A DNA stretch of 64,000 nucleotides from Meiothermus sp. (GTDB lineage Bacteria; Deinococcota; Deinococci; Deinococcales; Thermaceae): NCBI RefSeq assembly GCF_026004115.1, contig NZ_BPIM01000001.1, positions 2,026,501 through 2,090,500 on the forward strand, given 5' to 3'. How positions within the stretch are numbered: the first letter of the stretch is position 1; each line of letters opens with the position of its first letter. The notes below the pieces were generated by a model. The model saw only the letters and a list, made by a program, of their open reading frames with translations, ran no database searches and was not told the DNA's origin. This document shows positions 1-64,000 of the stretch, piece after piece. The position numbers and the translations under genes were made by a program.

Positions 1-90
1 CAGGGCCCGATCCACTATGACCGACATGGCGTAGTTGATGAAGCTTTGTTTGACTTCGTCGGTGATTTCAATGGGTAGGACTTGGGACAT
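1..90 (-). CDS. gyrA: DNA gyrase subunit A, N-terminus (partial)
   Basis: The minus strand from 90 to the window edge encodes 30 residues starting [20 protein letters not shown] and continuing with [10 protein letters not shown], the typical start of the type II topoisomerase A subunit, just before the conserved RALPDVRDGLKP region. GyrA cuts and rejoins DNA and forms the A2B2 complex with GyrB that introduces negative supercoils. An AGGAG ribosome site lies about 7 bases before the ATG. The rest of the gene lies outside the window. Its promoter and leader carry an RDRM-like operator and a terminator-like hairpin, described separately. Confidence 0.93.
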
Positions 91-118
91 TCAATATCTC
101 CTGTTTCGTTTTCGGCAC

Positions 119-144
119 AAAAAAAGCGCCTTGGACGCGCTTTC
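119..144 (-). terminator. Terminator-like hairpin in the gyrA leader
   Basis: On the minus strand the sequence reads AAAGCGC, a 7-base loop, GCGCTTT and further T residues, the form of an intrinsic terminator. It lies between the gyrA -10 box (158-163) and the gyrA start codon (90), so it would fall inside the 5' leader. It may act as an attenuator, or it may be a stabilising leader hairpin. No leader peptide or ligand domain is evident. Confidence 0.55.
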
Positions 145-157
145 TATCCAACACAAT

Positions 158-186
158 ATTATACCTTATCTGGGCTTTTACGTCAA
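158..186 (-). promoter_or_regulatory. gyrA promoter
   Basis: On the minus strand a -35 TTGACG (181-186) is followed by 17 bases and a -10 TATAAT (158-163). Transcription would start near 151, giving a leader of about 60 bases ahead of gyrA. Spacing and hexamers are near consensus for the housekeeping sigma factor. Confidence 0.8.
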
Positions 187-194
187 AAACATAA
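178..194 (-). promoter_or_regulatory. RDRM-like (DdrO) operator over the gyrA -35 box
   Basis: The minus strand reads TTATGTTTTTGACGTAA, an imperfect 17-base palindrome of the TTATG-N7-CATAA type known as the radiation/desiccation response motif in Deinococcus. It contains the -35 TTGACG of gyrA, so a bound repressor would block polymerase. A DdrO homologue is encoded at 37671-38063, and gyrA belongs to the Deinococcus regulon as I recall it. The role here is inferred. Confidence 0.6.
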
Positions 195-206
195 AATTGC
201 CGAGTC

Positions 207-1230
207 ATATAAAAAATTCGGTTGAGCAAAGAAAGGGGCTTCTAAACTGGATTTGTGAATAACCCAGAGAAGCCCAAAGACAGTGTAGCTTGCCGGAACT
301 GCGGAAGTGTGAAAGTCGAGTGTGGCGGCTATCGCAAGCGGAAGCTGCGAACCCTGAATGGCATAGAAGAAACCCGACTCAAACGCCTGCGCTGTGCTGG
401 GTGCAAACGGCAGATAAGGGTGGAATATACCCCAGAATGCCAACGTTATCGCTGGTATAGCCGCCTGGTGCAGGGTTTATTTGCCATCCTTGACAGCTAT
501 CGGGTTACCGAGGCGGTCAAAGCGGATATCGCTGCCTTGCTGGGTTATCCGATTGTGCTGGCCACCCGACTGGATTGGGCCCAAAGCGGTGGTGACCGGG
601 GACAGACCTTGCTCAAAGCAGAGAACGCACAGATCAAAGGGCTTATCCGCACGGTTTGTGTGGATGACTGGGTGTATGGACGGGATAGCCGGGGCCAGGG
701 TTATGGGGTCTGGGAAGCCCAGAGCGGCTGTCCTGTATCGGCTGATCTGGCCGAGGAGCGGGGGTTTGAACGGGTACGGGATTTGCTCAGCGATGGGTTG
801 CTTGATGATGTGGTTTCCGATGGGGCGCCCGAGATCGCCGAGGCTTTGCACTGGCTGGGGTCTAAAGTGCAACAGGTCAGGTGCTGGTTCCACCTGAGCA
901 GGGATATCCTGGGCAAGACCCCCCAAGATCAAAGGAATCGGCTGCAGCTGGAACTGCAAGTGCTGTTGGAGATGAAGACCTTGGGGGAGGCGGAAGCCAA
1001 CAACACCGCCGAAGTGGGGAATGGCAGGCTGTGGCGACGGCAAAAACGTAGAAACATCCGGTCTATTCCTAGAGCTAAGGACTGGCTGCAGATTGCCCTT
1101 TACCGTACTCGTCACCGTCCAATACAACATTCCCTCTCTGCTTGGCAACGGCTTTCAAACCAATCCTCGCCAAAATGTTGGTTTTTACCCATCATCACAC
1201 CACTTCGTTACTCAACCGAATTCTTTAGAT
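207..1230 (+). mobile_element. Insertion sequence with ~27-bp inverted ends and 5-bp target duplication
   Basis: The left end (207-233) and the reverse complement of the right end (1204-1230) share an imperfect inverted repeat with the core ATTCGGTTGAG; 18 of the first 20 bases match. GAGTC flanks both sides (202-206 and 1231-1235), consistent with a 5-bp target duplication, though the boundaries could move by a few bases. The element is about 1.02 kb and carries one transposase gene. It sits 12 bases upstream of the RDRM-like site of gyrA, on the side away from the gene. Confidence 0.75.
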
Positions 1231-1232
1231 GA
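255..1232 (+). CDS. DDE-type transposase with N-terminal zinc ribbon (possibly truncated)
   Basis: This 325-residue protein starts at a GTG. It has a CxxC...CxxC zinc ribbon at about residues 13-53, a helical linker, and a probable RNase-H-like DDE core with VDDWVYGRD near 136, SDGAPEIAEALHW near 192 and CWFHLSRD near 211. The motifs resemble MULE/ISL3-like transposases, but I cannot assign the family. The spacing between the FH motif and the next helical motif (NNTAEVGNGRLWRRQKRR) is short, which suggests an internal deletion. The C-terminus runs through the right inverted repeat and the TGA uses the flanking duplication, so the last ~40 residues may be out of the original frame. Confidence 0.65.
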   Translation: MNNPEKPKDSVACRNCGSVKVECGGYRKRKLRTLNGIEETRLKRLRCAGCKRQIRVEYTPECQRYRWYSRLVQGLFAILDSYRVTEAVKADIAALLGYPIVLATRLDWAQSGGDRGQTLLKAENAQIKGLIRTVCVDDWVYGRDSRGQGYGVWEAQSGCPVSADLAEERGFERVRDLLSDGLLDDVVSDGAPEIAEALHWLGSKVQQVRCWFHLSRDILGKTPQDQRNRLQLELQVLLEMKTLGEAEANNTAEVGNGRLWRRQKRRNIRSIPRAKDWLQIALYRTRHRPIQHSLSAWQRLSNQSSPKCWFLPIITPLRYSTEFFR

Positions 1233-1235
1233 GTC

Positions 1236-1276
1236 TAGTTCGCCGCCATCCGGCGCCGAACTAACCGAATCTGGTA
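1236..1276 (+). repeat. Family A repeat, right arm only
   Basis: This is the stem-loop arm (TAGTTCGCCGCC...GGCGCCGAACTA) and terminal GAATCTGGTA of the family A element found complete at 46317-46442. It begins right after the target duplication of the IS. Its end plus the following bases forms TATAAT (1275-1280), 23 bases before the start of the next gene. Confidence 0.7.
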
Positions 1277-1302
1277 TAATAAAGTGTTCTTTATGTAACT
1301 TT

Positions 1303-3390
1303 ATGCCGGAAACGCCTATGGGTTCTCCATCGCGAACTTTGGGTAGCCGGTTGCTAAACGCGCGCCGTCGCCGTTTTGTGGGGCGGGGCGCTGAGCTGGC
1401 GCTGTTGCGAACCACGCTCGAGGAAGCCGAGTTGCCCTTTGCGCTCTTGCATGTGTACGGACCAGGGGGGGTAGGGAAGACCGCCTTGCTGGGAGAGTTT
1501 GCTCGAGTAGGGGGGGAAGCCGGGGTTGGGGTAGTGCGGCTCGATGCCCGCAATATGGATTCCTCACCAGAGGGTTTCCTATCGGCCCTGAGGCTGGGAT
1601 TGGGTCTGGATGCAACGGCCTCACCGATCGAGTTCCTGTCGCGGCAAGGGCGTAGCCTGCTCCTGTTGGATACCTATGAAAACCTGACCCCACTGGACGC
1701 CTGGTTGCGCGAGACCTTTTTGCCACAATTGCCAGAGCATACCCTGGTGGTGTTTGCCGGGCGTAAACCGCCCGGTGCGGCCTGGCGCTCCGATCCCGGC
1801 TGGCGCGACCTGATCCGTACCCTTAGCCTGCGCAACCTGCGGCCCGAAGAAAGCCGTGAGTATCTGACCCGGCGTGGTGTGGTGGAAGAAAAGCATCAAG
1901 CTGTGCTGGACTTCACACACGGGCATGCGCTGGCGCTCTCGCTGGTGGCTGATGTGCTGGAGCAGGGCGCAGGCGAGTGGGACTTCGACCCAGGCCGTCA
2001 TCCCGATGTGGTGGCGGCTCTACTGGAACGCTTTGTGCAGGAAGTACCCAGCCCGATCCATCGCCAGGCCCTCGAAGCCAGCGCACTGGTGCGGTCTACC
2101 ACCGAAAGCTTGCTGGCCGAGTGTCTGCATATTGAAGATGTCCACCCATACTTTGAATGGCTGCGCAAATTGTCGTTTGTGCAATCGGGGCCGGTGGGGC
2201 TTTTCCCCCATGACTTGGCCCGCGAGGCGCTGGAAGCAGATTTGCGCTGGCGCAACCCCGACTGGAACGCGGAGCTGCACCGGCGGGCCAGGGGCTACTA
2301 CACCCGCCGCCTGCAAGAAACCCGTGGACTTGAGCAGCAGCACATCTTGTTCGATGATGTCTATCTGCATCGCCACAACCCCATGGTCAAGCCTTTTTTG
2401 GAGTGGGGCGAAACCGGCGGTGTGTTTGCTGAGCGGGGCCAGGCTGAAGACCACCCGGTGGTGCTCGCAATGATTGCTCGGCACGAAGGGCTAGAAGCCG
2501 CCAGGGTAGCGGCGCGCTGGCTGGAGTTGCAGCCTGAAGGGTTGACCGTTTACCGGGGGGTGGGTTCACAACCGGCGGGGTTCATGTTGATGTTGGGTTT
2601 GCACAAGGCCAGCCCGGCGGATCTGGCTGCCGACCCGGTGGCCCAGCAGGTGTGGAACTACACCGAGCGCTACGGGCCAGTACGCCCCGGTGAACAGGTT
2701 TCGCTTTTTCGCTTCTGGATGGAGGGTGAACGCTACCACATGGTTTCGTCGGTTCAGAGTGTGATTTTTCTCAATACAGTGCAGCACTATATCTCCAGTT
2801 CTAAACTGGCCTGGAGTTTTTTTGGCATTTCTGGGCCGGAGTTCTGGTTGCCGGCCTTTGCCTACATGAATATTCACCATGCCAGCGAGGTGGACTATGT
2901 CTCGGGAACCCATGCTATTGGAGTGTTTGCCCACGACTGGCGCAAGCAGCCGGTAGCGGCCTGGCTCGAGATGCTGGGCGAACGCGAGCTGGCCACGGAA
3001 CTCAACCCGGCCCAACTGCAAGACCATCGCCCTGCCCCGTTGGTAGTACTTTCCGAGCCCGAGTTTGAGGAGGCGGTCAAGAACGCCTTGCGGGACTTTA
3101 TGCGCCCGGAAGCGCTGGCGCACAACCCTTTGCTGCGCTCGAGGTTGCTGCTCGAGCCCACCCCCAAAGCCTTACGCACAGCTATCTGGGAAGCTGCGCA
3201 GACCCTCAAGGCCAACTCCAAGGACGAGAAGTTCTACCGCGCCCTGGAACGCACCTACCTCGAGCCTGCCGCCACCCAGGAACTGGCCGCTGAATTGCTG
3301 GGCCTGCCCTTCTCCACCTACCGGCGGCATCTGGTAGGAGCCGTCGAACGGGTGGTCAAACTGCTTTGGCAGCGCGAACTATCGGGGTAG
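1303..3390 (+). CDS. STAND/AAA-type signalling ATPase, possible transcription regulator
   Basis: The 695-residue protein has a P-loop GPGGVGKT at residues 53-60, a Walker B-like LLLLD at about 119-123, and downstream helical repeats, as in STAND NTPases that couple a stimulus to oligomerisation. The start FVGRGAELALL just before the P-loop is characteristic of this class. The C-terminal LGLPFSTYRRHL segment resembles a short DNA-binding helix pair, so it may control nearby genes; this is inference. I chose the ATG at 1303; ATG 1318 is an alternative. The longer reading back into the IS is unlikely. It stands alone, ahead of the cupin/SnoaL cluster. Confidence 0.65.
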   Translation: MPETPMGSPSRTLGSRLLNARRRRFVGRGAELALLRTTLEEAELPFALLHVYGPGGVGKTALLGEFARVGGEAGVGVVRLDARNMDSSPEGFLSALRLGLGLDATASPIEFLSRQGRSLLLLDTYENLTPLDAWLRETFLPQLPEHTLVVFAGRKPPGAAWRSDPGWRDLIRTLSLRNLRPEESREYLTRRGVVEEKHQAVLDFTHGHALALSLVADVLEQGAGEWDFDPGRHPDVVAALLERFVQEVPSPIHRQALEASALVRSTTESLLAECLHIEDVHPYFEWLRKLSFVQSGPVGLFPHDLAREALEADLRWRNPDWNAELHRRARGYYTRRLQETRGLEQQHILFDDVYLHRHNPMVKPFLEWGETGGVFAERGQAEDHPVVLAMIARHEGLEAARVAARWLELQPEGLTVYRGVGSQPAGFMLMLGLHKASPADLAADPVAQQVWNYTERYGPVRPGEQVSLFRFWMEGERYHMVSSVQSVIFLNTVQHYISSSKLAWSFFGISGPEFWLPAFAYMNIHHASEVDYVSGTHAIGVFAHDWRKQPVAAWLEMLGERELATELNPAQLQDHRPAPLVVLSEPEFEEAVKNALRDFMRPEALAHNPLLRSRLLLEPTPKALRTAIWEAAQTLKANSKDEKFYRALERTYLEPAATQELAAELLGLPFSTYRRHLVGAVERVVKLLWQRELSG

Positions 3391-3528
3391 GTATAGGCCG
3401 GTGAGTAGTTTTTGGTCTGTTGGATGAATACCCCCTTGTTGCATTTTTGTGCCTGGGCTGGGATGTACCAAAGGTAAAGTCGCCCTCGCCTGGGCAAACC
3501 AGGCGTATGATACGCCCAGCTACTGTTT

Positions 3529-4008
3529 ATGAACCTCCAGATTTCCGACCTCGAGCGCTGCTACTGGTGCGCGGGGTTGTTCTTGCAGTTCGTGGCCGAA
3601 TCGAGTGATACCGACGGCAGCTATACCCTTGTGGATGGCGTGATTCGTCAGGGCACTGAACCCCCGCCGCACGTGCACACCCATGAAGACGAGGAACTTT
3701 TTTTGCTCGAGGGCCGATTGCGCTATTGCTATGGCTCTGGCGAGGGGGATAGGACGGAAGGGGTGCTGGACCCCGGCGGGTACGTGTGGATGCCCCGCGG
3801 GCAGGAACATTATTTTGAATGCCTGACCCCCCAGGTACGGCTGTTGGTGCGGCTTTCGCCGGGGGGTCTGGAGCAAGCCTTCAAGGCGTTTGGGGTAGCA
3901 GCTACCGAGTCGCTGCTGCCCCCGCCGCGCGAGGCCGTTCCCGGCTTCGAGACCATCGCCGGCATTTTCGCCGAGCGCGGGGTGTATTTCGTGCGGCCGC
4001 AGGAGTAA
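3529..4008 (+). CDS. Cupin domain protein
   Basis: A 159-residue single-domain cupin. The metal-binding cupin motif is visible as PPPHVHTHEDEELFLLEG (about residues 46-63), with a second motif near GGYVWMPRGQEHYF (about 84-97). The fold binds a divalent metal and often acts as a dioxygenase or isomerase on small aromatic or polyketide substrates; the substrate is unknown. There is a TATGAT -10-like box about 20 bases upstream of the ATG and no clear Shine-Dalgarno. It is related in sequence to the exported cupin at 4806-5384. Confidence 0.75.
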   Translation: MNLQISDLERCYWCAGLFLQFVAESSDTDGSYTLVDGVIRQGTEPPPHVHTHEDEELFLLEGRLRYCYGSGEGDRTEGVLDPGGYVWMPRGQEHYFECLTPQVRLLVRLSPGGLEQAFKAFGVAATESLLPPPREAVPGFETIAGIFAERGVYFVRPQE

Positions 4009-4134
4009 AGGCTTGATTGTCTAAAACGCCCGCCCGCGCTGAGGGGTGGGTATTTTCTGGTCTGTAAAGTGAGCAAACCATTGGCGTAGCTTGTTCCTGC
4101 TTCGGGGGATGGATGGGTTTTTACGCCCTTGTCA

Positions 4135-4310
4135 TACCAAATCCACATGAACCCCTTGCCTTCTCCCTGGAGAGAGAAGGTGGCGACACCCCGACCGCGC
4201 TATTTACAAACAGCGATAGGAACAGGAACACGCTTGACTGCACCTGGGGTGTCGCCGGATGAGGGCGCTTGGGACGACCCTTAAAGCTAACTGTCCAAGT
4301 AAAGTTGGTA
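4135..4310. repeat. Family D MITE-like repeat
   Basis: The 176-bp segment begins TACCAA and ends TTGGTA, and is flanked by TCA on both sides (4132-4134 and 4311-4313). It holds an inner hairpin around CTTCTCCCTGGAGAGAGAAG (about 4161-4182). The TACC ends and the 3-bp TNA duplication match family A, so both may be mobilised by the same type of transposase. No coding capacity. Only this copy was seen. Confidence 0.55.
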
Positions 4311-4354
4311 TCACACCTCAAGGAATACAACATCGCTAGACCCACAAGGTCTTA

Positions 4355-4587
4355 TACCAGATTCGGTTAGTTCGGCGCCGGATGGCGGCGAACTAACAGG
4401 GCCGAAGTTATCCGCGTAGCGGAGGGCGATACCGCCCCTTGGAAGTTATCCGCGTAGCGGAGGGTGCAAGCCCCTTTGGAAGGGAGACGCTTTTTTCGCC
4501 GACCGTAAGGGAGGGGTGTGCTCTGGGATTCAAAAAGATAGCCTCTGGGGGTCTTTGGTTTGGATGATTATCTTTTTGAATCCGGTA
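4355..4587 (-). repeat. Family A MITE-like repeat with two 38-bp modules
   Basis: A full element in reverse orientation: TACCAGATTCGG end, GTTAGTTC palindromic arm, two copies of the GAAGTTATCCGCGTAGCGG module (4404-4481), then the ATTCAAAAAGATA / TATCTTTTTGAAT stem and the terminal CCGGTA. Flanks are TTA (left) and TAA (right), one mismatch from a perfect 3-bp duplication. Confidence 0.75.
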
Positions 4588-4636
4588 TAAAACACCTGCC
4601 GGAAGAGGCAAGTGTTTGTGGGAAACGAGATGAGTT

Positions 4637-4680
4637 GCCCACAAAGGCTGCCTACAGCGGTTGGCTGTGGGCGGTTTTTT
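4637..4680 (+). terminator. Terminator-like hairpin upstream of exported cupin gene
   Basis: GCCCAC (4637-4642) pairs with GTGGGC (4667-4672) and is followed by GGTTTTTT. A second small hairpin (4589-4618) sits just before it. It could end a transcript entering from the family A region, or attenuate the gene at 4806. Confidence 0.5.
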
Positions 4681-4805
4681 GGGTCGGTTGACGAGTGGGT
4701 TTAATGGCAGGGTTTTGCTGAGCAGTTTTTGAACTGGCGGATGAACAATTCCTGTAGCTATAACTTGTTTCAGTTCGGGAGACCCTGAACCTATTGGAGG
4801 AACCT

Positions 4806-5384
4806 ATGAAACAAGACCGCCGTTCCGCCCTCAAGCAACTCACTGCCGCCGGACTGGGACTGGCCCTATCGGGCAAGGTCGGCACTGCCCTGGCCCAAGC
4901 CAACCTCAAGCCCGCTTTCGGGAGCCGCGCCGCCCTCGCCAACAGCGTGTGGTTCAACGGCGCACTGTTTAGTGTGCTGGCCGACAAGGCCACCACAGGG
5001 GGTTCATATGCCCTGATGGACGTGCGGGTGCGCCAGGGCTTCGAGGCCCCACCTCACGTACACAATGGCGAGGACGAGATCTTCTTTATCCAGGAAGGCG
5101 AGGTCACCTTCACCTCCGGCAACGTGGTAACGGAAGCCAAGGCGGGCGACCATGTGTTCCAGCCCAGGGGGGTGCCCCACTTCTTCAAGCTCAAGACCCC
5201 CACCGCACGGATGCTGGTGACGTTCACGCCGGGGGGGCTCGAGGAAGCATACCGCCGCTTGGGCGTGCCAGCCCAGCGGCTGGACTTGCCCTCGCCCCCA
5301 GCCGGCCCTCCCACCCCGGAGCAACTGGCCACGGTAACCAGGGTCTTTGGTGAGTTCGGTTTTGTGCTGTTGCCCCGCCCCTGA
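4806..5384 (+). CDS. Exported cupin domain protein (Tat signal)
   Basis: 192 residues. The N-terminus MKQDRRSALKQLTAAGLGLA carries a twin-arginine signal with a hydrophobic stretch and an AxA-like site (ALAQA), so the protein is probably exported folded, possibly with metal bound. The cupin motif PPHVHNGEDEIFFIQEG lies near residues 79-95. The start at 4806 is favoured by TTGGAGG 7-8 bases upstream; an ATG 12 bases earlier lacks a site. It resembles the cytoplasmic cupin at 3529 and heads the gene run to 10277. Confidence 0.8.
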   Translation: MKQDRRSALKQLTAAGLGLALSGKVGTALAQANLKPAFGSRAALANSVWFNGALFSVLADKATTGGSYALMDVRVRQGFEAPPHVHNGEDEIFFIQEGEVTFTSGNVVTEAKAGDHVFQPRGVPHFFKLKTPTARMLVTFTPGGLEEAYRRLGVPAQRLDLPSPPAGPPTPEQLATVTRVFGEFGFVLLPRP

Positions 5385-5464
5385 CCTGAATCTGGCTGGG
5401 TAGTTGTCTGGATGTTAGCCCACCAAAATGAATAGCCAAAGAGTCACAAAAGGAGAATTGCTCG

Positions 5465-5878
5465 ATGTCCACGACTCTCAACCCAATGGACTTCGCGATC
5501 CGCTTTTTCAATGGCCAGGATGAGCTGCAAGGATCGCTCAGGCCAGAGCTACTCGCACCCGCCTATAGGGCAGAGATCATGGGATTTCCACCTATGGATG
5601 CGGCCGGACATGGCGAGTTTGGTCGAGCCTTCTACAACGCATTCCCGGATCTCTATCATTCAATTGATGAAACCCAAGTCACCGACAACGGCATCGCGGT
5701 GCGCTTCACCTTGCGCGGCACACACACGGCGCCGTTCATGGGCATTCCGGCCAGCAACCGTGCTATTGCTGTATCGGCCATTGCCCTGCTGACGATCGTG
5801 AATGGCCAGGTGACCCACCTTCATGCCATCTTTGATCAACTAGGCATGATGCGTCAGCTTGGCGTGGTGCCCTCGTAG
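5465..5878 (+). CDS. SnoaL-like/ester cyclase family protein
   Basis: A 137-residue protein of the NTF2-like alpha+beta barrel type. The pattern FPDLYHSIDETQVTDNGIAVRFTLRGTHTAPFMGIPAS is typical of SnoaL-like polyketide cyclases and steroid-isomerase-like enzymes. It is preceded by AAAGGAG. It is followed after 5 bases by the hydrolase gene and is one of three NTF2-fold genes in this cluster (also 8307 and 9864). The substrate is unknown. Confidence 0.75.
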   Translation: MSTTLNPMDFAIRFFNGQDELQGSLRPELLAPAYRAEIMGFPPMDAAGHGEFGRAFYNAFPDLYHSIDETQVTDNGIAVRFTLRGTHTAPFMGIPASNRAIAVSAIALLTIVNGQVTHLHAIFDQLGMMRQLGVVPS

Positions 5879-5883
5879 AACTC

Positions 5884-6744
5884 GTGCCTTTGTGGCTGGC
5901 TAGCGCAGCAGAACTCATGTTCCCCAAACGTTTCAAATCCTCGGATGGGTTGAGCCTCTCATGTTACGGGATTCAGCCCCCCGGCTTTAACCGTGGCCGG
6001 GTAGTCCTGGTTCACGGCCTGGGCGATCACGGCCGCAGCTTGCCTTACCGCAACCTGTCGGAGGCGTTGTGTGCCCAGGGGTTTGCTACTTATGGGTTTG
6101 ATCTGCGCGGACACGGGCAGTCGGAAGGCCCGCGCATGTATGTCGAGGCGTGGGCCAGTCTGCGCGATGACCTGAGGCGCTTTGTAGATTTGGTGCGGCA
6201 GGAAGACCCAACCCCCCCGCTCTTCCTGGTCGGGCTCAGCTTGGGGGGCTTGCTGGTGCTCAACTATGCCCAGCACCACCCCCAGGGTCTGAGCGGGGTG
6301 GTGGCGGTAGCGCCTGCGCTGGATGCCTCGGGGGTTCCGCCCTTGATCAAGGCCATGATGCCCCTGCTGTCGCGCCTGCTGCCTCGGGTCCGGGTCAATC
6401 CGGGCCTTAGCCTGTCCGGCATCACCCGAGACCCTGCCATAGCGCGGCAATACACTACCGACCCTCACTTTCAAACCCATACCACCCCACGCCTGGCCTC
6501 CGAAGTTCTGAGGGCGATGGAGGAAACCCGTGCCAGGGCGTCCCGCTTAAGTCTGCCCATGCTAATCCTGCACGGCGAGGCCGACACCCTGGTGCGCCCG
6601 CAGGGCAGTGCCGACTTTTTTGCCCGGGTTGGGGCTACCGACAAACAGCGCCTGACCTACCCCGATGCCTACCACAACCTGTTCCTCGAGCCCAACCGTG
6701 CCCAGGTGTTTGCCGACATTGGGGGCTGGCTCGAGTGGCATTAG
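5884..6744 (+). CDS. Alpha/beta hydrolase, monoacylglycerol lipase-like
   Basis: 286 residues from a GTG start; an ATG at 5917 (residue 12) is a plausible alternative, and neither has a clear ribosome site. The nucleophile elbow GLSLGG is near residue 119, the oxyanion segment VHGLGDHG near 43, and the catalytic Asp (GEADTLV) and His (AYHNLF) follow in the expected order near 237 and 260. This is the serine hydrolase class that cleaves lysophospholipids or monoacylglycerols. The position in the SnoaL/cupin run suggests hydrolysis of an ester in that pathway, which is inference. Confidence 0.8.
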   Translation: MPLWLASAAELMFPKRFKSSDGLSLSCYGIQPPGFNRGRVVLVHGLGDHGRSLPYRNLSEALCAQGFATYGFDLRGHGQSEGPRMYVEAWASLRDDLRRFVDLVRQEDPTPPLFLVGLSLGGLLVLNYAQHHPQGLSGVVAVAPALDASGVPPLIKAMMPLLSRLLPRVRVNPGLSLSGITRDPAIARQYTTDPHFQTHTTPRLASEVLRAMEETRARASRLSLPMLILHGEADTLVRPQGSADFFARVGATDKQRLTYPDAYHNLFLEPNRAQVFADIGGWLEWH

Positions 6745-6922
6745 GGCGAATTCAGGAACTAACTTTGGGGTGAGACGAGCGGTAATACCATCTGGGACGT
6801 GGTTTGTCATCCTACTATACCTCGAATCAAACGGCAAGCCGCCCGAGACTCAGAACGAGCAGTTTTTGACCTGGATATTGAACAGCGTCTCGGGACAAAG
6901 TGTGACGCACCAGGAGGAACAG

Positions 6923-8281
6923 ATGAAAACAGGAAAACATGCGGTGGTGATTGGTGGGAGCATGGCGGGGCTTCTGGCAGCGCGGGCGCTCTCGGAGCAG
7001 TTTGAACAGGTGACGATACTCGAGCGCGACCACTTCCCGCCCCCAGGCCAGCAGCGCAAAGGGGTGCCCCAGGGCCGCCACGCCCACGGAGTGCTGGCCC
7101 AGGGGGCACAGATCTTCGAGGGGTTCTTTCCCGGTTTGACCCAGGAACTGCTGGAACAGGGGGCGCTCGGCAGCGATATCATCCAGGATGGTTACTGGTA
7201 CCAGAACGGCGGTTTCCATGCCCAGTTTGATAGCGGATTGAAGGGCTTGCTGGTCAGTCGTCCACTGCTGGAGGGTTCGATCCGACAGCGTGTACTCTCA
7301 CTGGGGAATGTTAAAGCCCTATCGAGGGTCAACGTCAGGGGTTTGCTCAGCGAGAACGGGCGGGTGGTAGGTGTAAAACTCGATGGCGACGGCCTTTACG
7401 AACTGCGAGCCGATCTGGTGGTAGATGCCAGCGGGCGCGGCTCGCAAGCGCCGAAGTGGCTCGAGGACATGGGCTACGAGCGGCCAAAGCAAGAAGAGGT
7501 GCGGATTGATCTGGCCTACGCCACCCGCATCTACCGCCGCAGCCCCCAGGACTTTGGCGGCAAGGATGCCTTTGTGATTGGTTCCAACGCCCCCCTTAAG
7601 CGCGGTGGGGTGGTGCTGCACCTCGAGGGCCAACGCTGGATCGTCACGCTGGCAGGCTTCCTGGGCGACCACCCTCCTATCGACGAACAGGGTTTCCTCG
7701 AGTTTGCCCGTACTCTTCCCGTTCCCGATATCTACAACCTGATTAAGGAGGCCGAGCCGCTCTCTGAGATTGGTGCTTACAAGTTTCCTGGCAGCCAGCG
7801 CCGCCGCTATGAAAAGCTGGCTCGCTTTCCTCGGGGCTTCCTGGTGATGGGGGATGCGATGTGCAGCTTCAACCCCATCTTTGGTCAGGGCATGACCGTG
7901 GCTGCCAGCCAGGCCCGGCTGCTTTTGGAGGTGTTGAAAGCCGGAAGCGAGAACCTGGCCCAGCGCTTCTACAAAAAAGCTGCCGTGCTGGTGGATGGGC
8001 CCTGGAGCATCGCGGTGGGGGCCGACCTGAGCTACCCCGAGGTGGAGGGGCCGCGCAGTCCGATGGTCAACTTCATTAACTGGTACGTGGCCAAACTGCA
8101 CATTGCGGCCCGCCGGGACCCCGCCCTGGTACTGGCCTTCCAGGAAGTGGCCAATCTGATGGCCCCCCCACCCAGCCTGCTGGCTCCAGGTACTGCCCTG
8201 CGGGTGCTGTGGGGTAACCTGTTCCCCCGCAAGCCGACGGTAGCCCGCAGGCCAGGGGTCTCCCCCCAGGCAGGCGATTGA
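6923..8281 (+). CDS. FAD-dependent oxidoreductase/monooxygenase
   Basis: 452 residues. An N-terminal Rossmann FAD motif, VVIGGSMAGLLAARAL (about 8-23), is followed by an acidic ribose-binding residue in ILERD; the GD motif VMGDAM near residue 310 completes the FAD site. This is the fold of PHBH-type aromatic hydroxylases and geranylgeranyl reductases. The start at ATG 6923 is set by CCAGGAGGAAC just upstream; earlier in-frame codons lie over the previous gene's 3' end. It is the likely redox enzyme of the cluster. Confidence 0.85.
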   Translation: MKTGKHAVVIGGSMAGLLAARALSEQFEQVTILERDHFPPPGQQRKGVPQGRHAHGVLAQGAQIFEGFFPGLTQELLEQGALGSDIIQDGYWYQNGGFHAQFDSGLKGLLVSRPLLEGSIRQRVLSLGNVKALSRVNVRGLLSENGRVVGVKLDGDGLYELRADLVVDASGRGSQAPKWLEDMGYERPKQEEVRIDLAYATRIYRRSPQDFGGKDAFVIGSNAPLKRGGVVLHLEGQRWIVTLAGFLGDHPPIDEQGFLEFARTLPVPDIYNLIKEAEPLSEIGAYKFPGSQRRRYEKLARFPRGFLVMGDAMCSFNPIFGQGMTVAASQARLLLEVLKAGSENLAQRFYKKAAVLVDGPWSIAVGADLSYPEVEGPRSPMVNFINWYVAKLHIAARRDPALVLAFQEVANLMAPPPSLLAPGTALRVLWGNLFPRKPTVARRPGVSPQAGD

Positions 8282-8306
8282 GAAGGCCTACCCGTAGGAG
8301 GAAACC

Positions 8307-8729
8307 ATGAGCAATATAGAAACGCTACGCAAAGCCCACCAAGCCTTTAGCGCCGGTAACCTGGACGAAGCAACCAAGGTGCTGGCCCCGGATGGCACCA
8401 TGACCGACCACGGGCGAGGCCAGGTCTACCGCAGCCGCGCGGAGTTCCGCCAGATGCTGGCCGGTTTTGTCGCCATGGCCGCCAATATCAAAATTGTGGA
8501 TGCCCACTATATTGAGGCCGGCGACTGGGTCACGGCGCGGTTCCGGGCCGTTGGAATTCAGGACGGCCCCATGTCCGGCACGCCTTTTGGGCCCAGCCAC
8601 AAACCTTTTTCGCTGGACGTGTGCGAGGTCTGGCGCTTTGGCCCAGGTGGCCTGGCCATCGAAGGTCACAACTATTCCGACGGCCTGGGCTTGCTGCTGC
8701 AACTGGGGCACCTGACCCTACCCGCTTAG
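8307..8729 (+). CDS. SnoaL-like/NTF2-fold protein
   Basis: 140 residues with a GGAGG site 6 bases before the ATG. The opening LRKAHQAFSAGNLDEATKVLAPDGTMTDHGRG matches the NTF2-like family used by SnoaL-type cyclases. The gene lies 25 bases after the FAD enzyme and 14 bases before the cupin-SRPBCC gene, so the three are probably co-transcribed. Confidence 0.75.
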   Translation: MSNIETLRKAHQAFSAGNLDEATKVLAPDGTMTDHGRGQVYRSRAEFRQMLAGFVAMAANIKIVDAHYIEAGDWVTARFRAVGIQDGPMSGTPFGPSHKPFSLDVCEVWRFGPGGLAIEGHNYSDGLGLLLQLGHLTLPA

Positions 8730-8743
8730 AGAAGGAGACACCC

Positions 8744-9820
8744 ATGGCCCATCCTGGCACAACCCTCCACGACCCCATCAGCGGGGTTCAACTCACCTTT
8801 ATCCAGACCGCCCGCGACACCCAGGGCAGGGGCTTCGCGGTGGAAATCCTCTACCCGCCGGGACCGGGAAAGAAAGGCCAGCAGCCCCACTTCCACACTA
8901 GCTTTGACGAGCAGTTCGAGGTGCTTGCGGGTACAGCTACCTACCTTTTGGACGGGGTAGAGCAGACCGTGGGGGCGGGGAACCGCTTTAGCATCCCGCA
9001 GAATATTCCCCACCTCAACCCCTACAACGCGGGGTCGGAGCCCCTGCACCTGCGCCAGTGGGTCGAGCTTCCGCAGCCAGACCGCAGGATGCTCGAGGCC
9101 TTCGAAGATTTTCTCGAGACTGGCTTTGGTCTGGCCGCCGAGGGTCGGCGCCTGGGCTTGCTACAAAAGGCGGTGCTGTTTCAGACCCTTCAGCCCGGCT
9201 CCTACATGGTGGGCATTTCCGCTCCGCTTCAGCGGCTAATATTCGGAGTCCTGGCTGCATTGGGGCGGATGCTGGGTTACCGGCCCCGCTACGCCCGCTT
9301 TGCGAGCTCCGAGCCTGCCCCCAATCACAAGCTGGCCCACGAGTACCACTTCTACGACCGCTGGCTGATTCCCGCTTCAATCGAGCAGGTCTGGGAGAGC
9401 ATCACCCAGATCGAGCTCTACACCCAGTGGTGGGGCCAGGTCTACGACGAGGTGGAACGGCTTAGCGAGGGCCATCAAAACGGGGTTGGAGCCAGAACCA
9501 GGGTCAAGGTGCATGGTTCACTGCCTTACAAGCTGAGCTTTGTGGTTGAAAGTGTAGAAATGGAATGGCCTCAGATGCTGGTGGTCAAGACCACAGGTGA
9601 CCTGGTTGGCACCGGTGTGTGGCGTTTACGCAGCGTGGAGGGCGGCACCGAGGTCGGCTACGACTGGCGGCCCAGGGCTGAGTTCCTGCTGGTGCGGCTG
9701 CTCTCGCCTTTTCTCAAGCCTTTGTTTCGCTATAACCACGACTGGTGCATGCAGCAAGGTGAGAAAGGGCTGCTGGAGTGGTTGGCCGGGGCTCGCCCAA
9801 TGAAGTCGGCAAGGGCTTGA
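8744..9820 (+). CDS. Fusion of cupin and SRPBCC (polyketide cyclase-like) domains
   Basis: 358 residues with GAAGGAG before the ATG. Residues about 30-110 form a cupin (PHFHTSFDEQFEVLAG, then NRFSIPQNIPHLNPY). After a helical linker, residues about 200-345 form an SRPBCC/START barrel: YHFYDRWLIPASIEQVWESI is the usual opening of that fold. The two halves are each found alone in small-molecule pathways. Joining a metal cupin to a hydrophobic-ligand barrel suggests that one domain binds or cyclises what the other oxidises; this is inference. Confidence 0.75.
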   Translation: MAHPGTTLHDPISGVQLTFIQTARDTQGRGFAVEILYPPGPGKKGQQPHFHTSFDEQFEVLAGTATYLLDGVEQTVGAGNRFSIPQNIPHLNPYNAGSEPLHLRQWVELPQPDRRMLEAFEDFLETGFGLAAEGRRLGLLQKAVLFQTLQPGSYMVGISAPLQRLIFGVLAALGRMLGYRPRYARFASSEPAPNHKLAHEYHFYDRWLIPASIEQVWESITQIELYTQWWGQVYDEVERLSEGHQNGVGARTRVKVHGSLPYKLSFVVESVEMEWPQMLVVKTTGDLVGTGVWRLRSVEGGTEVGYDWRPRAEFLLVRLLSPFLKPLFRYNHDWCMQQGEKGLLEWLAGARPMKSARA

Positions 9821-9863
9821 GTACCGCGCCTACGCCTGAAGACCCAAGATGTAGGAGGAATCA

Positions 9864-10277
9864 TTGAACAAGCTTGAAGTCGTTCAGAACAATATCGAAG
9901 TGGCCCAAGCTATCTACCAGCGTTTTGGACAGGGAGATATTCCCGGGGTGATGGCCCTGCTCCACCCTGATGTTGACTGGGTCTGGTATGGCCCCCCGGA
10001 GATTCCCTGGGCCGGCACCCATAAGGGTCACCAGGATATGCTTAAGTTCTTTGGGGCCATTGGGGCCACGGTGAGCGTGGAGGCTTACGAACCCCGCGAG
10101 TTTTTGCCAGGGGAAAACGGCCTGGTGACTGTGTTGGGCTGGCAGCGGGTGCGGGTCAAGGCTACCCAGAAAGCCTGGGAAACCCACTGGGCCCACATCT
10201 GGACGATTCAAGACGGTTTGGTGGTTCGCAACAGGGAGTTTTACGACACCGTGCCGGTATTAGAGGCTTTTAGTTAA
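9864..10277 (+). CDS. SnoaL-like/NTF2-fold protein (TTG start)
   Basis: 137 residues. The TTG at 9864 is chosen because GTAGGAGGAA lies right before it and no ATG fits. VAQAIYQRFGQGDIPGVMALLHPDVDWVWYGP is a clear SnoaL-like N-terminus. It ends the plus-strand cluster that began at 4806. The DUF1501 gene faces it from the other strand. Confidence 0.75.
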   Translation: MNKLEVVQNNIEVAQAIYQRFGQGDIPGVMALLHPDVDWVWYGPPEIPWAGTHKGHQDMLKFFGAIGATVSVEAYEPREFLPGENGLVTVLGWQRVRVKATQKAWETHWAHIWTIQDGLVVRNREFYDTVPVLEAFS

Positions 10278-10334
10278 ACCTACCGAACCGGAAGTTGGTG
10301 CCGTCTAACAGTTTGAAGCACCTGCCCGGTAGGC

Positions 10335-11507
10335 TCACCACAAGGCCACCGGGCTGAAATCCGCCCCCAGCACCTCTTTGGGGTTGGCCGCAATCCAGTT
10401 CAGGGCGGTGGCGTAGACGTTGCGGAAATCGGTCTGGTATTTGAGCGCGTTGAGCTCGAGGTCTTCTAAGTCGGGTTCGCTACCGAACAACCCGCCCTTC
10501 ACGCCACCTCCGAGTACCAACATCAGCCCACCCTCTCCGTGGTCGGTGCCAAAGGAGGCGTTTTCGGCGACCTGTCGTCCAAACTCGCTGAAAACCATAA
10601 TCATTGCGTCCCTATCCCGACCAATGGCCTTCATATCCGCACGAAAGGCGGCGGTGGCCTGGGCCACATAGCCCAGGAGCTCAGCCTGGCGCGGGGGTTG
10701 GCCAGCGTGGGTGTCCCAGCCGCCCAGGGTGGTGTAGTAGACGCTGCTGCCCAGCCCCCCGGCAATCATGCGGGCGATGTCGCCCATGCTTCGGCCAAAG
10801 GCGTTGTCGGGGTACTGGGCGCGGTTTTTCACCTCGCGCAGCCGCCCGATTTTGTCCAGGGCCCCCCTCAGCGAGAGCATGGCCTGCCGTACCTGCTCGG
10901 CGGTACCGCCGCGGGCTAGGCGGGCCTCCTTGTCGAACGCTTCCTCGAACTGCCGAGGCAGCCGAATACTAAAGGCATCAATGCTGCTAATAGCAGGTGC
11001 GCTGCGTCGCTCGCCCATCTGGGCCTGGGGGGTGGCTCCGCCCAGGAAGGTGTCGCAGAAAGGGTCGTCCTGGAGATCGCCCCAGCGGCCCAGCCAGCCG
11101 GTTTCTTGCCTGCGGCTGGGGTCGGCGGTGTGCCAGATGGAAGTGGAAATAAAGTGACTGCGGTTGGGGTTGGGATAGCCCACCTGCGGGATGATGGCCA
11201 GTTCGCCGTTGTTCCACATTGACATCAGTGGCCTTAGTTCGGGGTGAAAGCCCAGTTTTTGCCCCTTGGCTCCCAAATCCAGGACTTCCTCGCGTTTGAT
11301 GGCGATGTTGGGGCGCAGGCGGTAATATAGTTCGTTGCGGTAGGGAATCAAGGTGTTGAGCTGGTCGTTGCCGCCAAACAGGTTGATAACCACCAGGATT
11401 TTGTCCCTGGACTGCGCCGCCAGAGCCGTTCTGGAGAGCAGCGAGGGTGCGCCCTGCCCCAGGGCCAGGGTCAGTAGGGATTTTTGGATAAAGTCGCGTC
11501 GGTTCAT
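10335..11507 (-). CDS. DUF1501 protein, Tat-exported
   Basis: 390 residues beginning MNRRDFIQKSLLTLALG, a twin-arginine signal, then the DUF1501 hallmark ILVVINLFGGNDQLNTLIP. The fold resembles sulfatases and alkaline phosphatases, and the family is exported. The C-terminal part has GGWDTHAGQ and FSEFGRQVAENAS...TDHGEGGL, expected for the metal-binding region. It lies 31 bases downstream of the DUF1800 gene; the two families co-occur widely, so they probably act together at the cell surface. The molecular function is not established. Confidence 0.85.
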   Translation of the reverse strand: MNRRDFIQKSLLTLALGQGAPSLLSRTALAAQSRDKILVVINLFGGNDQLNTLIPYRNELYYRLRPNIAIKREEVLDLGAKGQKLGFHPELRPLMSMWNNGELAIIPQVGYPNPNRSHFISTSIWHTADPSRRQETGWLGRWGDLQDDPFCDTFLGGATPQAQMGERRSAPAISSIDAFSIRLPRQFEEAFDKEARLARGGTAEQVRQAMLSLRGALDKIGRLREVKNRAQYPDNAFGRSMGDIARMIAGGLGSSVYYTTLGGWDTHAGQPPRQAELLGYVAQATAAFRADMKAIGRDRDAMIMVFSEFGRQVAENASFGTDHGEGGLMLVLGGGVKGGLFGSEPDLEDLELNALKYQTDFRNVYATALNWIAANPKEVLGADFSPVALW

Positions 11508-11538
11508 GTAAACCTCGTCAAGGGTTCTAAAGCTGACG

Positions 11539-12738
11539 TTACAGGAGCTGAGCCTCTGGCTTAACCAGGGCCAAAGCACCCCCGGCGTTGTCCATGAATA
11601 CCTCGAGGTCGAGACCGCGCTCCCGACCGGCAAAACCTGCCAGCAGGTTGAGCCGCGTGAGGAAGGGCGACTCGGCCAGCCAGGCCAGGCCCCCGTCCCA
11701 CCCCGCTACATTGGGCGGGTCGAAAGGAATTTGTCCCATGGCTGCTAAAGCCTGGTAAAGCCCCCGTCCGGGTCGCTCCTCAAAGTCCACCCTGCTGACC
11801 CCGGCGGCATGCCACAGCCCCACCAGGTACTCCAGCGGGCTTTTGATGAGGGCATTGCGGTACTCGGGATCGTAGAAGGCTTCGTGGGTGAAGAGCCAGT
11901 ACAGAAACTCTTTTGTCCCGCTGCTGCGGAAGACCCGCGCTCCCTCCTGCACCAGCGGCTCGGGGGGGTCGGGGCAAAGATAAAATTTCAGCAGTTTGCG
12001 CCCTACAAATTCGTAGGTCTTGGGGTGGGCAATCAGGATTTCCAGCACCTCCTCGCCCGATCTGATGCGCTTGCCCAGAAAGGTTTTCTCGCCCGGGTCG
12101 TGCCAGTTGCGGTTGAAAACAAACTCGTAGGCCACATTGGCACTGGCCTCGCGGGGCCGCTGGTTGCCGGGAAGCCGCACCGTCCAGCCGGTGAAAGCCC
12201 GCGCTGCTTCCAGGATGTCCTGCTCGGTATAGTGGCCGGGCCCGATGGTGTATAGCTCGAGCAGTTCCCGCGCCCAGTTCTGGTTGGGGTGTTCCTTGCG
12301 ACTCTGGGCGTTGTTGAGGTAGAGGAGCATGACCGGATTGCGGGCGATAGCCTTCAGAAGTTCGCCGTAGGGCCCGTAGCCCAGTTGCCGGAAGGTGGCA
12401 AACTGGTTCCAGAAGTCTATGCCTTGGGCCCCCATTGTCTCGCGGAACTCTGAGGTCAGGTGGCCATGCCAGAAGAGCACCATCCGCTCGGCGGCGGGGG
12501 TAGGGGTGGTAAGCCAGTGGTTCAGCCAGAGCTGGCTGATTTCGCGGTGCTGCTGGACGCGTTCGTTGCGGGTGGCGGCGGTGGTGTAGACGGGGGCCGG
12601 GGCCGGGTCGCGCAGCAGGTAGTCTACGGCGGCCTCGAGGCCCATCTCCACGAGTTGTTGGGCCTCCTGCTTTCGCCCTCTTGCGGCGGCCCGGCGCAGC
12701 AGGTGGGTGGCCTGGGGGTAGGTCAGTGCTCGAGCCAT
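11539..12738 (-). CDS. DUF1800 domain protein
   Basis: 399 residues, mostly helical. Typical DUF1800 features include HLLRRAAARGRKQEAQQLVEMG at the start, LFWHGHLTSE near 90, NWARELLELYTIGPGHYTEQDI and a C-terminal NVAGWDGG. There is no convincing signal peptide. It is the upstream partner of the DUF1501 gene and probably shares its transcript. A GAGGAAATTC stretch precedes the ATG. The biochemical role is unknown. Confidence 0.8.
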   Translation of the reverse strand: MARALTYPQATHLLRRAAARGRKQEAQQLVEMGLEAAVDYLLRDPAPAPVYTTAATRNERVQQHREISQLWLNHWLTTPTPAAERMVLFWHGHLTSEFRETMGAQGIDFWNQFATFRQLGYGPYGELLKAIARNPVMLLYLNNAQSRKEHPNQNWARELLELYTIGPGHYTEQDILEAARAFTGWTVRLPGNQRPREASANVAYEFVFNRNWHDPGEKTFLGKRIRSGEEVLEILIAHPKTYEFVGRKLLKFYLCPDPPEPLVQEGARVFRSSGTKEFLYWLFTHEAFYDPEYRNALIKSPLEYLVGLWHAAGVSRVDFEERPGRGLYQALAAMGQIPFDPPNVAGWDGGLAWLAESPFLTRLNLLAGFAGRERGLDLEVFMDNAGGALALVKPEAQLL

Positions 12739-12895
12739 CGTGAATTTCCTCTTGGCTAGAAAATAGCCTACCTACCTGAAATCAGCCTTAAGGAAGATAA
12801 CGAACGGCTAGAGGACAGAGATCATCAGGGGTATGGAGCCCTCGCCTTTGCGCTGCCCGCATAATCTGGCATAAAATCCGCGACAAAGGAGCGTT

Positions 12896-13699
12896 ATGAA
12901 AAAGTATCGTGTTGAATCCGGCAGTTCATTTCGCCTCGAGCATTTCGACCCCAACGACACCAGCGCCTTCAAGGGAGGTAAACAGGAAGCCCTGGTGGCG
13001 CTGGAAGCGCTTAACAAAAATTTGGAAAGGCTACAAGAACTACTCTTTGCCGAAGGCAAGCATAAGGTGCTGGTGGTGTTGCAGGCCATGGACGCTGGCG
13101 GCAAGGATGGCACCATCCGGGTGGTCTTCGACGGGGTAGACCCCAGCGGGGTGCGGGTGGCCAGCTTTGGCGTACCCACCGAGCATGAGCTGGCCCGCGA
13201 TTACCTCTGGCGCGTGCATCAGCAGGTGCCCCGCAAGGGCGAGCTGGTCATCTTCAATCGCTCGCACTACGAAGACGTGCTGGTAGTACGGGTCAAGAAC
13301 CTGGTGCCCAAAGAGGTCTGGCAAAAGCGCTACCACCACATCCGGGAGTTCGAACGAATGTTAGCCGACGAGGGCACTACCATCCTCAAGTTCTTTTTGC
13401 ACATCTCCAAAGACGAGCAACGTGAACGCCTGCAAGAGCGCCTGGACAACCCCGAGAAGCGCTGGAAGTTTCGCAAGGGTGACCTCGATGACCGCAAACT
13501 ATGGGACCAGTACCAGGAAGCCTTCGAGGACGCCCTGCGCGAGACCAGCACCGCATACGCCCCCTGGTATGTGATACCGGCTAACAAGAACTGGTATCGC
13601 AACTGGTTGGTGAGTAGCATCCTGGTCGAAACCCTGGAAAGCCTCAAGATGCAGTACCCCAAGCCGGAGATTGGCCTCGAGAAAATCGTGATTGAGTGA
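12896..13699 (+). CDS. ppk2: Polyphosphate kinase 2
   Basis: 267 residues. The Walker A-like segment VLQAMDAGGKDGTI (about 61-74), the Walker B region LVIFNRSHYEDVLVVRV and the lid FFLHISKDEQRERL mark a one-domain PPK2 that phosphorylates nucleotides using polyphosphate. It looks very like the class III PPK2 I recall from Meiothermus ruber, which phosphorylates AMP and ADP; the class assignment rests on that resemblance. AAAGGAG precedes the ATG. It is a single gene, divergent from the DUF1800/DUF1501 pair. Confidence 0.92.
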   Translation: MKKYRVESGSSFRLEHFDPNDTSAFKGGKQEALVALEALNKNLERLQELLFAEGKHKVLVVLQAMDAGGKDGTIRVVFDGVDPSGVRVASFGVPTEHELARDYLWRVHQQVPRKGELVIFNRSHYEDVLVVRVKNLVPKEVWQKRYHHIREFERMLADEGTTILKFFLHISKDEQRERLQERLDNPEKRWKFRKGDLDDRKLWDQYQEAFEDALRETSTAYAPWYVIPANKNWYRNWLVSSILVETLESLKMQYPKPEIGLEKIVIE

Positions 13700-13869
13700 G
13701 CGAGCGGCCCTACCCGGGATTGGGCGCCGAGTAGACCCGCTCCTGCCAGGTTTGCTGGGCTTTGCGTACCTGCTCTGGGTCGTTCTCGGGAGATTTTATG
13801 TGAAGAGCGCTCTAGCCGGGTTGTAATTTCCGTCGAACAGAAATCACTCGAGCGGCAAAATGAAGCTGT

Positions 13870-14868
13870 ATGCCAAAGGCTTACCAGGTTTATCAGAGGG
13901 TGTTGGAGGCGGGCCGGGACTATCTGGGCCGGCCCAAAGCCAGCGACCCGGAGACCGCAGAGGCCCTGCTGGGGCTGGATCAGGCTTCCTTTGCGGCTTT
14001 TACACACCGGCTCGGGCTGGGCAGCACCAAGCACCTGCGCTACACGGTGCTGCCCCTGGCCTGTGCCAGGCCGCCCCTGGGCCCCGTCCTGCGCGAGATG
14101 CTGGCCGCGGGAGCCAGCTTTGCCGAGCTGTACAAGCTGCAAAGCCGCTACGGCAGGCATGAACTGGAAATAGCCCAGCTCCAGGAAGCAGCCAAAGCAC
14201 GGACCTGGCGCAGCCTGCTGGTCAAGCGGCGGGCGCTGCCCAACTGGGCGACCAGGCCGGTCTGGATTTTTCCCACCGATGTACGGTTGCGTCGGCTCGA
14301 GGGCCTGAACCCTGCGATAGCCGAGGTGCTGGTGGAACGGTACAGCCGGCCGGGGGAGTGGGTGGTAGACCCCATGGCCGGCGAGGGGACGGTAGTGCAA
14401 AAAGCCCTCGAGCTGGGCCGCCAGGCCTGGGGGAGCGATCTGAACGGAGACGACCGCCTGGTCAAGCGGCTTGACATTGCCGACCTGGCCGAAGCCCTGG
14501 GCGAAGAGGTGGCCGATTTACTGGTACTGCACCCGCCTACCTTTGCCTGGTTTGCCCAGAACGTCTTCGACTACAAAATACACGAACACCCCGAGACCGA
14601 TTACGCCAACTGGCTCTCGGGGCACCTGGGGCATGCCCTGCCGGTGCTCAAACCCGGGGGGCGACTGGTGCTGATTGTGCGGCCCGACCATAAGCCGCGA
14701 GGGCTGATCCGCAGGGACGGGCTGCTGCGGTGGGCGTTTGTGGCCCCTGTGGAAAACCTGTTGAGCGAGCAGGATCTCGAGCCCCAGCACTACCACCTGG
14801 CTGTCTCGGAGGATGGCGAGGAGGACTGGAGCATTTTTGTGGGCCGCAAACCGACAGCGGAGGACTGA
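13870..14868 (+). CDS. SAM-dependent methyltransferase-like protein with altered catalytic motif
   Basis: 332 residues. The C-terminal half is a class I methyltransferase fold: the SAM-binding motif DPMAGEGTVVQKALELG is at about 167-183 and WGSDLNGD follows. The fourth strand, where DNA amino-methyltransferases have D/N/S-PP-Y/W, reads VLHPPTFAW (about 219-227). The N-terminal ~150 residues are helical and unassigned. The arrangement resembles site-specific DNA or RNA N-methyltransferases, but no restriction partner is nearby. Either the target is unusual or the motif is degenerate. Confidence 0.6.
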   Translation: MPKAYQVYQRVLEAGRDYLGRPKASDPETAEALLGLDQASFAAFTHRLGLGSTKHLRYTVLPLACARPPLGPVLREMLAAGASFAELYKLQSRYGRHELEIAQLQEAAKARTWRSLLVKRRALPNWATRPVWIFPTDVRLRRLEGLNPAIAEVLVERYSRPGEWVVDPMAGEGTVVQKALELGRQAWGSDLNGDDRLVKRLDIADLAEALGEEVADLLVLHPPTFAWFAQNVFDYKIHEHPETDYANWLSGHLGHALPVLKPGGRLVLIVRPDHKPRGLIRRDGLLRWAFVAPVENLLSEQDLEPQHYHLAVSEDGEEDWSIFVGRKPTAED

Positions 14869-14924
14869 CGGTACGGTTCCTACAGGCGGAGCAAGAAACC
14901 CACCCTTTGCAGATTGCGTTCGGT

Positions 14925-17222
14925 CTAACTCCTGAGCCGAACCTGGGCCTGGCAGATGGAAGTGCTTTGTGGGGCAGCCAGCATACCTAACTCCAGGCCC
15001 TCTACTTCCGGCAGCTCTTCCAGCAGCCTCGAGACCCGCAGCAGCACATCTTGCAGGCTCTCCAGGTGGGCCTTGCCCGATAGGGGGGCCAGCATCTCCA
15101 GCGCTTCGATATCGGTCAGGGGGGTGATGCGCATGCCCAGTTGTTGCTCGCCCAGCGGCAGACCCGTGAGTGCCAGCGTCAAAACCGGGCCAAACAAGGG
15201 GTCGCTCACGACCCGCAGGGTCAGGGCGATGCCCTGGCCGGAATCCGACACTTTTAGGCCAAAGTAGCCCAGCAGTTGCTTGGTACGTGCCGCGCTCAGG
15301 AGGCCTTTGGCCGTACCCACCAGCGCCCGGGCTTCATCTTCTTGTACCCCGTGGTCGGGAATTTCCCCAGGCGGTTTCTTGCGCCACTGGGCGTAGGCGT
15401 AAGCGGCCGCCAGGGCTTTGCCTGCCGACTCGGGGAAGCGGTACGAAGGAACCAGTTCTTCTCCCAGCCGCACCCGGGGCCGCCCAGAAGTCATGAAGCA
15501 GGTCAGAACTGGGATGCTCACGCCCTGTTCGCGGGCTTCTTTCAGGGCGGTACGTAGAGCCTCGCCTACTTCATCCAGGGTGGCATAACCCAGGGGTACA
15601 AACAAAGCAATAGCAGCGTTGTAACCGCTGGAAAGGAGTTCGCGCGCTGCTGCCAGGTACTGCTCGGCGGAGGCACGGGAGCCCAGGTCGCGCACCTCGG
15701 CAACAAGCCCTTCGGCCTCGAGGGCGTCCTTGGCCAGATAAGCGGGCCCCGAGGCATTGGTCAGCAAGGCCACCTTAGGGCCTTCCGGCAGGGGCTGGTA
15801 GGCCAGCATGGCCGCAATGTCGAACATCTCTTCCAGATTTTCGGCTCGCACCACCCCGGTTTGCTGGAAAAGGGCCTCCACCACCGGGTCACGCCCGGGT
15901 CGCACCGCCAGGATGGGCTTTTTGCGCCCTACCCGCCTGGCCAACCGGGCAAACCGCCGGGGGTTGCCAAACGACTCCACATACAGCAGGATCAGTCCGG
16001 TATCGGGGTCTTCTTCCCAGTACTGGATCAGGTCGTTGGAGGAGATGTCAACCTTGGCTCCCAGCGACACAAAGTTGGAAAACCCCAACCCCATCTCGCG
16101 GGCGTATTCCAGCACGGCCAGCCCCACCGCGCCGCTCTGGCTGGACATGGCGATGCGTCCTTTGGGCGGTAGCCGGGAGGCCAGCCCGGCGCAAAGCTGC
16201 ACTTCCGGGCTGGTGCTCATGAGGGCCAGCGAACCCGGCCCCAGGAGCCGCATCCCGTAGTGGCGACAGGTCTGTAACAGGGTTTTGATCTGGGGTGTCT
16301 CCATGTCGGTAGTCACCACCATCAGGGCCCGTACCCCTCGCTGTCCACAGGCTTCGGCGGCCTCGAGTACCTTGTCGCGGGGGGTGGTCACAATGGCCAG
16401 GTCAACCGGCCCCGGCACGGCTTTGATGGAGGTGTAGGCCAGCATCGAGCCCACCACCGGCACGTCGCCCGCCGCAGGGGTAGCCGCGGGATTCACCGGA
16501 TAGACCGGGCCTTGAAAACGGTTCAGTATGAGGTGTTCCAGAACCTGGTAGCCTACGCTCTTGGGGTCGCGGGAGGCCCCCACCACCGCTACCCCCTTTG
16601 GACGCAAGACCGGCATCAGCGAGGCCACGGTAGCCACCCGCTCTCGCAGCTCGAACCTAGCGACCATTTCCGGGCTGGGTTCAATCTCAAAGCTGACCTC
16701 GACCTCACCGGAGTCGGTGTGGGACTCTACCTTGAAGCCGCTGGCTTTGAACACATCCAGCATCTGTTTGTTCTCGGCCAGGGTGAAAGCATGAAAACGC
16801 CGGATGCCCCGCTGAACGCCAATCAAGGCCAGTCGCTCGAGCAAGAGCGAACCCAGACCTTTGCCCTGATACCAGTCGTCTACCAGAAAAGCCACTTCGG
16901 CGGAGGTAGAACCCGGCCCCTCCTGCACATACTCCCCGGTGGCAATAATGCGCTCGGGGTCGCCCGAGAGTACCACCAGGGTGACCTTGTCCTCGTCTGG
17001 AGGCTTGCGAAGCAGCAGGTCGGCAGCAGTTTCGGGGCGGACTTCCGAGAAAAACCGGAAGGTGCGGGCCTGGGGTGAAAGGCGCTCGAGGAACTCCACA
17101 AACAAAGGCCGGTCTTCGGGTTTAGCGGGCCTCAGGGTGGCGGTGCGGCCATCCTTGAGCAGGATGGGACCGGACTCGAGGGCATATTGCGGGGTGGGGG
17201 GTGGAATGTAGCGTTGGGGCAT
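14925..17222 (-). CDS. GNAT acetyltransferase fused to NDP-forming acyl-CoA synthetase-like protein
   Basis: 765 residues. Residues ~20-175 form a GNAT domain (VAFLVDDWYQGKGLGSLLLERL is the acetyl-CoA loop). Residues ~205-310 are a CoA-binding domain (GVAVVGASRDPKSVGYQVL), followed by succinyl-CoA-ligase-like domains (IAMSSQSGAVGLAVLEYA, then LLTNASGPAYLAKD) and a C-terminal ATP-grasp-like remnant. Proteins of this type (Pat/PatZ family) acetylate lysines, for example on acetyl-CoA synthetase. GNAT is N-terminal here, whereas in E. coli PatZ it is C-terminal. The ATP-grasp part looks shorter than usual, so synthetase activity is doubtful. Confidence 0.8.
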   Translation of the reverse strand: MPQRYIPPPTPQYALESGPILLKDGRTATLRPAKPEDRPLFVEFLERLSPQARTFRFFSEVRPETAADLLLRKPPDEDKVTLVVLSGDPERIIATGEYVQEGPGSTSAEVAFLVDDWYQGKGLGSLLLERLALIGVQRGIRRFHAFTLAENKQMLDVFKASGFKVESHTDSGEVEVSFEIEPSPEMVARFELRERVATVASLMPVLRPKGVAVVGASRDPKSVGYQVLEHLILNRFQGPVYPVNPAATPAAGDVPVVGSMLAYTSIKAVPGPVDLAIVTTPRDKVLEAAEACGQRGVRALMVVTTDMETPQIKTLLQTCRHYGMRLLGPGSLALMSTSPEVQLCAGLASRLPPKGRIAMSSQSGAVGLAVLEYAREMGLGFSNFVSLGAKVDISSNDLIQYWEEDPDTGLILLYVESFGNPRRFARLARRVGRKKPILAVRPGRDPVVEALFQQTGVVRAENLEEMFDIAAMLAYQPLPEGPKVALLTNASGPAYLAKDALEAEGLVAEVRDLGSRASAEQYLAAARELLSSGYNAAIALFVPLGYATLDEVGEALRTALKEAREQGVSIPVLTCFMTSGRPRVRLGEELVPSYRFPESAGKALAAAYAYAQWRKKPPGEIPDHGVQEDEARALVGTAKGLLSAARTKQLLGYFGLKVSDSGQGIALTLRVVSDPLFGPVLTLALTGLPLGEQQLGMRITPLTDIEALEMLAPLSGKAHLESLQDVLLRVSRLLEELPEVEGLELGMLAAPQSTSICQAQVRLRS

Positions 17223-17274
17223 AGAACCGTCCTGACTAACAGGATAGCGACATTCGCCTGGGAAGACTGTCCTC

Positions 17275-17392
17275 GTGCACCGGTAATTTATTTTGCGGTA
17301 CGTTTTGAAGCACGTTGATTGCCCAAAATTGCAATGTGCGGCTTATTAAAGAGGAAAGTAGTGCATACCGAGCTATTGGTTACAAGGCCGCT
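17275..17392 (+). repeat. Family B repeat
   Basis: A ~120-bp copy with the core GTTTTGAAGCACGTTGATTG and ends GTGCACCGGTAA and GGTTACAAGGCCGCT. It occupies most of the gap between the acyl-CoA synthetase start and the DinB-like gene. Other copies are at 22952, 28005 and 41317. No coding potential. Confidence 0.7.
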
Positions 17393-17526
17393 CGGATGAG
17401 GATTTGTCGGATTTTTCCACAAACAAGCCGGACTGTGTAAGCGCCGGGAATTGCAGCTATGGGAGAACATCCAAACTGCTTTTCAGAACGCTGACGAACT
17501 CAGACCCAATGGCGTATGTTGGGCGT

Positions 17527-17985
17527 ATGAAACTTCGAGATCAGGTCATGCGACTGGGGGTACCGTGGTTTGTGGAAGTGCCTGCCTCGCGCCGCAGCTA
17601 TGTTCAACTGTACCGCGCGCTGGAACAGAGCGGCTCACAAATTGTCGCTCGAATACGTAAGTCCAGGTCGTCCCTGGCCGAAAAAACTATCCGCCACATT
17701 ATCGGCATCGAACGCTGGGGTCAGCGGCGCTTGCGGGTTGCGCTAAGCGAGCCTTTGCTGATGGATGGACACCATCCCTACAAGCCGCCCGAGGGCCTCA
17801 CCCACGATAGACTGGCCGAGGAGTTCCAGGCCACCCGCCAGCAGACTTTGGCCCTGGTCAAGCGCCTGGAAGACCTTCCTGTCGGCGAAAAAATCCCCCA
17901 CAACAGCCTGGGGCCCCTCTCGGTCAAGGGCTGGCTGTTTTACCTTAATCTTCATGCCGATCTAGAAAGCCGCCGGTTGCGCTAG
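17527..17985 (+). CDS. DinB-like four-helix protein
   Basis: 152 residues, mainly helical, with an internal RHIIGIERWGQRRLRVALSEP and EEFQATRQQTLALVKRLEDLP pattern and a final SVKGWLFYLNLHADLESRRL. Spaced histidines and the ending resemble the DinB/YfiT-like putative metalloenzyme superfamily, whose members often serve in thiol-dependent transfer or stress responses. The start is chosen at ATG 17527; ATG 17509 is also in frame. The function is not assigned. Confidence 0.6.
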   Translation: MKLRDQVMRLGVPWFVEVPASRRSYVQLYRALEQSGSQIVARIRKSRSSLAEKTIRHIIGIERWGQRRLRVALSEPLLMDGHHPYKPPEGLTHDRLAEEFQATRQQTLALVKRLEDLPVGEKIPHNSLGPLSVKGWLFYLNLHADLESRRLR

Positions 17986-18001
17986 CCCTGGTTCCATTTG
18001 G

Positions 18002-18032
18002 AATCAGTTGCGGCTGGCTGTACTCTGAAAAC
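18002..18032 (+). promoter_or_regulatory. Leaderless promoter of the ModE-like gene
   Basis: TTGGAA, 17 bases, TACTCT, then six bases to the ATG at 18033. No ribosome site is present, so the transcript would start at or within a base or two of the start codon. Confidence 0.55.
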
Positions 18033-18422
18033 ATGCGGCTAAAGACGAAGTTTTGGCTCGAGTCCGACACGGGCAATTTTTTGCTGGGGCCGGGTACTTT
18101 ACGCTTACTCGTAGCGGTAGCCGAGCGCGGCAGCCTCAAGGCCGGGGCTAAAGCCATCGGACTGAGCTACCGCAGCGCTTGGGACAGGCTTAAAAAAGCC
18201 GAGGAAGGGTTGGGCTTTCCACTTTTGGAGCGCCACTCCGGGGGAGAAGGTGGCGGGGGCAGCACGCTTACCAAAGATGCCCTGGAGCTGGTCGAGCGGT
18301 ACCGGCGTTTTGCCCAGGAATCAGAAGCAGAACTCGAGGCCCGTTTTACCGTGGTTTTCGCAGACTGGCGTAAAGGCGCGAGCACCTTGCAAAATGTAAA
18401 AGCAAAAAAGAACAAAAGATAA
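18033..18422 (+). CDS. ModE-like winged-helix regulator (single domain)
   Basis: 129 residues. GTLRLLVAVAERGSLKAGAKAIGLSYRSAWDRLKKAEEGLG (about 21-61) is the LysR/ModE-type winged helix, followed by PLLERHSGGEGGGGSTLTKDALELVERYRRF, the usual wing and dimer helix of the ModE N-terminal domain. The molybdate-binding MOP domains are missing, as in many short ModE-like proteins, so metal sensing is uncertain. Its 3' end runs into an inverted repeat, and a strong promoter with an operator-like dyad lies downstream at 18452-18498. Confidence 0.75.
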   Translation: MRLKTKFWLESDTGNFLLGPGTLRLLVAVAERGSLKAGAKAIGLSYRSAWDRLKKAEEGLGFPLLERHSGGEGGGGSTLTKDALELVERYRRFAQESEAELEARFTVVFADWRKGASTLQNVKAKKNKR

Positions 18423-18443
18423 TTTTTTGTTTTACACTTTGCA
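18389..18443 (+). terminator. Long imperfect inverted repeat at the end of the ModE-like gene
   Basis: GCAAAATGTAAAAGCAAAAAA pairs with TTTTTTGTTTTACACTTTGC across a short A-rich loop. It overlaps the last codons and the stop codon. It probably ends the ModE-like transcript and may also serve as a regulator site. Confidence 0.5.
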
Positions 18444-18451
18444 CAATACTG

Positions 18452-18498
18452 CACTTTCTGCGTAAAGTGTTGACATAAAAAATGCAATATGTTAGCAT
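18452..18498 (+). promoter_or_regulatory. Strong orphan promoter with CACTTT/AAAGTG operator dyad
   Basis: TTGACA (18470-18475), 17 bases, TAGCAT (18493-18498). A dyad CACTTT-N6-AAAGTG (about 18452-18469) abuts the -35 box, and another CACTTT lies slightly upstream. No convincing coding region follows: the only small reading frame (18482-18700) starts inside the promoter and has no ribosome site. Confidence 0.65.
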
Positions 18499-18504
18499 TC
18501 ATAT

Positions 18505-18650
18505 GCCAGACGCTTCATGTATCGCTCCCCGGTTGCCAGACCGGGGAGTCCTCCTGTTGAGAGCACTCTTCACAAAGATGGAGCCATCGTGGGTTGTAGA
18601 TCCTCTGTTTCAGACAGAACCGTGGCCGCCTGAACGGGCGGCCACGTCAG
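18505..18650 (+). ncRNA. Candidate small RNA below the orphan promoter
   Basis: The predicted transcript contains two stable hairpins: CTCCCCGG/CCGGGGAG (about 18525-18548) and GTGGCCGC/GCGGCCAC (about 18622-18646). No T-rich terminator follows the second hairpin, so the 3' end is a guess. It does not match an RNA family I recognise. Confidence 0.3.
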
Positions 18651-18740
18651 TGGAGTGTGCGATCAGTGGAGTGTGCGATATGAAAGACGGCCATGTATAA
18701 AGAAAGCCCCATCCTTGCAGGAGGGAGAGGTATGATTTCA

Positions 18741-18864
18741 TACCGGATTCAAAAAGATAATCATTTAAACCAAAAAACCAGAGGCTATCTTTTTGAATCC
18801 TAGAGCACTCCTTTCAGTCGGGTTAGTTCGTCACTGTTCAGTGACGAACTAACCGAATCTGGTA
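18741..18864 (+). repeat. Family A MITE-like repeat, no internal module
   Basis: A complete 124-bp copy from TACCGGATTC to GAATCTGGTA, flanked by TCA on both sides (18738-18740 and 18865-18867). It has the AT-rich ATTCAAAAAGATA stem and the second GTTAGTTCGTCACTG/CAGTGACGAACTAAC hairpin, without the 38-bp module. Confidence 0.85.
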
Positions 18865-18955
18865 TCAGAGCTGTTTCTACCAATCCCTGGCGCAGCCGTC
18901 CTCGGCTGTACAAGATAAAACGCTTGCCAGGAAAGGCAGATGGCACAAGCCGCGA

Positions 18956-20824
18956 TCAAATTTCAGGATTATAGGCTGCTGGAGCTACTGCTTCCGGACG
19001 TTTGGTCTGAGCGATAATCTCACGAACGCGCTCACCCTGTACAATTTCCGACTCCAGAAGTTCCTCGGAGAGCTGGTGTACGGCCTTGGCGTTGTCGGAT
19101 AATACCTGTTTGGCTTTTTCGTAGGCCCGGTCCAGAATAGCGCGTATGTCGGCGTCGATAAGGCGACTGGTCTCTTCGGAGTGGTCCTGTTTCTTAGCAA
19201 TTTCCTCACCTAAGAAGATAGGCCCTGTGTTGGAGCCCCAGGCCACGTTTTTGAAGTGGTCGCCCATGCCCCAGTCCAGCACCATTTGCTTGGCCAGACT
19301 GGTGGCTTGTTTGAAGTCGTTGGAGGCCCCGGTGGTGATGGTGCCGACAAATAATTCTTCTGCAGCCCGGCCAGCCAGGGTCATGGCCAGGGTATCCTCG
19401 AGGTGTTCCTTGCTCATCAGGATGCGTTCCTCAGGCTTGCTCCAGCGTACCCCCAGGGCCATACCTCTGGGCACAATCGAGACCTTCTCGGTCTTGTCGG
19501 CATAGGGCAGCACCTCACCCGCAATCGCATGACCCGCTTCGTGGTAGGCCACGGCCCGCTTTTCCTGCTCGCTGAGCTTCAGGGTTCCCCGTTCCAGACC
19601 CAGCATAATTTTGTCGAGCGCGGTCTGGAAGTGTGCGTTGGTAATCTCGGTGGCGTTTTCGCGAGCAGCTTGCAAGGCGGCTTCGTTGACCAGGTTTTTC
19701 AGGTCGGCTCCGCTGAACTGCGGGGTGAGGCGGGCCAGGTTGTTCACGTCCACATCGGGGGCAAACTTCTTGCCCCGCATGTGCACCAGCAAAATCTCCT
19801 TGCGTTCTTCCAGGGTAGGGAGCCCAATAACCACCTGGCGGTCAAAGCGCCCCGGGCGCAACAGGGCCGGATCCAGAATGTCCGGGCGGTTGGTGGCGGC
19901 CAGCACGATGACGCTGGTGTCTTTCTCGAAGCCGTCCATCTCGGAAAGAATCTGGTTGAGGGTCTGTTCCCGCTCGTCGTGGCCGCCGCCAATGCCAGCA
20001 CCGCGCTTGCGTCCAATCGAGTCGAGCTCATCGATAAAGATGATGGCCGGGGCGTTGCGGCGAGCTTCCTCAAACAAGGTGCGCACCCGGCTGGCCCCTA
20101 CCCCCACAAACATCTCCATGAACTCCGAGGCCGAAACCGAGAAGAAAGGCACACCCGCTTCCCCGGCAACGGCGCGGGTCAGGAGGGTTTTACCGGTGCC
20201 GGGCGGCCCGACCAGCAGCACACCCTTGGGAATCTCGGCCCCAATGGCAATGTACTTCTGCGGGTTCTTGAGGAAGTCCACCACTTCCATTAGTTCCCGC
20301 TTGGCTTCGTTATGCCCGGCCACATCTTTAAAGGTGGTACTGACCCTTCGCTCCTTGCCATACTGCCGGGCCCGGCTCTGCCCAAACTGCATGACCTGAC
20401 CTGCTCCCCCCTGCGAACGCATGAAGAAGAACCACCAGAAACCAATCAGGAGCAGAATCGGCAGGAGGGTAAACAGCAACTGTCCCCACAAGCTGGGGGG
20501 GCGGTTGGTAATCTCGACCCCATTCTGGCGCAGCAGGTTGGTGAATTGCGGGTCGCTGAAGCCCGGAGGAAGCGCGATGACGGTAAAGCGATCGGTGGTT
20601 TCAGTGGCGTTGCCAACCTGAATGCGCTCAGGGGCTTTGAAAAAGCCGTTGATACGGCCTTCTTGCAACACCACCCGGGCGACCTTGCCTTGCTCGACAT
20701 AGGCGATAAAATCGCTATACGACACGGTGGTGCGGGCGTTGTTGCTGCCGCCAAATAGGGTAAAGAGCCAATAGGCCAGGATGACGACAATTATCAAGCT
20801 CCAGGGATTGATGCGCGTAGGCAA
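18956..20824 (-). CDS. ftsH: ATP-dependent zinc metalloprotease FtsH
   Basis: A membrane AAA protease that degrades damaged or short-lived membrane and soluble proteins as a hexamer. The TTG at 20824 is chosen because GGAGGT lies 7 bases before it; this gives 622 residues, close to the Thermus protein. An upstream ATG (20896) would add 24 non-conserved residues. Transmembrane segments lie at about 8-26 and 118-140, Walker A GPPGTGKT near 205, Walker [12 protein letters not shown], the SRH region [20 protein letters not shown], and the zinc site HEAGH near 426. It is a single gene. Confidence 0.95.
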
Positions 20825-21127
20825 AACGTAACCTCCATTGGGTGCCCGCCAGGCGGGCGATGCATAATCCACCGACTGATCGGCGAACTGACGCACCTTA
20901 ACTGAAGTATATGGTACTCAATCCCAGTGTGAGGAATGAGTTCTAGGGTGTAAAGCGGTTTGGGGAGAGGGTTTAAGCTACATCCAGTTTGCAAATCCGC
21001 ATGGCACGTCGGCAAAACCATACCGCTCCTGGCAATACCTGGTGGCTCGTGCGCGAATCCTTCGGCCAGGCCCTGAATCGGCAGGCTGCGTTAGGGTGCT
21101 GGTCAGCAACCCCACCTAGTACCCAAC

Positions 21128-21241
21128 ATAAAAGGACAATTTAAGAAACCCCAGGGGTTGTCTTACTTGAACCCTACAACACTCCTTTCGGTTGGGTTGA
21201 TTTTAGTTTACGTTCGGTAACGAATCAACCGAATCGGGTAT
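21128..21241 (+). repeat. Degenerate family A repeat
   Basis: Traces of both hairpins are visible: an AAGGACAATTT...GTTGTCTTACTTGAACC stem and GGTTGATT...AATCAACCGAATCGGGTAT. The sequence has drifted, and the palindrome resembles the copy at 47982-48174. It lies in the 500-bp gap between ftsH and the TPR gene; nothing else was recognised there. Confidence 0.5.
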
Positions 21242-21400
21242 GAATAGAGAAAATCGCCCCAAGCAATGCCACAGGACAGATAAGCTGGAGAGGGCCGGCG
21301 CTTTGCTTTTGGCGGTGAGTTTCATTGATTTGAGCTTGTAGCCTGTGGCTTATCCTGCAGCACTCATTGCTTTCAGCTTTCCGCCTTATGATGGGTAGCA

Positions 21401-22765
21401 ATGCAAGCGGTTCTCGAGGCCCTCCACCAAGGCGACTACGATACGGCGTTTGAGACGCTGGTACGCACATTGGCGCTGGCGCAGGGGCAGGACGCAGCCG
21501 AGGCGGCCTTGCTGCTGGCGGAGGCATATTCGCTGTATGGGGAAGGGGGTATCGAGGGGGCCAACCGGGCCCTGGAAGAAGGTCTGGGCAGTGTACCCAC
21601 CCTCGAGGCCCACCCCCGTTACCGCGCCATTTTGGGCGAGATGCGGGCCTTGGAAGGGGCCTCGGAAGAAGATGTGCGGCAAATTTTGCCCCAGACCACC
21701 GACCCACGTGCGCTCTACCACCGGGCCCAGGCCCTGATGTACCTGGGCTTGCCGGAAGAGGCGCTGGAGATTCTGAACCGGCCCCTCGAGCTACCCGCTT
21801 TCCTGGCCTGGCGGGCCCACACCTTGCGGGGCAAGGCCCTGGAGCGTCTGGGCCGGGCCGCCGAGGCGGCTGCTGCCTACAAGGACGCCGCACGGCTGGC
21901 GGTGGGGCTGGAACACTACTGGAACCTGATAGACGCGGCGGCAATGTTCGTGGAGGCTGGAATGGGCCAGGAAGCCCTGACGGCCCTGCGGGAAGCCGAG
22001 CCCGACGCCCCCGAGCTCGAGGATCCGGAAGATGCGGCCACCCGCTACTACCTCGAGGCCCGCAGCCAGCTTTTGTTGGGTAACCCCAGCCTGGCCCTCG
22101 AGGCCATCCAGCGCGCTTTGGAGAAAGAGCGAGAAGGCGCCGAGCTGGCCCACGGTACCCCTTTGGTTCACGGGCAGGCCCTGATGCAGCTAGGCCACCC
22201 CCGTGAGGCCATCGATGCGTTCCGTGAGGCCGTGCGGCGGGCCGAAGACCCCGACAAAAGCTATGCCCTGCACGAACTGGCGGTGGCCTATCTGGAAGCC
22301 GGCGAGCTGGCCGAGGCCGAGGCGACCCTGCGCGAGGTTATGCGTGACCCCGAGTATGGCTACCAGGGTGAAGCCTATGGCGATCTGGCCGAGGTCCTCT
22401 ACCGCCTGGGCCGCTACGAGGAAGCCTCTCGGGCTGCCCAGGAAGCCATTCGGCTGGGCAGTTTGAGCGCCGGACATCTGATTCTGGGCAACCTGGCTTA
22501 CGACCTGCTGCACCTGGAGGAGGCCCTCGAGCACTACACCAAAGCCTGTGAAGAGGCCCTCGAGGGCAGCCGTGACTGGGTCACGGCCCAGCAAATGGTG
22601 GTGGACACCCTGGCCCAGTTGGGGTTTCGTCGCCCCGACGAGATCGTCTCGCGCAGCGAGGCGGTGTTGCCCTTCTTGCACCCCGCCGATGAGTGGCATC
22701 ACACCCTTAGCAACTACCTCGAGCGAGCCAGAAGCCTGATGGGTGGAAGCCGGACACTGAACTAA
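21401..22765 (+). CDS. Tetratricopeptide repeat protein
   Basis: 454 residues made almost wholly of helical hairpins with TPR spacing, for example ALYHRAQALMYLGLPEEALEIL, LVHGQALMQLGHPREAIDAF, ALHELAVAYLEAGELAEAEATL and AYGDLAEVLYRLGRYEEASRAA. There is no signal peptide or enzymatic domain, so it is likely a cytoplasmic scaffold. TATGAT lies 8 bases before the ATG and no ribosome site is seen, which suggests a leaderless transcript. Partners are unknown. Confidence 0.8.
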   Translation: MQAVLEALHQGDYDTAFETLVRTLALAQGQDAAEAALLLAEAYSLYGEGGIEGANRALEEGLGSVPTLEAHPRYRAILGEMRALEGASEEDVRQILPQTTDPRALYHRAQALMYLGLPEEALEILNRPLELPAFLAWRAHTLRGKALERLGRAAEAAAAYKDAARLAVGLEHYWNLIDAAAMFVEAGMGQEALTALREAEPDAPELEDPEDAATRYYLEARSQLLLGNPSLALEAIQRALEKEREGAELAHGTPLVHGQALMQLGHPREAIDAFREAVRRAEDPDKSYALHELAVAYLEAGELAEAEATLREVMRDPEYGYQGEAYGDLAEVLYRLGRYEEASRAAQEAIRLGSLSAGHLILGNLAYDLLHLEEALEHYTKACEEALEGSRDWVTAQQMVVDTLAQLGFRRPDEIVSRSEAVLPFLHPADEWHHTLSNYLERARSLMGGSRTLN

Positions 22766-22888
22766 GTTGCGCCATGGTAGATTGGCGAAACCAGCGTATG
22801 CGGTAATCTCGTACCTGGCGCAATTCCCTACAGGCGTTGCGATGCCCCAGCTTGCCTTTCAATGAAGCAAATACTTAGTGTAGCGGTA

Positions 22889-22951
22889 ATACCAGATTTA
22901 AAAAGACGATTCACAAAACCAAAAAACCTGTAGGTTTTCTTTTTGAATTCT
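22889..22951 (+). repeat. Family A repeat, left arm only
   Basis: A TACCAGATTTAAAAAG...CTTTTTGAATTC stem with the GTAGGTTTTC loop variant also seen at 47982. The right half is absent; a family B copy starts directly after it. Confidence 0.6.
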
Positions 22952-23058
22952 AGTGCACAGGCAGTTTGCTTTGTGGTCAGTTTTGAAGCACGTTGATTAC
23001 CCAAAAATTGCAATGTTCGGCTCATTGAGCGTGACTAAAATGTACACCGAGTTGCTGA
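22952..23058 (+). repeat. Family B repeat, truncated
   Basis: Carries AGTGCACAGGCAG and the GTTTTGAAGCACGTTGATTA core but stops before the usual GGTTACCAGACCACT end, where the next family A copy begins. Confidence 0.6.
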
Positions 23059-23103
23059 TAATACCAGATTCAAAAAGATAATCATCCAAACCAAAGATCC
23101 CCA

Positions 23104-23268
23104 CAGGGTCGGTGCGTAAACCCCTGCAAACCTTAGCTTAGTGCGCTCTAGATAGCCAGTGTTGCAAAATAATGCTCGTAGACAGGCGACCAGGCCGGGT
23201 ATTAGGCCCCCACCTAGCCTCCCCCGTTGGGGGAGGAAGGAGAGGTTTTACTTTATGCACCGGCCCTG
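23104..23268 (+). mobile_element. Family C MITE-like element, 165 bp, exact 10-bp target duplication
   Basis: Ends are CAGGGTCGGTGC and GCACCGGCCCTG (inverted, 11 of 12 match). The 10-base AAGATCCCCA flanks both sides (23094-23103 and 23269-23278). It inserted into a family A element and is therefore the younger of the two. No coding frame. Confidence 0.85.
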
Positions 23269-23348
23269 AAGATCCCCAGAGGCCATTTTTTTGAATCCTA
23301 GAGCACACCCCTCTTGAACGGTCGGCGAAGAAAGCGTCTGCCTTCCAA

Positions 23349-23535
23349 GGGGCGGTATCGCCCTCCGCTACGCGGATAACTTTCAAGGGGCGGTATCGCC
23401 CTCCGCTACGCGGATAACTTTCAAGGGGCGGTATCGCCCTCCGCTACGCGGATAACTTTCAAGGGGCGGTATCGCCCTCCGCTACGCGGATAACTTTCAA
23501 GGGGCGGTATCGCCCTCCGCTACGCGGATAACTTC
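23349..23535 (+). repeat. Five tandem copies of a 38-bp module
   Basis: The unit GGGGCGGTATCGCCCTCCGC... (38 bp, ending ATAACTTTCAA) starts at 23349, 23387, 23425, 23463 and 23501; the last unit lacks its tail. Units are essentially identical and contain two short dyads, GGCGGTATCGCC and CCGCTACGCGG. There are no spacers, so this is not a CRISPR array. Confidence 0.9.
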
Positions 23536-23661
23536 GGCCCTGTTAGTTCGCCGCCATCCGGCGCTGAACTAACCGAATCTGGTATGACCAGATCATAGAA
23601 CTGCTTTTTTCATGATTCCAACCGGATTCTAGGCTAAGGTCAGAACCATACAATAGAGCTC

Positions 23662-24063
23662 ATGAAGGTACTGGCCCTCATTGCTCACGATGGCAAGAAA
23701 ACCGATATGGTGTCTTTTGCCAAAGACCACAAAGACCTGCTTTCGCGCTTTCCCCTGGTTGCGACCGGTACAACCGGACGACTCTTACAGGAAAAAGCTG
23801 GCCTGAACGTGACCTGCATGCTTTCTGGGCCGCTGGGTGGCGACCAGCAGATCGGGGCCATGATTGCAGAGGACAAGGTACTGGCGGTTATTTTCTTGCG
23901 TGATCCCCTCCAGGCTCAGCCTCATGAACCGGATGTACAGGCCCTGATGCGGGTCTGTGATGTTCATAACGTTCCCCTGGCAACCAATCTGACAGCCGCC
24001 GAGGCCGTGCTGGCCTGGCTCCAGAGTGATTTATCGGCCAATGAGCGGCAGGTCGGTCAGTAG
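23662..24063 (+). CDS. mgsA: Methylglyoxal synthase
   Basis: 133 residues. It converts dihydroxyacetone phosphate to methylglyoxal and phosphate, a bypass of lower glycolysis. Family signatures are visible: ALIAHDGKK at the start, [16 protein letters not shown] (phosphate site, about 33-48), [15 protein letters not shown] (catalytic Asp region, about 55-69) and [36 protein letters not shown] box lies 7 bases before the ATG with no ribosome site, suggesting a leaderless transcript. The family A repeat ends about 77 bases upstream. Confidence 0.93.
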
Positions 24064-24197
24064 GAAAAGGTGTTCACCAAACAGCGAGAGCGGGTAGTTG
24101 GCCAATAGGGCCTCTGGTCAGGCCTGCACCTGGATACCCGCGATAGTGTCAAAAACCCGAATGTTAGAAAAGTTGAGTGTTATATTAGCAAGTAGGT

Positions 24198-24422
24198 ATG
24201 ACACCTCTCGAGTGGATTCAACAAATGGTTGAGGCCAACCGCGAAGCCTTACAGCAAATGCCTTTCCCCCCGGGTCTAGCGGAATATGTGGACGAGCTGG
24301 TTAAGTCGGGGCAGACAGAGCAGGTCATCGCCCTGATGAAGATGAGTTTCCTGATTGGCATCCAGCAAGGCGCGCGAAGCCACGAGACCCCTGCCCCTCC
24401 CCCCAACCGCATCCAGGCTTAG
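24198..24422 (+). CDS. Small hypothetical protein (74 aa)
   Basis: MTPLEWIQQMVEANREALQQ continues with a helical, proline-spaced segment and ends in a low-complexity PAPPPNRIQA tail. There is a weak AAGTAGGT before the ATG. Codon use resembles neighbouring genes. I recognise no family. It follows mgsA by 134 bases but a shared transcript is not obvious. Confidence 0.45.
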   Translation: MTPLEWIQQMVEANREALQQMPFPPGLAEYVDELVKSGQTEQVIALMKMSFLIGIQQGARSHETPAPPPNRIQA

Positions 24423-24865
24423 GTGAACAACTGAAAAAGCAGTGTACCGGACGCTTGTAGAGCGCCCACAAATACCCACCCTCGACGATTGAATAATTTG
24501 TTGAATAATCTAACGTAATTTCTAAGGTCATCATCCAGCTGTTGGTATTTCCCTAGCAGAGGAAGACGCTCGGAAAAAAGCTGGCTCGAGCCCATCGGTG
24601 AGCCAAATGCAAAAAATATATCCAGCTTAGAAACAAGGCTGGGTGGGCCCAACCGTGTTTAGTGCTCTACATGGCCTGTAGGGTATAGTTGGCGAAACCG
24701 GCTTATTCGTGCTCCTGGGCTATCCGGTTGGGGGCCTTTGTAGTGGAAATTTGCGCATTTAGCGCACACGGGGTCGTCTACTGTGTCCAGCTTAGCCGAA
24801 TAAAACCCCGTACTGAGATGCTGGTGAGACACATGGGGTAAATACTGGGGAACAGGAGGCCAGGA
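24423..24865. other. Intergenic region without a supported gene
   Basis: The stretch is AT-richer than its surroundings. A minus-strand frame of 77 codons (24419-24652) exists, but it has no ribosome site and no family I know; it may be a remnant. An AGGAGG precedes the exported protein gene at 24866. No repeat family A-D was seen here. Confidence 0.4.
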
Positions 24866-25783
24866 ATGAAACACTTAAAACACGCTTTGTGGGTGGCTTC
24901 GATGATTTGTGGAATCGCAGCGGCCCAGGCCGAACTCAGACCTGGTCAGCAATACCAAGGCGGTGTACAGGTCAAGTCCTCGATGCTCGGTATCAGTTTT
25001 ACCTTGCCCAAAGGTTGGCCAGGAGCCTACAAAGAAGAGGGTGGACAGGCGGTGTTGGTGCTGGGGTCCAACAGTGTGGAGGGCGTCGGAGTGGTGATTT
25101 TTATGAAAGACCAGACCCCCGCCCAGGTGGTGGCCGGTTTGAACGAAGCGCAAGACCTGGGGGCGGGGGTGGTATTGGAACTGGTGGGTTCGGTCAAGAC
25201 GCAAGGCTCGAGGGTGACGGCCCGTTATCTTAACAGCCAGTACGTAGGGCGGGCGCTGGCCTTGCTGGGCTCGAGAAACCATGTGATCTATTTCTATGCT
25301 GGCCCGCAAAAAAACGAAGCCCTCTATGGGCAACTGCTGGAAGGGCTTGCAGGCTCCACCAGGTTCCAGGCTCCTATGGCGGCTCGGCCCCAGCCGGCAC
25401 CCCCAGCCCCAACCGGCGTGGCGCGGCAGTGGACGCAGTTTCTGGCTGGCAAGATGCTCAAGTATTTCTCCAGCTATAACTCGGGCGGCGGTGGCGGGGG
25501 GATTTCCGAACAGCGCACCCTGCACCTGTGCTCCGACGGTAGCTTCGCCTACTTTGACGAAAGCCTGACCACCATCAATGTGCCGGGTGCATCGGCCTCG
25601 AGCGGGGGCAATGGTCGGGCCCTGGGACGCTGGCGTATTGAATCAGCCACCCAAAACAGCGCCGTATTGCTGCTCAATGTGGATGGGGGTGGGGTAGAGC
25701 GCCTGCGGGTCGAATACGACGGCGACAAGACTTTTCTCAATGGACAGCGCTGGTTTCGTGTCGAGAGCGATACCTGCCGCTGA
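24866..25783 (+). CDS. Secreted protein of unknown function
   Basis: 305 residues. The N-terminus (MKHLKHALWVASMICGIAAA, then QAEL) is a signal peptide with an AQA cleavage-like site. Residues ~35-170 are a compact alpha/beta region (GISFTLPKGWPGAYKEEGGQAVLVLG), then a Pro/Ala linker (~172-190) and a C-terminal beta-rich domain with a glycine run and two cysteines (LHLCSDG, ESDTCR) that may form a disulfide. ACAGGAGGCC precedes the ATG. A terminator follows at 25815. The family is not identified. Confidence 0.7.
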   Translation: MKHLKHALWVASMICGIAAAQAELRPGQQYQGGVQVKSSMLGISFTLPKGWPGAYKEEGGQAVLVLGSNSVEGVGVVIFMKDQTPAQVVAGLNEAQDLGAGVVLELVGSVKTQGSRVTARYLNSQYVGRALALLGSRNHVIYFYAGPQKNEALYGQLLEGLAGSTRFQAPMAARPQPAPPAPTGVARQWTQFLAGKMLKYFSSYNSGGGGGGISEQRTLHLCSDGSFAYFDESLTTINVPGASASSGGNGRALGRWRIESATQNSAVLLLNVDGGGVERLRVEYDGDKTFLNGQRWFRVESDTCR

Positions 25784-25814
25784 TACTTTCCATCCCCTGC
25801 TCCTGTTCTCCACA

Positions 25815-25843
25815 AACACTCCACCATCTGGTGGGGTGTTTTA
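25815..25843 (+). terminator. Intrinsic terminator after secreted-protein gene
   Basis: AACACTCCACCA and TGGTGGGGTGTT form a 12-base imperfect stem around a short loop, followed by TTT. Confidence 0.75.
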
Positions 25844-26075
25844 CTTCCTGCTTGCAGGGCCAACGAAGGCGCAGCTTATTGTTGGGGGGTTATCTGAGTA
25901 CGGGTCGTTCGGGTTACCCGTTATCCCCAGCCGTTATGCAATCGTGTCGCGTCAAGCCGACCCAGGATTAGATGGTAACGTTCCAAGGTTTTTATTCCTG
26001 ATTGCTGCGGGTTTTTTTCTTCACGGCGGGGTTACGAACGCTTACATAATGTAGATTTAGACCTTGTAACTGCGC

Positions 26076-27944
26076 ATGAAACACCCCAAGACTTCTCCTG
26101 CCGAAATCCTGGATCGCTTTACGCGAGAAGTGTTGTATGGCGATGTTATTGGCAGCGCCAGTGATTGTGGAAGTGTACGTCTGGGGATAGATGTAGAAGC
26201 CAAAATCTCGGTGGAGAACGGGGTTTTGCGCTTTGCCCCCCTGGATACGCCAGGCTGGGGCCGCCAGGGAATTGCCTATGGCCCCTTTGCCCGGAGAGCC
26301 GGACTGGCCTTTGGGGTCTTGATGCTCAACGGACACAACAACTCACAAACCTATGCCGAGCCCCTGAGCACCCCGCCGCTACACCTTGTTGGCGGCCAGG
26401 AGAACTCTACCGCTCGAATTCCATTCAAGGCGCATTTCTGGCCCCAGCCCATCCGGGAAAATCTGGCAGTAGGCTGGTTTGATCAGCCTGTGCCAACCAA
26501 CCCCCTCGAGTCCGGTCAGGCCCTGGTCATGCAGGGGCATCCCCGTGAGAATGGCCGGCTGTATGCAGCGAAGGTGCGGGGTTTACATCACCTGCTTCTG
26601 GGCGTTCAGAACAACCCAATCTATCTGCTTTCGATACTGCGCGAGAAGGGGGTGGCTTTTTATGCCGGTTCGCTCGAGGGCAGCCGCAACCTCCCAGCCC
26701 TGCCCAGGCTGCGGCCTTTGGCGATAGACCCTTATAGCCTGACGGCAAAGGATTTATACGCCGGGGTATACCAGTCCATTCTGGGGGAAATGGGGCACCG
26801 GATAGACACCCGTGTGTATGGGGTACGGGTAGCCGATGTGCCCGCTTGGCAGGGGTACGGCACAGCCTTGCTGGTCGACCCCCAGCCACAACTGGGGCGC
26901 AAGGCGGCTCAGGGTGGGGTGTGGCAACTGCACGGCCCCGGCATGCTTTTGCAAGCGCGAGAAGCCGGAGGGCTGTTTCATGTGCGCCTGACTGCGCCTG
27001 CCAGCCTGATCTGGCGTTACCACGACCCAGGGCATTTTCTGGCCCTAGAGCTGAAAGCTCAGGAAGTCCGCTTGCGCTTGCAGTATGGCCTCCAGCAGTA
27101 TGTGCTGGCTGCCCAGCCCTATGCTGGCGCAGCTCAGCAACCCCACTGGGTGCAGGTGCTGGACGATGGAAAAGCCCTCATCATTACCCTGGACGGCCAG
27201 CCCCTCTTTTCCGAACACCCCATCCTCGAGCATCGCCTGGCCAACGAAGCTGGGGTTGGACTGGTTGGACAGGCTGCCGACCTCGAGGTGCATCCACGCG
27301 AAGTGGAACTCCCGCCAGAGCTCGATCTGGGACTACCCTGGCAGGCCAAGGGTCAGACCACAGTGTTCGCCCCCTATCTGAACCATCCCGCCGAAGATTT
27401 GCTGATATCCTGGGAGCCCACCCTGGGACGTGCAAATTTGATGCCTGCGGAGGGGGGCCTGCGTATCGAAGCGGCTGCGGGAGAACGCGCCGTCTATACC
27501 ATGCCCTGGGACAGTACCCATCTGGCCGATCTGGAAGTCGAAATTCTTCCTCCAGGCCAGAGTAAGGGGCAAAACCAGCAAAGCCAAGCCGGAGTCTGTT
27601 TCTGGCAAGATGCCAGGCATCATCTGGTGGTGGCCTTGCACCTGGACGATAACGAAAGCTCGGTGGCGGCAATGCTGCGTTTTGCCGGTTATGAAGACCC
27701 TTTCGACATGGTCTGGAGTCGTGTACCCGATTTGCTTTACCACGGCGTACCGGTGCGTCTTCGAGCGGTTTGCGATGGCGAACGGTTTCAGGTCTACCTT
27801 GAAGACGAACCTGTACTGTACCGGGCGCTGAGCGACATTTACCCCGGAGCCGATCGCCTATACATCCGGCGGGTAGGGCTTGCTTTGAGTGGCTATGGAG
27901 AAGATACCGGTAGTATTTTCCGCTCCTGGGTCGCGCGCAAGTAG
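26076..27944 (+). CDS. Large orphan protein with probable beta-sandwich domains
   Basis: 622 residues with no signal peptide and no transmembrane segment. The middle (about 270-410: LHGPGMLLQAREAGGLFHVRLTAPASLIWRYHDPGHFLALELK) and the C-terminal half (about 430-620: RAVYTMPWDSTHLADLEVEILPPGQ, then GVCFWQDARHHLVVALHLDD) look like two concanavalin A/laminin G-type sandwiches, common in glycan-binding proteins. The N-terminal ~250 residues are unassigned. The gene stands alone. I cannot name a family and infer only possible carbohydrate binding. Confidence 0.6.
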   Translation: MKHPKTSPAEILDRFTREVLYGDVIGSASDCGSVRLGIDVEAKISVENGVLRFAPLDTPGWGRQGIAYGPFARRAGLAFGVLMLNGHNNSQTYAEPLSTPPLHLVGGQENSTARIPFKAHFWPQPIRENLAVGWFDQPVPTNPLESGQALVMQGHPRENGRLYAAKVRGLHHLLLGVQNNPIYLLSILREKGVAFYAGSLEGSRNLPALPRLRPLAIDPYSLTAKDLYAGVYQSILGEMGHRIDTRVYGVRVADVPAWQGYGTALLVDPQPQLGRKAAQGGVWQLHGPGMLLQAREAGGLFHVRLTAPASLIWRYHDPGHFLALELKAQEVRLRLQYGLQQYVLAAQPYAGAAQQPHWVQVLDDGKALIITLDGQPLFSEHPILEHRLANEAGVGLVGQAADLEVHPREVELPPELDLGLPWQAKGQTTVFAPYLNHPAEDLLISWEPTLGRANLMPAEGGLRIEAAAGERAVYTMPWDSTHLADLEVEILPPGQSKGQNQQSQAGVCFWQDARHHLVVALHLDDNESSVAAMLRFAGYEDPFDMVWSRVPDLLYHGVPVRLRAVCDGERFQVYLEDEPVLYRALSDIYPGADRLYIRRVGLALSGYGEDTGSIFRSWVARK

Positions 27945-28004
27945 ACGTCCAAGTTTCCTTAACCGTTGGATCGATAGCCTAAATAGTCCAGAGAAGAATT
28001 GCCA

Positions 28005-28125
28005 AGTGGTCTGGTAACCAGGAAATCGGTATGCACTACGATCCCTCTAAATGAGCCACACACATCGCAATTATGAGCAATCAACGTGCTTCAAAACGCA
28101 CCGCAAAACAAGTTACCCGTGCACT
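28005..28125 (-). repeat. Family B repeat
   Basis: A full 121-bp copy in reverse orientation. Ends AGTGGTCTGGTAAC and (reverse complement) AGTGCACGGGTAAC match at 11 of 14 positions, so the family has short inverted ends. It contains the CAATCAACGTGCTTCAAAAC core. Confidence 0.7.
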
Positions 28126-28147
28126 AAGAACTATCCTGGTGAAACCC

Positions 28148-28311
28148 CAGGGTCGGTGCGTGAACCCTTGCAAACCTCAACCAGGAGCGCTTTAGACGCT
28201 TGGTGTTGCAATAAATGCTCGCAGGTAGGCGACCTGGCTGGGTGTTATGCTCCCACCTAACCTCCCTCGTTGGGGGAGGAAGGGAGAATTTTACTTTATA
28301 CACCAGCCCTG
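28148..28311 (+). mobile_element. Family C MITE-like element, 164 bp, exact 10-bp target duplication
   Basis: Begins CAGGGTCGGTGC and ends with CACCAGCCCTG. GGTGAAACCC flanks both sides (28138-28147 and 28312-28321). It shares most of its length with the copy at 23104-23268, including the CCTCC...GGGGGAGGAAGG hairpin and a TTTACTTTAT segment near the right end. Confidence 0.85.
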
Positions 28312-28334
28312 GGTGAAACCCATTGCGGGTTGCT

Positions 28335-29549
28335 TCAAGTACCAATTTGAATTTTATGCCCGAGGGGCGTGTTCAGAATGTCGGGGTAGGGTAGGGCAAC
28401 GATAAACTTGCCCCCCCGTTTTAAATACTCCGGGTATCGGCTGGCCATCTCGCCGGGTTGATGGCTGAGCAGGAGCAGATAGTCGGGTTGTTCTTCGAGC
28501 AGCTTGTGGTCCCCATAGATAGGGACATGCACCCCAGCTATGTAGCGGCCCTGTTTGCTGGCATCGCTATCTACTACAAAATCAATTACCTCGCGACCAA
28601 GCCCAACATAGTTGAGAAGGGCCGTGCCCTGGGCATTGGCTCCGTAGGCGGCCACCCTTCGGCCACGGGCCCGTAGTTCGGTCAGTAGAGCCATCAAGGC
28701 TTCGCGCACAGCGGCGATGCGGGAGGCAAACTCGAGGTAATAGGCGGCCCCGCCCAGGCCCAGGGCCTGCTCTTCCTCCATATACCAGCCAACCGAGGAT
28801 TCGGCCTGACGGGTCTTGCCCAGGTAGTAGCGCAGATAGTCCTCCGAGAGTGGTTCGACCCGCTGGAGCCACAAGCCGTGACGGCGCACCAGTGCGTGCA
28901 AGGCACTGACCGAGAAATAGTGTTGCTGTTGGTAGGTAAAGTGCTCGAACTGCCGGGCCTCGAGCAACGCCCGCACATAGGGCAGTTCCATCACCACCGA
29001 GCCCGTATCCTTGAGCACCACCACGAGGCTTTCGAGCAGCCCGTTGAGGTCGCTGCTATAAGTAAGCAGTTGATTGACCAGCACCACATCGGCTTGCAGA
29101 CCTTCCTCGCGCAGCAGGTGGGTATAGTGGCGATCAAGGCGCTTATGTCGGGTGGGAATGCCTTTGCTGGAAGCCGCTTTGCTGCGCTCTGGATGGGGCT
29201 CGAGATATACCACTCGCACCCCCGCCTGCATTAACTGACGCATCAGCTCTAGGCTGCTGCCCTCCAGGGCCAGTACCAGGTGGTGTGAGCCCAGCCGATA
29301 GCTGTGCATCAGCCGCTCGAGCAACCCCTCCTGCTCCGGCTGAGCAGGGGCCGGAGAATCCTCAGCAGCGTCGCCCATGAGCTGAACCAGGCTACAGCGC
29401 TTGCAAAAGCCCACCTCGAGGCTGCGCCGTTCTTCGGGGCTGGCAAGCTGATCGGCGCCCACAGTGCTGGAGAGGGGTAGCCTTCCCAAGCTGAGAAAGG
29501 GCACCAATTCTCCCGACCCGCACGAGCGACACGTCTTGACTTTCTTCAT
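28335..29549 (-). CDS. C-methyltransferase-like protein with N-terminal zinc site
   Basis: 404 residues. An N-terminal zinc-binding part (CRSCGSGELVPFLSLGRLPLSS..., then CKRCSLVQL) precedes a methyltransferase-like domain and a C-terminal region containing RVAAYGANAQGTALLNYVGLGREVIDFVVDSDASKQGRYIAG. This three-part layout is that of sugar 3-C-methyltransferases (TylC3/NovU type). The usual glycine-rich SAM motif is weak (HHLVLALEGSSLELM), so activity is uncertain. The start at 29549 is set by GGGGAG upstream; a codon at 29597 would extend it without support. Confidence 0.65.
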   Translation of the reverse strand: MKKVKTCRSCGSGELVPFLSLGRLPLSSTVGADQLASPEERRSLEVGFCKRCSLVQLMGDAAEDSPAPAQPEQEGLLERLMHSYRLGSHHLVLALEGSSLELMRQLMQAGVRVVYLEPHPERSKAASSKGIPTRHKRLDRHYTHLLREEGLQADVVLVNQLLTYSSDLNGLLESLVVVLKDTGSVVMELPYVRALLEARQFEHFTYQQQHYFSVSALHALVRRHGLWLQRVEPLSEDYLRYYLGKTRQAESSVGWYMEEEQALGLGGAAYYLEFASRIAAVREALMALLTELRARGRRVAAYGANAQGTALLNYVGLGREVIDFVVDSDASKQGRYIAGVHVPIYGDHKLLEEQPDYLLLLSHQPGEMASRYPEYLKRGGKFIVALPYPDILNTPLGHKIQIGT

Positions 29550-29597
29550 CGAACTCCCCTGGGCCGCAACAGCGGCATCACTGTCTAGAGGGTACAA

Positions 29598-29966
29598 ACC
29601 AGGCCGTAATCCTTCCGTTATCGGGGTTTACCCGCGTGGGTAGCGGGTTATACCGGTTCGTTAAGGGGTCTAAAATGCGCTTTTTTATGAACAACGTAAG
29701 CGTAACGCGTTCTTTAACGAGCCAATAGTGAACGGTTAATCTTGCTTGAATGCTGATCTAAAGCGATATAAAGCCGCCTAAAGCCACCTATTGCTATGAT
29801 TATGGATAAAGGTTGTTAATTTCTGGTGCTTCTATGACACGCGCTTCTGGACATCCGCAGGCGGCCAGACCTTCGGTTTTCTGCTACAGCAGGGGATTGT
29901 GAACCAAAATGGACAAATGAACCTTTTGCCCTAAACGTCCTGTTGGAAATGGGCTACCCTAAATTT
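29598..29966. other. Divergent intergenic region ahead of sufS
   Basis: AT-richer gap between divergent genes. It contains an inverted repeat with arms CGTTAAGG and CTTTAACG (about 29658-29720) and a TACCCT box six bases before the sufS ATG, which would give a leaderless mRNA. No repeat family A-D and no RNA gene seen. Confidence 0.4.
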
Positions 29967-31193
29967 ATGGCCATTGTCACACCCCAAGCCATTCGCCAGG
30001 ATTTTCCGCTTCTGATGCAGCGTCCCGACCTGGTCTATCTCAACTCAGCGGCCACCAGCCAGAAACCCGAAGTGGTTATCGAAACGATCTCGCGCTACTA
30101 CCGGGAGCTCAATGCCAGCATCCACCGGGGGGCCTACACCCTGTCGATGCAGGCCAGCGAAGTCTATGAGCAGGCCCGCCGTACCCTGGCCCGCTTTATT
30201 GGGGCCGATGAGCGCGAGGTTATTTTTTTGCGTAACACCACCGAGGCCCTCAACCTGGTGGCCTATGCCTGGGGGCTTCGCAACTTACGGCCCGGCGACG
30301 AGATTCTGCTGACCGAGATGGAGCACCACGCCAACCTGGTACCCTGGCATCTGATCTGTGAGCATACAGGGGCCCGCATCAAGGCCATTCCGCTGGGGCC
30401 GGATGGCCGTCTGGAGCTCGAGGCTCTGGATGCCCTCCTCACCCAGCGGGTCAAGCTGGTGAGTGTAATGCACGTGTCCAATGTGCTGGGTACGGTCAAT
30501 CCGGTGGCCCAAATTGCTCAGGCGGCCAAAGCCGTGGGGGCCCTGGTGGTGGTAGATGGGGCCCAGTCCGCCCCTCATATGCCCATAGATGTGCGGGCAC
30601 TGGGAGCCGATTTCTACGCTTTTTCCGGGCATAAGATGCTGGGGCCCACTGGGGTTGGGGTGCTGTGGGGCCGCTACGAGGCGCTGGAAACCCTGGCCCC
30701 CTTTTTAGGGGGTGGCAGCATGATTCGAGAGGTATATCTAGAGCGCTCCACCTATGCAGCACCTCCCCAGCGCTTCGAGGCCGGAACCCCGGCGGTAGCC
30801 GAGGCCATTGGGTTGGCGGCGGCTGCAGAGTACCTGATGAACCTGGGCATGGACAGGGTATGGCAGCACGAACTCGAGCTGGCCGCCTACGCCCTAAAGC
30901 GCCTGGACGAAGAGCTGCCCGAGGTGCGCACCTTTGGTCCAAGGGGCCCCGACCGGGGCGGGGTGATTCCTTTTGTGCTGGGCGGCATTCACGCCCACGA
31001 CGTGGCCACAGCCCTCGACCAGTACGGCATTGCCGTGCGGGCCGGGCACCACTGCGCCCAGCCCCTGCACCGCAAGCTGGGCGTACCCGCAACGGTGCGG
31101 GCCAGTTTTTATGTCTATACCGCCCAGGAAGACATAGACCGCTTTATCGAGGCGCTGAAGAAGGTGCGTGACTTCTTCAAGGACTGGCTCTGA
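29967..31193 (+). CDS. sufS: Cysteine desulfurase SufS
   Basis: 408 residues. A PLP enzyme that takes sulfur from cysteine for iron-sulfur cluster assembly. YLNSAATSQKP at the start, EMEHHANLVPW, SGHKMLGPTG with the PLP lysine near 224, and RAGHHCAQP with the catalytic Cys near 363 identify the group II (SufS/CsdA) type. The start at ATG 29967 fits family length; a TTG 24 bases upstream is less likely. Its probable sulfur acceptor SufU is encoded at 33345, separated by an ABC exporter gene on the other strand. Confidence 0.92.
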   Translation: MAIVTPQAIRQDFPLLMQRPDLVYLNSAATSQKPEVVIETISRYYRELNASIHRGAYTLSMQASEVYEQARRTLARFIGADEREVIFLRNTTEALNLVAYAWGLRNLRPGDEILLTEMEHHANLVPWHLICEHTGARIKAIPLGPDGRLELEALDALLTQRVKLVSVMHVSNVLGTVNPVAQIAQAAKAVGALVVVDGAQSAPHMPIDVRALGADFYAFSGHKMLGPTGVGVLWGRYEALETLAPFLGGGSMIREVYLERSTYAAPPQRFEAGTPAVAEAIGLAAAAEYLMNLGMDRVWQHELELAAYALKRLDEELPEVRTFGPRGPDRGGVIPFVLGGIHAHDVATALDQYGIAVRAGHHCAQPLHRKLGVPATVRASFYVYTAQEDIDRFIEALKKVRDFFKDWL

Positions 31194-31212
31194 AGGTCTA
31201 GACCCTCCAGCA

Positions 31213-33024
31213 TCAGACCATGGGCACTTCTTCACGGAACTGTAGCTCGTAGAGATCTTTGTAAAGCCCCCCCTGGGCCAGCAGCTCTTCGTGGGTGCCC
31301 TGCTGCACCACCTGACCTTTGTCCAGTACCACAATCCGGTCGGCATTGCGCACGGTGGAAAGTCGGTGCGCAATCACAAAAGTGGTGCGGCCCTGCATAA
31401 GCTTGTCCAGGGCTTCTTGTACCAGGGCCTCGGACTCCGAGTCGAGCGAGCTGGTGGCCTCGTCCAGAATTAAGATGCGGGGGTTTTTCAGCAAGGCCCG
31501 GGCAATGGCGATGCGCTGGCGCTGCCCGCCCGAAAGTTTGACCCCGCGCTCGCCCACCAGGGTTTGGTAGCCCTGGGGGAATTCCTGGATAAATGCGTGG
31601 GCATTGGCGGCTTTGGCGGCCTCGATAACCTCGGCCTGGCTGGCCTGGGGGTTGCCGTAGCGGATGTTGTCCTCGATGGAACCTGAAAAGAGCAGGGTTT
31701 CCTGGGGCACCAGCGCAATGTGCCGGCGCAAGTCCTGAAGCCGTAGCTGGCGGATGTCCACTCCATCCAGGGTAATGCGGCCCTCGGTCACATCGTAAAA
31801 GCGCGGGATCAGGGCAATCAGGCTGCTTTTACCCGCTCCGCTGGGGCCTACCAGGGCCACCACCTGGCCTGGGGGAGCAGTCAGACTGACCCCGCGCAAG
31901 ACCTCGCCGCGGTCGTCATAGGCAAAGTGCACGTTCTCCAGCTGCACCTCGCCCCGCACCGCGGTTAGGGGAATGGGGTTTTCGGGTTCTTTCAGGTCGG
32001 GCGGGGTATCCAGCAGCTCGAAAATCCGGCTGCTGGCCCCCAGGGCGCTTTGTACCTGGCTCCAGATGCCCGCCAGGGTACCCACGCTGGCGGCCACGTT
32101 AAAGGCATACAGGATGAAGGAGACCAGCTGCCCTGGGGTAATCTCGCCCAGCGAGACCAGCCGCCCGCCGTACCAGAAGATGAGGCCCAGGGCGCTGAAA
32201 ATGGTAAAAAATACCACCCCACTGAGGCCGGAAGAAACCAGCGCCCGCCGTAGGGCGGTACGGTACGACTCGCCGATGAGCTGGCTGTAGCGCTCGGCCT
32301 CGAGCTTCTCGGCGGTAAACGACTGCACGACCCGGATGCCGCTAATGGACTCCTCGGCGCGGGCGTTGGCCTCGGCTACTTTGTCCTGGAAGGCCTTGCT
32401 GAGCCGCCGGATGATGCGTCCCAGCACGATGGCCACCAGAATGACCAGGGGAACTACCGCCAGGATAAAGCTCGAGAGCTTCCAGTTGGTCCAGAACAAT
32501 ATGCTCAAGGTGGCGGCAAACATCAGCGGGGTGGTGAAAAGCTGAACCAGGGCGTTGGAGACCACGCCCTGCACCGTGGCCACGTCCGAGGTCAAGCGGC
32601 TGGTGATGTCGCCAGTTTTGTGGTTCTCGAAAAAACGTGGCGAGAGGCTTAGCAGATGGCTGAACAGGTGGCGGCGCAGGTCGGCCACCACCCCCTCGCC
32701 CGAGCGAGCAAAAAGGTAGTTTTGCAAGCCAGAGAATAGGGCCTGGCCGGCAAAAACCATCACCAGCAGCAGGGTGTAGCGGTCAATCTGGGCCAGGTTG
32801 CCCTGCTGGAAAATCGAGGCGTCCAGCATCCGGCTAACCAGCTGTGGGAAGGCCAGAAAAAAACCGGTGGAGACGAGGCTCGACAGGCCAGCCAGCAGCA
32901 GGCCCAGGCGGTAGGGGCGGGTATAGCCCAATAGGCGGCCAAGCTGGCGGAAATCGCGCCTCGAGGCCGATGAAGATGTTTGTAATGCAGGTCGCATATC
33001 TGGCTGATAGTCTGATGCAGCCAT
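31213..33024 (-). CDS. ABC transporter, fused permease and ATPase (MsbA/LmrA-like half transporter)
   Basis: 603 residues. The N-terminal exporter domain has six membrane helices (about 35-325), followed by an ATPase with Walker A GPSGAGKSS near 391, signature KLSGGQRQR near 493 and Walker B ILILDEATSSLD. It would work as a homodimer exporting lipids or drugs. A later ATG nine codons in is also possible. It converges with sufS: the stops are about 20 bases apart. Confidence 0.88.
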   Translation of the reverse strand: MAASDYQPDMRPALQTSSSASRRDFRQLGRLLGYTRPYRLGLLLAGLSSLVSTGFFLAFPQLVSRMLDASIFQQGNLAQIDRYTLLLVMVFAGQALFSGLQNYLFARSGEGVVADLRRHLFSHLLSLSPRFFENHKTGDITSRLTSDVATVQGVVSNALVQLFTTPLMFAATLSILFWTNWKLSSFILAVVPLVILVAIVLGRIIRRLSKAFQDKVAEANARAEESISGIRVVQSFTAEKLEAERYSQLIGESYRTALRRALVSSGLSGVVFFTIFSALGLIFWYGGRLVSLGEITPGQLVSFILYAFNVAASVGTLAGIWSQVQSALGASSRIFELLDTPPDLKEPENPIPLTAVRGEVQLENVHFAYDDRGEVLRGVSLTAPPGQVVALVGPSGAGKSSLIALIPRFYDVTEGRITLDGVDIRQLRLQDLRRHIALVPQETLLFSGSIEDNIRYGNPQASQAEVIEAAKAANAHAFIQEFPQGYQTLVGERGVKLSGGQRQRIAIARALLKNPRILILDEATSSLDSESEALVQEALDKLMQGRTTFVIAHRLSTVRNADRIVVLDKGQVVQQGTHEELLAQGGLYKDLYELQFREEVPMV

Positions 33025-33072
33025 GGGGCTGGCATTGTGGGCTGGGTCTTAATGCCCCGTTCAACCGTCTTA

Positions 33073-33339
33073 TACCAGATTCGGTTAGTTCGGCGCCGGA
33101 TGGCGTCGAACTAACAGGGCCGAAGTTATCCGCGTAGCGGAGGGCGTAAGCCCCTTGGAAGTTATCCGCGTAGCGGAGGGCGTAAGCCCCTTTGGAAGTT
33201 ATCCGCGTAGCGGAGGGCGTAAGCCCCTTGGAAGGGAGACGCTTTTTTCGCCGACCGTTCGGGAGGGGTGTGCTCTAGGATTCAAAAAGATAGCCTCTGG
33301 GGGTCTTTGGTTTGGATGATTATCTTTTTGAATCCGGTA
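33073..33339 (-). repeat. Family A MITE-like repeat with three modules, abutting sufU
   Basis: 267 bp from TACCAGATTC to GAATCCGGTA, reverse orientation, flanked by TTA on both sides (33070-33072 and 33340-33342). Three tandem 36- to 38-bp modules lie at 33122-33232. The right duplication is only two bases before the sufU ATG, so the element replaced or now supplies the sufU upstream region. Confidence 0.85.
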
Positions 33340-33344
33340 TTACA

Positions 33345-33803
33345 ATGGTGCTTATGAGCCTTCTGGAGGAGCTGTACAAAGAGATTATCCTGCGCCACTA
33401 CAAATCGCCCCACAACTATGGCCCCTTAGACTCGGCCAATGTGCGGGTGATGGGCGACAACCCCTCCTGCGGCGACCAGATTGAACTAATGGTTTTGACC
33501 GACGGGGAGAACATCGCAGACCTGCGCTTTCGCGGACAGGGCTGTGCCATCTCCCAGGCCTCGGCCTCGCTGATGACCGATCTGGTCAAGGGTAAAACCT
33601 GGCTCGAGGCGCTGGCCCTGGAACAGCAGTTCAAGGCCATGGTTGTGGACGGCGCGGCCCCCACGCCAGAACTGGGCGATCTGGCGGCACTGTCCGGGGT
33701 GCACAAGCTAGCGGCCCGGGTCAAGTGTGCGACCTTAGCCTGGAACGCCCTGGAACAAGCGGCCCACCAAGTGGGCGCGCTGTCCCGCGAGCCCAAAGAT
33801 TAG
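33345..33803 (+). CDS. sufU: SufU/NifU-like iron-sulfur assembly protein
   Basis: 152 residues. It accepts sulfur from SufS and helps in Fe-S cluster assembly. Three conserved cysteines are visible: NPSCGDQ (about 42), GQGCAIS (about 66) and VKCATLAWNALEQA (about 128). The insertion between the second and third cysteine is typical of SufU rather than IscU. The start is ATG 33345 or 33354. The longer frame reads into the family A repeat and is not coding. With the repeat ending at 33339, transcription may depend on repeat-derived sequence. Confidence 0.9.
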   Translation: MVLMSLLEELYKEIILRHYKSPHNYGPLDSANVRVMGDNPSCGDQIELMVLTDGENIADLRFRGQGCAISQASASLMTDLVKGKTWLEALALEQQFKAMVVDGAAPTPELGDLAALSGVHKLAARVKCATLAWNALEQAAHQVGALSREPKD

Positions 33804-33827
33804 CTAAAAACAACGGACGTTAAAAGC

Positions 33828-34859
33828 CTAACAAAGCAGGGTGCTGAAGTCGTTGAAATCGGCGCGGAATCCGCCGGGTACGCCCCTGGCGATTACCGAG
33901 ACGGCGTCGTGGGAATGAAGGCTTTCCTGGTGCGAGCAGGCCACCTGGAAGTCTAGAATGCGTGGGTCGGCTATGAGTTGCTCGTAGACCAGCCGGGCAG
34001 CATCCTCCACAAACTTCACGTAAGCCCCGTTGAGCTCGGCGAAGGCCTGTTCGTCTTCTCGCTTCACCATGACCTGAGTCTCGGTTTTGAGAGCCTCGCG
34101 GGCGTGCTGGATCAGGTCTTCCAGGTGCAGCGAGGTATCGGGGGCCACTTCCACCTTGATGCGGGCCTTGGAGCGCTGGCTGTGGGGAATGGCATAGGCC
34201 CCCCGGTTGTCGCGGGCGTGTTCGGCCAGCTCGGCGGAGCAGGGGCAGGCCGAGGAATATACAAAGTCGAGCTCCACAAAGCGCCGAATGGTGCCGTTTT
34301 CTTCGACTAAGGCTTCGTAGCTACCGCTATAATACTGATAGCCTTCCAGCCCAGAGCGAAGGGCAGAAACCAGCATGGGGTAGCTAAAGGCCACCTTGAC
34401 CCGCGCGCTCAAGCTATCTAGGTCGCGTCGGTAGTCCTGCACTACCTGGGCCAGGGTGTCTAGGCTGAAGACCTCCTCTTTGCGGCTGTAAAAGGTGCGA
34501 ATAATCCGGCTCATGTTGATGCCCTTGAGGTCGGCCTGGAGCGAGACCGTGCCGGTCACGCGGGCCTCGAGGGTCAGGGCTTCGCCCCGTGGCGTGGCAA
34601 ACTTGAGCGGCAGCTTGAAGCCGGAGATACCGACCTGCTGGATGGCCACATTGGCCCCCTCGACCGAGTCCACGGTCTCGGTCATGTCGGGCAGGCTGGC
34701 CTTGTAGGCGTCGTCGGGTTGGAAGTGGGGGTCGTAGTAACGGGTAATGACGGGCTCCGCACCGTCGGTGTTACGGAAGAGATAGGCTTTTTTGCCGCCG
34801 TTTTTGTCCAGTTTGGGAAGGGGTAGATCGAGGATTTGCTTGTTGTCGTAGCTAAGCAA
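33828..34859 (-). CDS. folE2: GTP cyclohydrolase I type 2 (FolE2)
   Basis: 343 residues. It makes 7,8-dihydroneopterin triphosphate from GTP, the first step of folate and related pterin synthesis, and in other bacteria can work with metals other than zinc. Family features are [17 protein letters not shown] near the start, the CPCS motif ([17 protein letters not shown]) and [15 protein letters not shown] at the C-terminus. The TTG at 34859 is chosen because AAGGAG lies 6 bases upstream; an in-frame ATG further upstream would add 52 unlike residues. Nearby upstream are an SDR and a Nudix gene, a pterin cluster. Confidence 0.9.
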
Positions 34860-35111
34860 GGGGGACTCCTTTTCCGCCAGCAACCTCGAGCAGTCTGGCG
34901 GCTCATCAATGCCAAGGGAGCCTGGTAAGTGGGGTCTGAACCACCTCCCTTGCGCCTGGTTCAGGCCCCATGGGCAGTTTGTAGCTGCCCTGATACAGGA
35001 TGCCATCTTGTACAAAAACTAAACGTAACCTGAACGCTAGTTTTTCTGAAGCGCATATGTGGCCATGACTGCCGCGCAAAACCCTGCCCTGGCTGTCGGG
35101 TGTAGCATGCC

Positions 35112-35825
35112 CTAAAGATTCCATCCACCAGCAACCTCCAGAACCTGTCCGGTCAGATAGCCATTGGCCTCGTCCACAAAGAACAAGACTGCGCGAGCCA
35201 GCTCCTCGAGCTCGGCCAGGCGGCCCATGGGGATGTCCTTTAGCGGTTTGGAGACGGAGTTCTCGGCCACCCCCGGCGAGACCACGTTTACCGTTACCCC
35301 CAGAGCGGCTAAGCGCTGGGCCAGCGACTTGCTGTAGATGATGAGGCCGGTTTTGGCAATCACGTAGGGGGTGATATCCGGTCGGGCCAGCAGGTTTTGT
35401 GCACCCGCGAAGCCGATATTGACTATTCGCCCGTAGCCGGATTTGCACAGGTAGGGGAGGGCCGCCTGGGTCAGGTAAAAAGGCGCGTTTAGGTTGGAGT
35501 CCAGCATGGCGTGCCACTCTTCGGGGCTCAGCGTTTCAACGGGTTTTTTGAGGTAATTCCCCACGTTGTTGACAAGCACCTGCAATCCGCCGAGTTGTTC
35601 GGCTACACTATGAATCAGGCCCTCTGCTTCCTGTATCAGGGTGACATCCGCCGCTACCTTGATGGCCTGCACCCCTCGCTCCAGGGCCTCCTGGCGGGTG
35701 CGCTCGGCTTCGCTCTCGCTGCTGCGATAGTGAACGGCCACATCAAAGCCCTTTTCTGCCAGCGCAAGCAAGATAGCCCGCCCGATGCCTTTGGCCGAGC
35801 CCGTTACCAGGGCAACCTTGCTCAT
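35112..35825 (-). CDS. Short-chain dehydrogenase, possibly a pteridine reductase
   Basis: 237 residues. TGSAKGIGRAILLALAEKG (about 8-26) binds the dinucleotide, VNNVGNYLKK is the NNxG motif, and the YVIAK catalytic Tyr-Lys pair lies near 148-152. Neighbours folE2 and Nudix suggest reduction of a dihydropterin, as done by FolM-type SDRs, but the family is too broad to be sure. The ATG overlaps the Nudix stop by 4 bases (ATGA), so the genes are translationally coupled. folE2 starts about 250 bases downstream. Confidence 0.75.
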   Translation of the reverse strand: MSKVALVTGSAKGIGRAILLALAEKGFDVAVHYRSSESEAERTRQEALERGVQAIKVAADVTLIQEAEGLIHSVAEQLGGLQVLVNNVGNYLKKPVETLSPEEWHAMLDSNLNAPFYLTQAALPYLCKSGYGRIVNIGFAGAQNLLARPDITPYVIAKTGLIIYSKSLAQRLAALGVTVNVVSPGVAENSVSKPLKDIPMGRLAELEELARAVLFFVDEANGYLTGQVLEVAGGWNL

Positions 35826-36238
35826 CCTTCCCCCTGAAGGTACTTCTCTATCAGGGTGCGGGTGATGTTGTTCAGGGGGTACCCCAGGGCTTCTTTTGGG
35901 ATCACCCAGGCCCACTCGAGGATTTCCTCATTGGGTTTTATGGCCTCAACAAGGCTTTCGGCGAAATAGTTGATGAACAAAAAGTGCATGGGCTTGTAAA
36001 ACTGCGGGTCGAACACCCCTTCCAGCAACAAGGCGTAGCGGATGCGGGTAAGCTCGAGGCCCACCTCCTCGCGAAACTCCCGTTGCAAGCGGCTGTTTCC
36101 ATCGGCTCTCCCCACTCAATCTTGCCCCCCGGTACCCCCCACAAACCCTGCCACTTGGGGGTCTTGACGATCAAGCACCCGGCCCGAAGGCCCCTTGACC
36201 AGGGCCCCAACGGTGGGAATGGGGTATCTGGGCTCCAT
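35822..36238 (-). pseudogene. Nudix hydrolase with two compensating frameshifts
   Basis: Read across two shifts, the product is MEPRYPIPTVGALVKG..., LIVKTPKWQGLWGVPGGK, IEWGEPMETAALQREFREEVG and a normal C-terminus (138 codons), including a full Nudix box GX5EX7REXXEEXG. One base is extra near 36168 (CTTGATC for CTGATC) and one is missing near 36087 (GCTTGC for GCTTTGC). Without correction translation stops shortly after the first shift. The ATG at 36238 has GGAGG upstream. In this context it could have removed pyrophosphate from dihydroneopterin triphosphate. A sequencing error is possible. Confidence 0.75.
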
Positions 36239-36333
36239 ACAGCGACCTCCAGGCTACGCGGGCATGCACAAAGAAAAGGTGCTGAAGGTTAACATAGGCC
36301 AAAGGCCAGGGATCGGGAGACCTCGAGCCCAGT

Positions 36334-37053
36334 CTAATTCTGCAACTCCTTGTAGACCGCATAGACCCGCCCGCCTTTGGGATAGGCCTCGAGGGTGTAC
36401 AGCACGGCGTGGTTGGGGAGGGCGGCTTTGGTTTTTTGCGGCAGGCCGGTCTCGAAGGCTATTACCAGGGGGTCGTTGCGGCGAAAACCGGCGCCCCGGC
36501 TTAGTCGGCCCTGGATGCGGGGGTGCTTGGCGCTGAAATAGACCCGCAGCGGCTTGCTGCCGGCCATTAATACGATGGAAGGGGTGGGGCCGCGTTCAGC
36601 CAGCGCGATGATGACCACCTCTTCCGAGACCTGGTGTAACTCGGCCAGTTCGGGTATAAGCTGGGGGCTCTGGCCCTTTTTGGCCAGGGCTGCGTCCACC
36701 ACCTCGCCGGGCAGGAGCATCTCGGCGGCCCCCAGGTTGCACAGGGCCTCGAGCTCCTTTTCCAGCTCTTGGCCCTCGTAGGCCTCGTGCAGGTCGGAGA
36801 GCAGGTCGTCGTCCTGCTGGATCAGCACGTGCATCACCTCGTGGGCCAGGGTAAAGCGCTGGCGTTTGGGCGGGGAGTCCTGATCAACCAAAATATGATT
36901 TTGTTCCGGCACCAGCGCCCCAAACTTGCCCTCCGGCAGCTTGCTATAAGAAAGGCTTGCCCCAATGCCCCCGGCCAGCCGTTCGGGCGTGAGGGGGGCA
37001 TGGGCCTTGCGGTAGCCCTGGGCCAGTGCGATTACCTTGGGTCTTAGATTCAT
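36334..37053 (-). CDS. irrE: IrrE/ImmA-type metallopeptidase (probable DdrO protease)
   Basis: 239 residues. The zinc site HEVMH is at residues 71-75 and a third ligand is likely Glu111 (CNLGAAEMLLPG), as in COG2856 peptidases. The C-terminal ~90 residues (PSIVLMAGSKPLRVYFS, then LYTLEAYPKGGRVYAVYKE) look like the GAF-like domain of Deinococcus IrrE (PprI), which cleaves the repressor DdrO after DNA damage. A DdrO homologue with the cleavage site is encoded 0.6 kb away. The ATG at 37053 has AAGGA just before it. It is probably co-transcribed with the GyrI-like gene 14 bases upstream. Confidence 0.8.
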   Translation of the reverse strand: MNLRPKVIALAQGYRKAHAPLTPERLAGGIGASLSYSKLPEGKFGALVPEQNHILVDQDSPPKRQRFTLAHEVMHVLIQQDDDLLSDLHEAYEGQELEKELEALCNLGAAEMLLPGEVVDAALAKKGQSPQLIPELAELHQVSEEVVIIALAERGPTPSIVLMAGSKPLRVYFSAKHPRIQGRLSRGAGFRRNDPLVIAFETGLPQKTKAALPNHAVLYTLEAYPKGGRVYAVYKELQN

Positions 37054-37067
37054 AATCCTTGGCAAAG

Positions 37068-37541
37068 CTATCTAATGGCCACAAAAATCGAGACCCGCTG
37101 GCTGTTTTCGTACACCTCGTAATCGAAGGTGTAGGCCCTCTGGGGTGCGCCGGACTGAGCAAAATAGGCCCGGATGTGTTGCCAGGTCTGTGCGACTCGG
37201 GCTGGACTGGCGCCTGGCGCAGTAAACATCAAATACCAGCCCCCCGGCACATTTAGCCCGCTCAGGCCGGGTGGAACGTCATCTTGTCCCATCACCTGGT
37301 AGCCCAGCAGCACGGAGAATGAACCCGCTGGGGCGTAGTTATAGTAAACCCCAAAGGGCTTACCCTTGGCCAGGCGCTTGGGTATCAGCAGCTCGAGCTC
37401 GCCGCGCTCGATTTTTTCCCACAGGGCCGGGATTTTAGCAGTCTGGGGGTTTTGCTCCAGGGCCAGGCTGGTGCGAACCTCGTAGCCCGCAACAAAAAAA
37501 CCAGACTCGCGGGTACGAACGGGCTTGTCCATAGCCATCAT
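37068..37541 (-). CDS. GyrI-like effector-binding domain protein
   Basis: 157 residues. VAGYEVRTSLALEQNPQTAKIPALWEKIERGELELLIPKR, then FGVYYNYAP and the ending RAYTFDYEVYENSQRVSIFVAIR match the GyrI-like/AraC effector-binding fold, which binds small molecules and in E. coli inhibits gyrase. Its location in front of irrE, with gyrA carrying an RDRM-like site, is suggestive but not proof of a gyrase link. The start is uncertain among ATG 37541, 37538 and 37532. A CTGAGGACATGG 12-mer is repeated in tandem just upstream (about 37546-37569). Confidence 0.7.
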   Translation of the reverse strand: MMAMDKPVRTRESGFFVAGYEVRTSLALEQNPQTAKIPALWEKIERGELELLIPKRLAKGKPFGVYYNYAPAGSFSVLLGYQVMGQDDVPPGLSGLNVPGGWYLMFTAPGASPARVAQTWQHIRAYFAQSGAPQRAYTFDYEVYENSQRVSIFVAIR

Positions 37542-37618
37542 CTTACTGAGGACATGGCTGAGGACATGGCACTCAGCAGCGCTTATCCCTGGCAAACTTG
37601 ACCATGGACGGTTCGAGA

Positions 37619-37655
37619 AAAAGCCTATGGCATGTTGGTATGCCATAGGCTTTTG
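37619..37655 (-). terminator. Intrinsic terminator after ddrO (can act both ways)
   Basis: AAAAGCCTATGGCAT and ATGCCATAGGCTTTT form a perfect stem around a short loop with A and T tracts on the two sides. It separates ddrO from the GyrI-like/irrE pair. Confidence 0.85.
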
Positions 37656-37670
37656 GCTTTTAGCTCCCGG

Positions 37671-38063
37671 CTACCCTTCCAGCACCCGCTTCAGATGCAG
37701 GAAGATTTCGTACCAGTCGCGCTTCGACTCCGGGCGCTTGCCGCGCAGCTCGATGCGAGCCAGGGTGCGCTGCCACTCTGGGGTGATCTCGGCCCCCAGG
37801 GTGGGGTCGGCAATCAGCTCGGCCAGGCCCCTGGGCAGCGAGGCTTCGGTACGCTCACCGTAGAAGTCCACTGGTGCCAGCAGATCGTTAACCGTTACGT
37901 TGTAGGAGCCGGCCAGGGTTTGCAGGGTGTCGAGGGAGGGGTTGGTGCGGCCCCGCTCGAGGTCGGACAAATAGGGCACGGAAAGCCCACTCTTCTCGGA
38001 CAAATCCTTTAGGCGCCAGCCCTGCTGGGTGCGCAGTTCGCGAAGACGTTCGGCTAATGTCAT
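37671..38063 (-). CDS. ddrO: DdrO-like XRE family repressor
   Basis: 130 residues. An XRE helix-turn-helix ([21 protein letters not shown] at 18-38, followed by [14 protein letters not shown]) is followed by a DdrO-type C-terminal dimer domain ending [20 protein letters not shown] and [14 protein letters not shown]. Deinococcus DdrO represses DNA-repair genes through the 17-bp RDRM and is cleaved by IrrE; I recall the cut between Leu106 and Arg107, and exactly these residues occur here at 106-107. The ATG at 38063 has no ribosome site and a -10 box seven bases away, suggesting a leaderless mRNA. RDRM-like sites overlap its promoter, implying autoregulation. Confidence 0.88.
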
Positions 38064-38065
38064 AG

Positions 38066-38082
38066 TTCTGACGTTAGCATAA
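38066..38082 (+). promoter_or_regulatory. RDRM-like operator over the ddrO -10 region
   Basis: TTCTGACGTTAGCATAA fits TTATG-N7-CATAA with one mismatch in the left arm. It covers the putative ddrO -10 (TAACGT on the minus strand, 38071-38076) and lies directly before the ddrO ATG. Confidence 0.5.
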
Positions 38083-38099
38083 AAACTTTCTACGGTCAA
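38071..38099 (-). promoter_or_regulatory. Putative ddrO promoter
   Basis: Minus-strand -35 TTGACC (38094-38099), 17 bases, and a weak -10 TAACGT (38071-38076), seven bases before the ATG. The -35 box lies inside a second RDRM-like site, as in gyrA. Confidence 0.45.
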
Positions 38100-38106
38100 G
38101 ACGTAA
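38090..38106 (-). promoter_or_regulatory. RDRM-like operator over the ddrO -35 box
   Basis: On the minus strand TTACGTCTTGACCGTAG, a 17-mer whose arms (TTACG and CGTAG) pair with one mismatch. Like the gyrA site it begins TTAYGT and contains TTGAC. Confidence 0.4.
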
Positions 38107-38140
38107 TGTCCTGGGGTAGGTGTTGCGTTATGCAGATAGA

Positions 38141-38157
38141 TTATGCTAATATCATAA
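38141..38157 (+). promoter_or_regulatory. Best RDRM match, between ddrO and the divergent gene
   Basis: TTATGCTAATATCATAA has both arms perfect for TTATG-N7-CATAA. It ends 14 bases before the ATG of the plus-strand gene at 38172 and 78 bases before ddrO, and overlaps any promoter of the former. Confidence 0.7.
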
Positions 38158-38171
38158 TGGGAGGCAGGCAT

Positions 38172-38468
38172 ATGAACATCAACGAAAATGTCTGGAGAAC
38201 CATTGGACGTGGCACCGCACATCCCAGTGAAGTGCTCAACACCCTCATCGAGCTTGACAACCGTAAGGGCCAGATTGGTTTGTGGGCCCTGGAAAACGAG
38301 CTGCGCGAAAAAATGCCCCTGCTTCGCCCCGTGGTTCAGCCGCTGGCCCAGGCCTGGCTCGAGGCCACCATCCTCTACCGCACCACCTACTACCCAGAAG
38401 ACCGTCTGTCCAGGTTGTTCCACCGCTTCACCCAGCCGGAACGTCCACATCTTCCGGTCGCAAGCTAG
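38172..38468 (+). CDS. Small protein of unknown function, candidate DdrO target
   Basis: 98 residues starting [20 protein letters not shown], mostly helical, with [29 protein letters not shown] and [26 protein letters not shown] precedes the ATG. There are no membrane segments or known catalytic motifs, and I recognise no family. The perfect RDRM just upstream and the divergent ddrO make it a candidate damage-response gene. The next gene (38521) follows after 52 bases on the same strand. Confidence 0.7.
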
Positions 38469-38520
38469 CGCATGACTGTCTCTGGATGCTGGCCCCGCAT
38501 AGTGAGGGGTGGAGGTGGGT

Positions 38521-38901
38521 ATGTTTTCGACCCTATTTCTGGAAGTAGAGGCCCGGTATCGGCACCAGCGTTTGATCGAGGAAACCGTGGGGGTTGGCCC
38601 CACTGTTGCGAAAGTAGTTCAGGAGGCCCGCATGATGCAGCTCGCCCAGCAAGCCCAGGTTTCGGTTGTGGAAAATATGCGTCGGGTTTCGGCGTATGTG
38701 TTCGTTTCTTGTGCTCAGCCCAAACGCCTCGCGCACGCCCTGAGCCGCCTGCCTGGGGTGGTCAAGGCCGATGCCTTGCTGGGGGCCTCCGAGGCGGTGC
38801 TGGTGGTAGAGCAGCACAACTTTGAAGCGCTGCAATCCCTCCTGACCGAGGTACAGTCCACCCCTGGGGTCAAGAAGATTTCGGTGAAGCTGGCGGCCTG
38901 A
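38521..38901 (+). CDS. Protein with AsnC/Lrp-type ligand-binding (RAM-like) domain
   Basis: 126 residues. The N-terminal ~55 residues are helical and do not look like a winged helix. The C-terminal part, [67 protein letters not shown], has the beta-alpha-beta pattern of the Lrp/AsnC effector domain. GGAGGT sits before the ATG at 38521. It may share the transcript of the RDRM-linked gene upstream. Confidence 0.65.
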
Positions 38902-38988
38902 AGCAGAGCGACATTTGCCCGCCTCGCCCCAACGCCCATAAACGTGTAATGTAAACTGAAACCGCTATACAGCAAAGGAGAATCTCAT

Positions 38989-39885
38989 ATGCCCAGTATT
39001 GTCCCCCACTTGTGGTTCGAGAAGGAAGCCAGGGAAGCTGCTGCCTTCTATTGCAGCGTATTTCCGGATTCTAAAATCACCAGCACCGTTGTTTTGCGCG
39101 ATACGCCCTCGGGCGACTGCGACCTGGTCTCGTTTGAGCTGGCGGGCCAGCCCTTCATGGCCATCAGTGCGGGGCCGTTGTTCAAGTTCAACCCCTCGGT
39201 CTCCTTTATCCTCAACTTTGACCCCACCCAGGGCCGCACCAGAGAAGACCTCCAGGCCCTATGGAACAGCCTTTTGTCCGGCGGTGAGGAGCTAATGCCG
39301 CTGGGTTCGTACCCTTTTGCGCCCCTTTTTGGTTACCTTCGAGACCGGTACGGGGTCTTTTGGCAGTTAATCCTTTCGGACAATATGGAACCCAGGCTGC
39401 CTTTTGTTATCCCGTCACTCTTATTTGTGGGGGATTTGCACGGCAAGGCCGAGGAAGCCCAGAACTTCTATTTGTCTATTTTCAAAGATGCCCGCAGTGG
39501 CGTGACCTTTCGCTACCCGGCCGGATCGGAACCCGAGCGAGAGGGTACGCTCATGTACAGCGATTTTATGCTGGAAGGCCAGTGGTTTTCGGTTTCGGAG
39601 AGTGCCCTCGAGCACGGTTTTAGCTTCAACGAAGCCATCTCGTTCATGGTGTATTGTGATACCCAGGAAGAGATCGACTATTACTGGTCCAAGCTCTCGG
39701 CAGTGCCCGAGGCCGAGCAGTGCGGCTGGCTCAAAGACAAATACGGCCTGAGCTGGCAGGTGGTGCCCCGGGCCATGGAGGCCATGCTGCATGACCCCGA
39801 CCCGGAGCGGGTACAGCGGGTCAACCAGGCGGTTCTCCAGATGAAAAAGCTCGAGCTTGCCGAACTGCAAAGGGCCTATGCCTGA
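38989..39885 (+). CDS. Two-domain VOC (PhnB/3-demethylubiquinone methyltransferase-like) protein
   Basis: 298 residues built of two related halves, each of the glyoxalase/VOC fold: PHLWFEKEAREAAAFYCSVFPDSKI...FILNFD near the start and PSLLFVGDLHGKAEEAQNFYLSIFKDARS...FMVYCDTQEEIDYYWSKLS in the second. Both end in a DRYGVFWQL or DKYGLSWQV motif typical of PhnB-like proteins. The substrate is unknown. AAGGAG precedes the ATG. It is followed by a small single-domain VOC gene. Confidence 0.8.
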   Translation: MPSIVPHLWFEKEAREAAAFYCSVFPDSKITSTVVLRDTPSGDCDLVSFELAGQPFMAISAGPLFKFNPSVSFILNFDPTQGRTREDLQALWNSLLSGGEELMPLGSYPFAPLFGYLRDRYGVFWQLILSDNMEPRLPFVIPSLLFVGDLHGKAEEAQNFYLSIFKDARSGVTFRYPAGSEPEREGTLMYSDFMLEGQWFSVSESALEHGFSFNEAISFMVYCDTQEEIDYYWSKLSAVPEAEQCGWLKDKYGLSWQVVPRAMEAMLHDPDPERVQRVNQAVLQMKKLELAELQRAYA

Positions 39886-39945
39886 TGGCTTGCAAGCCTG
39901 TAAACCCGGGCGGTAGAAGTGTTGCCCCTGGTCTTGAGGTGATGT

Positions 39946-40314
39946 ATGCAGGTGAAGACGCTGGCGATTATCCCGGTGGTTCCGAGCCGCGACATAGAAG
40001 AGTCCTTGCGTTTCTATCAGACCCATCTGGGCTTTGAAGACCCCTTTACCTGGGGGCAGCGGGTCGAGTACGGCGGGCTCAGCCGGGATGGGCTGCGGCT
40101 GCACTTCTACCTCGAGCCCAACCCGGAGGTGGGCCAGAACTATGCCTTCCGGCTCGAGGTAGACGAGGTAGATTTGCTCTATGTGCGCTGCGAAGCCGCG
40201 GGCATCGTGCACCCCAACGGCAAGCTGGAAAACAAGCCCTGGGCTACCCGCGAGTTTACGGTTCTGGATCCTTCCGGTGTGGCCATTCGGGTCTACCAGG
40301 AGCTCAAGGGATAA
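39946..40314 (+). CDS. VOC family protein (glyoxalase/bleomycin resistance-like)
   Basis: 122 residues with the paired beta-alpha-beta-beta-beta modules of this fold: TLAIIPVVPSRDIEESLRFYQTHLGFE at the start and REFTVLDPSGVAIRVYQE at the end. Such proteins bind or modify small toxic compounds. Its stop overlaps the stop of the nitroreductase gene on the other strand by 11 bases. Confidence 0.8.
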   Translation: MQVKTLAIIPVVPSRDIEESLRFYQTHLGFEDPFTWGQRVEYGGLSRDGLRLHFYLEPNPEVGQNYAFRLEVDEVDLLYVRCEAAGIVHPNGKLENKPWATREFTVLDPSGVAIRVYQELKG

Positions 40315-41257
40315 CCCGCTCTTTGGGCGCTTGCAGGAGAGCTTGGCCCAGGGCCTCGCCAGGAGGGCCGTCGCCCCGGTAGGCCTCGGGTTCTTTCTCG
40401 ACCCAGACGTAGCCCTTGCTGTGAAATTGCAGGCTGCGGAAACCCTTGGCAAAAGCCACCTCGATGAGCTGACCTAACGAGCCGGCCTCGATTTCCTTTT
40501 CTTCTAGCTTTTCCAGCAGTTCCGGGGGTAGGTCGGGCTCGAAGCCTTGCCGGGCGGTGAGCACCTGATAGGCTGACTCTCGCGCTTCCATGGTGCCGCC
40601 CTGGGCAAAGTAGCGCTCCAGCACCCGGTACCAGTCGCCGTTACGGGTGATGGGGGCCATGGCGGTATAGGCTTGCTCGAGTGCCTCTGGACTGTAATCG
40701 TGGTACTGGTTCTCGTGCACCACCAGGGCTCGAGGCAGCCGAGGACGCGGGCTGGGGCTTTCGTCTGGCACCCCAACGCACAGACCGGCTACCGGTATCA
40801 CCCCCTGCGGCAGCTGGCAGAGCCGGACAATCTCCCGAATGCCGTTCAGCACCCCTCCAATCCATACAATGCCGTAGCCCAGGCTCTCGGCCATGGTGGC
40901 CAGGGCGCTTCCGGCCAGCACCGCATCGGTAATGGCAAAGTGCAGGGCGGTGCGGGGCCAGCGCCCAAAGGTGCCCCCCCGGTGCTCGAGCAACCGCCGC
41001 AGCCGGTAAACGTCGGCCAGAATCAGGAAGAATTCGGCACAGGTCTCGATGTGGGGGTTCTGGCCGGAGTGGCTCGAGATTTCCTTTCTGAGTGCCGGGT
41101 TGCTGATGCGCAGCAGGCTGTACATCTGCGCGGTGGCGTCGGTGGGGGCCCGCTGGGCGGCAAAAAGAATCTTGTCCAGGTCGCCTTCCCGCAGGGGTTC
41201 AGGCTTGAACTTGCGCACGCTGGCGCGGCGTTGGTAAAGCGTGTAGAGCTCGCTCAC
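40304..41257 (-). CDS. Nitroreductase family protein
   Basis: 317 residues. RRASVRKFKPEPLREGDLDKILFAAQRAPTDATAQ is the FMN-binding start of NfsA/FRP-like nitroreductases, and ESLGYGIVWIGGVLNGIREIVRLCQLPQGVIPVAGLCVGVPDE is the second FMN region. The extra ~70 C-terminal residues are not typical. It would reduce nitro compounds or quinones with NAD(P)H. It converges with the small VOC gene. Confidence 0.82.
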   Translation of the reverse strand: MSELYTLYQRRASVRKFKPEPLREGDLDKILFAAQRAPTDATAQMYSLLRISNPALRKEISSHSGQNPHIETCAEFFLILADVYRLRRLLEHRGGTFGRWPRTALHFAITDAVLAGSALATMAESLGYGIVWIGGVLNGIREIVRLCQLPQGVIPVAGLCVGVPDESPSPRPRLPRALVVHENQYHDYSPEALEQAYTAMAPITRNGDWYRVLERYFAQGGTMEARESAYQVLTARQGFEPDLPPELLEKLEEKEIEAGSLGQLIEVAFAKGFRSLQFHSKGYVWVEKEPEAYRGDGPPGEALGQALLQAPKERVIP

Positions 41258-41316
41258 GGGCGTAGCCTATCGCTATACTGCCCGTCCGAGTGTGGCGCTG
41301 GTTGTAGAGCCCGGCT

Positions 41317-41435
41317 GGTGCACGGGTCACTTGTTTTGCGGCATGTTTTGAAGCACGTTGATTGCCCAAAATTGCGATTTGCGGCTCATTTGGAGGGATC
41401 GAAGTGTATATCGATTTCCTGGTTACCAGACCACT
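41317..41435 (+). repeat. Family B repeat
   Basis: A full copy from GTGCACGGGTCACTTG to GGTTACCAGACCACT with the GTTTTGAAGCACGTTGATTG core. It is followed directly by a family A copy. Confidence 0.7.
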
Positions 41436-41437
41436 AA

Positions 41438-41579
41438 TACCAGATTCGGTTAGTTCATCACTGTTTAGTGACGAACTAAGTTTAGTGACGAACTAACCCG
41501 ACTGAAAGGAGTGCTCTAGGATTCAAAAAGATAGCCTCTGGATTTTTTTGTTTGAATGACTATCTTTTTGAATCGGGTA
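41438..41579 (-). repeat. Family A MITE-like repeat without module, internal duplication
   Basis: 142 bp from TACCAGATTC to GAATCGGGTA, reverse orientation, flanked by TAA on both sides (41435-41437 and 41580-41582). A TTTAGTGACGAACTAA segment is duplicated inside. Its end plus the flank forms TATAAT. Confidence 0.85.
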
Positions 41580-41697
41580 TAATACAGCGTCATAGAGATG
41601 GCTATATCTGGGGATTTGCCCTTCCATGGCAACCCCACCCTTGCCCTCCCCTGCCAGGGGAGGGTAGGCAGTGTATGGGGGTCTATACGACGCTGCA

Positions 41698-42156
41698 CTA
41701 ACGGAGTTTCTTTTCCATACAGATGCTCAGCGGGTCTTCGAAGTAAGGGCCAAACGGCGGGATGCGCTGGAAGCCAAAGCCCTGATACAAGCCGATGGCC
41801 TCTTTTTGGTGTACGCCCGTCTCGAGGCGGAGTAACCGAATGCCTCGCTCGGAAGCGTAGGTTTCTAGATGGGCCAGCAATTGCTTTCCCACACCCCGCC
41901 CACGAAACGCAGGCCGCACGTACATGCGCTTGAGTTCGGCGTATTCGCTGCCAACAATCTGCACCCCGCCGCAGCCCACCGGCTGCTTGTCCAGGTACAC
42001 CACGAAGAAGGCGACCCCCTGCTGGATCAGCTTTTCCACGCTGTAGCCGTGGCGGCTCTTGGGGGGGTAGTGGGCGTTCAGTATCGCATCGAGCTCGGCA
42101 ATCAACGCTCGAGCCACAGCGCTGTCGGGCTGCTCGGGTTGAATATGTACCCGCAT
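41698..42156 (-). CDS. GNAT family N-acetyltransferase
   Basis: 152 residues. The acetyl-CoA loop RMYVRPAFRGRGVGKQLLAHLE (about 91-112) and the ending LYQGFGFQRIPPFGPYFEDPLSICMEKKL are characteristic. The substrate is unknown. It starts 3 bases after the pgk stop and probably lies on the gap-pgk transcript. Confidence 0.85.
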   Translation of the reverse strand: MRVHIQPEQPDSAVARALIAELDAILNAHYPPKSRHGYSVEKLIQQGVAFFVVYLDKQPVGCGGVQIVGSEYAELKRMYVRPAFRGRGVGKQLLAHLETYASERGIRLLRLETGVHQKEAIGLYQGFGFQRIPPFGPYFEDPLSICMEKKLR

Positions 42157-42159
42157 GCT

Positions 42160-43347
42160 TTAGCTTAGCGCTTCGATGCCGGGCAGGGTGCCGAGCTCGA
42201 GGAGCTCCAGGCTGGCCCCCCCGCCGGTGGAGACATGGCTAAACTTATCGGCCATGCCCAGCTTGTTGGCTGCTGCTACCGAGTCACCCCCGCCGATTAC
42301 CGTAAAGGCGCCCTCCAGCTTGGCAATGGCCTCGCCCACCGCCAGGGTGCCTTTGGCAAAGTCGTCTATCTCGAAGACCCCCATAGGCCCATTCCATAGC
42401 ACCGTCTTGGCCCCCTGCAGGGCCTCGGCAAAGGTACGGGCGCTCTCGGGCCCAATGTCCAGGCCCATCCAGCCTTCCTCAATAGCGTTGGCGGGCATAA
42501 TCCGGGTGGGGGTTCCGGCCTCGATTTTCTGGGCCGCCACCACATCACTGGGCAGCAGCAGCTTGACCCCCAGACTGGCGGCTTTTTTGAGCAGGCCCTG
42601 GGCCAGGTCTAGCTTATCGTCCTCCACCAGGCTCTTGCCCACCTGTCCCCCCTGGGCCTTGAGGAAGGTAAAGGCCATCGCGCCGCCAATCACCATGCCG
42701 GTTACTCTGGGCAACAGATTCTCGATCACCCCGATCTTGTCCGAGACCTTGGCCCCGCCCAGCACCACCCAGTAGGGCTTCTCGGGGTTGTGGAGCACCT
42801 TACCGATGCTCTCGACCTCCTTTTCCATCAGGAAGCCTGCATAGCTCGGCAGGAACCGCGCCACACCCGTAACCGAAGCGTGCGCTCGGTGGGCCGAACC
42901 AAACGCATCCAGCACAAAGGCATCGGCCAGGCGGGCGAAATTTTTCGCCAGGGCTTCGTCGTTCTTTTCCTCGCCGGGCTCAAAGCGCACATTATCCAGC
43001 AAAATCACCGAGCCAGCGGGGGCAGCCTTCACGCGCCCCAGGGTGGTCTCGCTGGCCGGGGTGAGTTCGGGCGAGCCCCCAATGAAAATCACCGGCCTGC
43101 CCAGGTGTTTTTCCAGCACCGGAGCCACCGGGGCCAGGCTGCTGGTCTCCTCAAAGCCGCCCTTGGGGCGCCCCAGGTGCGAGATCAAAACAAGGGTTGC
43201 ACCCCGCTCCAACAGATGTTTGAGGGTCGGAATGGCCGCTGCAACTCGGGTCTCGTCCTTGACCTTGCCCTCCTTGATGGGCACGTTGAAATCCACCCGC
43301 ACCAGCACCCGCTTACCGGCCGCGTCGAAGTCTTTGAGGGTACGCAT
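42160..43347 (-). CDS. pgk: Phosphoglycerate kinase
   Basis: 395 residues. It transfers phosphate from 1,3-bisphosphoglycerate to ADP in glycolysis. [19 protein letters not shown] at the start, [24 protein letters not shown] and the C-terminal [17 protein letters not shown]...[15 protein letters not shown] are all family signatures. A GGAGGT precedes the ATG. It lies 72 bases downstream of gap, the common order in this phylum. Confidence 0.97.
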
Positions 43348-43419
43348 ATTACCTCCAAGATTGAGCCGAAAGCCAAGGGCCTCGAGCCCAAAAAGCTCCA
43401 GGCTCTTTGCTCTTCGTGT

Positions 43420-44448
<1,029 letters not shown>

Positions 44449-44619
44449 TCAGCGTTCCGCAGGACACTATAACGCCTTCATTCTAAGACGCCCAGATACA
44501 GGAATACCCCTTTGAAATAAGTGATACTTCAGGTTTATCTACGGCGGTTTGTGGCTGAATACCCGTTAGGGTCATCTGCTGAGCCACCCCCACAGAAGTT
44601 CTTTGCATGAGAAGCCCAA

Positions 44620-44656
44620 ATACAAAAATACTCCGCCCGAACAACCTCAGGCGGAG
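44620..44656 (-). terminator. Intrinsic terminator of the sugar-binding protein gene
   Basis: On the minus strand CTCCGCC pairs with GGCGGAG and is followed by TATTTTTGTATTT, about 18 bases after the stop codon of the gene at 44674. Confidence 0.75.
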
Positions 44657-44673
44657 ACGGGTGCCCTGCGGGC

Positions 44674-45933
44674 TTAGCGGGTGCGGCCGGCCAATAGATC
44701 CTCGGCGGCTTTCTGGGCCTTGTCGAGGGCGGCTTTGGGGGTGGCCTGTCCCAGCACGGCTTCCTTGATGGCCTGGCCCAGAATGTCGAAGCGAATCTGC
44801 TCCCACTGCGAGAGGGCCGGCTCGAAGCGGGCAAAGCGGGCCTGGCTGATGGCCACACCAAAGGCGGGGTTCTCCTTGACGAAGCGGGTTACTACTGGGT
44901 CTACGCCTGAGCCTTGGTTGACCGGCACATAGTTGGCCGCCACTCCAAACACTGCCTGAGCTTTGGGGGAGATGATAAAGCGCAGGAAGTCGGCGGCCAC
45001 CCGTTTTTCTTTGTCGTCGGCCCCCTTGAATACCACGATGTTGGTGCCCTGCACCAAGCCAAAACCGGGTTGTTTGTCGGTGCGGCCCGGCAGGGTGGCC
45101 ACGCCTACGTCGAACTTGGCCGCCCGGGCATAGAAGCTGTAGCCTGCCGAGGAATCGGTAGAGAAGCCAAAAACCCCCGACCCGAAGTTCTCGTTGATGA
45201 AGCCGTTGGTGATGGGCTTGGCCCAGCCGTCCTTGACGGCCTTGACCAGGAACTCGAGGGCCTCCAGCCCTTTGGGCGAGTTGAGCACCAGTTTGCCGTT
45301 TTGCAGGTAGCTGCCCCCCAGGGTAAAGAACCAGTAGGCATAGGTCGAGGCATCGGGCACAAACCAGTACACCGGCTGTTTTTCGCCTTCGGAAATTTTC
45401 TTGGCGGTCTCCACAAACTCGGGGATGCTCAAAGGCACTCGAGCGTTGTATTTCTTCAAGAGGTCGCGGTTGACGTAGAGCAGCTGGATGCTCTTATTGA
45501 AGGGCACCCCATAGATTTGGCCGTTGATCTTGACCGCATTCGCAAATAGCGGGTTAACGCCCTTCAGATCCACCCCAAGGCTTGGAATGGGCAGCAGGGC
45601 GTCGCTTTCCAGATAGAGCGCCATGTTGTTCTCAAAAGCCTGGGCCATCACCGGGATTTTGCCCGAGGCAAACGAAGCCTTGATCTTGGTGGAGAGGTCG
45701 CGGTAGTTGCCCTGGCTGACCGGGCGCACACAAACCTTACCCCCCTGGGTGCGATTGAACTCTACGGCCAGATTGTCCAGGGCATCCTTGGGTGCTCCAC
45801 CCCGGAAGCCATGCCAGAGTTCGGCTACCACTTCGGCTTTTTCGCACTGCGCTTTGATGATATCTTCTGGTCTTTGCTGAGCTAACCCCAGGCCAGCGGC
45901 GAGCACCAACATTCCGAGCAACCACTGTTTCAT
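44674..45933 (-). CDS. ABC transporter substrate-binding protein (sugar/glycerol-phosphate type)
   Basis: 419 residues. The signal peptide MKQWLLGMLVLAAGLGLAQQ is followed by the ABC solute-binding family 1 pattern (ELWHGFRGGAPKDALDNLAVEFNRTQ, then YGVPFNKSIQLLYVNRDLLKKY), closest in feel to UgpB-type proteins for glycerol-3-phosphate or oligosaccharides. No permease or ATPase gene adjoins it, so the partner must be encoded elsewhere. AGGAGG precedes the ATG; a terminator follows. Confidence 0.85.
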   Translation of the reverse strand: MKQWLLGMLVLAAGLGLAQQRPEDIIKAQCEKAEVVAELWHGFRGGAPKDALDNLAVEFNRTQGGKVCVRPVSQGNYRDLSTKIKASFASGKIPVMAQAFENNMALYLESDALLPIPSLGVDLKGVNPLFANAVKINGQIYGVPFNKSIQLLYVNRDLLKKYNARVPLSIPEFVETAKKISEGEKQPVYWFVPDASTYAYWFFTLGGSYLQNGKLVLNSPKGLEALEFLVKAVKDGWAKPITNGFINENFGSGVFGFSTDSSAGYSFYARAAKFDVGVATLPGRTDKQPGFGLVQGTNIVVFKGADDKEKRVAADFLRFIISPKAQAVFGVAANYVPVNQGSGVDPVVTRFVKENPAFGVAISQARFARFEPALSQWEQIRFDILGQAIKEAVLGQATPKAALDKAQKAAEDLLAGRTR

Positions 45934-46057
45934 CTCATCCTCCTACGACACTTTTGAACCCCAATGTCAGGGCTATGTGAGCCCGCTTGACCCCCAAATT
46001 TATACCCTTACTTTGCAGCGCCGACTACAGGTTTGTAGAGTGCATCTGACGTTTGCT

Positions 46058-46770
46058 GTGGACTTTCTTCTAGTACTGCTAGTTTATCTGACGGGTTCGA
46101 TTAATTTCCCTATCCTGGAGGGTCGCTTACGGGGTTGGGACATCCGCGAGCGTGACCTGGCCGGTACGTCGGGGGTTTTCGCCAACTCGTAAGAGTTTGG
46201 GGGCTGGGGGTGGGGGTGCTCGAGGTGGGCAAGGGGATGCTGGCAGCCTGGCTGGCGGTTTTTTCGGCTAGTTTTTGTGCCGTGTCCCTTTGTGCTCTGG
46301 CGGTGGTGGCCGGTCATACCGGATTCAAAAAGATAATCATCCAAACCAAAGACCCCGAGAGGCTATCTTTTTGAATCCTAGAGCACTCCCTTCGGTCGGG
46401 TTAGTTCGCCGCCATACGGCGCCGAACTAACCGAATCTGGTATCACATCTGGCCTGTATGCTTCGGCTTTCGCAGGGGTGGAGGCTTGGCGGTGGAGGTA
46501 TTGTTTTGGGTTCGCGAGCGAGACCGCATTCAAGGGAGCAGCTCCATCCTGTTTACGGCTATTCTGGTTTTGCTCTATCTGGCCGATGTGCTACGAATGG
46601 ATGTCGGGGCCCCCTATACCCTTTTTGCGCTGGGGGTCATGGCGTTGCGGGGTGCGCCGGTGCGTACTGGCTGTTGTGTGGTACCGCTCAGATAAAGAGG
46701 AGCCAAAGGCCAGAAAAGTGAGGTCAGGAGAGGCCAATGTAGTTCAAATACCACTGCACAAGGTCTGTAC
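46058..46770 (+). pseudogene. plsY: plsY-like glycerol-3-phosphate acyltransferase, disrupted
   Basis: From a GTG at 46058 the reading is VDFLLVLLVYLTGSINFPIL, then GWDIRERDLAGTSGVF, matching the PlsY N-terminus. One base is missing near 46181 (TTCGCC for TTCCGCC). After it the frame continues LVRVWGLGVGVLEVGKGMLAAW to ALAVVAGH, where a family A repeat (46317-46442, TCA duplication) is inserted. Past it the gene resumes HIWPVCFGFRRGGGLAVE and LFTAILVLLYLADVLRM, with at least one more shift before LAVVWYRSDKEEPKAR. PlsY makes lysophosphatidic acid from acyl phosphate, so another functional copy is expected elsewhere. Boundaries are approximate. Confidence 0.75.
46317..46442 (+). repeat. Family A MITE-like repeat inserted in plsY-like pseudogene
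   Basis: 126 bp, TACCGGATTC to GAATCTGGTA, flanked by TCA on both sides (46314-46316 and 46443-46445). It has both hairpins and no module. Removing it together with one TCA rejoins the GH-IWP codons of the interrupted gene, which confirms the element ends and the target duplication. Confidence 0.93.
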
Positions 46771-47887
46771 CGTAGAACAAGGCAATTAACCCCCCAATGG
46801 CCAGGTACGGCCCAAAGGGAATCTGGTTGTCGCCCCCAAACCGCCGCATGATCAGGCCAATGATGGCCCCCGCGAACACCGCAACAAAAACCCCCACCAA
46901 CAGGTTGGTGAAGCCCAGCCAGACCCCCAGAAAGCCAGCCAGCACCACATCGCCATAGCCCATTACGGTCACGTAGCCGGTGAGGTTTTCGCCTTTTGGC
47001 TCGGGCTCGACCTTGTCGGTCGGGTTGCGCAACCACCAGTAGAGCATACCGGCCAGGGCCATGCCGCCCGCGCTCACCAGCATGCCGCGCAGGCTTTCCA
47101 GGGGCGAAAGGCCCAACACCCAGGCCAGCAGGGGCGCCAACGCGGCAAGCCCCAGGGTCAGGCCGTCGTGCAGGGCGAATACCTTTCCGCTGCGGGCGTT
47201 GAGTGAGGCATTTAAGAGCCCCACCACAATGCCCAACCCACCCAGCCAAACGCCCCCCACCGTACCCAGCATTCCCCCCCAGGCCCCAACCATGGCAGCC
47301 AGGTGTACCAGGTGCAAACCAAAGGGACCTTCGCGGGGGCCATCCTTCAAGCGGTTGTAAAACAAGCCCCCAAAGCCTGCAAACAAGGCCACCAGCCCAG
47401 CTCCCATCAGGCCGCTATCTACGGCTTGTGGAAAAGCCTGTGGATAACCCACCAGCCCGGCTCCCAACAAGCCCAGCAAGATACCGGCGAAGTTAAGGGA
47501 GTTGGGTAAGGTTTTGGTATCAATATCAATAAAAGAAAGCGCTATCAGCAAAGCAATAAAAGCCCAGATGAAGAGTAAGTCGGGGAAAACCGGGCGCAGG
47601 AGGGCCGCCGCAGCGAAAAGAAGCGCCGTGAGGGCTTCCACGGCCGGATAGCGCGCCGAGATGGGGGCCTGGCAGCTTTTGCACTTTCCTCCTTGTAAAA
47701 CCCAAGAGAGGATCGGTACCAGTTCGCTGGGGGAGAGGACATGCCCACAGTGGGGGCAACGCGAGCGGGGCCACACCACCGAGATACCGGCTGGAAGGCG
47801 ATAAATTACCACATTCAGAAACGAGCCGATCAGGCTACCCAGCACAAACGCGAACACCGCCAACACGGGCAAAGGGAAAAAATCCAC
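46724..47887 (-). CDS. pilD: Type IV prepilin peptidase (A24)
   Basis: 387 residues, eight or more membrane helices. It cleaves and methylates prepilins. Visible are GSLIGSFLNVVIYRLP at the start, a zinc CxxC pair (CPHCGHVLSPSE... and GGKCKSCQAPISARYP), the first catalytic Asp in SFIDIDTKTLPN and the second in GYGDVVLAGFLG. An insertion between the Asp motifs makes it longer than usual. The GTG at 47887 is preferred: a TACAAT box lies six bases upstream, fitting a leaderless mRNA. Further upstream codons read into repeat sequence. Confidence 0.88.
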   Translation of the reverse strand: MDFFPLPVLAVFAFVLGSLIGSFLNVVIYRLPAGISVVWPRSRCPHCGHVLSPSELVPILSWVLQGGKCKSCQAPISARYPAVEALTALLFAAAALLRPVFPDLLFIWAFIALLIALSFIDIDTKTLPNSLNFAGILLGLLGAGLVGYPQAFPQAVDSGLMGAGLVALFAGFGGLFYNRLKDGPREGPFGLHLVHLAAMVGAWGGMLGTVGGVWLGGLGIVVGLLNASLNARSGKVFALHDGLTLGLAALAPLLAWVLGLSPLESLRGMLVSAGGMALAGMLYWWLRNPTDKVEPEPKGENLTGYVTVMGYGDVVLAGFLGVWLGFTNLLVGVFVAVFAGAIIGLIMRRFGGDNQIPFGPYLAIGGLIALFYGTDLVQWYLNYIGLS

Positions 47888-47981
47888 TCCGTTATTGTAG
47901 GCGCTGGGTCTTGTCTGGCTTGTGATGTATAGGGAGTCTGGGTCTACTGGAACCCAAGCCCCCTTGCAACCAGGGTTGGTC

Positions 47982-48174
47982 GCGGATTCAAAAAGACAGT
48001 TCACAAAACCAAAAAACTCATTAGGTTTTCTTTTTGAATTCTGGAGTACACCCCTGTGGGTTGGCGAAAAAAGCGCCTCCCTTTCCAAGTAGCGGTATCG
48101 CCCTCCGCTACGCGGATAACTTCGGTCGGGTTGATTCGTTACCGAACGGTAACGAATCAACCAATATCTGGTGT
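47982..48174 (+). repeat. Degenerate family A repeat with one module
   Basis: GGATTCAAAAAGACAG...CTTTTTGAATTC stem, one module (GCGGTATCGCCCTCCGCTACGCGGATAACTT, about 48090-48121), a GGTTGATTCGTTACC/GGTAACGAATCAACC palindrome and a decayed terminal TCTGGTGT. It fills the gap between pilD and the exported barrel-like gene. Confidence 0.65.
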
Positions 48175-48251
48175 CAGTCTTTGCAAACCATACATAGCGC
48201 TATTAATCTGATACGGATTTGGGTGCACACTAACCCGGGTCTGGAGGGAGT

Positions 48252-48716
48252 ATGAAAAAACTGCTTATTCTGACGGTGCTGTTTTTTGGGATTTCGCTGG
48301 GTCTGGCCCAGGGCAATCGCAGTGCCTTCGGCCTTTATGTGCTGGGAGCACAGTATACCCTGGACGCGGGTGCAGTAGACTTGCGTCTGGGAGCGGGCTT
48401 GCCCTTGTTATTCTTTGGCTCAGGGGGTGGCACCCTGCTTTCTGGTTCCCTGGATCTGTTGTTTCCCATGGGCCTGGTGGGCTCGAGTGCACGGTGGTAT
48501 TTGGGGGCGGGCAGCGAAGTCTATCTGGCCCTGGGTGGTGGTGGGGGTGGAGCTGTCTTCACCCCTCGAGGGTTTGCCAACTTCGAGTTCGGCGGGGATG
48601 GGGTGAGCTTCTTCATTGAAGGGGGGTTGCAGGGTGTGGTGGCCGTGGGGGGCGGCAGTGTGTTTGGGGCCAGTGTCCTGATTCCCCATGTGCGCTTGGG
48701 AGTTAACTTCCGTTAG
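48252..48716 (+). CDS. Small exported, glycine-rich barrel-like protein
   Basis: 154 residues. The signal peptide MKKLLILTVLFFGISLGLAQ is followed by alternating hydrophobic strands rich in Gly, ending VLIPHVRLGVNFR with a terminal aromatic-Arg, as in outer-membrane beta-barrels. GGAGGGAG precedes the ATG. The pgeF gene follows by a few bases. It resembles in style the protein at 59511. The function is unknown. Confidence 0.7.
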   Translation: MKKLLILTVLFFGISLGLAQGNRSAFGLYVLGAQYTLDAGAVDLRLGAGLPLLFFGSGGGTLLSGSLDLLFPMGLVGSSARWYLGAGSEVYLALGGGGGGAVFTPRGFANFEFGGDGVSFFIEGGLQGVVAVGGGSVFGASVLIPHVRLGVNFR

Positions 48717-48737
48717 GGGTTGTTCGCAGTAAGCGCT

Positions 48738-49472
48738 ATGGTCATGCTACAAAGCCCGCTGCTGGAAGTGCCGCATGGCTTTACGACCCGTGCGGGTGGG
48801 GTTTCTCCTGCCCCCTTCGAAAGCCTCAACCTGGGGTTATCTACAGCAGACGACCCGGCGCATGTGCAGGAGAACCGCCGGCGGGTTCTAGCCTTTTTTG
48901 GTAACCCGCCCCTGGCCGGGTTAAGTCAAGTCCACGGCAACCTTGTACATGTGGTCGAGACAGCGGGGGAGTGGGAGGGCGATGGTTTGCTCAGCTCCAC
49001 CCCTGGACTGCTGCTGCGGGTGAGTGTGGCCGACTGCTATCCCATCCTGCTGCACGACCCCCAAAAAGGGGTGGCAGGCGCCCTGCATGCGGGCTGGCGT
49101 GGCGTGGTTTCGGGCATCCTGCCCCGGGCCATCGAATTAATGCAATCTCACTGGGGTAGCCGCCCTGAGGATATACGAGTTGCGGTAGGCCCTGGTATCA
49201 GCGGCCCCCATTTTCAGGTGGGGCCCGAAGTGCTGGCCCAGTTCGAGCGAGCGGAACTGGCTTTTGCTGTGCCAGACCCCCGGTATCCGGGCAAGTACTT
49301 GCTCGACCTGGAGCGGGCCATACGAACCCAGGCCCAGCGGGAGGGCATTTGCCCCGAACACTACTGGGCCCTGGGGCGCTGTACCTATGCCGACCCGGCG
49401 TTTTTTTCTCATCGGCGCGATAAGGGACAGACCGGGCGTATGTGGGCCTTGGTTATGCTGCCAAAGCTATAA
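48738..49472 (+). CDS. pgeF: Peptidoglycan editing factor PgeF (YfiH/laccase-like)
   Basis: 244 residues. FTTRAGGVSPAPFESLNLGLST at the start, LSQVHGNLVHVV, VSVADCYPILLHDP and GALHAGWRGVVSGILPRAI hold the conserved Cys and His metal/active-site residues of the family, which removes misincorporated serine-containing peptidoglycan precursors in E. coli and also shows polyphenol oxidase activity. The start is ATG 48738 (48744 possible). Confidence 0.9.
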   Translation: MVMLQSPLLEVPHGFTTRAGGVSPAPFESLNLGLSTADDPAHVQENRRRVLAFFGNPPLAGLSQVHGNLVHVVETAGEWEGDGLLSSTPGLLLRVSVADCYPILLHDPQKGVAGALHAGWRGVVSGILPRAIELMQSHWGSRPEDIRVAVGPGISGPHFQVGPEVLAQFERAELAFAVPDPRYPGKYLLDLERAIRTQAQREGICPEHYWALGRCTYADPAFFSHRRDKGQTGRMWALVMLPKL

Positions 49473-49581
49473 AATTGAAGACCAAAACAAACCCATTTGC
49501 AATATTGGAGCATCCGGCAAGATTTCTGATCCGCTCCCGCATGACCTGTAGTCTTACACAAGTTTTCGTTACACTATTGGG

Positions 49582-50136
49582 GTGCTCAGGCCCAGGGCCC
49601 GCCTCAAATCGGTCATGGCCATCACCCCCGCGTGGCTTCGGGAGCGGGGGTTGAGGGCGGTTTTGTTTGACCTGGATAACACCCTGGTACCCTACAAGAC
49701 CTATGGCGAGGCCCCCCAGGGTCTACTGGAATGGCTCGAGGCCCTCAAAGAGGCTGGCATTCAGGTCATGCTGGTTTCCAACGGTAGCCGCCGCAGGGTG
49801 CGCTACTGGTGTGAGAAGCTGGGGGTGCCGGGCTTCGGTCCGGCGGGCAAGCCCTGGTTTGGCTTTCGTAAAGCCCTGCGGCGGTTGGCTCTTGCCCCCC
49901 GTGAGGTGGCCGTGGTTGGAGATCAGCTTTTTACCGATGTGCTGGGGGGGAACCTGATTGGCGCCTATACCGTACTGGTTCCTCCTCTTTCTAAGAGGGA
50001 AATGGGATATACCCGGTTGGTGCGAAAACTCGAGCGCTGGGTGTTGCAAAACCCCGGCTTGGGGCTGGCGGCTGGGGGAAATGAGGAATTTGACCCAAAA
50101 GAACCCCGCCAAGAGCCCACAATAAGCAAAGACTAG
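49582..50136 (+). CDS. HAD family phosphatase, YqeG-type
   Basis: 184 residues from a GTG. The HAD motif I is VLFDLDNTLVPYK (about 30-42), motif II MLVSNGSRRRVRYW, and motif III-IV GKPWFGFRKALRRLALAPREVAVVGDQLFTDVLGGN, typical of YqeG/PGPMT-like subfamily IIIA phosphatases. A TACACT box six bases before the GTG suggests a leaderless mRNA. It precedes a short frame and pilB on the same strand. Confidence 0.85.
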   Translation: MLRPRARLKSVMAITPAWLRERGLRAVLFDLDNTLVPYKTYGEAPQGLLEWLEALKEAGIQVMLVSNGSRRRVRYWCEKLGVPGFGPAGKPWFGFRKALRRLALAPREVAVVGDQLFTDVLGGNLIGAYTVLVPPLSKREMGYTRLVRKLERWVLQNPGLGLAAGGNEEFDPKEPRQEPTISKD

Positions 50137-50150
50137 AAGGAGACGAAGCG

Positions 50151-50243
50151 ATGGCTTGTATCACCCGCTACCGCAAAGAAGGAACCGGCGCCCTGCCCTT
50201 TATTTGCAACCACATCACGCCGGGCAGCATCTGCTTCGCATAG
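50151..50243 (+). CDS. Short ORF (30 aa) between HAD phosphatase gene and pilB
   Basis: A strong AAGGAG precedes the ATG and the frame encodes 30 residues starting MACITRYRKEGTG, with three Cys and no hydrophobic helix. Its stop TAG is 13 bases before the pilB ATG and overlaps the pilB ribosome site TAGGAGG, so it may be translationally coupled to pilB or act as a leader peptide. No family known to me. Confidence 0.5.
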   Translation: MACITRYRKEGTGALPFICNHITPGSICFA

Positions 50244-50256
50244 GAGGACGGGTCGA

Positions 50257-52920
<2,664 letters not shown>

Positions 52921-52955
52921 TCCACCTGCTGCATAGGGTGCTCTATTGTAGCGGT

Positions 52956-53675
52956 GTGGCCAGAATCAGTTCTTCGTATGCGGTTTGCAGGCTGTGCGGA
53001 TACCGCAGCACCAAGGCCGGTATGACCAAGCACTTGGTTAGGTGTGTGGAGCGCCACCCTGCCAAGGCCAAAGGGAAACCCGTCCGGTTGTTTCACATTC
53101 GGGTGGAGGACGCTTACCGACCCTCACCTTTCTGGCTGGATGTGGAGGTTCGGGCCAGTGCCTCCTTGCGCGAGCTGGATCAGTTCTTACGGGACATCTG
53201 GCTCGAGTGCTGCGGACATCTGAGTATGTTCGAGATCGGGGGTGTAATGCTACGAAGTTTACCCGGATCGCACCTGGGGCCCTGCCGAGTCTAAATCTAT
53301 GCAGGCCAAGCTGAGCCAGGTTGTACAGGTGGGTAGCGCTCTTTACATACGAATACGACTTCGGCTCCACTACCGAGCTGAAAGCTCAAGGTGTTGGGTG
53401 AGCGTGAGGGCTACCAGAACAAAAACCTGCGCTTGCTGGCCCGCAATGAACCCCCGGTCTGGCCCTGTAGCGTCTGCGGGCAGCCGGCCACCCAGATTGA
53501 CACCGAGTGCGCCTACGAGTTAGAGAGCCCTTTTTTCTGTGAGGCTCATGCCCAGGAGCATATACAGCAAAAGCATGATGGCGACGACTATATGCTGTTG
53601 CCGGTCGTGAACTCGCCGCGCATGGGGGTATGCGGTTACGAGGGGCCGGACGACGAGACCTCCTATCTGCCCTGA
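52956..53675 (+). pseudogene. pRiA4b ORF-3-like protein with N-terminal zinc motif, three +1 frameshifts
   Basis: A GTG at 52956 opens VARISSSYAVCRLCGYRSTKAGMTKHL, a zinc-finger-like CxxC, then PVRLFHIRVEDAYRPSPFWLDVEV and ELDQFLRDIWLECCGHLSMFEI, the pRiA4b ORF-3 fold. The frame is broken by extra A bases near 53246, 53347 and 53388; corrected, it continues CYEVYPDRTWGP, YYEYDFGSTTELK and a C-terminal CSVCGQPA...CEAHAQEH zinc region to 53675. The function is unknown. As in pilB, only +1 changes are seen. Confidence 0.75.
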
Positions 53676-53695
53676 GGCGGTAGAATCGCCTTGCT

Positions 53696-55057
53696 ATGAG
53701 CTGGAAAGACTACCTGACCCTTCACCAGGCTGCTCACCTCGAGGACTTCCGCACTTTCCTCTCCATCCCCAGTATCTCGGCCCAGCCCGCCCACCAGGAC
53801 GACGTCCGCCGGGCCGCTTTGTGGCTGGCTGCGCGTTTCAAGCAGGCCGGTTTCCTGCAAGCCGAGGTACTGCCAACCGCAGGGCATCCGGTGGTGCTGG
53901 CCGAGTACTGCCCATACCCGGACAAACCCACGGTGCTTTTCTACGGCCACTACGACGTACAGCCCGCCGACAACCCCGAGCGCTGGAACTCTCCGCCCTT
54001 CGAGCCCACTGTGGTAGATGGCCGTATAGTGGCGCGGGGGGCCTCCGACATGAAGGGGCAGGTGATGGCGTTTCTACTTGCTGCCGAGTCGCTTATTGCC
54101 AACGGAGCGCTCGAGCTAAATGTGAAAGCCCTGATTGAGGGGGAAGAGGAGATCAGCAGCCCCAGCCTGCCCGCTTTCATTGAGCAGAACAAGGAGCGCC
54201 TGCGCTGCGACATGATCATCAACGGTGATAGCGGCCAGCTTTCTGAGTCCACCCCGCTTTTGGGGCTTGGCGTAAGGGGGATTTGTGCCCTGGAGTTTGA
54301 CCTGGTGGGCCCAAGCCACGACCTGCATTCGGGTACCTGGGGCGGTGGCCTCCAGAACCCGTTGCACGCCATGGCCGAGCTGGTGGCTTCGCTGCATAAC
54401 CCCGATGGCAGTGTGGCGGTAGAGGGCTTCTACGATGACGTGGAGCCCCTGAGCCCTGAGCTACGTGCGTGGTACAAGAAAATTCCCTGGGACGAGGAAG
54501 CCGAGCTGAAGAAACTGGGCCTGCAAGAGTTTTATGGCGAGGAGGGCTACTCCCACTGGGAGCGCACAACTGGGCGGCCCACCCTCGAGGTCAACGGCAT
54601 GTGGGGTGGCTATACCGGCCCCGGCGGTATGACCGTAATCCCCTCCACCGCCCACGCCAAGATTACCTGCCGCCTGGTGCCCCACCAGAACCCCGAGAAA
54701 ATCGTGATGCTGGTCAAAGCCCACCTGGAGAAACATTTGCCCAGGGGGGTGCGCCTGCAAGTCCGCACCAAAGAAGCTGGGGCCTTTGCTTTCCGCATGA
54801 GCGCCGACCATCCGGGTTGCGTGGCCGCCCGGGAAGTGCTCACCGAACTCTATGGGGTGCCCCCGGTTGAGACCATGTTCGGTGGCTCGGTGCCCATCCT
54901 GGGCACCCTCAAGCAGATGCTGGGCCATGACCCGGTGAGCTTTGGTTTTGGGCTCGAGGACGAGCTCATCCACTCGCCCAACGAGTTCTTCCGGCTTTCC
55001 AGCTTCGAGAAGGGCAAACAGGGCTACGCCATGTTGCTGGGTCGGCTGGCACAGTAG
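53696..55057 (+). CDS. M20 family dipeptidase/carboxypeptidase
   Basis: 453 residues. Metal ligands and catalytic residues are visible in order: GHYDVQPA (about 83-90), GASDMKGQ (about 116-123), EGEEEISS (about 147-154), NGDSG and HSPNEF near 433. The central lid domain contains LVGPSHDLHSGTWGGGLQNP. It is a di-zinc cytosolic peptidase of the CNDP/DapE group that probably trims dipeptides. A leader with no strong ribosome site separates it from the frameshifted neighbour by 20 bases. Confidence 0.9.
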   Translation: MSWKDYLTLHQAAHLEDFRTFLSIPSISAQPAHQDDVRRAALWLAARFKQAGFLQAEVLPTAGHPVVLAEYCPYPDKPTVLFYGHYDVQPADNPERWNSPPFEPTVVDGRIVARGASDMKGQVMAFLLAAESLIANGALELNVKALIEGEEEISSPSLPAFIEQNKERLRCDMIINGDSGQLSESTPLLGLGVRGICALEFDLVGPSHDLHSGTWGGGLQNPLHAMAELVASLHNPDGSVAVEGFYDDVEPLSPELRAWYKKIPWDEEAELKKLGLQEFYGEEGYSHWERTTGRPTLEVNGMWGGYTGPGGMTVIPSTAHAKITCRLVPHQNPEKIVMLVKAHLEKHLPRGVRLQVRTKEAGAFAFRMSADHPGCVAAREVLTELYGVPPVETMFGGSVPILGTLKQMLGHDPVSFGFGLEDELIHSPNEFFRLSSFEKGKQGYAMLLGRLAQ

Positions 55058-55277
55058 TTGAGAAAAAAGGTTGTAGGCCGACGTATTGGGGGGCACTGGA
55101 GGCCCTGCCCAAGAAGGCTTGATGAGTCTCGAGGCCCTTCCAATAAGCGCTTTGAAGCCCAATCAGGATAGGCCGACCGCGTTTGGGCTGGGGTGCGTGA
55201 CGAAAATATCGGCGCTGACAAGGCCTTAGAATGCCCCTATGGCCTTAACCTGTATATTGTGTAATCGGCTCATTTGA

Positions 55278-55307
55278 CTTGACAATAATACGCTCAAGTT
55301 TCATACT
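55278..55307 (+). promoter_or_regulatory. clpB promoter with HAIR-type (HspR) operator, leaderless
   Basis: CTTGACA-N7-GCTCAAG (55278-55298) fits the HspR inverted repeat CTTGAGT-N7-ACTCAAG. Inside it is the -35 TTGACA (55279-55284), then 17 bases and -10 CATACT (55302-55307). The ATG begins at 55317, only nine bases after the -10, so the mRNA would be nearly leaderless. Confidence 0.8.
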
Positions 55308-55316
55308 ATTTTTAGT

Positions 55317-57881
55317 ATGAACTTGGAGCGTTGGACCGAACAAGCTCGGCAGGCGGTGGCCCAGACCCAGGTGCTGGCCCGGGAGAACTCGAACCAGCAA
55401 ATGGATGTGGGGCATCTGGCCTCGGTGCTGTTCCGCGACCCTTCGGGGTTGCCCGCACAGCTTTTGAAGCGGGCGGGGCAGAACCTGCAGGCGGTGCAGC
55501 AGACCGCCAGCCGCGACCTGGGGAGCTACCCCAGGGTTTCGGGGGCCGAGGGAGGGCAGTATCTTTCGGGTAAGCTCTCGAGCGTCCTCGAGCGCTCGGA
55601 AAAGCTGGCGGCAGAATTAAAGGACAAGTTTGTCGCCATAGATACGCTCACCCTGGCCCTGGCCGAGACTGGCTATGGGGGGCTCAATGCCAGCGCCATA
55701 CGGTCGGCGCTGCTGGAGATGAGGGGAGGTAAGAAGGTGGAATCTGAACATGCCGAAGGAACCTACAATGCCCTCGAGCAATACGGCATAGACCTGACCA
55801 AACTGGCCGAGCAGGGCAAACTCGACCCCGTGATTGGGCGCGACGAGGAAATCCGGCGTACCATTCAAATTCTGTTGCGTCGCACCAAGAACAACCCGGT
55901 CTTGATCGGCGAGCCGGGGGTGGGCAAGACGGCCATTGCCGAAGGGCTGGCCCAGCGCATTGTGAAGGGCGACGTGCCCGAGGGGCTCAAGGGCAAGCGC
56001 ATCGTGAGCTTGCAGATGGGTTCGCTCCTGGCCGGGGCCAAGTACCGCGGCGAGTTCGAGGAGCGGCTCAAGGCGGTCATGCAGGAGACCATCCAGAGCG
56101 CGGGGCAGATTATCCTGTTCATTGACGAGCTGCACACCGTGGTGGGGGCCGGCAAGGCCGAAGGCGCGGTGGATGCGGGCAACATGCTCAAGCCCGCGCT
56201 GGCCCGGGGTGAGCTGCACCTGATTGGGGCTACGACCCTGGACGAGTACCGCGAAATCGAGAAGGACGCAGCCCTCGAGCGCCGCTTCCAGCCGGTGTTT
56301 GTGGACGAGCCCAGCGTAGAGGACACCGTGAGCATCCTGCGCGGCATCAAGGAGAAGTACGAGGTGCACCACGGGGTGCGCATCTCTGACCCTGCCCTGA
56401 TTGCCGCCGCCCAGCTCTCGCACCGCTACATCTCGGATCGCCGCCTGCCCGACAAGGCCATAGACCTGATTGACGAGGCCGCTGCCCGGTTGCGCATGGC
56501 CCTGGAAAGCAGCCCCGAGACCATCGATACCCTTAACCGCAAGAAACTCCAGCTCGAGATCGAACGCGAGGCCCTGAAGAAAGAAACCGACGCCGAGAGC
56601 AAGTTCAGGCTGGGAGAACTGGAAAAAGAAATTGCCGAACTCACCGAGGAGATTCACAAGCAGCAGGCCCTTTGGGAGGCCGAGCGCGAGTTAATGCAGA
56701 AGCTCCGCGCGGCCCAGCAGCGCCTCGACGAAGTACGTACCCAGATCGAGCAGGCCGAGCGGGCCTACGACCTCAACAAGGCCGCCCAGCTTCGCTACGG
56801 GGAGCTGCCCCGGCTCGAGCAGGAGGTCAACGAGCTCTCCGACCGCATGGCGAGCGCCCGTTTCGTGCGCCCCATGGTGGCCGAGGAGGACATCGCGGGC
56901 ATCGTGAGCCGTTGGACGGGTATTCCGGTGAGCAAGCTGATGGAAGGCGAAAGGGAGAAGCTCCTGCGCCTCGAGGAGGAACTCCACGCCCGCGTGGTAG
57001 GGCAGGACGAGGCCATCAGCGCGGTGGCGGACGCCATTCGCCGCGCCCGGGCGGGCCTCAAAGACCCCAACCGGCCCATCGGCTCCTTCCTGTTTCTGGG
57101 CCCTACGGGCGTCGGTAAAACCGAGCTGGCCAAGACCCTGGCCGCCAGCCTCTTCGATACCGAAGAAAACATGGTGCGCATCGACATGTCGGAGTACCAG
57201 GAGAAGCACACCGTGGCCAGGCTCATTGGAGCGCCTCCAGGCTATGTGGGCTACGAGGAGGGGGGCCAGCTCACCGAGGCGGTGCGCCGCCGCCCCTACG
57301 CGGTAATCCTCTTCGACGAAATCGAAAAAGCCCACCCCGACGTGTTCAACACCCTCTTGCAGGTGCTCGACGATGGCCGCCTGACGGACGGGCAGGGCCG
57401 CACGGTAGACTTCCGCAACACCGCCATCATCCTCACCTCCAACATCGGTTCGCCCCTCATATTCGAGGGCATCCAGTCCGGCCAGAGCTACGAGACCATC
57501 CGCGAACGCGTGTTTGGCATCCTGCAACAGCACTTCCGCCCTGAGTTCCTGAACCGCCTGGATGAAATTGTGGTCTTCCGTCCGCTGGCTAAGGAACAAA
57601 TTGCCGCCATTGTGGAAATTCAGCTCTCGGCGGTACGCAAGCGCCTGGCCGAACGGCGCATCAGCCTGGAAATGTCGCCCGAAGCCCTGCAGTTTATCGC
57701 CGAGCGGGGCTACGACCCGGTCTTTGGGGCCCGGCCCCTCAAGCGCGTCATCCAGAAGGAAATCGAGACCCCACTCTCGCGCAAGATTCTCTCGGGCGAG
57801 GTGCCGGACGGCACCACCGTCTACGTTACCCCCGGCCCTCTGGGCTTGCAGTTTGAGACCCGCAAAGCGGCCATGGCCTGA
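55317..57881 (+). CDS. clpB: Chaperone ClpB
   Basis: 854 residues. A hexameric disaggregase working with DnaK. N-domain (residues 1-145), first AAA with GEPGVGKT near 200, a coiled-coil M-domain rich in Glu/Arg (about 400-520), and second AAA with GPTGVGKT near 600 and [15 protein letters not shown]. The length matches Thermus ClpB. Its promoter carries a HAIR operator shared with hsp20, so both are probably HspR targets. Confidence 0.97.
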
Positions 57882-57922
57882 GCTGCTGGCCCTGGGCTCC
57901 TACCTTTCCGTAAATTGTTTGT

Positions 57923-58348
57923 ATGACGGCCAACGACAACATCACCTCCTGCGTTCATTGCGGTGCCAAGAACCGTTTGGGCAGGCCCCCTGCCGGTCAG
58001 GTGCCGGTGTGTGGGGCCTGCAAGAAGCCCCTGCCCTGGCTGGTCAATGCCCACCAGGGCCTGACCCCCGAACTCGAGGCCGGTGTACCGGTGCTGGTAG
58101 ACTTCTGGGCCGAGTGGTGCGGGCCCTGCCGGGTGATTGCGCCGGTGCTCGAGGAACTCGCCCGCGAGTATGCGGGTCGGCTCAAAGTCGTCAAGCTCAA
58201 CGTAGACCACCACCCTCTGGCCCAGAGTGCCTACCACGTGCAGGGCATCCCCACCCTGATCCTCTTCAAGAACGGACAGCCGGTGGAGCGGATTGTGGGG
58301 GCTGCACCCAAGCATATGCTGGTGCAGAAATTGCAACCCTACTTGTAA
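57923..58348 (+). CDS. trxC: Thioredoxin 2 (TrxC type)
   Basis: 141 residues. An N-terminal zinc site of two CxxC pairs (CVHCGAKN and CGACKKPL, residues about 10-35) precedes a thioredoxin domain with WCGPC near 70 and the cis-proline in [12 protein letters not shown]. The zinc module is diagnostic of thioredoxin 2, an oxidative-stress-linked disulfide reductase. It follows clpB after 41 bases and may share its heat-shock transcript. Confidence 0.92.
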
Positions 58349-58568
58349 ACTTGTAACCTGCCGGTTTTGACCAGCTTTACAGGTCCAGTTGTGGCAGAAT
58401 AAAACCAATTCGCTCCACGTATTGTCTTCTCCTGCCCTCCCCGAAAGGGGAGGTTTTATTTGGCAGGAGCGTTACTGCAAGGTCTTTCACGCCGCGCTGC
58501 GGCGCGGCGCAGGGGCCAGAGTTCACCCATCTCTTGTGCCGTGCGCTTTGTACATACATTTTGCTTAT

Positions 58569-58662
58569 GTCATTCCGAGCGAAGCGAGGAATCTGGTACA
58601 TCACAGGCTAACAAAACCGCGTTACTTCAGTTCCTTGTCGGCTGCATCTCCCCAGAATGACC
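58569..58662. repeat. Dispersed GTCATTC-GAATGAC repeat
   Basis: GTCATTCCGAGCGAAGCGAG...ends CCCAGAATGAC, inverted ends with a hairpin-forming interior. The CATTCCGAGCGAAGCGAGGAATCT motif type is a common interspersed repeat in many bacteria. It fills part of the 420-base gap between trxC and hsp20, which also holds a CTCCCC/GGGGAG hairpin near 58434-58453. Confidence 0.55.
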
Positions 58663-58718
58663 CGGTGAGCGCAGTGTAGCAACGCCCTAATGATTTTTTA
58701 GCAAACTGGCTAACTATA

Positions 58719-58748
58719 CTTGACAACAATATACTCAAGTTTTATACT
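58719..58748 (+). promoter_or_regulatory. hsp20 promoter with HAIR-type (HspR) operator
   Basis: CTTGACA-N7-ACTCAAG (58719-58739) matches the HspR inverted repeat, with a perfect right arm. -35 TTGACA (58720-58725), 17 bases, -10 TATACT (58743-58748). Near-perfect promoter expected to be strong when HspR is released. Confidence 0.85.
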
Positions 58749-58770
58749 TTTCTCCGTAAAGGAGGTTGCT

Positions 58771-59184
58771 ATGATTCGATACAACCCTTTCCGTGAGATT
58801 GAGCAAATCCAGAACGCGCTGCTGCGCAACTTCTTCACCCCCGCCACCGAAAGCGCCAACACCCCGCTGGTGGATGCCCTCGAGGACGCCCAGGGGGTAC
58901 ATCTGGCGGTCTACCTGCCGGGTGTGGAACCCAGCCAGGTCGAGGTAACTACGGAGAACAACACCCTCACCATCAAGGCCGAGCGGCCCTTCAGCAAGCC
59001 CGAAAATGCCAACCAGTGGCGGCTGGAGGGGGTCTATGGCAAGTTTGAGCGCAGCTTCGTGATCCCCAACACCTACGACCTCGGCAAGATTGAGGCCAAC
59101 TTCAAGCACGGCATCCTCTACCTCGACATTCCTAAGGCCGAAGCAGCCCAGCCGCGCCGCATCGAGGTGCGCGTCAACGGATGA
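58771..59184 (+). CDS. hsp20: Small heat-shock protein Hsp20
   Basis: 137 residues. An alpha-crystallin domain (about 40-130) with DAQGVHLAVYLPGVEPSQVEV, then TIKAERPF and GKFERSFVIPNTYDLGKIEANFKHGILYLDIPKAE, the usual A-x-x-x-G-I/V-L signature. AAAGGAGG precedes the ATG. It holds unfolding proteins for refolding by ClpB/DnaK. A terminator follows. Confidence 0.95.
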   Translation: MIRYNPFREIEQIQNALLRNFFTPATESANTPLVDALEDAQGVHLAVYLPGVEPSQVEVTTENNTLTIKAERPFSKPENANQWRLEGVYGKFERSFVIPNTYDLGKIEANFKHGILYLDIPKAEAAQPRRIEVRVNG

Positions 59185-59200
59185 GTCCACCTTCTCCGGT

Positions 59201-59232
59201 AACTCCCCGCCCGCCGGGGAGTTTTGCTTTTT
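59201..59232 (+). terminator. Intrinsic terminator of hsp20
   Basis: AACTCCCCG and CGGGGAGTT form a perfect stem, followed by TTGCTTTTT. Confidence 0.9.
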
Positions 59233-59510
59233 GGATGTACCTTGCGCTTGAGGCCCATCACACTGCTGAACCTGGCGAGGCGGCTGTAGGCCGACGAAGC
59301 GATCCAAAGTGGCCCAGTAAGCTCGCGGGCTTGAGGGTTGCCTGTATTGCTTCCCCCTCGAGTGCACCTCAGGGTCGCAAAAAACCGATCGACTTTCGTT
59401 TTGGGCTGCCGAGATACACCCCATAGTTGATTAGTCCGTGCATCCTGCATTATCCTTCTGCAGGTAACACACAGCTTGAGCGGTGCGTTGGAATTGCAAA
59501 CGAGGTGCAT
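59233..59510. other. Intergenic region ahead of barrel-like gene
   Basis: No gene, repeat family or RNA was recognised. Frames on both strands lack ribosome sites. A GAGGTG precedes the start codon at 59511. Confidence 0.4.
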
Positions 59511-60116
59511 ATGGTACGAGCAATCGCGGTGGTATGGGTACTGGCATTGAGCCTGGCCTGGGCCAGGGACAACACCTTCTCTCTCCAGCTAAACGCTGGC
59601 TGGTTCAATGGGCTCTCTGGCGAGATTGGCCTGGGACTGTTCAACATCGGGGGTGAAAAAATCGGGGTGCGCTTTGGGCTGGCTTATTCCCAGGCCGACG
59701 CCGTGGACAACAGCGTATTTGCTCCCAGCAGCGAAAACGCCCAGAACATTACCCTGGGCCTGGACGTGTCCTATTCCTTCGACTTCCAGAGCGCTTTCAC
59801 CCTCAGCCCCTACCTGGGCGCTCGCTACAACCTGTTTTCGGGCTCGGTCACGGTGGGTAGCTCTTCCAACGCACTGGCTTCCAACCAGTTCGGCTTTGGC
59901 GGTGGGGTGCGGGCAGGCTACTTCCTGGACAGCCAGTTCAGCCTGCTGCTGGATCTGGGGGTGGACTACTTCCTGGAGAGTACCATCCAGGTGGGCTCTA
60001 CCCGCTATAACCCCGGTGATACCCTGGGGCCCCCCCTCAACCTCAACGTCCACCAGTGGGTCAACGACCCCCGTCTGGTCTGGAAGGGCCGTGTTGGCCT
60101 GGCTTTTAACTTCTGA
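59511..60116 (+). CDS. Exported outer-membrane beta-barrel-like protein
   Basis: 201 residues. A signal peptide (MVRAIAVVWVLALSLAWARD) is followed by amphipathic strands with Gly/aromatic girdles (LGLDVSYSFDFQSAFTLSPYLGARYNLFSG) and a terminal LVWKGRVGLAFNF ending in Phe, the classic outer-membrane barrel signature. ATG 59511 is preferred over upstream codons because it starts the signal peptide. The role is unknown; perhaps a porin-like or structural protein. Confidence 0.7.
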   Translation: MVRAIAVVWVLALSLAWARDNTFSLQLNAGWFNGLSGEIGLGLFNIGGEKIGVRFGLAYSQADAVDNSVFAPSSENAQNITLGLDVSYSFDFQSAFTLSPYLGARYNLFSGSVTVGSSSNALASNQFGFGGGVRAGYFLDSQFSLLLDLGVDYFLESTIQVGSTRYNPGDTLGPPLNLNVHQWVNDPRLVWKGRVGLAFNF

Positions 60117-60179
60117 ACCCGCTATGTTTGTCAAGCACAATGCCGACTTCCTGCCCGGGGGATAAGGTAGGCTGTTGAC

Positions 60180-60821
60180 ATGTTTCCGCTGCACGACATT
60201 AACAGGGCTCATCGGCGCCCTTATGTGGTTTACCTGCTGATTGTCCTGAACCTGCTGGGCTTTGTGTATGCGTTTTTCCTCACCGATCCCGCTGCAGTGA
60301 TCCAAGCATACGGTTTCGTGCCTGCGCGGTTTGTGGCCGACCCTTTGAGCGAGTGGTTCACGCTTTTCAGCAGCATGTTCCTGCATGGGAGTATCCTGCA
60401 TATTTTGGGTAATCTGTGGTTTTTGTGGGTCTTCGGCGACAACATCGAAGACCGCCTGGGACACTGGCGCTTTTTGCAGTTCTACCTGCTGGGGGGTGTG
60501 CTGGCGGCTTTTATGCAGGGTCTGATGGGGGGCTTTTCCAGCGAAATACCCATGATCGGCGCCTCGGGCGCCATCTCGGCCTTGCTCGGGGCGTACATTG
60601 TGCTTTATCCCAGGGCGCTTATTCTGTCGCTGGTGGGCTGGATTCCCGTTCCCATCCCGGCGGTTCTCTACCTGGGCTACTGGCTCCTGATTCAGTTTGT
60701 AGGGGACTTCATGGGAGAGGAAGGCATAGCCTTCTGGGCGCATATCGGGGGGTTTGTGGCGGGGGTGGTGCTTATACGGTGGTTTGAGGGGACCGCCAAG
60801 CCCCGGTCACTGCGGCGCTGA
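60180..60821 (+). CDS. Rhomboid family intramembrane serine protease
   Basis: 213 residues with six membrane helices. FSSMFLHGSILHILGNLWFLWVFGDNIEDRLG is the conserved WR/L1 and HxxxN region, the catalytic Ser is in GASGAIS (about 131-137), and the catalytic His is in AFWAHIGGFVAG near 190. Cleaves membrane proteins within the bilayer; substrates are unknown. Confidence 0.9.
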   Translation: MFPLHDINRAHRRPYVVYLLIVLNLLGFVYAFFLTDPAAVIQAYGFVPARFVADPLSEWFTLFSSMFLHGSILHILGNLWFLWVFGDNIEDRLGHWRFLQFYLLGGVLAAFMQGLMGGFSSEIPMIGASGAISALLGAYIVLYPRALILSLVGWIPVPIPAVLYLGYWLLIQFVGDFMGEEGIAFWAHIGGFVAGVVLIRWFEGTAKPRSLRR

Positions 60822-60860
60822 GCTGGAGGTTACCACGGAGCGTGAGCGTACAATGGCCCT

Positions 60861-61295
60861 ATGGCAGCAGTAGCTCGAGAAACCCTCGAGGTCATCCTCG
60901 CACACATTCGAGCGCGGCTTTCACCCCTGGCCATCTACGTGTATGGCTCCCAGGCCACAGGCCAGGCCCACCCGGGCAGCGACCTGGACATAGCCGTTTT
61001 GGGCCTTGCTCCTTATGACCCCTGGACACTATTCATGCTGTCCGAAGAGCTGGTCTCCCTGCAGGAACAGTACCCCCAGAACGGCCCGCCCAGCGAGTTA
61101 GACCTGCTAGACCTGAATGCCGTACCTCCCACCTTGCAAGTAAGCATCGTGACACAGGACCGACGTGTGTTTTGTGCAAACCGCCTGCGCTGCGATTTGT
61201 TCGAGATTCGAGTGCTAAAGGAGTACTGCTACCTGCAAGACGAACGGCGGCCCATCCTGGAAGAGATCCGCCGCAGGGGGCGGATTTATGGATGA
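60861..61295 (+). CDS. mntA: MntA-type nucleotidyltransferase antitoxin
   Basis: 144 residues. The minimal nucleotidyltransferase motif YVYGSQATGQAHPGSDLDIAVLG (about 27-49) has the GS-x-SDxD metal site; the third acidic residue is likely in ELDLLDLNAVP. In MntA/HepT systems this enzyme adds AMP residues to the HEPN toxin to silence it. It overlaps the toxin gene start (ATG 61288), a typical arrangement. Confidence 0.85.
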   Translation: MAAVARETLEVILAHIRARLSPLAIYVYGSQATGQAHPGSDLDIAVLGLAPYDPWTLFMLSEELVSLQEQYPQNGPPSELDLLDLNAVPPTLQVSIVTQDRRVFCANRLRCDLFEIRVLKEYCYLQDERRPILEEIRRRGRIYG

Positions 61296-61694
61296 AGTGC
61301 TTTTGGGTAAGGCGGCTACCATCGAGCGCTGTTTGAAGCGTATCGAGGTCACGAAGACGAGCTATTTGTGAATTTCACCCGCCAGGATGCCATTATCCTG
61401 AACCTTTTACGGGCTTGTGAGGCGTCTATTGACCTGGCCATGTATATGGTGCGCTTGCATCATCTGGGTCTGCCGCAAAGCTCGCGTGATGCTTTTCGCC
61501 TATTGCAGGAAGCAGGCTTTATTTCAGCCGATCTGGCGCGTCGAATGCAGCGTATGGTTGGCTTCTGCAATGTAGCTGTTCACGACTATCAGGCACTATC
61601 CCTGCCGATTTTGAAGACCATCCTGGAGGAACGCTTGGGCGATTTTCTCGAGTTTACTTCTGCGCTGTGGCGCCGGGATAACCCAGAAGGCTGA
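61288..61694 (+). pseudogene. hepT: HepT (HEPN/DUF86) toxin, frameshifted
   Basis: The ATG at 61288 starts MDEVLLGKAATIERCLKRIE, then the frame breaks and reaches a stop after VTKTSYL. The correct frame resumes as GHEDELFVNFTRQDAIILNLLRACEASIDLAMYMVRL and runs to 61694 with the HEPN active-site RxxxxH-type segment RRMQRMVGFCNVAVHDYQ. A short deletion near 61350 explains it. The intact antitoxin MntA is next to it, so the module appears inactivated, or the shift is a sequencing error. Confidence 0.75.
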
Positions 61695-61883
61695 AGCCGA
61701 TCAACGCCTCTATAGGCGAGGAGGGGGTCGTCTTCTGGGTGCAGATTGGGAGTTTGTTGTGGGTTGGAGTTGATTTGGGTTGGCGAACAGATAAACTCAA
61801 CGGGTTCTGGAAGGCGGTTTTCGTCTTATGCGTTGGTTTTGACCGAACTGATGAAGCAAAACCTTTCATAATATGAGCAAGCT

Positions 61884-62732
61884 ATGTCTAGTCTCTTACC
61901 AAAGATATTACTGTTGTGTGGAAAAGGTCAGATAGCTGCAAACGCTTTGCGCTATACCCTGTCGTTTTTGAAAACTCATAATTTGAATTGTTCACTTGTG
62001 GCTTGTCCAAATAATGATGATAAAGGCTATGAAACTTGGTATCCATCACTTTTAGGGGTTGCTAAAGCTTCGGGGGTCGCGATAACAAAGGATATTTATG
62101 AATATGCTTCTGAGCCAGAGTTGGTGCTCATTTCTTTGGAGTATAACAAGATCATTCGGATTGACCGTTTTATTTCGCAGCGTCTATATAACATTCATTT
62201 TTCGAAGTTGCCGAAGTATCGTGGTGTTTATACGTCAATCTGGCCGATTTTGAATGGTGAAAGAGAATCTGGCGTCACTTTGCATACATTAAGCGCCGGT
62301 GTTGATGATGGTGATATTGTTGGTCAAATTGCCTTTCCGATAGGTATTTCTATAACGGCCCGCCAGTTATATCAACTCTATATGGATCACGCCTTTGAGC
62401 TCTATCAGCAATACCTAGAACTCCTAATTTCCAAGCCCATCAGGGGTATACCTCAAAATCACAGTCAAGCAAGCCTCTATAATCGCAAATCGCTTGACCT
62501 TACTAGAGATTCGATAATTTCTCTTGATATGACCAGTGAAGTGATTATTAGGAAGGTGCGAGCTTTTTATTTTCCTGAATATCAAGTGGCCCGCTTTGAG
62601 GGCCGTGGAGTCAAGCAGGCTTGGGTAGTAGGTTCTTCAAGTCATATGCCTGGTTCTAAACTAGCAGAGACCTCGATGAGTGCAGTGTATGTGGCTTCAG
62701 ATGGATTGGCTGTAGAGCTAGTGTGGGCCTAA
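61884..62732 (+). CDS. Sugar N-formyltransferase (QdtF/VioF-like)
   Basis: 282 residues. The formyltransferase catalytic triad is visible as Asn and His in NIHFSKLPKYRGVYTSIWPILNG (about 110-132) and Asp in SAGVDDGDIVGQIAF (about 142-156). This is the hydroxymethyl-/formyl-transferase fold using N10-formyl-THF. Next to a QdtA-like ketoisomerase and an aminotransferase it would formylate a dTDP-3-amino-3,6-dideoxy-hexose, as in surface glycans. Notably AT-rich compared with neighbours, suggesting transfer from another genome. Confidence 0.78.
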   Translation: MSSLLPKILLLCGKGQIAANALRYTLSFLKTHNLNCSLVACPNNDDKGYETWYPSLLGVAKASGVAITKDIYEYASEPELVLISLEYNKIIRIDRFISQRLYNIHFSKLPKYRGVYTSIWPILNGERESGVTLHTLSAGVDDGDIVGQIAFPIGISITARQLYQLYMDHAFELYQQYLELLISKPIRGIPQNHSQASLYNRKSLDLTRDSIISLDMTSEVIIRKVRAFYFPEYQVARFEGRGVKQAWVVGSSSHMPGSKLAETSMSAVYVASDGLAVELVWA

Positions 62733-62741
62733 AGGAGAAAC

Positions 62742-63152
62742 ATGCCACTTGACCAAGTGCGAATTATAACCCTTCCCAAGATTAGTGATCCCAGGGGAAA
62801 CCTGACCTTTGTCGAGGAAAATCGCCACGTTCCCTTTGAAATCAAGCGTGTTTATTACCTTTACGATGTGCCTGGTGGTGAAGTACGGGGGGGTCATGCG
62901 CACCACGAACTAGAACAACTCATTATCGCAGCTTCTGGAAGTTTTGACATTATCCTTGATGATGGCTATGTGCGGCATCGCTTTCATTTGAACCGTTCTT
63001 ATTTTGGCTTGTATGTGCCTCGAATGATTTGGCGTGAAATGGATAACTTTTCCTCGGCCTCGGTCTGCTTGGTTCTCGCATCAAATTACTTCGATGAGGC
63101 TGACTACATCCGAGACTATGCTGAATTTGTAAAGATGGTTCGCAATGGATAG
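62742..63152 (+). CDS. dTDP-4-oxo-6-deoxyglucose 3,4-ketoisomerase (QdtA/FdtA)
   Basis: 136 residues. A small cupin enzyme; the motif [24 protein letters not shown] (about 44-67) and [19 protein letters not shown] carry the active-site histidines. Converts dTDP-4-keto-6-deoxyglucose to the 3-keto isomer (glucose or galactose configuration). AAAGGAG precedes the ATG; it overlaps the next gene by 8 bases. Confidence 0.85.
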
Positions 63153-64000
63153 AGTGCCTTTTCTGGATCTCAAAGCCGCTTACCACGAACTCAAGACGGA
63201 GATTGACAGTGCTGTTCTGCGCTCGTTGGATAGTGGCTGGTACATCGGTGGTTCGGATGTAGAAGCCTTCGAGGCAGCCTTTGCCGAGTATTGTGGAGCG
63301 GAGTTTTGTGTGGGTGTCGGGAACGGACTTGATGCCTTGCATCTGGTGTTGAGAGCTTTTGGCATAGGCCCTGGCGATGAGGTAATTGTGCCCAGCAACA
63401 CCTATATTGCTACCTGGCTGGCGGTGTCTTACACGGGCGCAAAACCAGTGCCTGTCGAGCCGGAGGAACGCACCTACAACCTGAATCCCGAGCTTGTAGA
63501 GGCTGCTATAACACCCCGCACAAGGGCCATTATTCCTGTTCACCTGTATGGCCAGCCAGCTGATCTCGATCCGATTCTGTCTATTGCCCAGCGATATAAC
63601 TTGCGGGTGCTTGAAGATGCGGCGCAGGCGCATGGGGCACGTTACAAAGGACAAAGAATTGGGGCACACGGCGATGCAGTGGCTTGGAGTTTCTACCCCG
63701 GCAAAAACCTGGGCGCGATGGGAGATGCAGGGGCTGTTACTACCAATAACCGCGAGGTTGCCGAAATAGTCCGAATGCTGCGCAACTATGGCTCCAAGGT
63801 CAAATATGTCAACGAGATAACGGGCTACAACAGCCGCCTTGACCCACTTCAGGCCGCAGCACTTGGGGTCAAACTGGTTCACCTTGACGAATGGAATGCA
63901 CGTCGCCAAAAGATCGCTGCTTTCTACCTCAGAGAGCTGGCTGATACCGGTCTGATGTTGCCCTATGTGCCCGACTGGGCCGAGCCTGTTTGGCATTTGT
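63145..64000 (+). CDS. DegT/DnrJ/EryC1-type sugar aminotransferase (partial)
   Basis: At least 285 residues are in the window. It starts [20 protein letters not shown] and has [30 protein letters not shown] and the PLP lysine in [15 protein letters not shown] near 188. With the ketoisomerase it would add an amino group at C3 of the 3-keto sugar (QdtB/FdtB role). The gene continues past the window edge. Confidence 0.88.

Follow-up and report, generated by a model that had tools for sequence, protein, structure and literature searches.

Does a run of cupin, SnoaL-type and flavin-dependent enzyme genes in a Meiothermus genome form a pathway of its own, and on what might it act? The genes lie in a 64,000-nucleotide stretch of DNA (the window), in which an initial annotation had placed two cupins, three NTF2-fold proteins, an alpha/beta hydrolase, an FAD oxidoreductase and a cupin-SRPBCC fusion. 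Among the matches listed, the titles and abstract openings of open-access papers held no description of the cluster or of a STAND-FAD gene pair.

Gene content and spacing

All eight genes were found where they had been placed, on the plus strand. Ahead of them, on the same strand, a gene for a 690-amino-acid STAND-type ATPase (positions 1318 to 3390) ends 138 bp upstream of cupin A (3529 to 4008; PF07883, E = 1e-8), in which no signal was seen and in which the metal-ligand pattern of H-x-H, E and H could be read by eye. A gap of 797 bp then leads to the second cupin (4806 to 5384; PF07883, 1.3e-12; 88% in the sister genome G041), whose predicted Tat export narrowly held up (TIGR01409, 17.5 bits against a cut-off of 16.7). 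Next come SnoA, a SnoaL/NTF2-fold protein (5465 to 5878; PF07366, 4.4e-20), and an alpha/beta hydrolase of the Hydrolase_4 type (5917 to 6744; PF12146, 1.5e-69), followed after 178 bp by the FAD monooxygenase (6923 to 8281). The last three genes encode the SnoaL-like SnoB (8307 to 8729; PF12680, 5.5e-14; 80% in G041, 63% in G097), the cupin-SRPBCC fusion, or cupSRP (8744 to 9820; PF07883, 4.7e-8, and PF03364, 4.2e-7), and the NTF2-like SnoC (9864 to 10277, with a TTG start; PF12680, 1.4e-11; 90% in G041, 77% in G096). From the FAD gene to SnoC the gaps are tight (25, 14 and 43 bp) and the ribosome sites strong. Good ribosome sites had been noted for the group; by eye, a clear Shine-Dalgarno sequence precedes six of the eight genes, cupin A and the hydrolase being the exceptions. 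Judged by gene spacing, the cluster is not one transcription unit.

The gap between the two cupins holds a copy of an interspersed repeat of about 240 bp (4350 to 4590, no strand assigned), of which at least 38 more copies of at least 187 bp were found at 80 to 96% identity, a lower bound because scoring covered 40 of the 297 candidates. Stem copies were seen too. An Rfam scan of positions 900 to 5500 gave no match up to an E value of 0.1. Promoter-like sites were not above shuffles (2 found, 1.7 expected), and terminator-like sites were fewer than in shuffles (5 versus 8.7).

Co-occurrence and gene order within the order

Across 111 genomes of the order, close homologs of the STAND protein (7 genomes), cupin A (7) and the FAD enzyme (8) are rare. 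STAND and cupin A nevertheless share 6 genomes, STAND and FAD 5, and cupin A and FAD 5, against 0.44 to 0.50 expected under a simple hypergeometric test on close homologs only, uncorrected for kinship or genome size. At an E value of 1e-3 the net is wider: STAND matches, mostly to the ATPase part only, occur in 39 genomes, cupin in 34, SnoB in 10, SnoC in 5 and cupSRP in 19, from which 7, 7, 3, 3 and 3, respectively, were kept as close homologs. The locus L060 is the same contig as L042 and for that reason was excluded from the ORF census and from the later locus set.

STAND and cupin A are linked within about 7 kb in this genome (G000), G041, G034, G096 and G097; STAND and FAD share a contig in G000, G034 and G097; and cupin A is linked to FAD in G000, G034 and G025. 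The ATPase, initially described as lying upstream, is indeed there; these co-occurrences make it part of the association and not a mere neighbor. On the opposing side, STAND and FAD lie on separate contigs in G025 and G096, FAD and cupin A adjoin different STAND genes in G097, STAND is present but FAD absent in G041 and G003, and the reverse holds in G001, G008 and G109. The fusion is also present in G041 (72%) and G025 (54%). Only this genome has the complete gene set; in the sister G041 the site is retained, with FAD missing and the hydrolase reduced to a truncated remnant. When gene order was checked as the initial annotation had proposed, the outcome was mixed. FAD, SnoB and SnoC were together in just 1 of the 111 genomes, this one; what does recur are the blocks STAND-cupin A, cupin A-FAD, STAND-FAD and SnoB-cupSRP-SnoC, and the rare genes share genomes even where they are unlinked.

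We tentatively favor, at a little short of even confidence, the view that the locus is a regulator-linked oxidative enzyme cassette, in which the STAND protein is accompanied by exchangeable enzymes that would epoxidize and process an unsaturated hydrophobic compound. Its main rival, possible but rather unlikely in our judgment, is that STAND, cupin A and FAD are a real unit at an accretion hotspot, where SnoA, the hydrolase, the Tat cupin, SnoB, the fusion and SnoC have piled up with unrelated small tasks. Gene content at the same site does differ sharply between sister genomes, a repeat copy splits the locus, and the SnoB-cupSRP-SnoC block is shared by G041 only, which at this site lacks FAD and the greater part of the hydrolase. 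Hydrolase relatives are moreover widespread, being found in 32 of the 111 genomes, this one included (E of 1e-30), although SnoB, SnoC and cupSRP, each with close or full-length homologs in three genomes, occur every time with STAND. In G096, SnoC comes after a SnoaL gene behind FAD, which, like the close spacing and strong ribosome sites from FAD to SnoC noted above, argues against mere accretion. The best-scoring homolog of the hydrolase elsewhere in the order reaches 38%. A homologous hydrolase-FAD association was considered and dropped, as the hydrolases near FAD in loci L056, L049 and L073 gave no tblastn match to that of the window; elsewhere the link holds at the superfamily level only.

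The FAD enzyme and its small partners

In phmmer searches of the PDB, MonCI and Lsd18 matched the FAD protein at E values of 3.4e-65 to 1.1e-63, and the next entry stood at 0.0075. Its predicted model (mean pLDDT, 73; residues 367 to 452 low) retrieved Lsd18 or MonCI at Foldseek ranks 1 to 9, with TM scores of 0.80 to 0.83, before falling to 0.59 at rank 10. Pfam gave weak matches to several FAD families. The protein is closer in sequence and fold to MonCI and Lsd18 than to other class A monooxygenases and is a distant member of this polyene-epoxidase group.

With MonCI (monensin) and Lsd18/LasC (lasalocid), at about 31% identity, it has in common the fold, the FAD-binding motif, the flavin-stacking His, the RKGxPQxRHxH framework and the stereo-subpocket residues Y, V and V-to-I. 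We took flavin-contact and pocket positions of Lsd18 from the accessible part of PMC12144862. In the alignment, read by eye, Lsd18 R51, A70, H71, Y218 and V252 are identical and V342 is replaced by I; GGSMAG stands for a GGGMAG-type motif, and R35 and H55 correspond to Arg51 and His71. Pocket positions I72, W74 and H239 differ. According to the accessible part of PMC10560226, two motifs are exclusive to polyether epoxidases. Neither RKGx1PQx2RHx3Hx4LWSx5GA nor AFNPx1x2GHGMSx3x4A is present in the FAD protein, which reads RKGVPQGRHAHGVLAQGA and SFNPIFGQGMTVAA at these places and lacks the LWS and GHGMS parts.

Enzymes of these kinds had initially been described as acting on polyketide or terpenoid-like compounds, with a substrate that may be membrane-derived or environmental. 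That the group handles an unsaturated or terpenoid-like compound is plausible, as the closest relatives of the FAD enzyme are epoxidases for which farnesyl acetate is a substrate (Lsd18, in the accessible part of PMC12144862) or a ligand (MonCI, whose structures were solved with farnesyl acetate and with its monoepoxide, according to PDB entry titles). A fixed pathway is not supported, given that the locus in G041 has SnoA, the hydrolase and FAD in replaced or truncated form or not at all. The same ligand could also suggest tailoring of the cell's own isoprenoids, with a carotenoid or menaquinone side chain being epoxidized. One SQS_PSY-family gene does lie elsewhere in the genome; Pfam, however, recognized no isoprenoid gene among the cluster's nine proteins, and a FAD gene in just 8 of 111 genomes sits poorly with pigments and quinones that should be general, making this tailoring improbable.

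No synthase was seen in the cluster, as initially reported, and the ketosynthase family PF00109 has one full match in the genome, in a 424-amino-acid frame, along with two partial matches of 36 to 38 positions in 393-amino-acid frames; a PKS-like ketosynthase was not found, which would also suit isoprenoid tailoring. SnoA (72.2 bits) and SnoB (47.3 bits) pass the SnoaL gathering score of 28.4 (PF07366), and SnoC exceeds the cut-off for SnoaL_2 only. Best in the PDB for SnoA is 8ysb, a "predicted ester cyclase" (1.4e-11); SnoC matches 3fgy (5.6e-17) and TerC (3.8e-13). The epoxide hydrolases of polyether pathways have a fold similar to that of SnoaL-fold proteins, and, with the FAD enzyme related to MonCI and Lsd18, the cluster might be taken for a remnant or compact pathway of polyether-type epoxidation and epoxide opening. 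That reading is largely refuted and very improbable: no MonB or Lsd19 chain was matched by SnoA, SnoB or SnoC at E values up to 0.1, neither full motif occurs in the 24 rows examined (the window's FAD included), the pocket differs, and the absence of both motifs together with a sole full ketosynthase match in a 424-amino-acid frame argues that this is not a polyether pathway.

The STAND protein and its neighbors in other phyla

The STAND protein, conserved across phyla in an 11-row alignment, begins with an AAA_16 domain (PF13191, 2.3e-8), continues with a conserved middle domain that matched nothing in Pfam or the PDB, and ends in a conserved tail, possibly HTH. Pfam hits up to E of 0.05 were AAA_16, ATPase_2 and AAA_22 only, with no BTAD, NB-ARC or TPR domain, and the structure prediction from a 2-row alignment reached a pLDDT of 39. 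A GNAT-like reading of the middle domain was dropped, Pfam and PDB giving no support. In the tail, weak matches to HTH_20 (3 of 11 rows), HTH_28 (1) and Sigma70_r4_2 (1) reached 0.0022 at best; the window's own row had no HTH match, and non-HTH families scored equally well (e.g., Bestrophin-like, 0.0019).

MalT and AfsR are STAND transcription regulators, which the STAND protein here resembles in its ATPase domain, in its place next to metabolic genes and perhaps in a DNA-binding end. It differs from them in having no TPR, BTAD or NB-ARC match, a middle domain of no known family and a weakly matched HTH. ECF41 sigma factors have oxidoreductase-type genes as neighbors, and as with STAND here, the regulator repeatedly stands beside exchangeable small-molecule enzymes. 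They carry a SnoaL-like extension (accessible part of PMC8999054), whereas the SnoaL proteins here are separate genes and the regulators unrelated.

Among 397 Mycobacteriales genomes, 30 gave 39 STAND matches, of which we took 28 stretches holding 30 STAND genes (361 kb), excluding the 9 weakest listed. By tblastn, these contain six FAD, three cupin and one SnoaL homolog of the cluster's genes, all ten at most 0.9 kb from STAND and none elsewhere in the stretches; the other 18 stretches have none. Five of the six FAD neighbors are remote (25 to 27%) and outside the group of the window's FAD, and two are close kin. Other STAND neighbors include MFS, ABC, phytochrome kinase, CbiX, PAC2, methyltransferase, epoxide hydrolase and cyclase proteins, from 20 proteins in 16 of the 28 stretches, where gene calls in GC-rich DNA are rough.

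We also inspected hand-chosen plasmids (11 of 163 records with FAD, 10 annotated; 6 of 11 with STAND, 5 annotated). STAND is followed by FAD on plasmids of Rhodococcus opacus PD630 and R. sp. WAY2, and in 8 of the 10 annotated FAD regions the two are not side by side. FAD adjoins an SgcJ/EcaC-family gene in 2 of these 10, one of which has an epoxide hydrolase gene as well. On a Deinococcus plasmid, FAD was the only cluster homolog. Natural-product clusters on Streptomyces plasmids, among them the two with an SgcJ/EcaC-family gene and that on the C-1027 plasmid, carry a FAD homolog (44 to 47%) among many biosynthetic genes, of which the window has none; the C-1027 stretch has no SgcJ-type gene within 6 kb.

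STAND proteins are known in defense and the distribution here is patchy, but an anti-phage system with enzyme partners is scarcely credible when many STAND neighbors are metabolic enzymes and PADLOC models, run on STAND, FAD, the hydrolase and the fusion, matched STAND alone at chance level (LmuB, 0.0073, 12.6 bits, 30 residues).

Returning to the regulator-linked cassette, the STAND protein would bind ATP and a signal and, via its C-terminal tail, turn on the adjoining enzyme genes. Gene families, the kinship of FAD with MonCI and Lsd18 and the gene association are shown, and from there we infer regulation, reaction, substrate and direction. The FAD monooxygenase, with NAD(P)H and O2, would epoxidize a hydrophobic alkene that may be isoprenoid-like; the SnoaL-fold proteins, the SRPBCC part and the hydrolase might then open, isomerize or cyclize the product. 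The cupins may serve the same task as metal enzymes or binders, one of them outside the membrane. Enzyme partners would be swapped between lineages around a STAND-cupin/FAD core, as one would expect of genes that deal with varying compounds in an accessory role, be it detoxification, catabolism or the making of a minor tailored metabolite, and not of a fixed biosynthesis.

A broader proposal, which we consider unlikely, is that the STAND protein represents an undescribed regulator family which has a middle sensor domain unlike any known family and forms the constant part of a module with a variable oxygenase, cupin or SnoaL partner in Deinococcota, Actinomycetota and perhaps Cyanobacteriota, driving in Thermaceae a PKS-free epoxidation and epoxide opening of an isoprenoid-like compound. 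If the cassette reading is right, it would tie an uncharacterized STAND family to definable chemistry, put MonCI-like epoxidases to work outside polyketide pathways and offer a thermophilic member of the group for biocatalysis.

Gene order at the locus

The initial annotation had described a gene cluster on one strand, and all of its genes were found as placed, with minor corrections to ribosome sites and spacing. On the + strand, a gene for a STAND ATPase (1318-3390) is followed by those for cupin A (3529-4008), the Tat cupin (4806-5384), SnoA (5465-5878), an alpha/beta hydrolase (5917-6744), the FAD protein (6923-8281), SnoB (8307-8729), a cupin-SRPBCC fusion (8744-9820) and SnoC (9864-10277). 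An open reading frame upstream of STAND (255-1232) is, we presume from its appearance, transposase-like.

Between cupin A and the Tat cupin lies one copy (4350-4590) of an interspersed repeat of ~240 bp with a GC-rich hairpin head; this copy had no Rfam match. The genome carries at least 38 more copies, each 187 bp or longer, at 80-96% identity, and the repeat is also present in another genus (genome G025). Stem copies in the window are at 1236-1265, 4366-4395, 23544-23573, 33084-33113 and 46402-46431, and one repeat head sits just upstream of STAND.

Relatives of the FAD protein

Generic family scans of the FAD protein gave little information. Among solved structures, it strongly matched only MonCI and Lsd18/LasC (E 3.4e-65 to 1.1e-63), and after a gap the next match stood at 0.0075. 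A structure search with an AlphaFold model (8 rows; mean pLDDT 73, with residues 85-106 and 367-452 low) gave Lsd18 and MonCI the first nine ranks (TM 0.80-0.83), with kynurenine monooxygenases (~0.6) and human squalene epoxidase (0.58) further down. We compared by eye, on an alignment, the Lsd18 positions named in PMC12144862: the window protein has the same residue at R51, A70, H71, Y218 and V252, I in place of V342, and G, L and N in place of I72, W74 and H239.

According to PMC10560226, two motifs are present only in polyether epoxidases. The framework of these motifs was found, and the full motif in none of 24 rows (the window protein and 23 others). In a tree of these 24 rows, which do not include MonCI and Lsd18, the window protein groups with those of G034, a genome of the same genus, and G025. 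In nine genomes (the eight with FAD plus the sister genome, G041) no ketosynthase-family match lies in a frame longer than 512 aa, and each genome has one or two that are full or near-full; in the window genome a single match is full, and its frame has 424 aa. Taken together, the relation to MonCI and Lsd18, the incomplete polyether motifs and the short ketosynthase frames indicate a protein that is, as predicted from sequence and model, epoxidase-like and by the tests available not a polyether enzyme. By analogy with its relatives, it may act as an epoxidase.

G025 has a second, shortened FAD copy (L043, 3213-3944) matching only pieces of the window protein, and a Deinococcus plasmid copy (L073) matches it in three pieces.

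Co-occurrence and exchange within the order

Of the order's 111 genomes, FAD was found in 8, strong STAND matches in 7, close cupin A in 7, and close SnoB, close SnoC and the full-length fusion in 3 each; weaker matches are commoner. STAND and cupin A occur together in 6 genomes (0.44 expected), and STAND with FAD and cupin A with FAD in 5 each (0.50 expected for either), expectations that ignore the confounder of genome size: the five genomes with STAND and FAD, from two families, measure 3.35 (the window genome) to 6.0 Mb, exceeding many listed relatives; the genomes of one genus, for instance, have 2.1-2.4 Mb.

Physical linkage varies. The order is STAND-cupin A-FAD-SRPBCC in G034. G025 has cupin A-FAD-SRPBCC, and its STAND gene is on a separate contig. 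G097 has STAND-FAD, with cupin A beside another, contig-broken STAND gene. FAD-SnoaL-SnoC-cupin are linked in G096, where STAND and cupin A, four genes between them, lie on another contig. An SRPBCC-like gene follows cupin A without FAD in G026. FAD occurs without STAND in three genomes (G001, G008, G109), and STAND without FAD in two (G003, G041). STAND is present in every genome with close SnoB, close SnoC or the full-length fusion. That only the STAND-cupin/FAD core forms a unit seems to us rather unlikely.

The sister genome G041 matches window positions 1270-4138 (80%), 4715-5393 (80%) and 8296-12739 (SnoB, the fusion, SnoC and the next genes; 79%). Its interval from the Tat cupin to SnoB holds only two hydrolase pieces and a different SnoaL gene, 35% identical to SnoA, and the assembly (92% complete) gave no FAD match. 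Given these matches and the missing or replaced genes, the two genomes share a common site with exchanged content. In G041 a DUF4331 gene comes after cupin A, and the other contig begins in the terminal part of a TPR-type gene; because this gene comes after DUF4331 in G096, G097 and G023, the two contigs are probably neighbors.

A second module lies beside STAND in G096: DUF4331, a TPR protein, a HupE/UreJ-like and a signal-peptidase-like gene, then cupin A. Homologs keep this order in G097. Module stretches are L063 (6050-10622), L064 (1273-5856), L062 (1-1091) and L077.

STAND neighborhoods beyond the order and a proposed working set

In an alignment of 11 rows (34-85% to the window), the STAND family is conserved from end to end; the rows come from Deinococcota, Rhodococcus, Kitasatospora, Streptomyces and Nostoc. 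Residues 370-600 make up a domain that is shared across phyla and that matched nothing in Pfam (up to E 1) or among PDB sequences (up to E 10). On two Rhodococcus plasmids STAND directly precedes an FAD homolog (46%); in Kitasatospora the genes that follow it encode MFS, SRPBCC, carotenoid oxygenase and 4-hydroxybenzoate 3-monooxygenase proteins. DUF4331 is near STAND in Nostoc too, with TauE/SafE, on the opposite strand. The STAND neighbors in S. scopuliridis match no pattern, and the Nonomuraea region is without annotation.

STAND was found at E 1e-30 or better in 30 of 397 Mycobacteriales genomes. Searching 28 fetched stretches (361 kb, 30 STAND genes) with the window proteins (tblastn, E 1e-3), we found homologs in 10 (six FAD, three cupin, one SnoaL), all within 0.9 kb of STAND, and none in the other 18. 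Each of the six FAD genes is the first gene downstream of STAND; the rough probability that all six would land in the 30 such slots is 2e-7, assuming one gene per kb. Two of the six are close kin. Only one (G195, 37%) is near the window FAD group, and the remaining five encode more distant FAD monooxygenases (25-27%). Other neighbors include a luciferase-like monooxygenase, an epoxide hydrolase, an old-yellow-enzyme relative and putative cyclases, and also MFS, ABC, phytochrome kinase, CbiX, PAC2 and methyltransferase genes. Two genomes (G501, G462; stretches L118, L119) have two STAND genes tail to tail.

A parallel occurs on two Streptomyces plasmids, where an FAD homolog adjoins an SgcJ/EcaC-family gene; on one of them an epoxide hydrolase gene comes next. 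Six further annotated regions, chosen by their FAD match, had neither an SgcJ/EcaC-family gene nor STAND beside FAD.

Given its ATPase domain, strongly conserved C-terminal segment and gene positions, STAND would be a local ATP-dependent regulator. The C-terminal segment has weak helix-turn-helix (HTH) matches, and since non-HTH families score equally, that putative assignment is weak. A limited literature search found no description of the gene combination or the STAND middle domain; the enzyme families themselves are known, as is this general kind of regulator. We tentatively propose, at slightly under even chances, that STAND as local regulator, FAD as epoxidase, and SnoaL, SRPBCC, hydrolase and cupin enzymes, in roles suggested by their fold families, would form one working set.

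Follow-up and report, generated by a model that had tools for sequence, protein, structure and literature searches.

A modular, apparently recently active MITE family of Meiothermus without a detected parent element

A degenerate plsY-like gene of Meiothermus sp. is interrupted by a short repeat, which raises the question of whether this repeat is a mobile element or a fixed structure and, if mobile, what moves it. The initial annotation of the 64,000 bp stretch of DNA analysed here (the window; C1:2026501-2090500 of a 3.35 Mb host genome in three contigs) assigned the repeat to a MITE-like family, family A. We find that family A is very probably a non-autonomous DNA element (MITE) of Meiothermus that is mobilised in trans, targets TNA and has a modular interior. 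The case is built on its ends, its TNA duplications, exact empty sites in relatives and recent gains in the host lineage, and it presumes an enzyme. The copy in the plsY-like gene is laid out as follows.

46314-46316 and 46443-46445, flanks: TCA target duplication of the 126 bp copy
46317..46442, + strand: full family A element, 126 bp, without a 38 bp unit, exact TCA duplication
46317..46326, + strand: left terminal inverted repeat TACCGGATTC, from end-motif searches
46324..46377, + strand: left hairpin with the A-rich stem ATTCAAAAAGATA/TATCTTTTTGAAT, from the fold
46398..46433, + strand: right hairpin GGTTAGTTCG(CCGCCATACGGCGC)CGAACTAACC, from the fold and the comparison of copies
46433..46442, + strand: right terminal inverted repeat GAATCTGGTA, from end-motif searches

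This copy had been taken to fix the boundaries of the element, and it does so: in the relative G009 the plsY-like gene is unbroken and has a single TCA at the insertion site. The site is also uninterrupted in G010 and G015. In the close relative G003 an element of a different subfamily sits in the same orientation at the identical TCA, and gene conversion can explain the difference between the two genomes. The plsY-like gene itself (window 45950-46700) has lost its frame at other places besides the insertion; it is likewise interrupted and decaying in G003 and uninterrupted around the site in G009. The two hairpins proposed for each copy are borne out by the RNA fold of 46317-46442 (-46.2 kcal/mol, z = -5.5), which none of 200 shuffles equals and which is far better than that of shuffles on either strand. 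The apex of the right hairpin varies between copies, with compensatory changes, and may be subject to inversion.

With at most one mismatch allowed, the motif TACCRGATTC is found at 27 places in the window where 4.0 would be expected, and none of 100 shuffles reaches 27. A BLAST search with nine family copies as queries recovered ten copies, full, degenerate or partial, where at least nine with these ends had been counted before. The others are listed here.

1236..1276, + strand: right-end fragment (BLAST)
4355..4587, - strand: full copy, 233 bp, two tandem units, flanks TTA/TAA, duplication inexact
18741..18864, + strand: full copy, 124 bp, TCA/TCA duplication (BLAST and flanks)
21146..21240, + strand: degenerate right-half fragment (BLAST)
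22890..22959, + strand: left-half fragment (BLAST)
23062..23584, + strand: long copy with about five 38 bp units, array at 23342-23534 (BLAST)
33073..33339, - strand: full copy, 267 bp, three 36-38 bp tandem units, TTA/TTA duplication, exact empty site in G003
41438..41579, - strand: full copy, 142 bp, TAA/TAA duplication, 17 bp internal duplication, right hairpin
47983..48172, + strand: degenerate copy with one 38 bp unit (BLAST)

The four duplications originally named (TCA at 18741 and 46317, TTA at 33073, TAA at 41438) are all exact. A fixed length of 124 bp does not hold, as the copies at 4355, 23062 and 33073 contain arrays of 36-38 bp tandem units. The copy at 23062..23584 is interrupted by another repeat family at about 23101-23268. 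This third dispersed repeat, about 167 bp long and ending in GGGTCGGTGC / GCACCGGCCCTG, occupies window 23101-23268 and 28145-28311; besides the copy at 23062 it is inserted in one elsewhere in the genome (L114). The fourth such repeat (about 120 bp, ends near GTGCACNGG and TGGTTACCAGACCACT) lies at window 17272-17395, 22950-23057, 28002-28129 and 41315-41435; two of its copies directly adjoin family A copies (23061, 41438).

Beyond the window, copies were collected as sequence stretches around pattern matches in the host genome (loci numbered L). The exact left end TACCRGATTCAAAA occurs 137 times and the right end CCGAATCTGGTA 150 times, and neither has a match in its reversed control. A pattern that requires both ends, with 90-120 bases between them, gives 43 matches, including two loci counted on both strands, against 0 for its reversed control. 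Together, about 140 or more elements are scattered through the chromosome, a high copy number that favours the MITE reading. The terminal inverted repeats are 10 bp (TACCRGATTC / GAATCYGGTA), most copies are 122-319 bp long, and none contains a transposase ORF of its own. Family A is present in 16 of the 18 Meiothermus genomes searched, several of which give at least 40 scored matches. Many copies within single genomes have equal scores, which suggests recent bursts. Examples from Calidithermus roseus and from one Allomeiothermus silvanus plasmid indicate that the family extends beyond a single genus. Among plasmids, the window matches those of Meiothermus taiwanensis and Allomeiothermus silvanus. 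The C. roseus example and one from Meiothermus hypogaeus came from a contig pattern scan whose inner gap was 45-75 bases, against about 92 needed, such that its matches serve as examples and not as a count of species.

An exact 3 bp duplication flanks 77 of 114 assembled copies, and all 77 are TNA. No position outside the fixed T and A carries more than about 0.3 bit of information, i.e., there is no strong preference. Of the host copies, 39 were looked up in G003 by their right flanks, and an empty site was called exact where both flanks align out to their last base and overlap by just the 3 bp TNA, or run on past it unbroken. Eleven copies have exact empty sites there, each with one TNA (L121, L144, L148, L159, window 33073, L124, L027, L013, L158, L152 and L150), and four more have near-exact sites with one to three bases changed (L035, L039, L014 and L031). 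The more distant G009 is also without the element at window 33073, L144 and L159, which marks these three as gains in the host lineage and not losses in G003. Judged from these comparisons, many family A copies can be seen to have inserted recently in the host lineage. Copy number, TNA-only duplications and exact empty sites in relatives thus all back the MITE reading. Identical locations in all related genomes, named at the outset as the mark of a fixed repeat, were not found, as empty sites exist.

The modular tandem array and the genus-wide spread are additions to the picture first drawn from the window. An element comprises about 125 bp, an optional module of about 32 bp, and n x 38 bp, with n = 0-5. 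Lengths are accordingly quantised: 52 unit-free copies are mostly 122-128 bp, followed by steps at about 157/164, 195, 233, 271 and 308-316 bp, which reflect the module plus n x 38. The units are 36-38 bp long and themselves palindromic, with the consensus CTTCCAAGGGGCGGTATCGCCCTCCGCTACGCGGATAA and a slightly shorter variant with GGGGCTTACGCCC. Where arrays are mixed, the variant unit (b) stands ahead of the standard unit (a): ba in 16 copies, baa in three, bba in three and bbba in one. The recurrence of this order at different loci suggests that arrays are carried along with the element. The L103 copy has two units in the host (G000) and one in G003, and all three share the private variant CTGCGCGG, which shows gain or loss of a unit in place. 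At L107, also shared by the host and G003, the two copies differ in the 32 bp module and by an inverted hairpin apex. Three family A copies, L131 (a 247 bp copy), L090 and L127, enclose a member of a second MITE-like family (CTAAGTACAACAACCTTAGG...GTGGGCGCACTTAG; about 129 bp); its sites are CTAG/CTAA with an apparent TA duplication, suggesting a putative IS630-type MITE.

A consensus fold of 56 short copies consists of a left stem, a right stem and paired ends. Compensatory changes affect both terminal hairpins. Ten pairs have at least one such change and three of them have such changes in many copies: columns 105-114 (A-U in 28/56, G-C in 24/56), columns 19-53 (U-A in 37/56, C-G in 16/56) and columns 107-112 (C-G in 39/56, U-A in 14/56). 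These changes could stem from selection for hairpins, or equally from imperfect palindromes being repaired and inverted. All 47 copies with long flanks lie outside ORFs as called by a simple codon-usage gene caller, the plsY-like copy being scored so only because its gene is now degenerate; of 940 random points, 697 fall inside, such that 26% would be expected outside. A hint of orientation bias relative to neighbouring genes in 47 copies was gone at 110.

What would move such an element? A transposase acting in trans, most likely of the DDE type and specific for TNA, would recognise the 10 bp ends TACCRGATTC and cut the target with a 3 bp stagger at TNA, and insertion would leave the TNA duplicated. 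Between the two conserved terminal hairpins lies a filler made of the optional module of about 32 bp and 0-5 palindromic 38 bp units, the number of which shifts after insertion through tandem gain or loss, as seen at one orthologous site. Arrays also seem to travel with the element, as the b-then-a order suggests. The most likely role would be selfish spread into intergenic DNA, now and then inactivating genes like the plsY-like gene.

The enzyme probably belonged to a dedicated parent with TACC-type ends that has been lost from the genome, has diverged at its ends, or resides in strains, plasmids or phages that lie outside the sampled set. The recent gains in this lineage imply that an enzyme was active not long ago, and reading of the left ends and solo right ends of the host found no parent with matching ends; the sole direct evidence for a dedicated parent is this absence from the sets searched. 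No TACC-ended parent with its own transposase was found within 1.7 kb of inner flank around 80 host copies without the simple short form, at solo right ends, or in a de novo scan of 879 kb, a search that covered all but about a dozen left ends and under half of the minus-strand right ends. The earlier observation that the window holds no matching transposase stands, and extends to the examined parts of the rest of the genome. MITE families with no known parent are an accepted category in the literature, and on the evidence of the genomes compared, family A reads as an orphan-parent modular MITE that was recently active.

Several candidate parents were considered and set aside. Matches to PF01609 in the host gave two parent-like loci, L046 and L049, in which the transposase between family A ends belongs to another IS inside the MITE. 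The former is IS5-type, with its own GAGGCTGTCGTAAAA ends and a TGA duplication; the element spans L046 1130-2033 (C1 about 2994027-2994930), is 904 bp long with ends GAGGCTGTCGTAAA, and its transposase frame is split over two ORFs. The latter is one of five copies (L048-L052) of an IS with a 380 aa DDE ORF, and shows an apparent ATGATT duplication. At L166 too, an IS is inserted in the MITE. The 411 bp copy L127, which has the expected family A ends and a TAA duplication, was examined as a parent shortened by deletion; its interior turned out to be a different dispersed sequence, found elsewhere without family A ends. On contig C3, a pair of ends spanning 986 bp falls partly within an unrelated lipoprotein-like ORF and is a chance pairing.

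We think it unlikely that the resident IS5 transposases (IS1031/IS427-like, DUF4096) mobilise family A in trans by cutting the same TNA target. The link to IS5 drawn in the initial annotation holds for the target, as IS5-type elements resident in the genus duplicate TGA, TAA, TCA and TTA, and TNA is the target that the IS1031 group is stated to prefer (PMC12016507); 17 of the 18 genus genomes carry IS5-type elements. The link fails at the ends, which are GARRCTGTYGTAAA or similar and not TACCRGATTC, with no TACC-type ends among 30 IS5-type loci of the genus. Nor do the transposase family and the MITE track each other: G013 has 40 transposase-family matches against only 18 MITE matches, and G004 has four and none, respectively.

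Two sites sit less easily with the MITE reading. At L141 the relative has an element of another subfamily in opposite orientation at the same TAA, and at L143 it has an oppositely oriented one that shares the left boundary, with 34 bp gone from the other side. Plain inheritance of a single insertion does not account for these differences in orientation. If insertion is confined to intergenic TNA sites, assumed to number about 20,000, then with about 200 elements and 30 tested sites a rough estimate gives about 0.3 chance coincidences, such that two are mildly surprising and not impossible. Hotspots, coincidence or replacement may lie behind them. It is doubtful that resident elements can be exchanged in place for another subfamily or orientation (L141, L143 and plsY) and that the apex inverts in situ (L107); if so, old sites would serve as landing sites, or the transposase would swap elements at occupied ends. 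At L092 (C1 about 308371-308549) a pair of family A elements is arranged tail to tail and separated by one TCA, which looks as though one element had targeted the duplication made by the other.

That family A is instead a fixed regulatory or structural repeat (e.g., a terminator or RNase processing site) with hairpins kept by selection, as its compensatory changes and intergenic copies might suggest, is very improbable. A fixed position is largely refuted by the 15 exact or near-exact empty sites in the close relative. Orientation to the neighbouring gene, split 51 to 59 among 110 copies with no bias, and the absence of an Rfam match at the gathering threshold also speak against such a repeat. 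Individual copies may have a residual effect on expression.

The MITE reading has consequences beyond this locus. Family A would be an abundant, recently mobile modular MITE in a thermophile genus, and with recent insertions, empty sites and natural changes in unit number, the acquisition and movement of minisatellites by MITEs becomes testable. The missing parent transposase is a concrete target. No MITE in Meiothermus was described in the open literature searched; most subscription journals fell outside that scope, and novelty is unproven.

Among known systems, family A resembles MITEs in general in being short and non-coding, with terminal inverted repeats and a duplication relative to the empty site. 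It shares the 3 bp TNA duplication of IS5-derived MITEs, and lacks IS5-like ends. Correia, RUP and Nezha elements have ends related to other IS families, and to our knowledge have no 38 bp array. Like family A they are gene-free, form hairpins, reach high copy number, and have inverted repeats and a target duplication (see also PMC3049150). The IS1031/IS427 subgroup of IS5 (e.g., ISLrh) makes a 3 bp TNA duplication, as does family A, but its elements are autonomous, about 0.9 kb and transposase-coding with ends GAR..., whereas family A is gene-free with TACCRGATTC ends (PMC12016507). The BrickBuilt MITE of Porphyromonas gingivalis encloses a minisatellite, as family A does; both are intergenic, have a distinct leader and tail, form stem-loops and vary in unit number between strains or species (PMC4596501). 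BrickBuilt has 23 nt units, and 18-19 copies at mostly conserved loci with IS5-like ends (PMC4596501), whereas family A has well over 100 copies, is missing at many sites when close species are compared, and has ends for which no matching IS was found. Its units (36-38 bp) and ends (TACCRGATTC) depart from the 23 nt unit and GAGACCTTTGCA-type ends of BrickBuilt. BOX elements of Streptococcus pneumoniae (boxA-boxB(n)-boxC) have a variable tandem array between a left and a right module that are conserved, and number about 125 copies per genome, similar to family A (PMC3049150). Both are short and intergenic, with terminal inverted repeats, target duplications, folded modules and an array length that varies between strains or species at one locus. 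BOX differs in its host phylum and in having a proposed parent, ISSpn2, where none was found for family A, and family A is set apart by its TNA duplication, 38 bp unit and TACCRGATTC ends. Family A thus has the modular A-B(n)-C arrangement of BOX (n = 0-5) and is likened to it by layout alone; its apparent resemblance to BOX and BrickBuilt is one of architecture, and we claim membership in neither.
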